A DNA stretch of 34,275 nucleotides from an uncultured Anaeroplasma sp. (GTDB lineage Bacteria; Bacillota_I; Bacilli_A; Acholeplasmatales; Anaeroplasmataceae), in the NCBI GenBank assembly GCA_945919465.1, contig CAMEJG010000023.1:1-34275 (forward strand). Direction: 5' to 3'. Within the stretch, counting starts at the first letter, position 1. Every line of letters starts with the position of its first letter. The notes under the pieces were generated by a model that saw only the letters and a list, made by a program, of their open reading frames with translations, did no database searches and was not told the origin of the DNA. The translations under genes were made by a program, and so were the position numbers. Shown here one piece after another: positions 1 to 34,275 of this stretch.

Positions 1-37
1 AGTATAAGTCATAAACATAGCCTCTACCATGTTTCAT
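1..37 (-). CDS. Possible IS200/IS605 transposase TnpA, first 12 codons only
   Basis: An ATG at 37-35 is preceded, eight bases upstream, by a good ribosome binding site (AAAGGATG on the minus strand, 52-45). It opens a frame reading MKHGRGYVYDLY that runs off the left edge. Small TnpA (Y1 HUH) transposases of the IS200/IS605 family often begin with a Gly-x-Val-Tyr-x-(Leu/Ile) segment of this kind before their YH-VW-KYR strand, so this is my best guess. Only 12 residues are visible, and none of the catalytic HUH or tyrosine residues are in the window. The call rests on the start context and a weak N-terminal resemblance. It could equally be another small protein. Confidence 0.35.
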   Translation of the reverse strand, partial: MKHGRGYVYDLY

Positions 38-271
38 GTGACCACATCCTTTAATAATATTGTACCATGAAATATGACATTTGCATAGAAAAAATTGAAT
101 TTTATATACATAGTATATAATTTTAGAAAAATAATTTGACATATGCATATTATAAATATAATTTTATGTTTTTTGATAAAAATAAAAAGAGCCTTACTCG
201 CAAATAAATAAACGAGAGTGCAGCTCAGCCTCATCAATTAAAATTGCTTATTATTACATAATAGATAGAAA
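38..271. other. Non-coding AT-rich stretch left of yitT
   Basis: No convincing gene is seen here. The open frames are AT-rich and low in complexity, without start context. If the edge gene is a transposase, this would be its upstream end and insertion-sequence tip. A weak -10-like TACAAT lies on the minus strand near 62-67, just ahead of that gene. I found no unambiguous transposon end. Confidence 0.4.
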
Positions 272-294
272 TATGGAGGGATTTTCCCTCCATA
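272..294 (-). terminator. Hairpin terminator after yitT
   Basis: A perfect 10-bp stem (272-281 paired with 285-294, arms TATGGAGGGA and TCCCTCCATA) has a 3-base loop and lies just past the yitT stop. The T-rich tract is stronger on the plus side (TTTATTTTTAT) than on the minus side (TTTCTAT). It may therefore be bidirectional or a modest terminator. Confidence 0.7.
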
Positions 295-302
295 ATTTAT
301 TT

Positions 303-1310
303 TTATATTATTGTATGCTTAAAGAAGGCTCCAAATATCTTCTTTATAGGAGATACTGTAATCCAAGCATCTTTATCCACCTCAAAAACAGCATTTTTAG
401 CTTTTTCAACCTCATAAGAGGATACAACCATAATGCAATCTGTTTTTTCAGCATGAGTAAATCCACCTTCAACCTTAGAAAGAGTAATACCACGATTAAC
501 ACTATCGTATAAAGCCTTTCTAACCTCTTCAGGCTTAGTAGTGATAATATCTAATCTTTGGAAGGTATAAGCTGTATGTATTTTATCTACTACAATATTA
601 CAAATAATAATAAATATTATCGTATAAAAGGCTACATTAATCATTCCTATTTGTATACCACCTATAAATGATATGATAATATTTAATATCATCGATGCAG
701 TACCAACAGAAAATTTAGAATTTTTCAAATTTACAATTTGAGCAATAATATCTACTCCACCTGTTGAAATACCATATCTTAAGGCTAATCCTAAACCTAT
801 ACCACATAAAATACCGGCAAATATTGAAAGGAATAGTTTTTCATTTGCTGGATTAATTCCAAAAATGTAATAAGTGTTTTCTCCAACTACATAAACTCCA
901 TTAACTAATTCACTAGTAGGTACCCAGGTAATGCCTCCATTCATTACAATTGGACAAGGAATCCAACCCATTAATAACAATGACATTACAAGTACACAAC
1001 AGATTGTATATAACACAAATTTTGGAGATACATATTTAAATCCTAAAATACATAAAGGTAAATTACAAATTAGATTAAAAACACCTACTGGAATATTAAC
1101 TGTACCATTAGTTAATATTAAAAACATACGATTAAATATTTGTCCTACTCCTGTAAAGCCTAGTGATAATAATCCTGCTGGATCCAAAAACCAGGCAACA
1201 GATAATGAATATAAAGAAGAAGCTAATAATACAATTGATAATCTAAATAATATATCCTTTAATTCTTCTTTAGATAATTTTATACTCTTAAGAGATAATT
1301 TCTTTTCCAT
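303..1310 (-). CDS. yitT: YitT-family membrane protein (DUF161 plus DUF2179)
   Basis: This 335-residue protein matches the YitT family in length and layout. A short charged N-terminus is followed by about five to six hydrophobic segments between residues 20 and 240, including a glycine-rich GIGLGLALRYG segment followed by STGGVDIIAQ, which is typical of the family. A soluble C-terminal DUF2179-like domain (about 245-325) carries the R-G-I-T-L-S-K-V-E-G-G-F motif. The biochemical role of the family is not firmly known; it is usually annotated as a membrane protein of unknown transport function. The start ATG overlaps the metG stop by one base (TAATG), so translation is probably coupled to metG and the two genes share one mRNA. 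Confidence 0.88.
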   Translation of the reverse strand: MEKKLSLKSIKLSKEELKDILFRLSIVLLASSLYSLSVAWFLDPAGLLSLGFTGVGQIFNRMFLILTNGTVNIPVGVFNLICNLPLCILGFKYVSPKFVLYTICCVLVMSLLLMGWIPCPIVMNGGITWVPTSELVNGVYVVGENTYYIFGINPANEKLFLSIFAGILCGIGLGLALRYGISTGGVDIIAQIVNLKNSKFSVGTASMILNIIISFIGGIQIGMINVAFYTIIFIIICNIVVDKIHTAYTFQRLDIITTKPEEVRKALYDSVNRGITLSKVEGGFTHAEKTDCIMVVSSYEVEKAKNAVFEVDKDAWITVSPIKKIFGAFFKHTII

Positions 1311-3232
1311 TATCTTACTATATCTCCAGGATTTAAATTATTTATATTTAATAATTCTAATGTAGTATCAGCCTCATCTGATGCACATAATAGCATTCCA
1401 CAAGATTCTTCTCCTCTTAATTTAATTGGAGCTAGGTTTTTAACTACTACAACCTTTTTTCCAACAAGCTCTTCTGGAGTATAGAATTTTGCAATACCAG
1501 ATACTATTTGTCTAATCTCAGTACCTATATTAACCTTAAATACTAAAAGCTTATCAGCCTTTGGATGCTTTTTAGCTTCTAATATTTGTCCTACTACTAA
1601 ATCAAGCTTATCAAAATCATCAATAGAAATTAAAGGCTTTGATTCTTTTTTAGGTTCTACTTTTACTTCCTTTTCTGCTTCTTTTATAGCAACCTTATCC
1701 ATTATTTCCTTTACATCAAGTCTTTTAAATAAAACATCAGATGAAGAAACATTATATTTAGCTGTTTTAAATTCTAAATCAGCAAATGAAGTTAAGCTAG
1801 TATTTAAGTAAGTATATACCTTATTACTTGTTGTTGGCATTATTGGTTCTAATAATATTGAAGAAATTCTAATTGCTTCTAATAAATTATATAGAACTGT
1901 TCTTAATACTTCTTTCTTTTCTAAATCCTTAGCTAAAACCCAAGGAGCAGTTTCATCAATATATTTATTAGATTGACGTAATAGCTTCATTACCTCTTCA
2001 ATTGCATCTGCTACCTTATATTGATCCATTAGCTTTTTATATTGAACTACTGTAGTTTTAGCTGTATCAATTAGCTTTAAATCAAATTCAGTTTCTGATG
2101 ATTTATAAATATCCTCATCACCAAAATATTTTTTGACCATCGCAATGGTTCTATTAACTAAATTACCATAGGTATTAGCTAAATCAGAATTATTCTTCTC
2201 ACATACTAATTCATAGGTGATATTTCCATCTTGAGCAAATGGAATTTCATGTAATACATAATATCTAACTGCATCTACACCAAATAATTCTACTAAATCC
2301 TCTGTATAAATAACATTTCCTTTACTCTTGCTCATTTTACCATGATTCATTAGAATCCAAGGATGTCCAAATACTGTTTTTGGTAATGGTAAATCTAATG
2401 CCATTAACATAATTGGCCAATAAATTGTATGGAATCTTAAGATATCCTTACCAATTAAATGAATATCTGCAGGCCAAAATTTGTTATATAATTCTCCATT
2501 ATTTCCATTCACATCATAGCCAATACCAGTTAAATAATTTAGTAATGCATCAATCCAAACATAAATTACATGCTTATTATCAAAATTAACTGGGATACCC
2601 CATTTATAGCTTGTTCTTGAAACACATAAATCTGGAAGAGGACTTGAAAGGAAATTATTAATCATTTCATTCTTTCTTGATTCTGGTTGTATAAAATCTG
2701 GATTAGAATTAATATAATTAATTAATTTTTCTTGATATGGAGCAAGCTTTAAGAAATAACATTCTTCTTTTGTTAATTCCACTTTGCCACCACAATCAGG
2801 ACAACATCCATCAACTAGATCTTTTTCAGTAAAATATGATTCACAGGCAACACAATAATGTCCTTCATATTCTCCTTTGTAGATATCTCCTTTTTTATAT
2901 AATTTTTCAAAGGCTAAAGCTACTTGTTTTTCATGATATGTATCAGTTGTTCTAATAAAATTATCATATTTAACATTCATTAAATCATAGGTTTTTCTTA
3001 ATTCACCTGAAATATGATCTACATGTTCTTTAGGAGTAATACCTAAGCTTAAAGCTTTTTGTTCTATTTTTTGACCATGCTCATCTGTTCCAGTTTGAAA
3101 ATAAGTATCATAGCCATCCTTCTTTTTATATCTAACAATCGCATCTGCTAAAATAGCTTCATATACATTTCCAATATGAGGCTTACTTGATGTATATGCG
3201 ATTGCAGTAGTTAAATAAAATTTCTTTCCCAT
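1310..3232 (-). CDS. metG: Methionyl-tRNA synthetase
   Basis: This enzyme charges tRNA-Met with methionine in the cytosol. The protein has about 640 residues and the full bacterial layout. A Rossmann domain carries the HIGH-type signature (PHIGN) near residue 20. A zinc knuckle has paired cysteines (CVAC and CCPDC) near 130-150. KMSKS sits near 300, followed by the anticodon-binding helical domain. A C-terminal tRNA-binding OB domain (from about 540) begins with DKLDLVVGQI, like Trbp111 and dimeric MetRS. A GTG nine bases upstream could extend the frame, but it overlaps the ribosome binding site. AAAGGAG lies 8 bases before the ATG at 3232, so I use that start. It is followed by yitT with a one-base stop/start overlap. 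Confidence 0.97.
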   Translation of the reverse strand: MGKKFYLTTAIAYTSSKPHIGNVYEAILADAIVRYKKKDGYDTYFQTGTDEHGQKIEQKALSLGITPKEHVDHISGELRKTYDLMNVKYDNFIRTTDTYHEKQVALAFEKLYKKGDIYKGEYEGHYCVACESYFTEKDLVDGCCPDCGGKVELTKEECYFLKLAPYQEKLINYINSNPDFIQPESRKNEMINNFLSSPLPDLCVSRTSYKWGIPVNFDNKHVIYVWIDALLNYLTGIGYDVNGNNGELYNKFWPADIHLIGKDILRFHTIYWPIMLMALDLPLPKTVFGHPWILMNHGKMSKSKGNVIYTEDLVELFGVDAVRYYVLHEIPFAQDGNITYELVCEKNNSDLANTYGNLVNRTIAMVKKYFGDEDIYKSSETEFDLKLIDTAKTTVVQYKKLMDQYKVADAIEEVMKLLRQSNKYIDETAPWVLAKDLEKKEVLRTVLYNLLEAIRISSILLEPIMPTTSNKVYTYLNTSLTSFADLEFKTAKYNVSSSDVLFKRLDVKEIMDKVAIKEAEKEVKVEPKKESKPLISIDDFDKLDLVVGQILEAKKHPKADKLLVFKVNIGTEIRQIVSGIAKFYTPEELVGKKVVVVKNLAPIKLRGEESCGMLLCASDEADTTLELLNINNLNPGDIVR

Positions 3233-3267
3233 ATATAACACTCCTTTACCAAAAAGAATTCTTCATA

Positions 3268-3296
3268 ATTATAACAAAAAAGCCTATATTATTCAA
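3268..3296 (-). promoter_or_regulatory. metG promoter, with a dyad over the -35 box
   Basis: On the minus strand, TTGAAT (3296-3291) and TATAAT (3273-3268) are separated by exactly 17 bases, about 35 bases upstream of the metG start. The -35 hexamer lies inside an inverted repeat (CTATATT-GAAT-AATATAG, about 3284-3301). On the minus strand this repeat also looks like a terminator followed by TTTTTT. It could end read-through from upstream or act as an operator. No T-box consensus was seen in the short leader. Confidence 0.65.
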
Positions 3297-3475
3297 TATA
3301 GACATTTTTAAGATTGTATGAAGTTTACATTATATTTTTTGAATAAAAAGGTTATTTTATAGTTTAAAAATCAATATATACTATATTATATTATTACATT
3401 TAATACATTTATATAACTTTCTCTTTATTTTAGTTTCTTGTTTATTATTTAAATGAATCTTAGTGCTATATATTA
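3297..3475. other. AT-rich intergenic stretch, nothing recognised
   Basis: This is the rest of the 338-base gap between metG and the decarboxylase gene. It is almost pure A+T, has no open frame with a ribosome binding site, and carries no T-box, riboswitch core or tRNA that I can recognise. Confidence 0.6.
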
Positions 3476-3517
3476 AAAAAATCCTATTCATAATATATTA
3501 TAAATAGGAAGTTTTTT
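3476..3517 (-). terminator. Terminator after the decarboxylase gene
   Basis: An inverted repeat (TCCTATT at 3482-3488 with AATAGGA at 3503-3509) continues through an AT-rich centre. On the minus strand it is followed by TTTTTTT. T-runs lie on both sides, so it may work in both directions. Confidence 0.75.
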
Positions 3518-3569
3518 TAATTTATGGGATTAATTATACTAGGTTATCTCATATAAAATTATTAATAAA

Positions 3570-4280
3570 TTATTTTTTTGAGGATCCTTCTACTTGCTTA
3601 GTCTTTTCTTTTAAGTCCTCAGTTAAATCCCAAGACTCAAAACCTTCTGTATGAGGAAGAATTACATTCCATTCATCAATATCATTTATTTTATAATTAA
3701 TATTATTTCCTTGTAGCTTTAAGATATGTCCACCATGTCTAAAATCCTTACTTAAGAAATGTACATGCCATCCTGCTAAATTCATACCTTGAACATAGTT
3801 AGGACAATAAACACCAATTACATATCCTTCCTCATCAAAATCATATTCTCTTTGATCACATGCGACCTTATACAATGGCTGATAAGGTTTAGCTTGCTTA
3901 TAGCATGAACGAATACGAACCTTAAATAAACCTTCCATTTTAATCATATAAAAGAAATTTTTACTAGGAAGCTTTTCTTCAAGCATTTCCTTTAATTGAT
4001 CTATATCATCAAATGAAATCTTATATTCTATAGCATTATTATTAAATTTAGATACAGTTGCAAATGGTAATTTATCATTCTCATTCATAACATAAGTTTT
4101 ACCATCAGCACGAGAATCGTAAGCAACACCATTAAGAATAATTGCTTCACCATCAAGTCCTTCATAAGTACCTATACCAATATCACCTTTTTTTAATAAT
4201 TCACCTACTGTTATAGTAGCATTATAATCACCCATCATTAAACTATTTAATGTACCAATTTGTGTTAAAATTTTTTTCAT
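3570..4280 (-). CDS. budA: Alpha-acetolactate decarboxylase
   Basis: This enzyme converts acetolactate to acetoin and CO2 in the cytosol, and is also called AlsD. The protein has about 236 residues, normal for the family. It carries the conserved zinc-binding segment GWHVHFLS followed by F-R-H-G-G-H near residues 185-205, which supplies the metal histidines. Upstream are the family's D-G-E-A-I-I-L-N-G and A-Y-D-S-R-A-D-G-K segments (about residues 43-62). An ATG at 4295 overlaps the permease stop, but GAGGT inside that overlap lies at the right distance from the ATG at 4280, which starts MKKILTQ, so I prefer that start. It is co-transcribed and probably translationally coupled with the upstream kdgT-like permease. 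No acetolactate synthase is in the window. Confidence 0.92.
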   Translation of the reverse strand: MKKILTQIGTLNSLMMGDYNATITVGELLKKGDIGIGTYEGLDGEAIILNGVAYDSRADGKTYVMNENDKLPFATVSKFNNNAIEYKISFDDIDQLKEMLEEKLPSKNFFYMIKMEGLFKVRIRSCYKQAKPYQPLYKVACDQREYDFDEEGYVIGVYCPNYVQGMNLAGWHVHFLSKDFRHGGHILKLQGNNINYKINDIDEWNVILPHTEGFESWDLTEDLKEKTKQVEGSSKK

Positions 4281-4291
4281 TTTTTTATACC

Positions 4292-5446
4292 TCATTTCTT
4301 ATTTGTTTTATAATTATAATTTTCATCAAACAGATCTGTTATTAATTCAGGATGTGATTCAGAGAATACTCTCTTAACATCACTAAATTTATTCCCTTGA
4401 TGTGATTTAAAATAATAAGTCATAATACCCTTTGTAAAGAATGGTGAAAGAATATTAGTTATTAGCAAAACAAACGCTAAAATAGAAACACTATTTGTAA
4501 TTAAATCACTTCCAGAAATACCATTAAATATATAAGCACTAAACATTACAGGAATTGACAATGAGACTCCGGCAAGAGATGAACTACCTATAGAAGCATA
4601 ACCAGGACGCTTCAAAGCAAATCTATCTACTATATAAGGGATTATCATTGTAATTGCCCAGAAAATAACTGTTAATAGTAATGCAGCAAATAATACAGAT
4701 GGCTTAAATGCATCAATCAAATTGATTGTAGAACCAAATTCAAATCCTAAAAAAGGAAGAATTATAGTATTTCCACCCTTAAATATTTCTCTTATTTTAG
4801 AATCTAAATTACCAAGAATAAATCCTAAAATAAAGGGAATAAGCAATGAAAATATCTGAACAATTTTTACAAGTGTCTGACCATCTGAAGAACCAGCAAC
4901 CTGACCAAAAGAACTAATAAATACAAATGGTAAAAGTGGCATAGATAATATTAACATAACAGGGAAAGCAGCTCTATCACTATTATCAGCATATGGAGGA
5001 ATAATTCCCATATATAAAGCTGCATTAGCAGAGGTTACAACACATGTAAATGTGATAAAATCAATTCCACAAAAGCCCTTAGGACCACAAGTAAACCATA
5101 CTATTGTACAAATAATATATGCAGGAAGTAATCTTGCTAACAATAGCCAAAAGCCACGTTTAAATACATCAACAAAATCATGAGGCTTAATCATTGTACC
5201 TGTACAAAATAGCATTAATCCTATTAATAGCATTTGACCAGTTTTACCAAAAAGGTCCTTCATTGGATTACCAAGAAATTCCCATAAGGTTTGTCCTTCA
5301 CCTATTACTCCTGTACCAAGACCACATTCAACTGTTATTGTACAAATAATAGCACTAATAACTAATGGAACAAACATTGTTCCTGCAGGAATCTTATTTA
5401 GAAAAGCCCAAATTCCTACATTTAGAGGCTTATTTTTCATATTCAT
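4292..5446 (-). CDS. kdgT: 2-keto-3-deoxygluconate permease family transporter
   Basis: This 384-residue, highly hydrophobic protein has about ten membrane segments and lacks a cleavable signal. The N-terminal segment (KIPAGTMFVPLVISAI), the GTGVIGEG region, and the TGTMIKPHDF stretch near residue 85 match the KdgT family. KdgT imports 2-keto-3-deoxygluconate with protons. Related members may carry other small keto acids, so the substrate is an inference from family. The gene is first in a two-gene operon with the acetolactate decarboxylase and divergent from a PucR-type regulator. The stop is TGA, which shows that TGA is not a tryptophan codon in this genome. Confidence 0.87.
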   Translation of the reverse strand: MNMKNKPLNVGIWAFLNKIPAGTMFVPLVISAIICTITVECGLGTGVIGEGQTLWEFLGNPMKDLFGKTGQMLLIGLMLFCTGTMIKPHDFVDVFKRGFWLLLARLLPAYIICTIVWFTCGPKGFCGIDFITFTCVVTSANAALYMGIIPPYADNSDRAAFPVMLILSMPLLPFVFISSFGQVAGSSDGQTLVKIVQIFSLLIPFILGFILGNLDSKIREIFKGGNTIILPFLGFEFGSTINLIDAFKPSVLFAALLLTVIFWAITMIIPYIVDRFALKRPGYASIGSSSLAGVSLSIPVMFSAYIFNGISGSDLITNSVSILAFVLLITNILSPFFTKGIMTYYFKSHQGNKFSDVKRVFSESHPELITDLFDENYNYKTNKK

Positions 5447-5474
5447 AATATCATTCCTTTCATTTAACGCAATT

Positions 5475-5503
5475 ATTATAAGACTTTATTTCCTTGAATT
5501 AAA
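5475..5503 (-). promoter_or_regulatory. Promoter of the permease-decarboxylase operon
   Basis: On the minus strand a perfect TATAAT (5480-5475) lies 17 bases downstream of a weak -35 (TTTAAT, 5503-5498). The -35 overlaps the -35 of the divergent regulator promoter, so one bound protein could affect both. Confidence 0.55.
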
Positions 5504-5522
5504 TGTCCTAGTAGTGTATAAT
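5494..5522 (+). promoter_or_regulatory. Promoter of the PucR-type regulator gene
   Basis: TTGAAT (5494-5499) and TATAAT (5517-5522) are separated by 17 bases, about 40 bases before the regulator start. This is a near-consensus housekeeping promoter. Confidence 0.75.
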
Positions 5523-5534
5523 AATCGTAAAAAA

Positions 5535-5551
5535 TTGTGCTTATAGCACAA
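5535..5551 (+). promoter_or_regulatory. Inverted repeat touching the regulator's ribosome binding site
   Basis: TTGTGC-TTATA-GCACAA forms perfect 6-bp arms around a 5-base spacer and directly abuts the AAGGAG ribosome binding site (5550-5555). It could be an operator dyad for autoregulation or an mRNA hairpin that limits ribosome access. Confidence 0.5.
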
Positions 5552-5562
5552 GGAGTGATTTT

Positions 5563-6723
5563 ATGAATATAGAAATATACAAAAAAGAAGAAAATTGCTA
5601 TACCTTAAAGGAACTTTTAGAATTATATTCTAACTATATTAAAAATCCTATGGTAGTAATAAATCATAATTATGAACTTTTATATTATACTCAAACAAAT
5701 GATGTGGATAATGTATATAAAGAAGCAACTAATTCTGGTGTTTGGTCATTAGAATTAATTGCGATAGCAAATAATGCTTTTAAAAATAATAATGAATATG
5801 TAATTTTAGATTCAATAAATAAAAATCAAAGGAGACTCTTCTATAAAATAGAACATAATATTATGCTCGGATATTTAGTTTTACTTGAAGAGGATAATTC
5901 AACTTTTAATAGCTTAGATTATGATATTTTAAGGCATCTTGCCAATTCAATTAGCAAGATCTTATATTTAGAGGATTATAAGAAAAATGATGCAAATATC
6001 CAAAGCTTTTATAAAGCCTTACTTAATGATGAATATAAAACAAAGGACATATTAAATGCTAAAATTAAAGAATATAATGTTAATTTAAATTCTAGTCTGA
6101 TCATTATTTCACTTTCAAATGCAAGTTTTATTCAAAATAATTATTTGAAGATTAAATTAGAAAATACTTTATCAGTTAACGCAATAATAGCTTATAATGA
6201 TAATGTCTTAGTATTCTTTAATAACGATAAATTACCTACTAGTAAAATTACTGATATATTAATTGATAATCATTTAACTGCTCTTTATGTAAAAAAAATA
6301 TCAGAATACTTCTCATTTAATACTTATTATGCTGCCTTAGCTAATTTATTAAGTTTTTTAGAAGCTAGTAATAAAAATGTTATTTATTATGAGGATGATT
6401 ACAAAATATACTTACCTTTTTTTACAGGTAAGCATTCTCTAAATGAAATTAAAAATTATATCAATTCAAAAATAATGCAAATATATGAGGATGATATTAA
6501 AAACGAGACTGATAACATTGATACATTATATTACTATTTAGGCTTTGATAAAAGCTTAAATATAGCAGCTACAAAGCTATATATTCATAGAAATACTGTA
6601 TCATATAGACTTATGAAAATTAGTGAAATATATAACATAAATTTTAATGATTTAATACAAAATAAAATATATTTTTTTTCAATTATTCTAATCAAGTACT
6701 ATCATTATAAAATAAATAAATAA
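5563..6723 (+). CDS. PucR/CdaR-family transcriptional regulator
   Basis: This 386-residue protein has the C-terminal PucR-type helix-turn-helix: residues about 320-370 contain YYYLGFDKSLNIAATKL, IHRNTVSYRLMKI and then a second helix pair, the classic HTH_30 arrangement. The N-terminal two thirds look like a GAF-like sensory region (about 1-140) and a GGDEF-like CdaR middle domain. Relatives respond to sugar acids (CdaR), purine breakdown products (PucR) or other metabolites. Its position, divergent from and sharing a promoter region with the keto-deoxygluconate permease and decarboxylase genes, makes it their likely regulator. The ligand is not evident from sequence. The start is fixed by AAGGAG seven bases upstream. 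Confidence 0.82.
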   Translation: MNIEIYKKEENCYTLKELLELYSNYIKNPMVVINHNYELLYYTQTNDVDNVYKEATNSGVWSLELIAIANNAFKNNNEYVILDSINKNQRRLFYKIEHNIMLGYLVLLEEDNSTFNSLDYDILRHLANSISKILYLEDYKKNDANIQSFYKALLNDEYKTKDILNAKIKEYNVNLNSSLIIISLSNASFIQNNYLKIKLENTLSVNAIIAYNDNVLVFFNNDKLPTSKITDILIDNHLTALYVKKISEYFSFNTYYAALANLLSFLEASNKNVIYYEDDYKIYLPFFTGKHSLNEIKNYINSKIMQIYEDDIKNETDNIDTLYYYLGFDKSLNIAATKLYIHRNTVSYRLMKISEIYNINFNDLIQNKIYFFSIILIKYYHYKINK

Positions 6724-6824
6724 TTATAATTATATAATAGATAAATATGATAAAAAATAATCATTGCACCATAGTTACAAATTTCAATTATTACATATAA
6801 ACTATGAACTTCATAAGAGATTAT

Positions 6825-6863
6825 AAAAGAGGATTAACAAATTAGAGTCAATTCCTCTTTTTT
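6825..6863 (+). terminator. Terminator after the PucR-type regulator
   Basis: A perfect 9-bp stem (AAAAGAGGA at 6825-6833 with TCCTCTTTT at 6853-6861) ends in a T-run on the plus strand, about 100 bases after the regulator stop. Confidence 0.75.
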
Positions 6864-6922
6864 GACTTTATTAGGAAATAATACTAATAAAATAGAATAA
6901 TCCTACTAACCTATATTCTTGA

Positions 6923-7099
6923 AAAAATAATCCTACACTAGTAAAATTATTCTCATTTTTTAAAATTATTTTGCTTTTCTATTATCTTGGTTTTATCTCT
7001 ATAATTGAATTTCATAATATAATATTAAGTCTTACTATTTTAGTTTTAAGTATCACATTAGTAATCACATCTATAGTTAGCCCCTCAATAATAAATTAA
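6923..7099 (+). pseudogene. Possible C-terminal remnant of a membrane protein
   Basis: A frame without any ATG runs about 58 codons between a TGA at 6920 and a TAA at 7097. Its translation has two strongly hydrophobic stretches, FYYLGFISIIEF and a run ending LVITSIVSPSIIN. This resembles the last helices of a transporter, with a Ser-Pro end like that of the kdgT product (LLITNILSPF). With A+T-rich DNA such frames can arise by chance, so this is tentative. The rest of the 470-base gap 6724-7193 holds only the two terminators listed. Confidence 0.22.
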
Positions 7100-7119
7100 T
7101 GTCATGCCTAGCCCACAAC

Positions 7120-7163
7120 AAAAAATAGCCCCATTGAGTCTAAAAACTTATAGAGGCTATTTT
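7120..7163 (-). terminator. Terminator after the LysR gene
   Basis: Arms AAAATAGCC (7122-7130) and GGCTATTTT (7155-7163) are perfectly complementary over 9 bp. On the minus strand they are followed by TTTTTTG, some 30-70 bases past the LysR stop. Confidence 0.75.
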
Positions 7164-7193
7164 ATATTCATTTTAATTATAGTTAATACTGAA

Positions 7194-8021
7194 TTAGGGC
7201 TTAATAATTTTTTTATTTTTGAAGCAATTATTTACATATTCATAAAATTCATTTACAATATTTCCATTATTCATTCCAAATTGATTTTTCTTAATTCCTA
7301 TAAATCTAATTATTTTATATTCTTCAAGACTCAATAAAAATAAATCATCAAATATTTCTCCTGAAGTAAATTCAGGTATAAAACCATAACCATTATTGTC
7401 TAAAATTAAATCATGCATCAGTATCAAATTATCACATTCAAATGCTATATTAGGCTTTATATTATTTTTTTTATAAAAATAATCAATATTATCTCTTAAC
7501 TCTTTAAAATGAGTAAACGTGATCACTGGCTTTTCCTTTAAATCAGATATATTCTTTATCTCATTTTTATATATATTTCCACATCCAATATATATTTCTT
7601 CTTCATATCCAATATTATCTGAAAAAATCAAAATATCCCAATCATCACATTTATTTTGTATTAATGTAAATGTTACATCACTATATTTCTTTTTAAATTG
7701 TAATAATGCATTAGTAACAAAGGTTGAAGCAGTTAAAGCACATATTTTAATATGCTTATTATTCTTCATTACTTTTATTTCATTTTTAATATTTAAAATT
7801 GAAGCTAAGGGATCCTTTAGCTTTTCATAAAGCCATTTCCCCCATGATGTGAGTTTAATATTTCTTCCTTCACGAAAAAATAATGAAACTTCGAGCTCCT
7901 CTTCTAGCTTATGAATAGATTTAGTCAATGCTGGCTGAGCTATATTAATCTCTCTACTAGCTCTTGTAATATGCTCCAATTCTGCAGTTTTATAAAAATA
8001 ATATAGTTGTGAAAGCTCCAT
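7194..8021 (-). CDS. LysR-family transcriptional regulator
   Basis: This 275-residue protein has the standard LysR winged helix-turn-helix at residues 1-60: MELSQLYYFYKTAELEHITRASRE, then IAQPALTKSIHKLEEELEVSLF. The effector domain (about 85-270) is somewhat shorter and more divergent than usual. The gene is divergent from the MATE exporter gene with only 92 bases between starts, so it probably controls that gene, and a dyad of LysR-box type lies between them. The effector molecule cannot be told from the sequence. Confidence 0.9.
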   Translation of the reverse strand: MELSQLYYFYKTAELEHITRASREINIAQPALTKSIHKLEEELEVSLFFREGRNIKLTSWGKWLYEKLKDPLASILNIKNEIKVMKNNKHIKICALTASTFVTNALLQFKKKYSDVTFTLIQNKCDDWDILIFSDNIGYEEEIYIGCGNIYKNEIKNISDLKEKPVITFTHFKELRDNIDYFYKKNNIKPNIAFECDNLILMHDLILDNNGYGFIPEFTSGEIFDDLFLLSLEEYKIIRFIGIKKNQFGMNNGNIVNEFYEYVNNCFKNKKIIKP

Positions 8022-8054
8022 ATTAATATCCCTTCGTTATTAAATTTATCAATA

Positions 8055-8076
8055 TTATATATTTTTATTTATATAA
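8055..8076. promoter_or_regulatory. Candidate LysR operator between lysR-type and MATE genes
   Basis: The 7-bp arms TTATATA and TATATAA are separated by 8 bases, giving the T-N11-A form of LysR boxes. It lies immediately upstream of the TATAAT (8086-8091) of the MATE gene. AT-rich DNA makes such dyads common, so this is suggestive only. Confidence 0.35.
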
Positions 8077-8085
8077 AATCAATGC

Positions 8086-8091
8086 TATAAT
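8086..8091 (+). promoter_or_regulatory. -10 box of the MATE gene
   Basis: TATAAT lies 22 bases before the MATE start codon. The -35 position holds only a weak TTTTAT, which would fit an activator-dependent promoter. Confidence 0.5.
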
Positions 8092-8113
8092 TTTAAATAG
8101 TGAGGTATATATT

Positions 8114-9457
8114 ATGGGACATGATTTAACAATAGGAAAGCCTTCAAAAGTATTATGGTTATTTTGTCTTCCGTTATTTGGAAGTATTATTTTTCAGCAA
8201 TTATATAACATAGCAGATAGCCTTGTTGCTGGAAAATTTATAGGCGAAGAGGCTTTAGCAGCTGTAGGCAATGGCTATGAAATTACACTTATTTTTTTAG
8301 CATTTGCATTTGGTTGTAATATAGGCTGTTCTGTAGTAAGCTCAAGATTATATGGAGAAAAAAAATATAATGACGTTAAGAGTTGTATTTCTACAGCATT
8401 TATTTCTACAATTATAATCAGTATAATTTTATCTGTATTGGGGTATTTTTTTTCAAAGCCATTATTAAAAATAATTAATACTCCAGATAACATAATGGAG
8501 GAATCTTCATTATATCTAGATATTTATATTTATGGTTTAATATTCGTATTTATATATAATGTATCAACTGGTATATTTTCATCACTTGGTGATTCAAAAA
8601 CTCCATTTATTTTTTTAGCTCTATCATCTATTTCCAATATTTTTGTAGATATACTTTTTGTTACTATATTTAATATGGGAATAGCAGGGGTTGCTTGGGC
8701 AACTTTCATTTGCCAGGCAATTAGTGCTATTCTAGCATTTATAATTGTAATAAAAAAAATAAATCAATTGCCAAAAGTGGAGGATAAATATAAATTTTTT
8801 TCTATTCAACTTCTTAAAAAAATGGCAATCATTGCAATACCATCCACAATACAGCAAAGTTTTATTTCGGTAGGTAATATTTTAATTCAGGGAATTATTA
8901 ATTCCTTTGGTTCTTCTGCAATTGCTGGATATAGTGCAGCTGTTAAACTTAATAATCTTATGATAACATCATTAACTACAGTGGGAAACGGATTATCAAA
9001 TTATACAGCTCAAAATTTAGGTAGCTCAAAAATCAATAGAATCCATGATGGTTTTAAGGCTGGCATAAAAATGGTAATAATATTATGTATACCATTTACA
9101 TTAATATATTTCTTTATAGGAAAATATTTATTATATTTATTTATGGATTCTTCAAGTAATGATGCTTTAAGTAATGGTTTAATGTTTTTGAGAATAATAA
9201 GTCCATTTTATTTTATTGTAGCTATAAAGCTTGTGGCAGATGGAATTTTAAGGGGAACATCAAATATGTTATTTTTTATGATTGCTACATTAACTGATTT
9301 AATTTTAAGAGTTTCATTAGCTTTTATTTTATCAAATTATTTTGGAACTAATGGTATTTGGATATCATGGCCTATAGGTTGGTTCATATCAATGATTTTA
9401 TCTGTATTATTTTATTATATAATTATGAAAAAATATAAAATGGCATCTTCAAAATAA
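8114..9457 (+). CDS. MATE-family efflux transporter
   Basis: This 447-residue integral membrane protein has about twelve helices, the usual MATE size. The N-terminus (KVLWLFCLPLFGSIIFQQLYNIADSLVAGKF) and the start of the second half (AIPSTIQQSFISVGNILIQGIINSFG) form the two pseudo-symmetric MATE halves. Family members expel drugs or metabolites by sodium or proton antiport. It most resembles the NorM/DinF-like subgroup common in Clostridia and Bacilli. It is divergently paired with a LysR regulator. The start is supported by GAGGT seven bases upstream. No plus-strand terminator is obvious in the following 250 bases. Confidence 0.93.
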   Translation: MGHDLTIGKPSKVLWLFCLPLFGSIIFQQLYNIADSLVAGKFIGEEALAAVGNGYEITLIFLAFAFGCNIGCSVVSSRLYGEKKYNDVKSCISTAFISTIIISIILSVLGYFFSKPLLKIINTPDNIMEESSLYLDIYIYGLIFVFIYNVSTGIFSSLGDSKTPFIFLALSSISNIFVDILFVTIFNMGIAGVAWATFICQAISAILAFIIVIKKINQLPKVEDKYKFFSIQLLKKMAIIAIPSTIQQSFISVGNILIQGIINSFGSSAIAGYSAAVKLNNLMITSLTTVGNGLSNYTAQNLGSSKINRIHDGFKAGIKMVIILCIPFTLIYFFIGKYLLYLFMDSSSNDALSNGLMFLRIISPFYFIVAIKLVADGILRGTSNMLFFMIATLTDLILRVSLAFILSNYFGTNGIWISWPIGWFISMILSVLFYYIIMKKYKMASSK

Positions 9458-9627
9458 TATGTTATATCAATATAGGTTAAGAGAAATAAAATATAGAATC
9501 AAATTTCATAATAAATAAAAATTATATTAGTAATTGCTAAAATAAATAATTAGTGATATTAAATGAATATTTAGGTATTTTATATTAACATAATAGATTG
9601 GAAATATGTTTTTTTACTATTTTATTC

Positions 9628-9671
9628 TAAAAAAAGCATATCAAGATTTTTTGAAATTCTTAGATATGCTA
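9628..9671 (-). terminator. Terminator after the HD-domain gene
   Basis: Arms AGCATATC (9635-9642) and GATATGCT (9663-9670) pair perfectly. On the minus strand the hairpin is followed by a run of seven T. The rest of the 9458-9710 gap shows no gene. Confidence 0.75.
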
Positions 9672-9710
9672 TGAAATAAAAGTTAATAATAAATTTTAAG
9701 ATGATATTAA

Positions 9711-10205
9711 TTATTTGATTTGATACATCTCTTCTGAAATAAATTTTCCTGTTTCGGTTTTAAATACCTTATCATATACTGATAATATAGAATCCTTTAA
9801 CATGTTATCAGAAGTAAAATTAACTAAAAAATCAGCCTCAACTAATATTTGATAATCTATTCCATCAATATCTATATATTGATGATGATGAGCTACTAAA
9901 TAACAAATTCTATCAATATCTTCAGTTAAAAAACCTAAATCAGTTAGCATTTTTCTTGCGAGAGGTTCCCCTTCTAACTCTTGATAGCTTCCGTTTGTAC
10001 TATTGTATTTTGCGATAGCTGCTTTAATTCCAATATCATGAACATAGCTTGCTGCTTCTAGAATAAAAAGTGTATGTTTATCCACTCCTTCTTCCTCAGC
10101 AATTAATTTTGCAAGAGCGTGAACACTAATAAAATGATGAATTCTTACTGGATCATTTTCATAATACTGAACCATTTTCATACATAGTTGATTTAATAAA
10201 TTCAT
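9711..10205 (-). CDS. HD-domain protein, probable phosphohydrolase
   Basis: This protein of about 164 residues is a single HD domain. His comes near residue 30 (ISVHALAKLIA), His-Asp in ASYVHDIGIK near 50, and a His cluster in VAHHHQY near 110, with a later Asp (EADFLVNF). These are the metal ligands of the HD superfamily. The substrate is unknown; relatives act on nucleotides and other phosphate esters. A start 15 bases upstream is open, but GGTGAT lies just before the ATG at 10205, so I prefer that one. It sits alone between two terminators, where rpoB is normally found after the rplKAJL cluster. Confidence 0.82.
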   Translation of the reverse strand: MNLLNQLCMKMVQYYENDPVRIHHFISVHALAKLIAEEEGVDKHTLFILEAASYVHDIGIKAAIAKYNSTNGSYQELEGEPLARKMLTDLGFLTEDIDRICYLVAHHHQYIDIDGIDYQILVEADFLVNFTSDNMLKDSILSVYDKVFKTETGKFISEEMYQIK

Positions 10206-10267
10206 ATAATCACCATCCATTTTTATAATTTTATATACCTTTTATATTATTATAACAAATTTATAAA

Positions 10268-10297
10268 GAAAAAACATCATTTTAAAATGATGTTTTT
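10268..10297 (-). terminator. Terminator of the ribosomal protein operon
   Basis: A self-complementary hairpin AAAACATCATTTT/AAAATGATGTTTT (10271-10296) is followed by T's on the minus strand, directly after the rsmC-like gene. It separates the operon from the HD gene. Confidence 0.85.
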
Positions 10298-10299
10298 AG

Positions 10300-10899
10300 T
10301 TATTTTATGGCTTTTAAAATATAATAGCCTCTATCTTTAGCTACTATTTCACAATTTCCGAAGATTTCCTCAATATGAGACTTTGAAGAAGGAGCACCTT
10401 GTTTCTTTTGAATTACAACCCAAAGCTCTCCTCCCTCAAGTAATTGATTATAGGCTCCATCATATATTGCAAATACTATATCCTTTCCCGCTCTAATTGG
10501 GGGATTAGTAACGATTGATGAAAATTTTATATCAAGGACTTTTTCATATAGATTGGAATTATAAGCAATAGAATTAGAATTATTTAATTTTATATTTGAT
10601 AATATTAAATTATAGGCTCTTTCATTTATTTCACACATTATTGTTTTTTTATTATAGAGCTTTGAAATAACAATTCCAATAGGACCATAGCCAGCACCCA
10701 TATCTAATATTGGGGCATCAAGCTCATTTGGAATAAACTCTTTTAATAATGCAAAAGAACCATAATCTATATAATCCTTTGAGAATACTCCATTATCAGT
10801 ATTAAACTTAAATGAATGATTTTTAAAATTAAATATATATTGTTTAGGCTCTGATTTTATATTTTCTTGAGTTTTTGAATAATAATGTTTATTTTCCAT
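10300..10899 (-). CDS. ybxB: Class I methyltransferase of the RsmC/YbxB type
   Basis: This protein of about 199 residues is an S-adenosylmethionine methyltransferase. Motif I is LDMGAGYGPIGI near residue 70, followed by the CEIN motif and the base-methylating NPPIRAG motif near 130. This matches the MTS domain of RsmC-type 16S rRNA guanine-N2 methyltransferases. Family length in Firmicutes is about 200 residues, as here. Position right after rplL is where B. subtilis ybxB lies. The upstream TTG start falls inside a hairpin, so I choose the ATG at 10899. That ATG lacks a clear ribosome binding site, and a terminator-like hairpin precedes it, so it is probably expressed less than rplL. The exact rRNA target is inferred from family only. 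Confidence 0.85.
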   Translation of the reverse strand: MENKHYYSKTQENIKSEPKQYIFNFKNHSFKFNTDNGVFSKDYIDYGSFALLKEFIPNELDAPILDMGAGYGPIGIVISKLYNKKTIMCEINERAYNLILSNIKLNNSNSIAYNSNLYEKVLDIKFSSIVTNPPIRAGKDIVFAIYDGAYNQLLEGGELWVVIQKKQGAPSSKSHIEEIFGNCEIVAKDRGYYILKAIK

Positions 10900-10906
10900 A
10901 ATAGTA

Positions 10907-10937
10907 ATTAAAAAGGGCTTAAGCAATGCTTAAACCC
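10907..10937 (-). terminator. Attenuator-like hairpin between rplL and ybxB
   Basis: On the minus strand GGGTTTAAGC-ATT-GCTTAAGCCC makes a 10-bp stem with one G-T pair, followed by TTTTTAATT. It lies about 20 bases past the rplL stop and just before the ybxB start. It probably ends most transcripts after rplL. Confidence 0.75.
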
Positions 10938-10959
10938 TAAATATTAATTTAAGTTAAAA

Positions 10960-11337
10960 TTACTTAATTTCAACAGTTGCACCAGCAGCTTCTAACTTAG
11001 CCTTTAATTCTTCAGCTTCAGCCTTAGAAATCTTTTCCTTAACAGGCTTTGGAGCACCATCAACAACTTCCTTAGATTCCTTTAATCCTAAACCAGTAAC
11101 TTCCTTAACAACCTTGATAACACCAAGCTTTGCAGCACCAGCATTAGTTAAGATTACATCGAACTCAGTTTGCTCTTGAGCAGCAGCACCAGCACCAGCA
11201 CCTTGAGCAGGAGCAGCAGCAACTGCAGTTGGATCAATACCGAATTCCTCCTTCATAGCGTCTACTAATTCTTTAATTTCAAGAATAGTCATTTCCTTTA
11301 ATGATGCAATAAATTCATCCTTATTTAACTTAGCCAT
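10960..11337 (-). CDS. rplL: Ribosomal protein L7/L12
   Basis: This 125-residue acidic stalk protein recruits translation factors to the large subunit. The N-terminal dimerisation helices (1-35) are followed by an Ala/Gly/Pro hinge (about 40-55). The conserved C-terminal domain carries [20 protein letters not shown] and ends in AAGATVEIK. Full length and typical. AGGAGG-type spacing supports the start. It is fourth in the rplK-rplA-rplJ-rplL-ybxB operon, downstream of rplJ by 41 bases. Confidence 0.98.
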
Positions 11338-11378
11338 TTTATTTATCCTCCATTATATATTTTTTTTAATTTTAATTA

Positions 11379-11879
11379 TTAGGCTTCTTGTCCTTTTTCA
11401 ACTAACATATTTAAGCCGATAGATAATTGACTTAATGTTCCTAACATACCAGCAGCTAGTTGAGTTAATAATGTTTCGTATGATGGTAATTGTGATAATG
11501 TCTTTACTTGATCATAGCTATAAACATCACCATCAACAACACCCTTTACTACTTCGATCATCTTACAATCTTCTTCAGCAGCAACTTGGAATAAAATTTT
11601 TGCTGGAGCAACTACATCTGTAGCAGCGAAAGCAACAGCAACTGGGCCACTGAATGCGTCTGTAACATCATCATATCCACATGCCTTAGCAGCACGTGAT
11701 GCAATGTTGTTCTTTATTACAGCAACATCACAACCATTTTCACGCATTGATTTACGTAGCTTTTGGAAAGATTTAACTGTTAAACCTTGATACTTAAATA
11801 CAATAAGAGCAGCTGAATTCTTCATTTTTTCAGCAACTTGTGCTACTTCATTCTCTTTGCATTTAATGATTTCCTTCAT
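11379..11879 (-). CDS. rplJ: Ribosomal protein L10
   Basis: L10 anchors the L7/L12 dimers to 23S rRNA and binds its own mRNA leader. The protein has about 166 residues with the expected N-terminal KNSAALIVFKYQGLTVKSFQ and LRKSMRENG segments. An in-frame extension to 11924 would begin within the attenuator hairpin. GGAGGTG lies just before the ATG at 11879 (MKEIIKCKE), so that is the start. The C-terminal helix that holds L7/L12 is present (about 140-165). Confidence 0.97.
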   Translation of the reverse strand: MKEIIKCKENEVAQVAEKMKNSAALIVFKYQGLTVKSFQKLRKSMRENGCDVAVIKNNIASRAAKACGYDDVTDAFSGPVAVAFAATDVVAPAKILFQVAAEEDCKMIEVVKGVVDGDVYSYDQVKTLSQLPSYETLLTQLAAGMLGTLSQLSIGLNMLVEKGQEA

Positions 11880-11900
11880 TCTTACACCTCCATTTAGTTT

Positions 11901-12003
11901 AAATGAAAAATCTTCTTCTACCAAGGTAAAAGAAGATTAATACTTCAATGTTCCTCGGTAGGAGATTAAGGGCTTATGCCCGCCTACTGTCTTCGGCAAT
12001 ACT
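11901..12003 (-). ncRNA. L10 leader with transcription attenuator
   Basis: Between rplA and rplJ the minus strand carries the hallmark L10-leader segments: CCGAAGACAGTAGGCG (about 11980-11995), the GGGC-ATAA-GCCC hairpin, and CTCCTACCGAGGAA (about 11951-11965), which pairs back through GTAGG/CCTAC. These form the kink-turn that binds L10(L12)4. It is followed by a near-perfect 14-bp hairpin (11909-11922 with 11925-11938, one mismatch) and a T-run at 11901-11908, the expected attenuator. Excess L10 should favour termination before rplJ. Confidence 0.9.
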
Positions 12004-12006
12004 TTT

Positions 12007-12702
12007 TTACTTTTTGCTAATAGAATCAGCGTCAACCTTAACGCCAGGTCCCATTGTAGCTGCTACGCTAACATTCTTAACATAGCCACCCTTAATAGTT
12101 GAAGGGCGTACCTTTAATAGAGCATCATAAACTACTCTTAGGTTTTCTAATAACTTTTCAGGTCCAAATGATACCTTACCGATAGTCATTTGAATGTTAC
12201 CTACCTTATCTGGACGGTATTCAACCTTACCAGCTTTAATTTCTTTTACTGCTTTTGCAACGTCCATTGTTACAGTACCAGTCTTAGGGTTTGGCATTAA
12301 TCCCTTAGGGCCTAAAACACGTCCTAAACGTCCTAATTGACCCATCATATCTGGTGTAGCAACGATAACGTCAAATTCGAACCAGCCTTGGCTAATCTTG
12401 TTGATCATTTCTGCTTCGCCTACATAATCAGCACCAGCCTCTAAAGCTTCTTGTTGCTTTGCACCACGGCAAAGTACTAAAACCTTACGAGTCTTACCAG
12501 TACCATTAGGTAATACGATTGCACCACGAATATTTTGTTCAGCTTTACGTGGGTCAATATTTAAGCGGAATGCAACATCAACAGATGCATCAAACTTAGC
12601 TGTAGAAGTCTTACATGCTAATCCTAAAGCTTCTAATGCTGGATAAGCTTTTGTATTATCTACAAGCTTTGCTGCTTCAATGTACTTCTTTCCTCTCTTC
12701 AT
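12007..12702 (-). CDS. rplA: Ribosomal protein L1
   Basis: This 231-residue large-subunit protein binds 23S rRNA helices 76-78 to form the mobile L1 stalk, and in bacteria represses its own operon by binding mRNA. It is full length and starts [12 protein letters not shown]. The conserved signature [14 protein letters not shown] lies near residue 130, with [12 protein letters not shown] after it. AGGAGG precedes the start by 7 bases. The preceding 72-base gap holds a structure that resembles its rRNA target. Confidence 0.98.
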
Positions 12703-12711
12703 ATTTATCCT

Positions 12712-12754
12712 CCTAAAATGTGGTCAAGCGGGATTTCCTCCCACAAGTTTTAGG
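12712..12754 (-). promoter_or_regulatory. Probable L1-binding mRNA element before rplA, masking its SD
   Basis: On the minus strand TGTGG-GAG... (12745-12739) pairs with CCACA (12723-12719) across ...CGCTTGA. An outer stem CCTAAAA (12754-12748) pairs with TTTTAGG (12718-12712), the last bases of which are the start of the AGGAGG ribosome binding site. The GTGG-GAG / TTGA-CCAC arrangement mimics the L1 site of 23S rRNA (helices 76-77). Binding of L1 would stabilise the fold and block translation of rplA. Confidence 0.65.
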
Positions 12755-12774
12755 CTGTTAATAACAACCAATAA

Positions 12775-13200
12775 TTAGCCTTCTACTACGATGCCCATGT
12801 TTCTAGCAGAGCCACAAATAATGTTTGTAGCAGCTTCAATATCATTTGCATTTAAGTCTGGCATCTTCATTTCTGCAATCTCTCTAGCTTGAGCTCTAGT
12901 GATCTTTGCAACAGTATGCTTCTTAGAATTTTCAGAACCCTTTTGAATTCCAGCAGCCTTCTTTAATAAATCAGAAGCTGGTGGAGTATGTACAACGAAT
13001 GTAAATGAACGGTCCTCATAAACTGAGATAACTACTGGCAATGTATATCCCATCTTATCTTTTGTAGCTTCATTGAATTGAGAACAAAATCCTGGAATAT
13101 TTACTCCTGCTTGTCCTAGTGCTGGACCTACTGGTGGAGCTGGATTAGCTTTGCCGGCTGCAATTTGTAATTTAACTACTTTTACAACTTTCTTTGCCAT
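12775..13200 (-). CDS. rplK: Ribosomal protein L11
   Basis: This 141-residue protein of the GTPase-associated centre is full length. It begins [13 protein letters not shown] and carries the Pro-rich [20 protein letters not shown] segment (about 15-35) and the C-terminal rRNA-binding domain with [21 protein letters not shown]. It is the first gene of the operon and has its own near-consensus promoter. secE and nusG, which often lie just upstream, are absent here; a Sel1-repeat gene takes their place. Confidence 0.98.
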
Positions 13201-13226
13201 ATTTATTTCCTCCTTCTTTCAATGAT

Positions 13227-13258
13227 GTGGTTCAACAGACTAGATATAGTCCTCCCAC
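13227..13258 (-). promoter_or_regulatory. Second L1-binding-like mRNA element, in the rplK leader
   Basis: On the minus strand the outer stem GTGG (13258-13255) pairs with CCAC (13230-13227). It is followed inward by an unpaired GAG, an inner hairpin GACTA-TATC-TAGTC (13251-13238), and an unpaired TGTTGAA. The same GTGG-GAG / (C/T)TTGA(A)-CCAC order is found before rplA, and it resembles the 23S L1-binding region. It lies about 27 bases before the rplK start, near the ribosome binding site. Confidence 0.65.
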
Positions 13259-13274
13259 TCAATATACATGCACA

Positions 13275-13284
13275 CATACGTATG
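13275..13284. promoter_or_regulatory. 10-bp palindrome at the predicted rplK transcription start
   Basis: CATACGTATG is a perfect palindrome lying 8-17 bases downstream of the rplK -10 box, that is, over the first transcribed bases. It could be a repressor site or chance. Confidence 0.3.
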
Positions 13285-13291
13285 CTTTTAT

Positions 13292-13320
13292 ATTATAGCA
13301 AACCAAAATACTATAGTCAA
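13292..13320 (-). promoter_or_regulatory. Promoter of the rplK operon
   Basis: On the minus strand TTGACT (13320-13315) and a perfect TATAAT (13297-13292) are separated by 17 bases, about 92 bases ahead of rplK. It is the best housekeeping promoter in the window. Confidence 0.85.
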
Positions 13321-13391
13321 ATGTTTTTTTTATATTTTTTAGTTATATTTAGCTTGCTTGAATTGAACCTATCTCAGTTTGGAAAGAACCT

Positions 13392-13429
13392 AAAAAAATA
13401 CCTAACGCTCTCTTACATTAGGTATTTTT
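13392..13429 (-). terminator. Terminator after the Sel1-repeat gene
   Basis: On the minus strand AAATACCTAATG and CGTTAGGTATTT make a 12-bp stem with a G-T pair, an 8-base loop and then TTTTTTT. It isolates the Sel1 gene from the ribosomal operon promoter. Confidence 0.85.
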
Positions 13430-13435
13430 AATATT

Positions 13436-14602
13436 TTATAATTTTTTTACCTTAACTTTACCTGATAGGGTTTTAGTAAATCTCTTACAAGCTTCTGTTG
13501 CATCCTCATTACCATTTTGACTTGATAAACGATACCATCTAAACGCATCCTCAATATTAATAGAAGATACACCAATACCACGTTCAAGACAATCACCTAA
13601 ACGATACATAGCATAGGGATCTCCAAGTTCTGATGCCTTTGTCCACCAATTCTTTGCTTGAACTAAATCTTGATCTATATTATTATCTGTAGGATCAGTT
13701 AATATTTCTGCTAAATGAATCATAGCATTAACATTACCATCATTTGCTGATTTTGTCCACCAGGATACTGCAGTTAAATCATTCTTAACAATACCATCAC
13801 CTAAATGATAACATTCAGCAAGATTATTTTGAGCCTCAGCATTACCTGCGTTTGCAGCCTTTGTCCACCAAAATATTGCTTTCTTTATGTCTTGAGGAAG
13901 TCCATTACCTCTAGCATATCTATTACCCATTTTTAATTGAGCATTAACATTATTCTGTTGACAAGCTAATTCATAATAATGAAGTGCAAGTTCTGTACAC
14001 TGCAAAGTACCATAACCATCAGCATAATAATCTGCTATTTTTTCTTGACAGAATGGGTCTCCTGATTCAGCACCTGCTAAATATAATCTAGCTGCTCCTT
14101 TAATTTTACCTAAATTTTCATAGCATATAGCAGCATCACGTTCTGCTTCTACAATACCAGACTTTGCTGCATGAACAAGCCATTGTGCTGCTCTAGGAAT
14201 ATCCTTATCAACACCCTCACCCTTCATATAGGCAAGTCCTAAATAATATTGACTTAATGGATGAGCATATTTTGCAGCTTCAGTAAACCAAGAAACTGCT
14301 TGAATAGAATCTTGATAAGTACCTACTCCCTCTAAATAACATAAACCTACCATATAACTAGCCTCTGTTACTTTATTAGTTGCCGCAACCATATAATATT
14401 GAAAAGCTCTTTTAGGATTTTTAGGCATTCCTTTTCCATAATATAATAAGTCAGCTAAATAATAACAAGCTGTGAAATTCTCTTGGTCATTTTCAACAAC
14501 TTTTTCTAATAATAATCCAGCATCCTTAAATTTTTCCTCTTCATATAGTTCTACTGCTCTTTTATATACACCACGATATTGATTTATCTCATACTTAGCC
14601 AT
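13436..14602 (-). CDS. Sel1-repeat (TPR-like) protein
   Basis: This 388-residue protein is made almost entirely of Sel1-like repeats of about 36 residues. Each repeat has an A-x-x-x-L-x-x-x-Y/C-x-x-G-x-G core and a W-x-x-x-A-A-x-x-G end, for example AVSWFTEAAKYAHPLSQYYLG and KAIFWWTKAANAGNAEAQ. About nine to ten copies span residues 40-380. There is no signal peptide or membrane segment, so it is probably a cytosolic scaffold for protein-protein contact. No partner is apparent; it stands alone between two terminators. AGGAG precedes the start. Confidence 0.88.
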   Translation of the reverse strand: MAKYEINQYRGVYKRAVELYEEEKFKDAGLLLEKVVENDQENFTACYYLADLLYYGKGMPKNPKRAFQYYMVAATNKVTEASYMVGLCYLEGVGTYQDSIQAVSWFTEAAKYAHPLSQYYLGLAYMKGEGVDKDIPRAAQWLVHAAKSGIVEAERDAAICYENLGKIKGAARLYLAGAESGDPFCQEKIADYYADGYGTLQCTELALHYYELACQQNNVNAQLKMGNRYARGNGLPQDIKKAIFWWTKAANAGNAEAQNNLAECYHLGDGIVKNDLTAVSWWTKSANDGNVNAMIHLAEILTDPTDNNIDQDLVQAKNWWTKASELGDPYAMYRLGDCLERGIGVSSINIEDAFRWYRLSSQNGNEDATEACKRFTKTLSGKVKVKKL

Positions 14603-14637
14603 AATGTTAGCTCCTTTATCGTATATTCCATATTTAT

Positions 14638-14666
14638 ATTTTATAAGAAATGAAAAAATAATACAA
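14638..14666 (-). promoter_or_regulatory. Promoter of the Sel1-repeat gene
   Basis: On the minus strand TTGTAT (14666-14661) and TAAAAT (14643-14638) are separated by 17 bases, about 35 bases before the gene. Confidence 0.5.
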
Positions 14667-14673
14667 GTATAAA

Positions 14674-14711
14674 GAAAAATAGGATTCTATTTTTATTAAT
14701 AAAATCCTATT
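14674..14711 (-). terminator. Terminator of the tilS-hprT-ftsH-rqcP operon
   Basis: Arms AATAGGATT (14679-14687) and AATCCTATT (14703-14711) pair over 9 bp. On the minus strand the hairpin is followed by TTTTTCTTT, a few bases past the rqcP stop. Confidence 0.8.
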
Positions 14712-14716
14712 AAAAC

Positions 14717-14974
14717 CTAGTTTTTCTTCTCTTCACTTATAAATTCATATAAATTTGTAGCTAGTTCTTTTTTAGTGGTTGCTTCAAGTGAGGCAACTCT
14801 AACAGTGACTCTTTTGCTACCAAACTCTATTGTAATAATATCTCCAACCTTAAGCTCCTTTGAAGGCTTTGCAATATTATTATTAACATAAATTCTCTCA
14901 GCTTCAGCAACCTCTTTAGCCAATGTTCTTCTTTTTATTAGCCTTGATACCTTTAAATATTTATCTAATCTCAT
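14717..14974 (-). CDS. rqcP: S4-domain ribosome quality control protein RqcP
   Basis: This 85-residue protein consists of an S4 RNA-binding domain: [21 protein letters not shown], then a conserved V-N-N-N-x-A-K-P-S-K-E-L-K-V-G-D-I-I segment. It matches YabO/RqcP, which binds the stalled 50S subunit with RqcH and promotes alanine-tail addition. Hsp15 is a paralogous alternative but is usually longer. In B. subtilis it sits in the same neighbourhood as tilS, hprT and ftsH. The start overlaps the ftsH stop by one base (TAATG), which indicates coupling. Confidence 0.88.
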   Translation of the reverse strand: MRLDKYLKVSRLIKRRTLAKEVAEAERIYVNNNIAKPSKELKVGDIITIEFGSKRVTVRVASLEATTKKELATNLYEFISEEKKN

Positions 14975-17037
14975 TATTCATCCTTATTTTCGGTATTAGT
15001 ATAATCAGTAGCCCCCATAGATAAATCTACATCACTAGATTTATTTGAATTATTTTCATCTTTAGACGCAGTTTCTTTAATAGCTTCATTTTTCTCTTCT
15101 ATTTTAGGAGCCTCACTTGCTTCCTTAGCTCTTTTTTCCTCATACCAAGAAATAATACCTGTTTCATTAATTTCATCAATTTCTGATTTAGTTAATGTTT
15201 CAATTTGAAGAAGATAATAAGCAATTCTTTTTAATAAATCAAGATTTTCAAGAATAACACTTTTTGCCTTAGCATAACACTCTTCAATAATTCTTCTTGT
15301 TTCTCTATCAATTTCTAATGCAACTTGATCTGAGAAGTTCTTATCTTTAAGATAATCTCTTCCTAAAAATACACTGCCATTAGGTTGTTCATATTGAACA
15401 GGTCCTAAATCAGACATACCATATTCAGTTACCATAGCTCTTGCAAGCTTTGTTGCGTTTTGGAAGTCATTTGAAGCACCTGTTGAAACTTCATTAAACA
15501 TAATTTCTTCTGCAACTCTACCACCTAAAAATCCAGTAATAGAATCAAGAATTTCTGTTCTAGTTGAGAAATAAGTTTCTTCCTTAGGCATCATTAAGTT
15601 ATAGCCTCCAGCTTGACCTCTTGGAATAATAGTTACCTTTTGAACTACTGCTGCATTTTCAAGCTTTAATCCGATTACCGCATGACCTGCTTCATGATAA
15701 GCAACGAGATTTCTTTCACGTTCAGTATATTTCTTACTTTTCTTAGCTGGTCCCATCATGACTCTATCAATAGCCTCATCAATATCCTGTGTATTAATAA
15801 CCTTACGATTACTACGAGCAGCAAGTAATGCAGCTTCATTTAATAGATTTTCAATATCAGCTCCACTAAAGCCTGGAGTTCTTTGAGCAATTTCAGATAA
15901 TTTTACATTAGGATCTAAATGCTTATTTCTAGCATGAACCTTTAAGATTTCTTCACGGCCTACTACATTAGGGTTACCAATAGTAATCTGACGGTCAAAA
16001 CGACCAGGACGAAGTAATGCAGGGTCTAAAACATCAGGACGGTTAGTAGCAGCCATAATTATAATACCAGTATTACCACTAAATCCATCCATTTCAACTA
16101 GTAATTGGTTTAGGGTTTGTTCACGCTCATCATGTCCTCCACCCATACCAGCACCACGTTGACGTCCCACTGCATCAATTTCATCAATAAAAATTATACA
16201 TGGAGCATTTTCCTTTGCGGTTTTAAACATATCACGAACACGAGATGCACCAACACCTACAAACATTTCAACGAAATCAGAACCAGAAATTGAGAAGAAT
16301 GGTACACCAGCTTCACCAGCTACAGCCTTAGCAAGTAATGTTTTACCTGTACCTGGAGGACCAAATAAAATTACACCCTTAGGTACTCTTGCGCCAATTT
16401 CATTATATTTACGAGGATTCTTTAAGAAATCAATAATTTCAACAAGCTCTTCTTTTTCTTCATCACATCCCGCAACATCTTTAAATGTTACAGTTTTACC
16501 TTTAGCAAGCTTAGCAGTTGATTTAGCAAAATCAAATGCATTATTACCACCTTGAGATTTTAACATTCTCATCATAATTAATACGAATGGGATACCTATA
16601 ATCAAATATGGTAGGAAAGATATCAATATTGATAACCAAATATTTTCAGAAATAATTCCTAATTCCACTACCACCAATGGATTACCCTCAGAATTAACAG
16701 AACCCATTAATAGTTCAAGCTGACTAGTCATTACATTACATTGAAATTTCTTAGTTTTATCAGAACCCTCAGGCTTATATGTACCTGTAAGATTATACAT
16801 ATTATAATTTTCTCCACCGATAGGGGTTGCAGTAATTTGAACACCATCCTTATCAGCTTCGATTTTACCTTTTTCAACATAATATATTAGCTCATTATAA
16901 TTTAATGTATCCGTTGCAGGCTGAGATAAATAATTAATCAAGGTTATTACACCTATAATTGCCATAATAATAAAAAGTGTAAAAAACCAATCAAACCTTA
17001 TTCTAGGCTTTTTTTCTTTATTATCTTTATCTTGCAT
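14974..17037 (-). CDS. ftsH: ATP-dependent zinc metalloprotease FtsH
   Basis: This 687-residue membrane-anchored AAA+ protease degrades membrane and short-lived cytosolic proteins. Two membrane helices (about 16-37 and 132-155) flank an extracytoplasmic domain. The AAA module has Walker A GPPGTGKT near 226, Walker [11 protein letters not shown], and the second region of homology ([20 protein letters not shown]). The peptidase has the zinc site HEAGH near 450 and the third ligand region near 525. The Glu/Lys/Asn-rich tail (about 640-687) is variable. It lies 13 bases after hprT. Confidence 0.98.
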
Positions 17038-17050
17038 AAATTACCTCCTA

Positions 17051-17584
17051 TTATTTTGAATATACTTCCTCTTTTAATACACCAATATAAGGAAGGTTTC
17101 TATAATATTCATTATAATCTAGTCCATATCCAACAACAAATTCATTGGGAACAAGTCCACCAATATAATCTGCCTCGATATCAACCTTTCTTCCCTCTGG
17201 TTTATCTAAAAGAACACATATTTTAACACTTGAAGCATTATTTTCTATTAAAAGTCTCATACATTCTTTTAAGGTTCTACCAGTATCTAAAATATCATCA
17301 ACTAAAATTACATCTTTGCCACTTACATCAGGAAAGCTACCTAAAACATTAATTTTGCCAGTTGATTCCTTACCACAATAAGAACTTACCTTAATATATG
17401 AGGTAGTACAATATACATTGATATATTTTAATAGATCACACATAAATGGTACACAACCATTTAATAACCCAATAAATAAAGGTTTTTTACCTTTATAATC
17501 ATTATTAATTTCATTAGAAAGTTTTTCAAGCATCTTCTGAATATCTTCTTGTGAAATTAATATTTTTTTAATATCATTATTCAT
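17051..17584 (-). CDS. hprT: Hypoxanthine phosphoribosyltransferase
   Basis: This 177-residue type I phosphoribosyltransferase salvages hypoxanthine and guanine to IMP and GMP using PRPP. The PRPP loop VILVDDILDTGRTL lies near residue 100, and the flexible-loop region SSYCGKES comes before it. The C-terminal VVGYGLDYNEYYRNLPYIGVL is typical. It overlaps the 3' end of tilS by 8 bases, as in many Bacilli. Base salvage would complement the proposed nucleic-acid scavenging operon further right. Confidence 0.96.
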   Translation of the reverse strand: MNNDIKKILISQEDIQKMLEKLSNEINNDYKGKKPLFIGLLNGCVPFMCDLLKYINVYCTTSYIKVSSYCGKESTGKINVLGSFPDVSGKDVILVDDILDTGRTLKECMRLLIENNASSVKICVLLDKPEGRKVDIEADYIGGLVPNEFVVGYGLDYNEYYRNLPYIGVLKEEVYSK

Positions 17585-18881
17585 AAATAACCTCGCAAAT
17601 CAAATATAAATCTCCATTATGCTTTTGATTATAAACATCCTTTGACTTAATATAATCATAAATCCATAGGATTTTACCACTATTATCTAATATAATTGGA
17701 ACATTATCTCTTTCATTTAGTGGAACCTTATTATCAATTAAGACTCTACTAATCTTTTTTGTTCCAGCTAAAGCTTCAATATAATCTCCAGATATTCTAT
17801 TTCTAATTTTTAATGGCAATTCCAGATTATTATAGCACAATTTGATATACTTTGCATTATTTATAGGTTTATTTTTTGAAAAATAAAACTTATATTTATT
17901 ACAAAAAATACCTATATCATCAATATTAATTTTTATTGAATTTTCTTGATTACATTTTCTCTTATCAATATATGCATAATCATAGGCTCTTATGAATAAA
18001 TAATCACTTTCTAAACTAAATTCCTTATAACCATTATTATTATCTAATAATGATAATAGCTGTAAAATAATATTATTATTCTTCCTAATATTATTTTTTT
18101 CTAGCAATAAAGATATAATATCCTTTTTTAATGCAATATCTAATACTTTAAAACTATTATATTCAATTTTATTATGATTATTATTTAAATAATCTATACT
18201 ATTTTTTCTAATAAAATCAAACGCTTCATGTGCTTGGATAGAATATTCAATAATTTTTTTATTTAAATCATTACATTCTTTTTTTAATAAGGGTACAATA
18301 TGATGTCTAATTCTATTTCTTAAAAAAATATCTTCTTGATTTGATGAATCCTCAAAATATTCATAATTATTTTGTTTAGCATAATTATAAATTTCTTCTT
18401 TTGATACACATAATAATGGTCTAATAGTTTTGTAATATCCATCAAAGGATTCAACTGCAATGCCACCATAACCATATAAATTACTACCTTCTAATATTTT
18501 CATCAAAACTGTTTCAATTTGATCATCAGAGTGATGTGCCGTAGCAATTATATTAGTATGATATTTTTTTGATATCATTCTAAAAAAATCATATCTAGCA
18601 TTATGAGAATCATTATGGAAATTATCTACTCCATCATAATGATAATCTAATAATTCAAAAGGAATATTTAACTTATTAGCCAATTCCTTCATTTTAATCG
18701 CTTCTATTTCAGATTCTTTTCTTTTATGATGATTAACATGAGCCAATATAACCTCATATCCTAAATCATATAATATATGAAGTAAGCATACTGAGTCTGC
18801 ACCTCCTGATACAGCACAGATAACTGGTAAATCAATATTAATATTGTTTTTTAATATAAAATCTTTAACAGTCTTAAGCAT
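17577..18881 (-). CDS. tilS: tRNA(Ile)-lysidine synthase
   Basis: This enzyme changes C34 of the CAU-anticodon tRNA-Ile to lysidine with ATP and lysine, letting it read AUA, a codon used often in such AT-rich genomes. The 434-residue protein has the PP-loop SGGADSVCLLHIL at about 25 and the H-V-N-H-H-K-R and ATAHHSDDQIET motifs of the catalytic domain. A TilS C-terminal domain (about 350-430) carries L-P-L-K-I-R-N-R-I-S-G-D. First gene of the operon, with a TATAAT about 25 bases before the start. Confidence 0.96.
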   Translation of the reverse strand: MLKTVKDFILKNNINIDLPVICAVSGGADSVCLLHILYDLGYEVILAHVNHHKRKESEIEAIKMKELANKLNIPFELLDYHYDGVDNFHNDSHNARYDFFRMISKKYHTNIIATAHHSDDQIETVLMKILEGSNLYGYGGIAVESFDGYYKTIRPLLCVSKEEIYNYAKQNNYEYFEDSSNQEDIFLRNRIRHHIVPLLKKECNDLNKKIIEYSIQAHEAFDFIRKNSIDYLNNNHNKIEYNSFKVLDIALKKDIISLLLEKNNIRKNNNIILQLLSLLDNNNGYKEFSLESDYLFIRAYDYAYIDKRKCNQENSIKINIDDIGIFCNKYKFYFSKNKPINNAKYIKLCYNNLELPLKIRNRISGDYIEALAGTKKISRVLIDNKVPLNERDNVPIILDNSGKILWIYDYIKSKDVYNQKHNGDLYLICEVIYE

Positions 18882-18914
18882 ATTCTTCCCTCATTCGCTA
18901 CAAATTATATAACA

Positions 18915-18960
18915 AACAATTAAAAAAGAAAAGAAAAGCATATCAAAAAATATGCTTTTC
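18915..18960 (-). terminator. Terminator upstream of tilS, ending the decayed MarR region
   Basis: Arms GAAAAGCATAT (18933-18943) and ATATGCTTTTC (18950-18960) pair over 11 bp. On the minus strand they are followed by a T-rich run (TTTTCTTTTTT). It would end transcripts from the MarR/alcohol-dehydrogenase region. Confidence 0.8.
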
Positions 18961-19141
18961 CATAATTTTACATTTTTTCCCACAGTTTATTATGTATTTA
19001 TTTCATAATAAATCTAACTATTTTTTAATATAAATCTTTATAATGCTGATATCTCATAGGTAAATTAAGACCGGTTGTTGAGATTAAATGTGAAGGCAAA
19101 TTTAATAATAGTTTTCAATCTGATGCTGCGTATGATGGTAT

Positions 19142-19260
19142 CTATAGAAAATCATTAATTGCATATTTATGACGAGTTTTACTATCAGTTATTACTGCAG
19201 CTAAGGTAGTTTCACTTCCTATACAACAGGTTGTAAGAATTGCAAGCTTAAATACTGTTT
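19142..19260 (-). pseudogene. Remnant of an iron-containing alcohol dehydrogenase
   Basis: Within a 63-codon open frame the segment KLAILTTCC-IGSETT and AAVITD-SKTRHKYAI matches the conserved block of iron-type alcohol dehydrogenases, usually TT-x-GTGSE-x-T followed by ...VITD...KY. The catalytic N-terminal half and the metal-binding C-terminal half are absent, and stop codons follow in all frames. This is a deletion remnant lying after the broken marR gene, which suggests the two once formed a regulator-enzyme pair. The stretch 18961-19141 shows no intact gene. Confidence 0.6.
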
Positions 19261-19301
19261 GAAAGCATCTTACATATATTTTATAAAATAGATTTATATA
19301 A

Positions 19302-19748
19302 TTATTCCTCATGTTTCTTTTTATATTCTTCAAGATTATTTACAATAATATCTAAAGATTTATACAATATTTTAGCTTCATTTTCTAGAATACCATTACT
19401 ACATCTTCTAAATATCTTATAACACTTTTCTGTAACTATTTTAGCAAGATTTTTTCCCTTTTAAGTAAGAACGATTACTGTTTTATATCTTTTTTTATCA
19501 TCAGTAGATAAAAACTCTACTAACATACGTTCTTCTAATATTTTAATATTTCTATAGATTGAGGCTTTATCCTCACAACATAGATTTACTAGATCTTTTG
19601 AGGTTAAATTTTCATAATTATACAAATAATATAAACAGGCTACTGAAATACTATTTAGATCATAGTTCTTCATTTCATTTGATTTTATTTGAAATATCAT
19701 TCTACTTATTTTAATTATTCCCCCTGTAAATTCTTTAAATCTATCCAT
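19302..19748 (-). pseudogene. MarR-family regulator gene interrupted by a nonsense codon
   Basis: The frame opens at 19748 (MDRFKEFTGGIIKISRM) and encodes a MarR winged helix (recognition region CCEDKASIYRNIKILEERMLV, wing STDDKKRYK). A TAA at 19463-19461 stops it after residue 95. The same frame then continues KGKNLAKIVTEKCYKIFRR... to a natural stop at 19304-19302, giving 148 residues, the usual MarR length. MarR proteins normally read L-T-E-K-G-K at this point, so a single GAA-to-TAA change explains the break. The truncated product lacks the C-terminal dimerisation helices and is probably non-functional. Confidence 0.8.
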
Positions 19749-19804
19749 TTTTCATCACTTTTAAATATATTACTATTAACTTGTTGATATTTAAACTAGT
19801 ATTT

Positions 19805-19838
19805 GCAAAAAAGAAAGGACATGGATAATACCATGTCC
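19805..19838 (-). terminator. Terminator of the seven-gene surface operon
   Basis: GGACATGG (19817-19824) and CCATGTCC (19831-19838) form a perfect 8-bp stem with a 6-base loop. On the minus strand it is followed by TTTCTTTTTT, about 85 bases past the last stop. Confidence 0.85.
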
Positions 19839-19923
19839 AATCAAGGAGTTTGAGGAAATCAATTTAGAATTAATGATTATCTAAGATGATTTCATAAAAT
19901 TTTATCAAATTACAATGAAATAA

Positions 19924-22584
19924 TTATTCAGCACTAGCTGGAGTTAATTCATAAGTGATTGATAATTCAGTTAATCTAACTTGAGCAGTATTTGATAATT
20001 CTAAAGATGTATCATTGATTTCATATACACCATTAGTACCAGTTACAGTAGTAGAACCAGCCTTAACAACTAATTTTTCTAATGAATATTTTCCAGTACC
20101 TGCAGATGATTTACAATAGATACTCTTTATAGTACCTGAAACATCACTCTTAAATGAAATTGTTATAGTATCACCACTATAAAATTTAAATAAATCTGTT
20201 GAAAAATTTGAAATATTATTATTAGTAGCATTAACATAAACCAAATCAAAAACGTTACTATCTAAACCAAATAAACTATAATTTGATGCATTATTACCAC
20301 TAGCTAAATTCTGTGTATCTGATGTAGGAAATACTAAACTTGTAGTCACAATACTAGAATATTTAGCAGTTACAGTAATTGTAGTTTCTTCTGAAACATA
20401 AGCTGTACCAGAAGCAACAACAATCTTAAATGTTTGAGTTAATGCAGTTTCGACTTGAGGAGCAGTAACAGTGATCTTGCCATCAGCATAAGTGATGATG
20501 GCAGTTTCAGCTGTATCAACTGTAACAGTTAAAGTTAAATCATAAGGATTTTCTAATGTAACTTCAGTATTAGCAGTAAACTCATTTTCAAATTGAGCCT
20601 TAATTGCATTAAGAGTCTCATTTACTTTTTCTTCTGGAGTTAATTCCTTTTGTACTGGTTGTTCAAATACATAGAATTGTGAATTAGTATTATAAAGTGC
20701 TGAAGCACCTACAACTGTATAAGTTTTTCCAACTTCAAGAGCTAATGTTATACCCTGTGAATATAAAGCTATTGAAGTTTCACCAACTAATATAGTCTTA
20801 GCCGCAGTGGCAACACCTGTGAATTTAACAACTTGATTTTGTGTTTCTTTAGTAACTGTTGCATAATTTGTAATTGTAGAAGTAATATCCTTCATTTCAG
20901 GTTTTGTAATTGCATCAGCACCTGTTACTTCTTCTACTTCATATTTTGTAATTTCATATAATGAATTATAAATAGATAATACACCATTAATAGTATATGT
21001 CTTTCCTACTTCGAATGAAGATGCATCACCATATGCTAAGTATCCGTTACCTTCAGCATCAACTAAATAAGTATAGTAAACAGTGTCTGATTTCTTACCA
21101 ATATATACTACAACACCCTTAACAAATACTGAAGCTCCATTTTCAGAAGCTACATATTGTGCGAATGTCATAGGATCAAATGAATTCTTTACTTGAACCT
21201 CATCAAATGTAATAGTAACAGGATCAACACCTTCTTTTGTAGCTGTAGCTACTAAAGTAAACTTTTGTAAAGAATCAGTTGGAGTGATGGTTAATGCACC
21301 TTCAGAAATTGTAGCACCAGTTGAGCCTTCAGCAAGTGCGTAAGTAATTGCGAAATCCTCATATCCTTCTAGTGTAGCAGGAAGAGTTACTGTTGTTTCT
21401 TCAGTATACTTTTCATTTAAAGCTACTTTTGATTTTAAAGCAGAACCAATATATTGTACTTTTTCAGAATCAGTAAATGGTACAATTGCTAAAACATTTC
21501 CTCTTAACTTACCTTTTGAGCTAGTAGAATTCATGTAGAATAATACTCTAATTACACTTCCCTCTTTACCCTTTAATAAAGACGCATAATTTTTAGTTTC
21601 ACTTGAAATTGAACCAGAGAAATATTCATTAAATGATACTTTTGAAGTTTCGTAATTTACATCCTCAATTGCATATGTACCATAATCATTTACATATACT
21701 AATACAGTCATTTCATATACATTACCTACTGCAGCAGTACCTAATGCATTAACTTCAACAATGGTCTTATCTTTTACTGCTGCAGAGAAATCTGCATCCT
21801 TTGATTCAGTTATTACTTGAAGCTTTGACGGATTAGCTAATTGCTTAGCAGAACTATGTTCACCAACTTCAGCACTGAAATAAACTTCATTACCAACCTC
21901 TACTGTTGCGGCAGTAGTTGAACCAAATACATAAATAGTACCAGTTGAATCTGTTAAATAGAAACCAGCTCTATATTCTGCATCAGTTGTACCAGATGCA
22001 TATAAGAAGCCTGTAACAACTCCATATGCTTCAACTGCTGTACCAGTAGCTAAAGTCTTTATTTCTGCAATAGTAGTAGAATGATCTTCTAATGCTTTAA
22101 CAGTAACCTTAAAATCTTTTGTCAATGTATAATCATCTAAAATAGCTGTTGCAGTAATTGTAACCTCTACATCTTGGCTACCAAATGTAGGCTGAGTTAC
22201 TGTTAAAACTCCTCCATTTACTGTAATTACATCAGCATTACTAGATGTATATGCTAATGTAACACCACCAATACCAGTAGTTGCTAGAGTAATACTTGCA
22301 GTATTAATCTCTGATTGAATAGACAATTGATCTAATGCTGCTTGCATTACCTCTTTTGCTTCTTCAGCAGGATCTACTGTTGAAGGAGTAGTTGTTGGAG
22401 CACTTGGATTACTAGTAGGTGTACTAGTAGGTGTACTAGTTGGAGTGCTTGGTGTAGTAGTTGCTGTTTGAGTTTGACTTGGAGTTGATGGAGTAGTTGT
22501 TGGTTCTTCTGTAGTTCCACAAGATGCTAAGCCAATAACAGCACCTAAAGAAATTAAACTAATTAATAAATTTTTCTTTTTCAT
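19924..22584 (-). CDS. Large surface lipoprotein with alternating Ig-like and OB-fold domains
   Basis: The protein has about 886 residues from the ATG at 22584, which has AAAGGA upstream; an in-frame start 51 bases earlier has none. Signal peptide and lipobox (GLASC) are followed by a Thr/Ser/Pro linker. The rest alternates atypical bacterial Ig-like domains (about 75-165, 375-465, 655-740) with three OB-fold-like modules (about 170-260, 470-560, 565-640; each has V-x-G-V then a strand pair and V-G-x-x-Y). A C-terminal beta-rich domain (about 745-880) looks like a jelly roll. OB-folds of this secreted type occur beside nucleases, so nucleic-acid binding is a reasonable inference. No catalytic motif was seen. 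It follows the SNase lipoprotein by 53 bases. Confidence 0.75.
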   Translation of the reverse strand: MKKKNLLISLISLGAVIGLASCGTTEEPTTTPSTPSQTQTATTTPSTPTSTPTSTPTSNPSAPTTTPSTVDPAEEAKEVMQAALDQLSIQSEINTASITLATTGIGGVTLAYTSSNADVITVNGGVLTVTQPTFGSQDVEVTITATAILDDYTLTKDFKVTVKALEDHSTTIAEIKTLATGTAVEAYGVVTGFLYASGTTDAEYRAGFYLTDSTGTIYVFGSTTAATVEVGNEVYFSAEVGEHSSAKQLANPSKLQVITESKDADFSAAVKDKTIVEVNALGTAAVGNVYEMTVLVYVNDYGTYAIEDVNYETSKVSFNEYFSGSISSETKNYASLLKGKEGSVIRVLFYMNSTSSKGKLRGNVLAIVPFTDSEKVQYIGSALKSKVALNEKYTEETTVTLPATLEGYEDFAITYALAEGSTGATISEGALTITPTDSLQKFTLVATATKEGVDPVTITFDEVQVKNSFDPMTFAQYVASENGASVFVKGVVVYIGKKSDTVYYTYLVDAEGNGYLAYGDASSFEVGKTYTINGVLSIYNSLYEITKYEVEEVTGADAITKPEMKDITSTITNYATVTKETQNQVVKFTGVATAAKTILVGETSIALYSQGITLALEVGKTYTVVGASALYNTNSQFYVFEQPVQKELTPEEKVNETLNAIKAQFENEFTANTEVTLENPYDLTLTVTVDTAETAIITYADGKITVTAPQVETALTQTFKIVVASGTAYVSEETTITVTAKYSSIVTTSLVFPTSDTQNLASGNNASNYSLFGLDSNVFDLVYVNATNNNISNFSTDLFKFYSGDTITISFKSDVSGTIKSIYCKSSAGTGKYSLEKLVVKAGSTTVTGTNGVYEINDTSLELSNTAQVRLTELSITYELTPASAE
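22411..22446. repeat. 12-bp tandem repeat inside the lipoprotein linker
   Basis: ACTAGTAGGTGT occurs twice exactly (22411-22422, 22423-22434) and once with two changes (22435-22446). It encodes a repeated Thr-Pro-Thr-Ser unit in frame, so copy number could change linker length without a frameshift. Confidence 0.85.
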
Positions 22585-22637
22585 ATTTTTTTCCTTTCTT
22601 TTTTTATGAATAAAGCATATTATGCTTGATTCCAATA

Positions 22638-24392
22638 TTAAATTGCTTTAATTTCGTCAACAATTGTACCATTTAGGTTTCTATTGCCAACTAAAATTTG
22701 ATAGCTTGGATATGCAAATGGAACTGTATAATCTTCATTTGCAAAAATACTTAGGATACCAGTAACCTTATATTTTTTTCCAGTTGTAAAAGAACTCTTG
22801 TCATATGAAGGAGCTAAAGCACCATTAACACGTACCTGAAGACAATCAGGACTATAACTCATTGTTACTTCTTCTAAATTAGCTTTCACATCACTTGATA
22901 AGTTTGCATATTCTGTACTTGAATAAAACTCAAGTTCTTTTGTGGTATTATTAACATAAGCTAATTTGAAATCCTTCATAGCATTTGAATCAGTTAATGA
23001 ATAATTGTTATTTTTGTCATATGAGCCAATTGATCCTAAATTTAAGGTGTAGGTTACTAATTTACCTAAATGACTCTTAATTTCTGTAAATGACATACCA
23101 TCAATATTAATTGCTTCAGGCATAGGTACAACTTCATTTGGATCAGTTACAAGTGAGAATGTAGATGTTTTAAATACAACATCTGACATTTGATATTGGC
23201 CACCATATTCACATAAACGACCACGAATTCTAATTGTATCACCAACATTGTAAACATCAGAAATTGAATTACCATTAATACCCATATAAATATATAATGG
23301 AGTACCTTGTTTATCCTCAATATAGAAATTGCTTCCTATATATCTAGTAATAACTCCTGTTAATTCTACATAAGTACCACGAGTCATTAAGGTATCAATT
23401 TGTTTAATTGCTTCAGTAATAGATAACTTAGTAGGATTCTTTGAATAATCATAATTTGGATCTGTTTCACCTTGAACACGTAAATCAGTTCCAGTTTTTG
23501 CCATACGATTTCCAGCTTCAAAGAATAATTCACTTAATAATAACGAACCATATCTTTTTGTTGTTTCACCTGATATTGAATCGGTTACAGTATCATATCT
23601 ACCATATAATAATGGTTCAGTAGATTTTTTAGCATAATATCCAAATCTTGAAGTTTTAAAGAAGACACTTTCAGTATAGCATTCTTCTATCATATCTAAT
23701 TGATATGAACGATAATTACTTAAATTTTCAGGATCTTGTCCTTGTGGACAATACCAAACAAGAGCTAACCAACGAGTACCATTTGAATCTAGTCTTGTTG
23801 AATAATTTCTTTCAGCATCATTATCGGTTCTAATATCTAAGGCATCAACAATAATACCTTCTGCATTCTTTAATAAGCTCTTACAATAATTAGATGCAGC
23901 CTTACCCCATGGATCAATTGATGAAGTAGATTCTGGTGTATCAATACCAGTAAAACGAATAGTAACATATTCATATGATTTACCCGCTACTGTATAAGTA
24001 TCTCTTTCACCATTATTTAAATAAAACACTGCTGTATCGCCATCTGTAACGGATTTTAATTCCATTTTAGCAATACCATCTGCAATAAAATTACCACTTA
24101 ATTTACCCTTACTATCCTTACTGATTGTAGGATTTAGAACTCCAAGATTTAACTTATTTGAAAAATAATGATCATATGGGGCTTCCTTATCAGCAGGAAC
24201 ATCATAGTATGCCGCACCTGGATTAACTACAGGAGCAGTTGTTGTAGGAAGCTTTGTTGTACTAGTAGCAGATGTTGGAATACTAGTTCCACTAGTTGAT
24301 AAATCTACTGAAGGAGTTTCATTATTACATGAGGCCAAAGTAAAACCACATAATATTGCTAAAGATATAATTCCTAATTTTAATTTTTTCAT
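22638..24392 (-). CDS. Surface lipoprotein with thermonuclease (SNase-like) domain and OB-fold
   Basis: This 584-residue protein has a signal peptide with lipobox (LASC), then a Ser/Thr linker (about 25-55). The staphylococcal-nuclease-like domain (about 110-290) carries VTDGDTAVF, the catalytic stretch IRFTGIDTPES with Arg, Asp and Glu in the nuclease order, WGKAASNYCK, and a second Arg in SNGTRWLALVW that matches the second catalytic arginine with one extra residue. An OB-fold-like module (about 340-420) has the YIEDKQGTPLYIY and VGDTIRIRGR strands, and a further beta-rich region follows. It is probably a membrane-anchored, calcium-dependent nuclease that cuts extracellular DNA or RNA. It sits between the solute-binding lipoprotein and the large OB-fold lipoprotein. 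Confidence 0.86.
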   Translation of the reverse strand: MKKLKLGIISLAILCGFTLASCNNETPSVDLSTSGTSIPTSATSTTKLPTTTAPVVNPGAAYYDVPADKEAPYDHYFSNKLNLGVLNPTISKDSKGKLSGNFIADGIAKMELKSVTDGDTAVFYLNNGERDTYTVAGKSYEYVTIRFTGIDTPESTSSIDPWGKAASNYCKSLLKNAEGIIVDALDIRTDNDAERNYSTRLDSNGTRWLALVWYCPQGQDPENLSNYRSYQLDMIEECYTESVFFKTSRFGYYAKKSTEPLLYGRYDTVTDSISGETTKRYGSLLLSELFFEAGNRMAKTGTDLRVQGETDPNYDYSKNPTKLSITEAIKQIDTLMTRGTYVELTGVITRYIGSNFYIEDKQGTPLYIYMGINGNSISDVYNVGDTIRIRGRLCEYGGQYQMSDVVFKTSTFSLVTDPNEVVPMPEAINIDGMSFTEIKSHLGKLVTYTLNLGSIGSYDKNNNYSLTDSNAMKDFKLAYVNNTTKELEFYSSTEYANLSSDVKANLEEVTMSYSPDCLQVRVNGALAPSYDKSSFTTGKKYKVTGILSIFANEDYTVPFAYPSYQILVGNRNLNGTIVDEIKAI

Positions 24393-24404
24393 ATAATCAC
24401 AATC

Positions 24405-26009
24405 CTAGTCCATATTCTTTTCTAGCTTAATTCTTGATTTAGCTAGTTCATTATAGAATGCAGTCATTGCTTGATCAAATGTCTTATTATATAAATACAT
24501 ATCGTTTACACAAGTTTCTAGATTATCACGAACAACAGATGAACCATTAAATGCTGGATCTGTATAATAATAATCAATTTCTGCAATTGCGGAATTAATA
24601 CCCTTAGAAACTGCTGAATTTTGTAAATAGAACATCTTGTCATCAGCATTTGTTAATTTTGATAAATCCCAGCTTGCACAATCTAATAATCTCTTGAAAT
24701 CAGCTGATTCTCTTGCTGAATTACGAACAGGTAAATAACCAGTTGAAGTTGAAAAGAATACTTGATTTTCAGCATTTGATAAATATTTAGTTAATAACCA
24801 AGCTGCCATCATTTGATAATTATCTGATGCCTTACTTAATATCGCAAGATTAGTACCTTGTTGAATAACTGCTTGAGTATCTGTAGCACCATAACCCTTT
24901 TGAGGTACTGTAGTAGTTTTTAATTCATAATTCTTAGAATCATTATTCTTAACACCTGCAGTAGAACCAATTGAAATAAAGGCTTTTCTTACTGCCATAT
25001 ATGAAGAACCATATGAACCTGTACCACCTGCTTGAGGGAATTGGAATAAATTATTCTTAGCTTGATTTAAGAAATAAGTTTGAGCCTCATAATTTGATTT
25101 ATTATATGCAGTAACTACACCAACACCATTAGAATTAATCATAGTATATTTACCAGTACCACCCCATTGACGAGATGTTGTAATAAAGAAATTTGATTGG
25201 CTATCTACATATACTGGATATTTCATATCAGAATCTACATTATATGTACCGCCATTATGAGTATAAGAAATAGTAGATTTATTGCTAACAATATATTGAC
25301 TTACCTCAAATAACTGTTCCCAAGTAGGATTATCCCATGTACCTTTTTCTGATAACCAGCCCTTTGACTCTAAAATTGGATCAACTACATTTGAATTATA
25401 ATACATAATTTCAGTTGATTTATTAAAAGGGATACCAGCAACAGAAGTTTTTCCTTCAATAAGCATTTGAGTTTCTTCCCAATATGATTTAACAAAATCA
25501 TTTGAAGTTGTAGTAACGCCTTCTAATGCTATATCAGGGTTAGTATTATATACATATGAATCTAATGGTAATAATAAATTTTGTTTAATATAATCAGCAA
25601 AATGGTCTGGATAACCTAATACAAGTGTAGGAATAGAACCACTATCTGCACCTAGGTTAACAGCACTACGAAGCCCATCATAGCCTCCGCCCTTATTAAC
25701 GATATTGACATCAATATTGAAGCCCTTATCAGTCATTTCAGATTCAAAATTTTCAACAAGCTCAATTAGTGGGGCAGATACTGCATCACCAAATGAATGC
25801 CAAAAATCAAATTTAACTGATTTACCATTTTTTAATTCATTATAAACACTTGTTAAGGTTTCATCCTCTACAGGAGTAATTGTAGTTTGACTGTTTTGAT
25901 TTGATGTAGCTGAAGAGTCTGAACTACCATTTGAAACCTGTCCACATGATGCAAGTGTAACACCTAAAGCCATTGTCATGGCTGTTGTGAAGAATATCTT
26001 CTTTTTCAT
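24405..26009 (-). CDS. ABC transporter solute-binding lipoprotein (family 1, UgpB/MalE-like)
   Basis: This 534-residue lipoprotein has signal peptide and lipobox (LASCG), a Ser/Asn/Gln linker, and a family 1 binding-protein fold (KFDFWHSFGDAVSAPLIELVENF; the GIPFNKSTEIMYYNS segment near 200; an AAWLLTKYLSNAENQ segment near 430 typical of sugar and glycerol-phosphate binders). It is longer than a typical 420-residue maltose-type protein. By fold it would be called a sugar binder, but the nuclease neighbours suggest a nucleoside, nucleotide or sugar-phosphate product. Ligand identity is inference. It is 15 bases downstream of the second permease. Confidence 0.88.
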   Translation of the reverse strand: MKKKIFFTTAMTMALGVTLASCGQVSNGSSDSSATSNQNSQTTITPVEDETLTSVYNELKNGKSVKFDFWHSFGDAVSAPLIELVENFESEMTDKGFNIDVNIVNKGGGYDGLRSAVNLGADSGSIPTLVLGYPDHFADYIKQNLLLPLDSYVYNTNPDIALEGVTTTSNDFVKSYWEETQMLIEGKTSVAGIPFNKSTEIMYYNSNVVDPILESKGWLSEKGTWDNPTWEQLFEVSQYIVSNKSTISYTHNGGTYNVDSDMKYPVYVDSQSNFFITTSRQWGGTGKYTMINSNGVGVVTAYNKSNYEAQTYFLNQAKNNLFQFPQAGGTGSYGSSYMAVRKAFISIGSTAGVKNNDSKNYELKTTTVPQKGYGATDTQAVIQQGTNLAILSKASDNYQMMAAWLLTKYLSNAENQVFFSTSTGYLPVRNSARESADFKRLLDCASWDLSKLTNADDKMFYLQNSAVSKGINSAIAEIDYYYTDPAFNGSSVVRDNLETCVNDMYLYNKTFDQAMTAFYNELAKSRIKLEKNMD

Positions 26010-26024
26010 TTTATTTCTCCTTTT

Positions 26025-26912
26025 TTATCCTTTTATACCAGAACGAGATACACCGTTCATAATATACTTCCTAAATACGATAAACGCAATTAATAATGGT
26101 AATGATACAAGTAGCATACCAGCCATTACGTAGTTTGTATTTACTAAACCTGAATCATTTCTAAACATTTCCATTATACCATTTGTAACAAGATTCATTT
26201 CCTTTCTACTTGTTACTGTACGAGGCCAAATATAAGCATTCCAGCTACCAATCATTGAAAGAATGGTAATTGTAATAATATTTGGTCTAGCAATAGGGAT
26301 CATAACCTTCCATAAATAACCAAAGTCAGTTACACCATCTACTTTAGCAGCATAATATAATTCATTAGGAATTTGTCTGAAATTTTGTCTTAAGAAGAAG
26401 GTATAAAATACACTAGTAATAAATGGTACTATTAACGCTGTATAGGTATCTAGCCAACCAAAATTCGCAACAGTAGTAAAGTTTGTAATAATCATCATTT
26501 CACCAGGAATCATCATTGTAGCTAGTAATATTGAGAATATCAATTCTTTACCTCTAAATTGTAATCTAGCAAAGGCAAATGCTGCAAGAACTGTAATAAT
26601 TACAGTTAATATTGTTGAAACCGTACCTACTAATAAGGTATTTCCCATATAACGCCAAATCATCGAATATTTTTCATCTGTAAAAAATATACTTAAATTA
26701 AATGTCCATTCCTTTGGAAATAATCCTTGTGCTACTGTAGTATCTTGAATTTCAGCAGTTGATTTAAATGCTGAGAAAACCATCCACATAAATGGAATTA
26801 ATGTAAATAATGCAAAGAAAGTTAATACTAAATATAGAATAATATCTTTAATTAATTTTGCTGCTTTATATCTTCTTTCTTCACTTACACTATTAAAATA
26901 TCTTTCTTCCAT
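26025..26912 (-). CDS. ABC transporter permease, CUT1 type (MalG/UgpE-like)
   Basis: This permease of about 295 residues has six membrane segments. The EAA-type loop that contacts the ATPase, YYAAKVDGVTDFGYLWKVMIP, lies near residue 200. A GTG 24 bases upstream is in frame, but AGGAGG sits eight bases before the ATG at 26912 (MEERYFN), right after the stop of the first permease, so I choose that. It pairs with the upstream permease to form the membrane channel. Confidence 0.93.
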   Translation of the reverse strand: MEERYFNSVSEERRYKAAKLIKDIILYLVLTFFALFTLIPFMWMVFSAFKSTAEIQDTTVAQGLFPKEWTFNLSIFFTDEKYSMIWRYMGNTLLVGTVSTILTVIITVLAAFAFARLQFRGKELIFSILLATMMIPGEMMIITNFTTVANFGWLDTYTALIVPFITSVFYTFFLRQNFRQIPNELYYAAKVDGVTDFGYLWKVMIPIARPNIITITILSMIGSWNAYIWPRTVTSRKEMNLVTNGIMEMFRNDSGLVNTNYVMAGMLLVSLPLLIAFIVFRKYIMNGVSRSGIKG

Positions 26913-26922
26913 TGGGCACCTC

Positions 26923-27909
26923 CTAGTAATGAACACGTTTCTTATTATATAGCATTTGGAATCCAGTCACTATCATAATAAGTATGAATAATACTACTGC
27001 AGATGCAGAAGATACAGGAAGTAATTGCCATTGAGAAGCACCAGTAACCTGATTGAAGCTATTATAAATATATCCGACAGCAGTCATGAATTGTGAATCA
27101 CTACCACTACCCATTGTATCACCATAAATAGCTACAATAGATGAATATGCTTTAAAGGCACCAATTAATGACGTAATTGTTATATATAAAACCATTGGTG
27201 ATAATAATGGTAGAGTAATTTTTCTAAATACTCTCCATTTAGAAGCACCATCTAGCTGAGCAGCTTGATAATATTGCTTATCAATACCTTGAATACCACC
27301 AACAAATACCAAAATCTTAAATGCTAGTCCATTCCAAATTGTATAAGTAATAATAACAATCGCACCAGCCCACATTGCAACTGTTTTATCAGTTAAACCT
27401 TCAATAGGTATATCTCCTATCCAGTTAATTGCTGCATTAAACATTCCATTTATTAAACCATTCCAAGAGAAAATTGAAGCAAATACCATACCAAATGCAA
27501 TACCATTAGTAACATAAGGTAGGAAGAATATTGTTTGGAAAATACCTCTTAAAGGTTTAATTGAACATAGCGCAACAGATATTAATAATGCGATAATAAT
27601 TGAAAGTGGAACTGAGATTACTGCAAGTAATACAGTAAAGGCTACAGCACTCCAAAATGATTTATCCTGAAGTACAGGAATTTCCTTACCCCATTCCCAA
27701 GCCTCCATAGAAGGATTATAGGCTGGGTCAAAATAAGCACCAAAACCCCAACCAACAAAATCATTGATTCCTGATGGAGCATCTGGATATACTTTGAATG
27801 AAGTAATTATTGTATTAATAATTGGATAAAATGTAAATAACGCCATTAGAAGAAGCATAGGTGCTAAGCATATGGCTGCTTTCCATCCATCCTTTTTCCA
27901 TTCAAGCAT
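26923..27909 (-). CDS. ABC transporter permease, CUT1 type (MalF/UgpA-like)
   Basis: This 328-residue permease has six membrane helices and the EAA loop YYQAAQLDGASKWRVFRKITLP near residue 215. An extracytoplasmic loop (residues 35-85) is longer than in UgpA. Its start overlaps the last base of the ATPase stop, so the two are translationally coupled. It forms the channel with the following permease. Confidence 0.93.
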   Translation of the reverse strand: MLEWKKDGWKAAICLAPMLLLMALFTFYPIINTIITSFKVYPDAPSGINDFVGWGFGAYFDPAYNPSMEAWEWGKEIPVLQDKSFWSAVAFTVLLAVISVPLSIIIALLISVALCSIKPLRGIFQTIFFLPYVTNGIAFGMVFASIFSWNGLINGMFNAAINWIGDIPIEGLTDKTVAMWAGAIVIITYTIWNGLAFKILVFVGGIQGIDKQYYQAAQLDGASKWRVFRKITLPLLSPMVLYITITSLIGAFKAYSSIVAIYGDTMGSGSDSQFMTAVGYIYNSFNQVTGASQWQLLPVSSASAVVLFILIMIVTGFQMLYNKKRVHY

Positions 27910-29003
27910 TATTTAATTCTCCTTCCTTGATCATCAAAGATATAATATCTTGTTAATGAGAACTTATAGGAATTTCCTGGTTCTACTAAAATTCCAGAAG
28001 GAACAATACATTTAAATGTTTGATTTAAAATACCAGGTAATCTAAAGACAACAGTTTTATCACGGCCTATATATTCAACAAATTCTACATCCATTTGATA
28101 TTTTCCGTCTTCTTCTATTCTAAAAAATTCTGGACGGAATCCTAAATGAACTGATTCTGTATATTCAACTCCTAAAGAAGTTTCTAATGAATCCACAAAT
28201 TCTTGAGTACCAAAATTAACATGTCCATCATTATATTTAGCCTCAACAATGTTAATTGGAGGTGTACCTAAGAATTTAGCAACAAATTCGTTAATTGGTT
28301 CATTATAAACATCCTGAGGAACTCCAATTTGTTGAACAACACCAAAGTTCATAACAACAATCTCATCAGAAATACTCATTGCTTCTTCTTGATCATGAGT
28401 TACAAAAATAGTAGTAATTCCTGTTGTTCTTTGAATTCGCTTAATCTCTTCTCTTGTTTGTAAACGTAAACGAGCATCAAGATTTGATAATGGTTCATCT
28501 AGTAATAATACCTCAGGCATTTTAACTAAAGCACGTGCAATGGCAACTCTTTGTTGTTGACCACCTGATAGTTGACTAGGCTTACGATCCATATAATCCT
28601 CAATACCTACAAGCTTTGCCATTTCTAATGCTTTCTCATAAGCTAACTGTTTTGGTTCTTTACGACTTAATAATGGAAACATTATATTCTCAGCTACACT
28701 TAAATGTGGATATAATGCGTAATTTTGGAATACTAATCCAATACCTCTTTTTTCTGGAGGTAGGTGAGTAACATCTCTATCTCCAAACATAATTTTTCCA
28801 TCTGTAGGTAAATGTAGTCCTGCAATCATATATAATGTTGTAGATTTTCCACATCCTGAAGGTCCTAGTAAACCAATAAGCTTTCCATCAGGTACATCAA
28901 TATTAATATGATCTACCGCAACTACCTTTTCTTGAGGAACTCCTCTTTTTTTCTTTCCTTGTTTATCAAATTCTTTTGTTAAATCAATTAGTTTTACTTC
29001 CAT
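27909..29003 (-). CDS. ABC transporter ATPase (UgpC/MsmX-like)
   Basis: This 364-residue ATPase has Walker A GPSGCGKST near 50, Q-loop VFQNYALYPHL, signature LSGGQQQRVAIARAL near 145, Walker B VLLLDEPLSNLDARL, and switch His in FVTHDQ. A C-terminal TOBE-like regulatory region (about 245-360) has a LGFRPEFF motif as in MalK/UgpC types. These ATPases energise CUT1 importers and can be shared between systems. A ribosome binding site (GGAGG) precedes the start. It lies 15 bases after the metallo-beta-lactamase lipoprotein gene. Confidence 0.95.
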   Translation of the reverse strand: MEVKLIDLTKEFDKQGKKKRGVPQEKVVAVDHINIDVPDGKLIGLLGPSGCGKSTTLYMIAGLHLPTDGKIMFGDRDVTHLPPEKRGIGLVFQNYALYPHLSVAENIMFPLLSRKEPKQLAYEKALEMAKLVGIEDYMDRKPSQLSGGQQQRVAIARALVKMPEVLLLDEPLSNLDARLRLQTREEIKRIQRTTGITTIFVTHDQEEAMSISDEIVVMNFGVVQQIGVPQDVYNEPINEFVAKFLGTPPINIVEAKYNDGHVNFGTQEFVDSLETSLGVEYTESVHLGFRPEFFRIEEDGKYQMDVEFVEYIGRDKTVVFRLPGILNQTFKCIVPSGILVEPGNSYKFSLTRYYIFDDQGRRIK

Positions 29004-29018
29004 ATTTATCCTCCATTA

Positions 29019-30782
29019 CTAATATTTTAGCTCATAAAACTTTGTATCAACAAATTTTTTATTATCTTCACCAGTAACCTTAACACCATCAACTAAATAG
29101 CCCTTAGTAGGTCCAAATCCTGTTACAGTAATTTCATTTTTTCCATCATCTGATAAATGAATAGTACCCATAGTACCATTGTAATATAAATTCTTTGTTT
29201 GCTTAATTTTTGATGTCGCAAGAATTCTTGATACGAAGGTTCTTGTTGGGTGAGCCTGTGCACTATCAAAAATATTATCTGAATAAACTATTGCGGCAGA
29301 AACTACAGCTATTTCTGGATTTACATAATTTAAGAATGAAGCGGAATTAGAATTTTTACTTTGAGCTCCATGATGACTAGCTTTATAAACTGTCATATTT
29401 TGAATATCTTCTTTTTCTAAATAGCTTTCATAATTACCAGAAATATCACCAGTATATAGATAAGTGTGGTCCTTAAATGTGAGTTTAACAACAACTGAAT
29501 GCTCATTTTCATCATTACAATCACTATGAAGCTCAGTGCCACTTTCCTGATAAGCACCTGTATTTAATACCTCTAAAGATAAATCATCTGAAAACTTATA
29601 TAGTTTAGAAGCTCCATTTTTTAGATTCACACAATCATAAGCTGAATAATAATCACAATTTGAATAATAGTTACGATATCTTTCATAGCCATAATCTGTA
29701 TTTCCACCAGTATAGCCATAATCAATAATTAAATCTACATCAGTAATAGAATTTAATGCACCTGTCGTAAAACCTCCCAAATGGTCTTGATGACCATGAG
29801 TTGCAATTAATACTTCGAGTTTATTATCTAAGCATTTATCCTTTAATATATTATTGACATTAGCCCCATCATCTTGTTGTCCTGCATCAATAAGCATATC
29901 AAAATCACCAGAATGAATATAGATAGAATCTCCATATTGATATATCATTTCAAGAACGTAAGTATCTAACTTATCTCCAACATTTGTGTAATATTTAGTA
30001 CCTGAGGATAAATCAAATTGATGAATTTCAAATGTATCATAGCTTATTGTAATTTCTCTTATAGCCTCATTGTAATAAGACCCAAAAGCCAATGATGCAT
30101 CAATAGTAATTTTTGATAACCCATCTTTACTAAAATCTAAGGTAGCCTTTAATAAACAAGGATTATAATTATATTTTGTGCCAAAATCAATATTAATATT
30201 ATCGAATACATTTTCAAATCTTGTAACATCATTAGTTAATGTAATTTGAAATGATGTAGAAGTCTTTTTTTTATAATTTAAAGTTGAATCTAATAAATTA
30301 GATATGCCAACAGTTCTAAATATATCATTAGTTTCATAATAATTTTTTACACTTGAATCATTTGATAATTTATAATAAAAAGAATTATCAGAATATTGAA
30401 GGGTTCCTTCACTTGATAATGAAGAAAATTCTCCATAGTAATAATTATTATTTAAATCAACATTTGTAGTTCTTGAAGCTAAATAGATATTATTATCCTT
30501 TGAGACTTTTGTCTTTTCAATTATAGTAGCGTATTTAATATTCTTTAGCTTTATAAATTCATTTTCTAAAGAAATATTAATATCTGTAGATGTAGTAATA
30601 TTTTCTAAACTTGTTGAAGGAATATTTGTAGGGATACTAGTTGTTTCATTTATTGGTATACTTGTACTAATATCAGTTGAAATATTTGGACTAGAGCTAC
30701 TAGCTTTATTAAAATTGAGATTACAGCCTGTCAGTAAGAAAACTAAGCATACTAAAAGAGCAGTAAAAAAACTTTTTTTCAT
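29019..30782 (-). CDS. Surface lipoprotein with ComEC-like metallo-beta-lactamase domain
   Basis: This 587-residue protein leads the seven-gene operon. It has a signal peptide and lipobox (LLTGC), a Ser/Thr/Pro/Ile linker (about 25-70), an unrecognised beta-rich domain (about 70-250), and a metallo-beta-lactamase fold (about 265-550). The metal motif THGHQDHLGG gives H-x-H-x-D-H near residue 325, followed by EHSVVVKL, YTGDISG and ASHHGAQSKNS. This order matches the C-terminal domain of the DNA uptake protein ComEC, in which that domain is thought to degrade one DNA strand. Secreted stand-alone relatives are poorly characterised. Nuclease function here is an inference supported by the SNase neighbour. 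Confidence 0.82.
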   Translation of the reverse strand: MKKSFFTALLVCLVFLLTGCNLNFNKASSSSPNISTDISTSIPINETTSIPTNIPSTSLENITTSTDINISLENEFIKLKNIKYATIIEKTKVSKDNNIYLASRTTNVDLNNNYYYGEFSSLSSEGTLQYSDNSFYYKLSNDSSVKNYYETNDIFRTVGISNLLDSTLNYKKKTSTSFQITLTNDVTRFENVFDNINIDFGTKYNYNPCLLKATLDFSKDGLSKITIDASLAFGSYYNEAIREITISYDTFEIHQFDLSSGTKYYTNVGDKLDTYVLEMIYQYGDSIYIHSGDFDMLIDAGQQDDGANVNNILKDKCLDNKLEVLIATHGHQDHLGGFTTGALNSITDVDLIIDYGYTGGNTDYGYERYRNYYSNCDYYSAYDCVNLKNGASKLYKFSDDLSLEVLNTGAYQESGTELHSDCNDENEHSVVVKLTFKDHTYLYTGDISGNYESYLEKEDIQNMTVYKASHHGAQSKNSNSASFLNYVNPEIAVVSAAIVYSDNIFDSAQAHPTRTFVSRILATSKIKQTKNLYYNGTMGTIHLSDDGKNEITVTGFGPTKGYLVDGVKVTGEDNKKFVDTKFYELKY

Positions 30783-30818
30783 TTAAAAATCTCCGTTGTT
30801 TCAAAATTCTTCTACTAT

Positions 30819-30847
30819 ATTTTATCAATATTTATTAGTAAAGTAAA
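30819..30847 (-). promoter_or_regulatory. Promoter of the seven-gene surface operon
   Basis: On the minus strand TTTACT (30847-30842) and TAAAAT (30824-30819) are separated by 17 bases, about 37 bases before the first start codon. Fair match only. Confidence 0.5.
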
Positions 30848-30900
30848 CACAAAAATTGACATAAAAATACATAAAACACTTTCCTGAATAAAAATGTTCT

Positions 30901-30954
30901 TTAAAATATATGGTTGGTAGGTGGTTTTTCCATCTCTTAAAATATATGGTTGGT
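30901..30954. repeat. Two copies of an 18-bp direct repeat
   Basis: TTAAAATATATGGTTGGT occurs at 30901-30918 and again at 30937-30954, a 36-base period. The bases between contain a small hairpin (GGTGG-TTTTT-CCATC). The repeat lies between the operon promoter and the deleted insertion sequence. No third copy was found, so it is not a CRISPR array. Confidence 0.8.
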
Positions 30955-30994
30955 GAAATTGAAAAGAAAAACCTCCATGTTATATAATGTTATT

Positions 30995-31362
30995 GGCAAA
31001 TAACTTTTTAAAATTAAGGAGACTTTTCATATTGTAGTATAATCCCTATTCTGAGGAATTAAAATATGAAAGGCTTGAATTTATTATTGAAGAACTTAGA
31101 CGCAATACTAAATATTTACTATACAAGCTTGATGCCAGACTGATTAACACTTGTCCTAAGTGCAATTCTAATAATACTATAAAACATGGTATTCGAAGAA
31201 GAAAGATTGAAATAAGCTTATTACTCATTATTAAATAGATATTACTCTAGAATATTCTAGATTTAAATGTAAAGATTGTCTTTCTGTATTCTCTGATGAT
31301 GCTTCAAAGTAGAGACTACGATTATAAAACGAAAAAAATTAATATTTAAAAAGTTATTTGGC
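30995..31362. mobile_element. Deleted insertion sequence with 18-bp terminal inverted repeats
   Basis: The left end GGCAAATAACTTTTTAAA (30995-31012) and the right end TTTAAAAAGTTATTTGGC (31345-31362) are inverted repeats with one mismatch; 16 bp pair perfectly. They enclose 332 bases that encode a broken zinc-finger transposase N-terminus. The whole element is 368 bp, so it is a non-autonomous deletion derivative (MITE-like). I could not identify a flanking target-site duplication. Confidence 0.75.
31038..31312 (+). pseudogene. Transposase N-terminal fragment with zinc finger (ISL3-like)
   Basis: One plus-strand frame reads YNPYSEELKYERLEF... then INTCPKCNSNNTIKHGIRRRK and ends at a TAG near 31238. 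The next part, EYSRFKCKDCLSVFSDDASK, continues in another frame up to 31310. Together they form a CPxC...CxxC zinc finger like that at the N-terminus of ISL3-type transposases. The catalytic DDE part is missing. The family assignment is tentative, but the coding origin is clear from the paired cysteine motifs in two adjacent frames. Confidence 0.6.
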
Positions 31363-31418
31363 ATATAAAAATTTTATATCAAAAAGCACAAATTAACCAA
31401 AAACTTTATTATATAAAT

Positions 31419-31852
31419 CTAATCCATATGCTGTTTTTCAGGCATTCCCTTTAAAATTCTATAGGTTCTAGATTTATCCTCTTTTCTTTCAGCAACTAAG
31501 AATTCGACCTTCTTATCCTCTTTTGTTTTGAAATAAGGAGGATTACTTATAATTACATCTACAGGATCATTTTTATAAGTAATAATATCTCCACAAATAA
31601 TTTCTGTATTCTCAATATAATTTAATTCCATATTTCTTTTGGCTAAGACAACACCTTCAGGGTTTATTTCAAGCCCAATTAATTTCTTTGGGTGAAATAA
31701 ATTAGCATCCTGATTTGTTCCCAATCTAATACAGTATCATTTCTATAAATGTTTAAGAATTCACCTAAAACGAAGGTATTAATTCTTAGCATTGTATCAT
31801 CCTGATATAATTCAATTTCTGGATGATTTGATAAATAATCCTTTGTAATCAT
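31419..31852 (-). pseudogene. Frameshifted and truncated TrmN6-like tRNA methyltransferase
   Basis: The frame opens at the ATG at 31852, with GAGGAT just upstream. It reads MITKDYLSNHPEIELYQDD, continues to RNDTVLDW, and then loses frame near 31724. After a one-base shift it continues GTNQDANLFHPKKLIGLEIN..., CGDI and VDVIISNPPYFKTK. Motif I should be L-D-(L/I)-G-T-N-x-G, so inserting one T restores it. These motifs match the YabB/TrmN6 family, which methylates an adenine of tRNA. After NPPYFK the similarity ends, and the frame stops at 31419, so about the last 100 residues are also missing. The gene is dead. Confidence 0.7.
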
Positions 31853-31922
31853 AATATCCTCTTTTAAAATAGTTTTCTTTAATATAATTTTAAAGCATAA
31901 TCTTTTTTTTAAAATGATATAG

Positions 31923-31955
31923 AAAAAAAGCCGATTTGAATCAAATCGACTTTTC
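31923..31955 (-). terminator. Terminator after the ABC ATPase-permease gene
   Basis: On the minus strand AAAGTCGATTTGA and TCAAATCGGCTTT pair (one G-T) and are followed by TTTT. It lies just past the stop of the gene. Confidence 0.85.
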
Positions 31956-31960
31956 CCAAA

Positions 31961-34261
31961 TTAATATGTTTTTCTTATGATATCCATTGGGCTCTTTCTC
32001 AAATAATTATATAGTGGAATAACACCCATAGATATAGTAAATAAGAATGTAAAAGCTAAAAGCAATATGGTTTGCCAATTCATAGCAAATAAAGCTATAT
32101 ATCCTATTCCTTCCTTCATTAAAAGATTATTTGTAACAATACAAACCGCGATAATTACAATAACTGCAATAGATAGGGTTATTAATGCAATGAATATAAT
32201 AGAAATCATATACATTAAGATTATTTCCTTCCTTCTACATCCAGAAGCATATAATATACCAATTTCCTTTTTATTATCATTAATTCTATGAATAACTAGA
32301 TTAATAATAGATGTAATTGTAATTAATGCAAAGATAACCGCAAGTCCAATGAAAAAATATAGCATATAGGTAATAAATGGCTCATAATCATAAGCTACGT
32401 CAAATCTTACTCCACTTAAAAGCATATTATCCTTTCTTAAGGAAACAACTGTATTGTATTTATTGCCTATATTTTGCCAATCTACCTTGCTTACAATTTT
32501 TTTACAAATATTAATATTTTCTAATCCGTGCATATTTCTATTCACATAAAAGTATTTATTGTTAGCACCAAATTGTACTTCTACACCAACAATTTTAACA
32601 TTTTTTATCTCAATTATTCTGTGGTTATCCTTTATAGTGAAGGATATGGTTTCTCCTAAATGCGGTATAGCATTAACAAGAGGATTAGAATTATATATAG
32701 CAGTTTGATATTCACGATATAAATCGAGCCAATCTATTTTTACATTGAAAAGCATTTCATAGAATTCTGGTCCAAGCACAATTTCATCATTCGCTAAGGT
32801 TACTTTTTTTGTTGTATCAGATTCTTCAAATATAGATGCAAAATAACCTTCATTTGTGAAGAACTTATAATTCGATGCAGATTCATTAAAATTAATACTA
32901 ATATAATTTAATTTTTTTGTTTCATCCTTCATGTCACAGGAAATAGTTGTTAAATCAGAATTAGAATAATATAAAGAATTTTTACCCAATTCTAATGAGT
33001 TAAATGTTGTTTTATTACCATATATAACTTTGTATTCATAATGAACTCTATCCAATAATGTCCTAGAGTCTCTAAGACCAATAGGAAATTCCTCAATAGT
33101 TTTTTGACTTAAATCGCTATTATAATAATTTAAATAATCTGTTTTTATAATACCTGCAATAGTATATTGAAAAATATCCTTATAATATACTTCTGTATTC
33201 TTTAAATCTAATAAATCAGAATAATTATTTATTTTATAATCATGGTCTTTACCCAATACAAAATATAAATAATAATCTGTTATATAACAAGCATTGTCCT
33301 TTAGTGGCTCCTTAAAATAGAAATCAAAGGAATGAAAAATATCTTCATTGCCTTCAATCACATAATAAATAAAACCATTAATATCATATCCATCACATTT
33401 CACTTTAGAATCAATAATAGAATTAATATCATTTAATTCATACCCATAATATTGAGTCGCAGGGAAATCCTGGGATCCCGAATTACTTACGACATATTCA
33501 AATTTATCATCTTTACTTAATTTATAATTTATATATTCAGAGCTATAGGTTAAGCATATTGCCATACAACCAATAGAAATGAAGGATAAAACAAGTAAAA
33601 TAGCGGAAATAACAGTTTTAAACTTATGACTAGATAAATTATTTAATCCATAATTTAATATAGTTTTAAAGCTCATTATATTCTTTTTTATTTCTTGATT
33701 CGAATTATCTGTTAAATCATGAATTTCTTCATCATTGTCCACTTTTCCATCTTTTATATGTACAATACGATCTGCAAAACTATTAGCCAATTCCTCATTA
33801 TGAGATACAACAATAACTAATTTTTCTTTAGAAATTACCTTTAATAGCTCAATAATATCTTTACTTGTATTAGAATCTAGATTCCCTGTGGGCTCATCGC
33901 AAAGTAATATTTTACTATTTTTAGCTAGTGCTCTTCCGATTGCAATTCTTTGTTTTTGCCCGCCGGATAGCTCATTTACCCTTCTATTTTCATAGCCTTC
34001 AAGACCAATTTTAGAAAGAATATCCTTAACAAGCTTATCTTTTTCTTCTTTTTCTTTTGAAGATATTACCAAAGCTAAGTTTTCGTAAACATTAAGCTTA
34101 GGTAATAGATTATATTCTTGGAATACAAAGCTTATAATATCTCTTCTATACTCCTCAAGCGATAAGGAAGAAAGAGAATTACCATCATAAAATACCTCGC
34201 CTTCGGTCATAGAATCTATACCACCGTAACAAAAAGTATAGTAAACTATAGAAATCACCAT
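31961..34261 (-). CDS. ABC transporter ATPase-FtsX/MacB-type permease fusion, N-terminus damaged or cut
   Basis: The 766-codon frame keeps most of an ATPase: Q-loop FVFQEYNLLPKLNV, signature LSGGQKQRIAIGRAL, Walker B ILLCDEPTGNLD, and switch VVSHN, all in residues 20-160. It then has a single helix (about 215-240), a large extracytoplasmic domain (about 240-620), and three C-terminal helices of the FtsX/MacB type. These fusions export or pull substrates such as lipoproteins, peptides or antibiotics. The N-terminal Walker A (G-x-x-G-S-G-K-S/T) should lie just before GGIDSMTEGEV but is absent. The visible start is MVISIVYYTFCYGG, with a TGA two codons upstream, so the gene looks rearranged at or near the window edge. 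Confidence 0.75.
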   Translation of the reverse strand: MVISIVYYTFCYGGIDSMTEGEVFYDGNSLSSLSLEEYRRDIISFVFQEYNLLPKLNVYENLALVISSKEKEEKDKLVKDILSKIGLEGYENRRVNELSGGQKQRIAIGRALAKNSKILLCDEPTGNLDSNTSKDIIELLKVISKEKLVIVVSHNEELANSFADRIVHIKDGKVDNDEEIHDLTDNSNQEIKKNIMSFKTILNYGLNNLSSHKFKTVISAILLVLSFISIGCMAICLTYSSEYINYKLSKDDKFEYVVSNSGSQDFPATQYYGYELNDINSIIDSKVKCDGYDINGFIYYVIEGNEDIFHSFDFYFKEPLKDNACYITDYYLYFVLGKDHDYKINNYSDLLDLKNTEVYYKDIFQYTIAGIIKTDYLNYYNSDLSQKTIEEFPIGLRDSRTLLDRVHYEYKVIYGNKTTFNSLELGKNSLYYSNSDLTTISCDMKDETKKLNYISINFNESASNYKFFTNEGYFASIFEESDTTKKVTLANDEIVLGPEFYEMLFNVKIDWLDLYREYQTAIYNSNPLVNAIPHLGETISFTIKDNHRIIEIKNVKIVGVEVQFGANNKYFYVNRNMHGLENINICKKIVSKVDWQNIGNKYNTVVSLRKDNMLLSGVRFDVAYDYEPFITYMLYFFIGLAVIFALITITSIINLVIHRINDNKKEIGILYASGCRRKEIILMYMISIIFIALITLSIAVIVIIAVCIVTNNLLMKEGIGYIALFAMNWQTILLLAFTFLFTISMGVIPLYNYLRKSPMDIIRKTY

Positions 34262-34275
34262 ACTTCAGCCCTTAC

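Follow-up and report, generated by a model that had tools for sequence, protein, structure and literature searches.

A lipoprotein with a ComEC-type metallo-beta-lactamase domain heads an importer operon with a likely role in nucleic-acid scavenging in an uncultured Anaeroplasma sp.

Characterised metallo-beta-lactamase (MBL) domains of ComEC carry the sequence HxDxDH in motif II and an Asn in motif III (PMC8579336, PMC12455585); in isolation they are Mn-dependent nucleases for which DNA cleavage has been shown (PMC8579336, PMC12455585), and the ComEC nuclease domain cuts both endo- and exonucleolytically (PMC12455585). In Pce the motif III residue is His (PMC8579336). ComEC-type MBLs without a channel also occur on extracellular proteins of the nuclease type: in haloarchaea a COG2333 (ComEC-type) MBL is combined with a thermonuclease (PMC3929857), and a combination with a lamin tail domain was seen in a haloarchaeal protein (L144) and likewise in a methanogen protein (L136). 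Loci in which nucleases and importers are encoded together are known as well. In M. agalactiae the genes for an SNase, a solute-binding protein and an ABC transporter are co-transcribed (PMC3585158). Izemoplasmatales possess DNA-degradation loci, and genes for extracellular nucleases have been noted in the Bacilli family CAG-313 (PMC8289736). DNA supports the growth of one Izemoplasma isolate (PMC8397711), and nucleic acids induce a locus that encodes NrnA and ABC transporters (PMC10470597).

The window analysed here, a stretch of 34,275 nucleotides in all, contains a gene for an MBL lipoprotein that heads a seven-gene operon on the minus strand, in which neighbouring genes are spaced by -14 to +15 bases at the six junctions (Table 1). 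A secreted nuclease adjoins an ABC importer and its binding protein, and the full set of SNase, solute-binding protein, two permeases and ATPase is present. This operon, which points to a likely role in nucleic-acid scavenging, was missing from the initial annotation. As in the mycoplasma operon of SNase, P80 and ABC genes (PMC3585158), an SNase lipoprotein, a binding lipoprotein, an ATPase and two permeases are encoded in one unit, and the N-terminal part of the binding protein matches the P68 surface lipoprotein family of mycoplasmas, although this match is partial; here, however, MBL and aBig-domain lipoproteins are added and the gene order is different. An ABC importer together with several extracellular nucleases is likewise found in the Izemoplasmatales loci, whereas the first gene of the present operon encodes a ComEC-type MBL, and the main text of PMC8289736 names no metallo-beta-lactamase in those loci. 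The haloarchaeal and methanogen proteins share the channel-less ComEC-type MBL, but carry a lamin tail or thermonuclease where the present protein has a LolA-like domain, and no importer operon has been shown for them. This kind of locus is already known from the mycoplasma SNase-ABC operons and the Izemoplasmatales loci, as are extracellular ComEC-type MBLs without a channel. In a limited literature search, confined to text as distinct from figures and supplements, neither the LolA-MBL combination nor the mixed metal site nor the leading position in an importer operon was found described; the combination and its role in the operon look like a new form of this known kind.

Table 1. Features of the MBL lipoprotein and its operon (window coordinates; residues are those of the MBL lipoprotein)
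Feature	Coordinates	Strand	Details
MBL lipoprotein gene	29019..30782	(-)	ATG start, 587 aa; open reading frame confirmed
MBL lipoprotein, layout			lipobox Cys20; Ser/Thr linker ~21-69; LolA/LprG-like ~70-255; ComEC-type MBL ~268-560
MBL lipoprotein, predicted catalytic residues			H329, H331, D333, H334, N426, D446, H470/H471; invariant in 5 orthologues
ComEC-type MBL domain (residues 268-560)	29103..29981	(-)	VIA alignment to 9ic4 covers 269-557
LolA/LprG-like N-terminal domain (residues 70-255), provisional	30018..30575	(-)	AlphaFold, Foldseek, restricted distribution
ABC importer ATPase, UgpC/MalK type	27909..29003	(-)	profile matches; 15-base gap to MBL gene
ABC importer permease, UgpA/MalF type	26923..27909	(-)	profile matches; 1-base overlap
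ABC importer permease, UgpE/MalG type	26025..26936	(-)	profile matches; 14-base overlap
Solute-binding lipoprotein	24405..26009	(-)	PF13416 E 3.9e-25; NF045826 E 2.1e-12
SNase lipoprotein	22638..24392	(-)	NF047694 E 1.2e-6; PF00565 21.4 bits vs cut-off 21
aBig-domain (aBig/OB) lipoprotein	19924..22635	(-)	PF20578 E 2.1e-13
Promoter-like site before MBL gene	30819..30847	(-)	TTTACT-17-TAAAAT + TG extension; weak, such sites at chance number in region
Terminator-like hairpin + T run, just past last operon gene	19817..19838	(-)	8-pair stem then TTTCTTTTTT

The initial annotation had proposed that a lipoprotein anchor carries a stand-alone ComEC-type MBL domain, and both profile and fold comparisons ranked ComEC first. 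The protein matched PF00753 in a profile search (E 2.3e-9), and the best specific family was ComEC/Rec2 (TIGR00361, E 1.2e-11, residues 313-497); the score of 43.6 bits lies far below the full-length cut-off of 190, as is expected for a single domain. Against solved structures, sequence profiles placed ComEC proteins at the top, followed by Pce/CbpE. When the whole AlphaFold model (mean pLDDT 83.5) was searched with Foldseek, the top fold match was the MBL domain of ComEC from Moorella glycerini (9ic4, E 2.9e-15), and VIA superposition on this structure gave a Z score of 26.2 over 253 residues with an rmsd of 2.9. The next structures by VIA were Pce (Z 24.3-24.4) and RNase J (Z 18.0). The nearest structures were thus those of ComEC rather than of lactonases or other hydrolases, although Pce, a phosphodiesterase, was a close second.

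The motifs follow the ComEC order, as had been proposed, and the HHG and GD motifs and the location outside the membrane are also shared with ComEC, but the active site is not exactly that of ComEC, since HxHxDH replaces HxDxDH. This form of motif II was found in all five orthologues (the present protein included), as were all of the predicted metal ligands. Across 123 homologues, position 331 is His in 87, as it is here, and Asp in 36, so that both residues occur at this motif II position among the stand-alone proteins themselves; position 426 is Asn in 119. In an alignment of 35 relatives, H329, D333, H334, N426, S429, D446, H470 and H471 never varied. The proposed HSVV motif did not survive this comparison, because position 428 reads H, Y, F, F and Y across the five orthologues; the conserved residues of that strand are those of NxxS, Ser429 and Asn426, the latter as in ComEC. 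Since HxHxDH occurs together with the motif III residue Asn426, the predicted metal site is mixed, with a ComEC-like motif III and a Pce-like motif II. The similarity to Pce/CbpE (1wra, 2bib) comprises the second-best fold match and the canonical motif II His; the present protein differs in having Asn instead of His in motif III, in lacking choline-binding repeats in the Pfam scan, and in its nucleic-acid gene context. The true ComEC of the source genome (contig C6, 703 aa) keeps HSDNDH in motif II and has its own complete MBL domain. On the same contig, an Endonuclease I protein (L071:13324-15000, minus strand) is encoded a few genes from this ComEC. A second stand-alone ComEC-type MBL lipoprotein of 428 aa, with the motif HKDKDH and no adjoining importer, is encoded on contig C14 (L070:9189-10475, plus strand).

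The proposed lipoprotein anchor was borne out by a signal peptide followed by the lipobox LLTGC, the Cys20 of which is invariant in the five orthologues. From the signal peptide and lipobox, Cys20 is predicted to be lipidated and the protein to lie outside the cell, on the outer face of the membrane. The absence of a channel was likewise upheld: the Pfam scan found only Lactamase_B and no competence transmembrane channel domain, and in the protein a soluble body follows the signal peptide. In contrast to ComEC/Rec2, it has neither channel nor OB fold, and it adds a lipid anchor and a LolA-like domain, lies among importer rather than com genes, and falls in a separate clade. A chance origin is excluded by four full-length orthologues within its own genus, which share 44-50% overall identity. 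Among the five orthologues identity was 57-64% in the MBL domain and 25-35% in the N-terminal domain; the linker was unconserved.

The N-terminal domain (approximately 185 residues) had been described as about 180 residues of no family. Consistent with this description, it had no sequence-family match and was confined, by sequence, to the five orthologues of one genus; the model, however, was confident (pLDDT mostly 80-96 per block) and pointed to a recognisable fold, probably of the LolA/LprG type. Foldseek matches to the whole model, given without aligned ranges, included LolA (8v1k, E 7.8e-6) and LprG (3mha), and these should fall on the N-terminal half because both are small single-domain proteins that lack an MBL fold. 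The assignment of a LolA/LprG-type lipoprotein fold is provisional, since the domain did not fold when predicted alone and without an alignment (pLDDT 34). Folds of this type bind lipid. A weak match to this domain in genome G010 was rejected as a different lipoprotein; the common ground was little beyond a Thr-rich linker, and a query with the domain only did not match G010.

The importer ATPase and permeases of the operon matched general UgpC/MalK-type families of sugar and glycerol-phosphate importers, so that the substrate is unproven by homology. The translated SNase lipoprotein showed the motif residues DGDT, R, DTPE and R; comparison with solved structures returned a spurious match only. 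For the aBig-domain lipoprotein, an in-frame ATG (MKKKNLLIS) is a more likely start than the listed TTG. Neither NrnA nor Endonuclease I is encoded in this operon, and NrnA is encoded elsewhere in the genome. Upstream of the MBL gene the window also contains an apparent broken methyltransferase remnant (31419-31880, minus strand), with an NPPY motif in a 101-aa frame and the upstream part out of frame, and a 766-aa fusion of an ABC ATPase with an FtsX-type permease (31961-34261, minus strand), a transporter of a class different from that of the operon importer. An L10 ribosomal leader RNA (RF00557, 77 bits) was found at 11896-12014 on the minus strand.

Gene order in the operon was identical in four other genomes (G017, G004, G026 and G014). 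Counts for the family were made on 39 loci with a stand-alone MBL, with the importer and SNase counted within eight same-strand genes. An ABC importer or its binding protein was near the MBL in 19 loci and an SNase in 17, NrnA lay no more than three genes downstream in 23, and Endonuclease I was present in 11 (neighbouring in ten, fused to the MBL in one); ten loci had no nucleic-acid partner, some because of contig ends. Elsewhere in the family, other genera have the MBL at the far end of a similar operon, frequently accompanied by Endonuclease I (PF04231) and with NrnA next. In many relatives (for example L046:11347-12291, plus strand) the gene for NrnA (oligoribonuclease/PAP phosphatase) adjoins that for the MBL, and it directly follows the latter even where no importer is nearby (L047, L048, L049, L056, L057, L063 and L068). 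Other families of the class repeat the cluster (L194-L196, L207 and L208) or have an MBL adjoining Endonuclease I (L185, L186, L188, L209 and L210). Two proteins fuse these domains: in L050:10005-12983 (minus strand) Endonuclease I precedes the MBL, and in L204:8168-11635 (minus strand) a lamin tail, Big_3 and MBL precede Endonuclease I. These fusions probably arose independently, since their domain orders are opposite. A candidate Endonuclease I (L037:10074-12053) was rejected because Pfam found only the repeat domain Flg_new, and the Endonuclease I counts rest on a refined profile without that domain. MBL relatives occur widely among Bacilli and Clostridia; frames broken by TAA or TAG in G268, G275, G381, G246, G440 and G180 are either pseudogenes or a sign of another genetic code.

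A maximum-likelihood tree built from 117 MBL domains showed the MBL lipoprotein type as a clade of five (support 100/99) inside a clade of 14 restricted to the family, and the operon-end type in a separate clade. ComEC domains fell outside the stand-alone clades, across a fully supported branch, although the order among the ComEC sequences is unsure because some have very long branches. The same type of operon can have an MBL of one clade at its head or an MBL of another, well-separated clade at its tail, which argues that the association between MBL and operon is functional.

The source genome and its relatives belong to Bacilli of the gut or rumen that lie close to the Mollicutes. A wall-less organism, first assumed from the names of relatives, was rejected for the source genome on the strength of four penicillin-binding transpeptidase matches. 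Such transpeptidases were found in 21 of the 55 family genomes (G000-G054), which suggests repeated loss of the cell wall within the family. Nucleotide auxotrophy as a driver was not supported for the source genome, which encodes PurH and PyrB and so is not an obvious auxotroph. In genus g5, ten of the 11 genomes lack both enzymes and mostly have an MBL, and no MBL match was found in the sole genome that retains the pair. This pattern is correlative and comes from related genomes; PurH, PyrB and MBL are all missing from G046, which is 72% complete.

Taken together, the MBL lipoprotein is probably a surface phosphodiesterase or nuclease that feeds a nucleic-acid-scavenging importer and serves nutrition, not transformation. 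Lipidated Cys20 would hold the protein on the outer face of the membrane, where the flexible linker and the modelled LolA/LprG-like domain may hold or position the enzyme. To judge from the fold and its ligands, the MBL domain would bind two metal ions through H329, H331, D333, H334, D446 and HHG 470-472, with N426 at the ComEC position, and would hydrolyse phosphodiester bonds of DNA or RNA fragments. The co-encoded SNase lipoprotein may make the first cuts; the binding lipoprotein would then capture the products for uptake by the ABC importer, as co-location and the mycoplasma precedent suggest, and cytoplasmic NrnA would finish the oligonucleotides. We tentatively extend this proposal, as conceivable rather than probable, to a recruitment of ComEC-type MBLs more than once, in separate clades, as surface nucleases dedicated to importers; in the present case the enzyme would sit on a LolA-like domain, with a Pce-like ligand in a ComEC-like site, and would make mono- or short oligonucleotides that go directly to the binding protein.

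A narrower version of the scavenging role, in which the enzyme is a phosphodiesterase or phosphatase that readies short products (oligonucleotides, cyclic nucleotides or mononucleotides) for the binding protein and does not act on polymeric DNA, has a real chance of being correct, somewhat short of even. It would account for HxHxDH in place of the HxDxDH of ComEC, for an endonuclease role already filled by SNase or Endonuclease I, and for the pairing of MBL with the nano-RNase NrnA, and "phosphohydrolases" are named among the genes of similar loci (PMC8289736); the nearest fold, however, is a ComEC nuclease domain with both endo- and exonucleolytic activity (PMC12455585). An unlikely alternative is a Pce-like esterase that strips lipids or teichoic acids of phosphocholine or glycerol phosphate, with the LolA-like domain presenting lipid and a Ugp-like importer taking in glycerophosphodiesters. 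The fold match to Pce, the canonical HxHxDH, the resemblance of the ATPase and permeases to UgpC, UgpA and UgpE, and lipid binding by LolA/LprG folds are all in keeping with such an enzyme, but the motif III Asn is that of ComEC, the loci carry SNase, Endonuclease I, NrnA and OB-fold lipoproteins, and fusions of MBL to Endonuclease I exist. Furthermore, the operon is kept in genomes in which no penicillin-binding transpeptidase match was found (G017, genus g3) and wall teichoic acid is improbable; its presence on both sides of the wall divide weakens a role connected with wall teichoic acid.

The initial annotation had suggested that DNA may be processed independently of competence, and this suggestion agreed with the separate true ComEC in the genome and with the tree. 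An accessory role in natural transformation, trimming surface DNA for ComEC, is very improbable even though the fold is the same as that of the ComEC MBL domain and a true ComEC is encoded in the source genome: that ComEC has a complete nuclease domain of its own, the loci contain an importer and NrnA, and the tree separates ComEC from the MBL lipoprotein. Competence was rejected as the main reading because a complete ComEC is encoded elsewhere and the neighbours are importer genes. Defence of the cell at its surface, with phage or foreign DNA being cleaved at the membrane by an enzyme akin to the AVAST and Hachiman MBL nucleases, is hardly credible. A related MBL within the family (L046) matches NF041809 Avs1a (E 2.3e-14), and HamM and Avs1a are stand-alone ComEC-like nucleases (PMC12799240), but the signal peptide and lipobox place the present protein outside the cell, and an importer operon adjoins it instead of trypsin-like protease or defence genes, none of which was found there.

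In the scavenging role proposed here, a fold that degrades one DNA strand in transformation seems to serve the use of DNA as food in gut bacteria, which bears on the old question of whether DNA uptake systems exist for genes or for nutrition. The widespread stand-alone proteins annotated as "MBL fold" or "ComEC-like" gain testable candidates for their function, and the nuclease-importer operon of mycoplasmas is extended to gut Bacilli, walled species included. If the proposal is true, the importer-dedicated ComEC-type MBL would be the DNA-eating counterpart of the competence nuclease.
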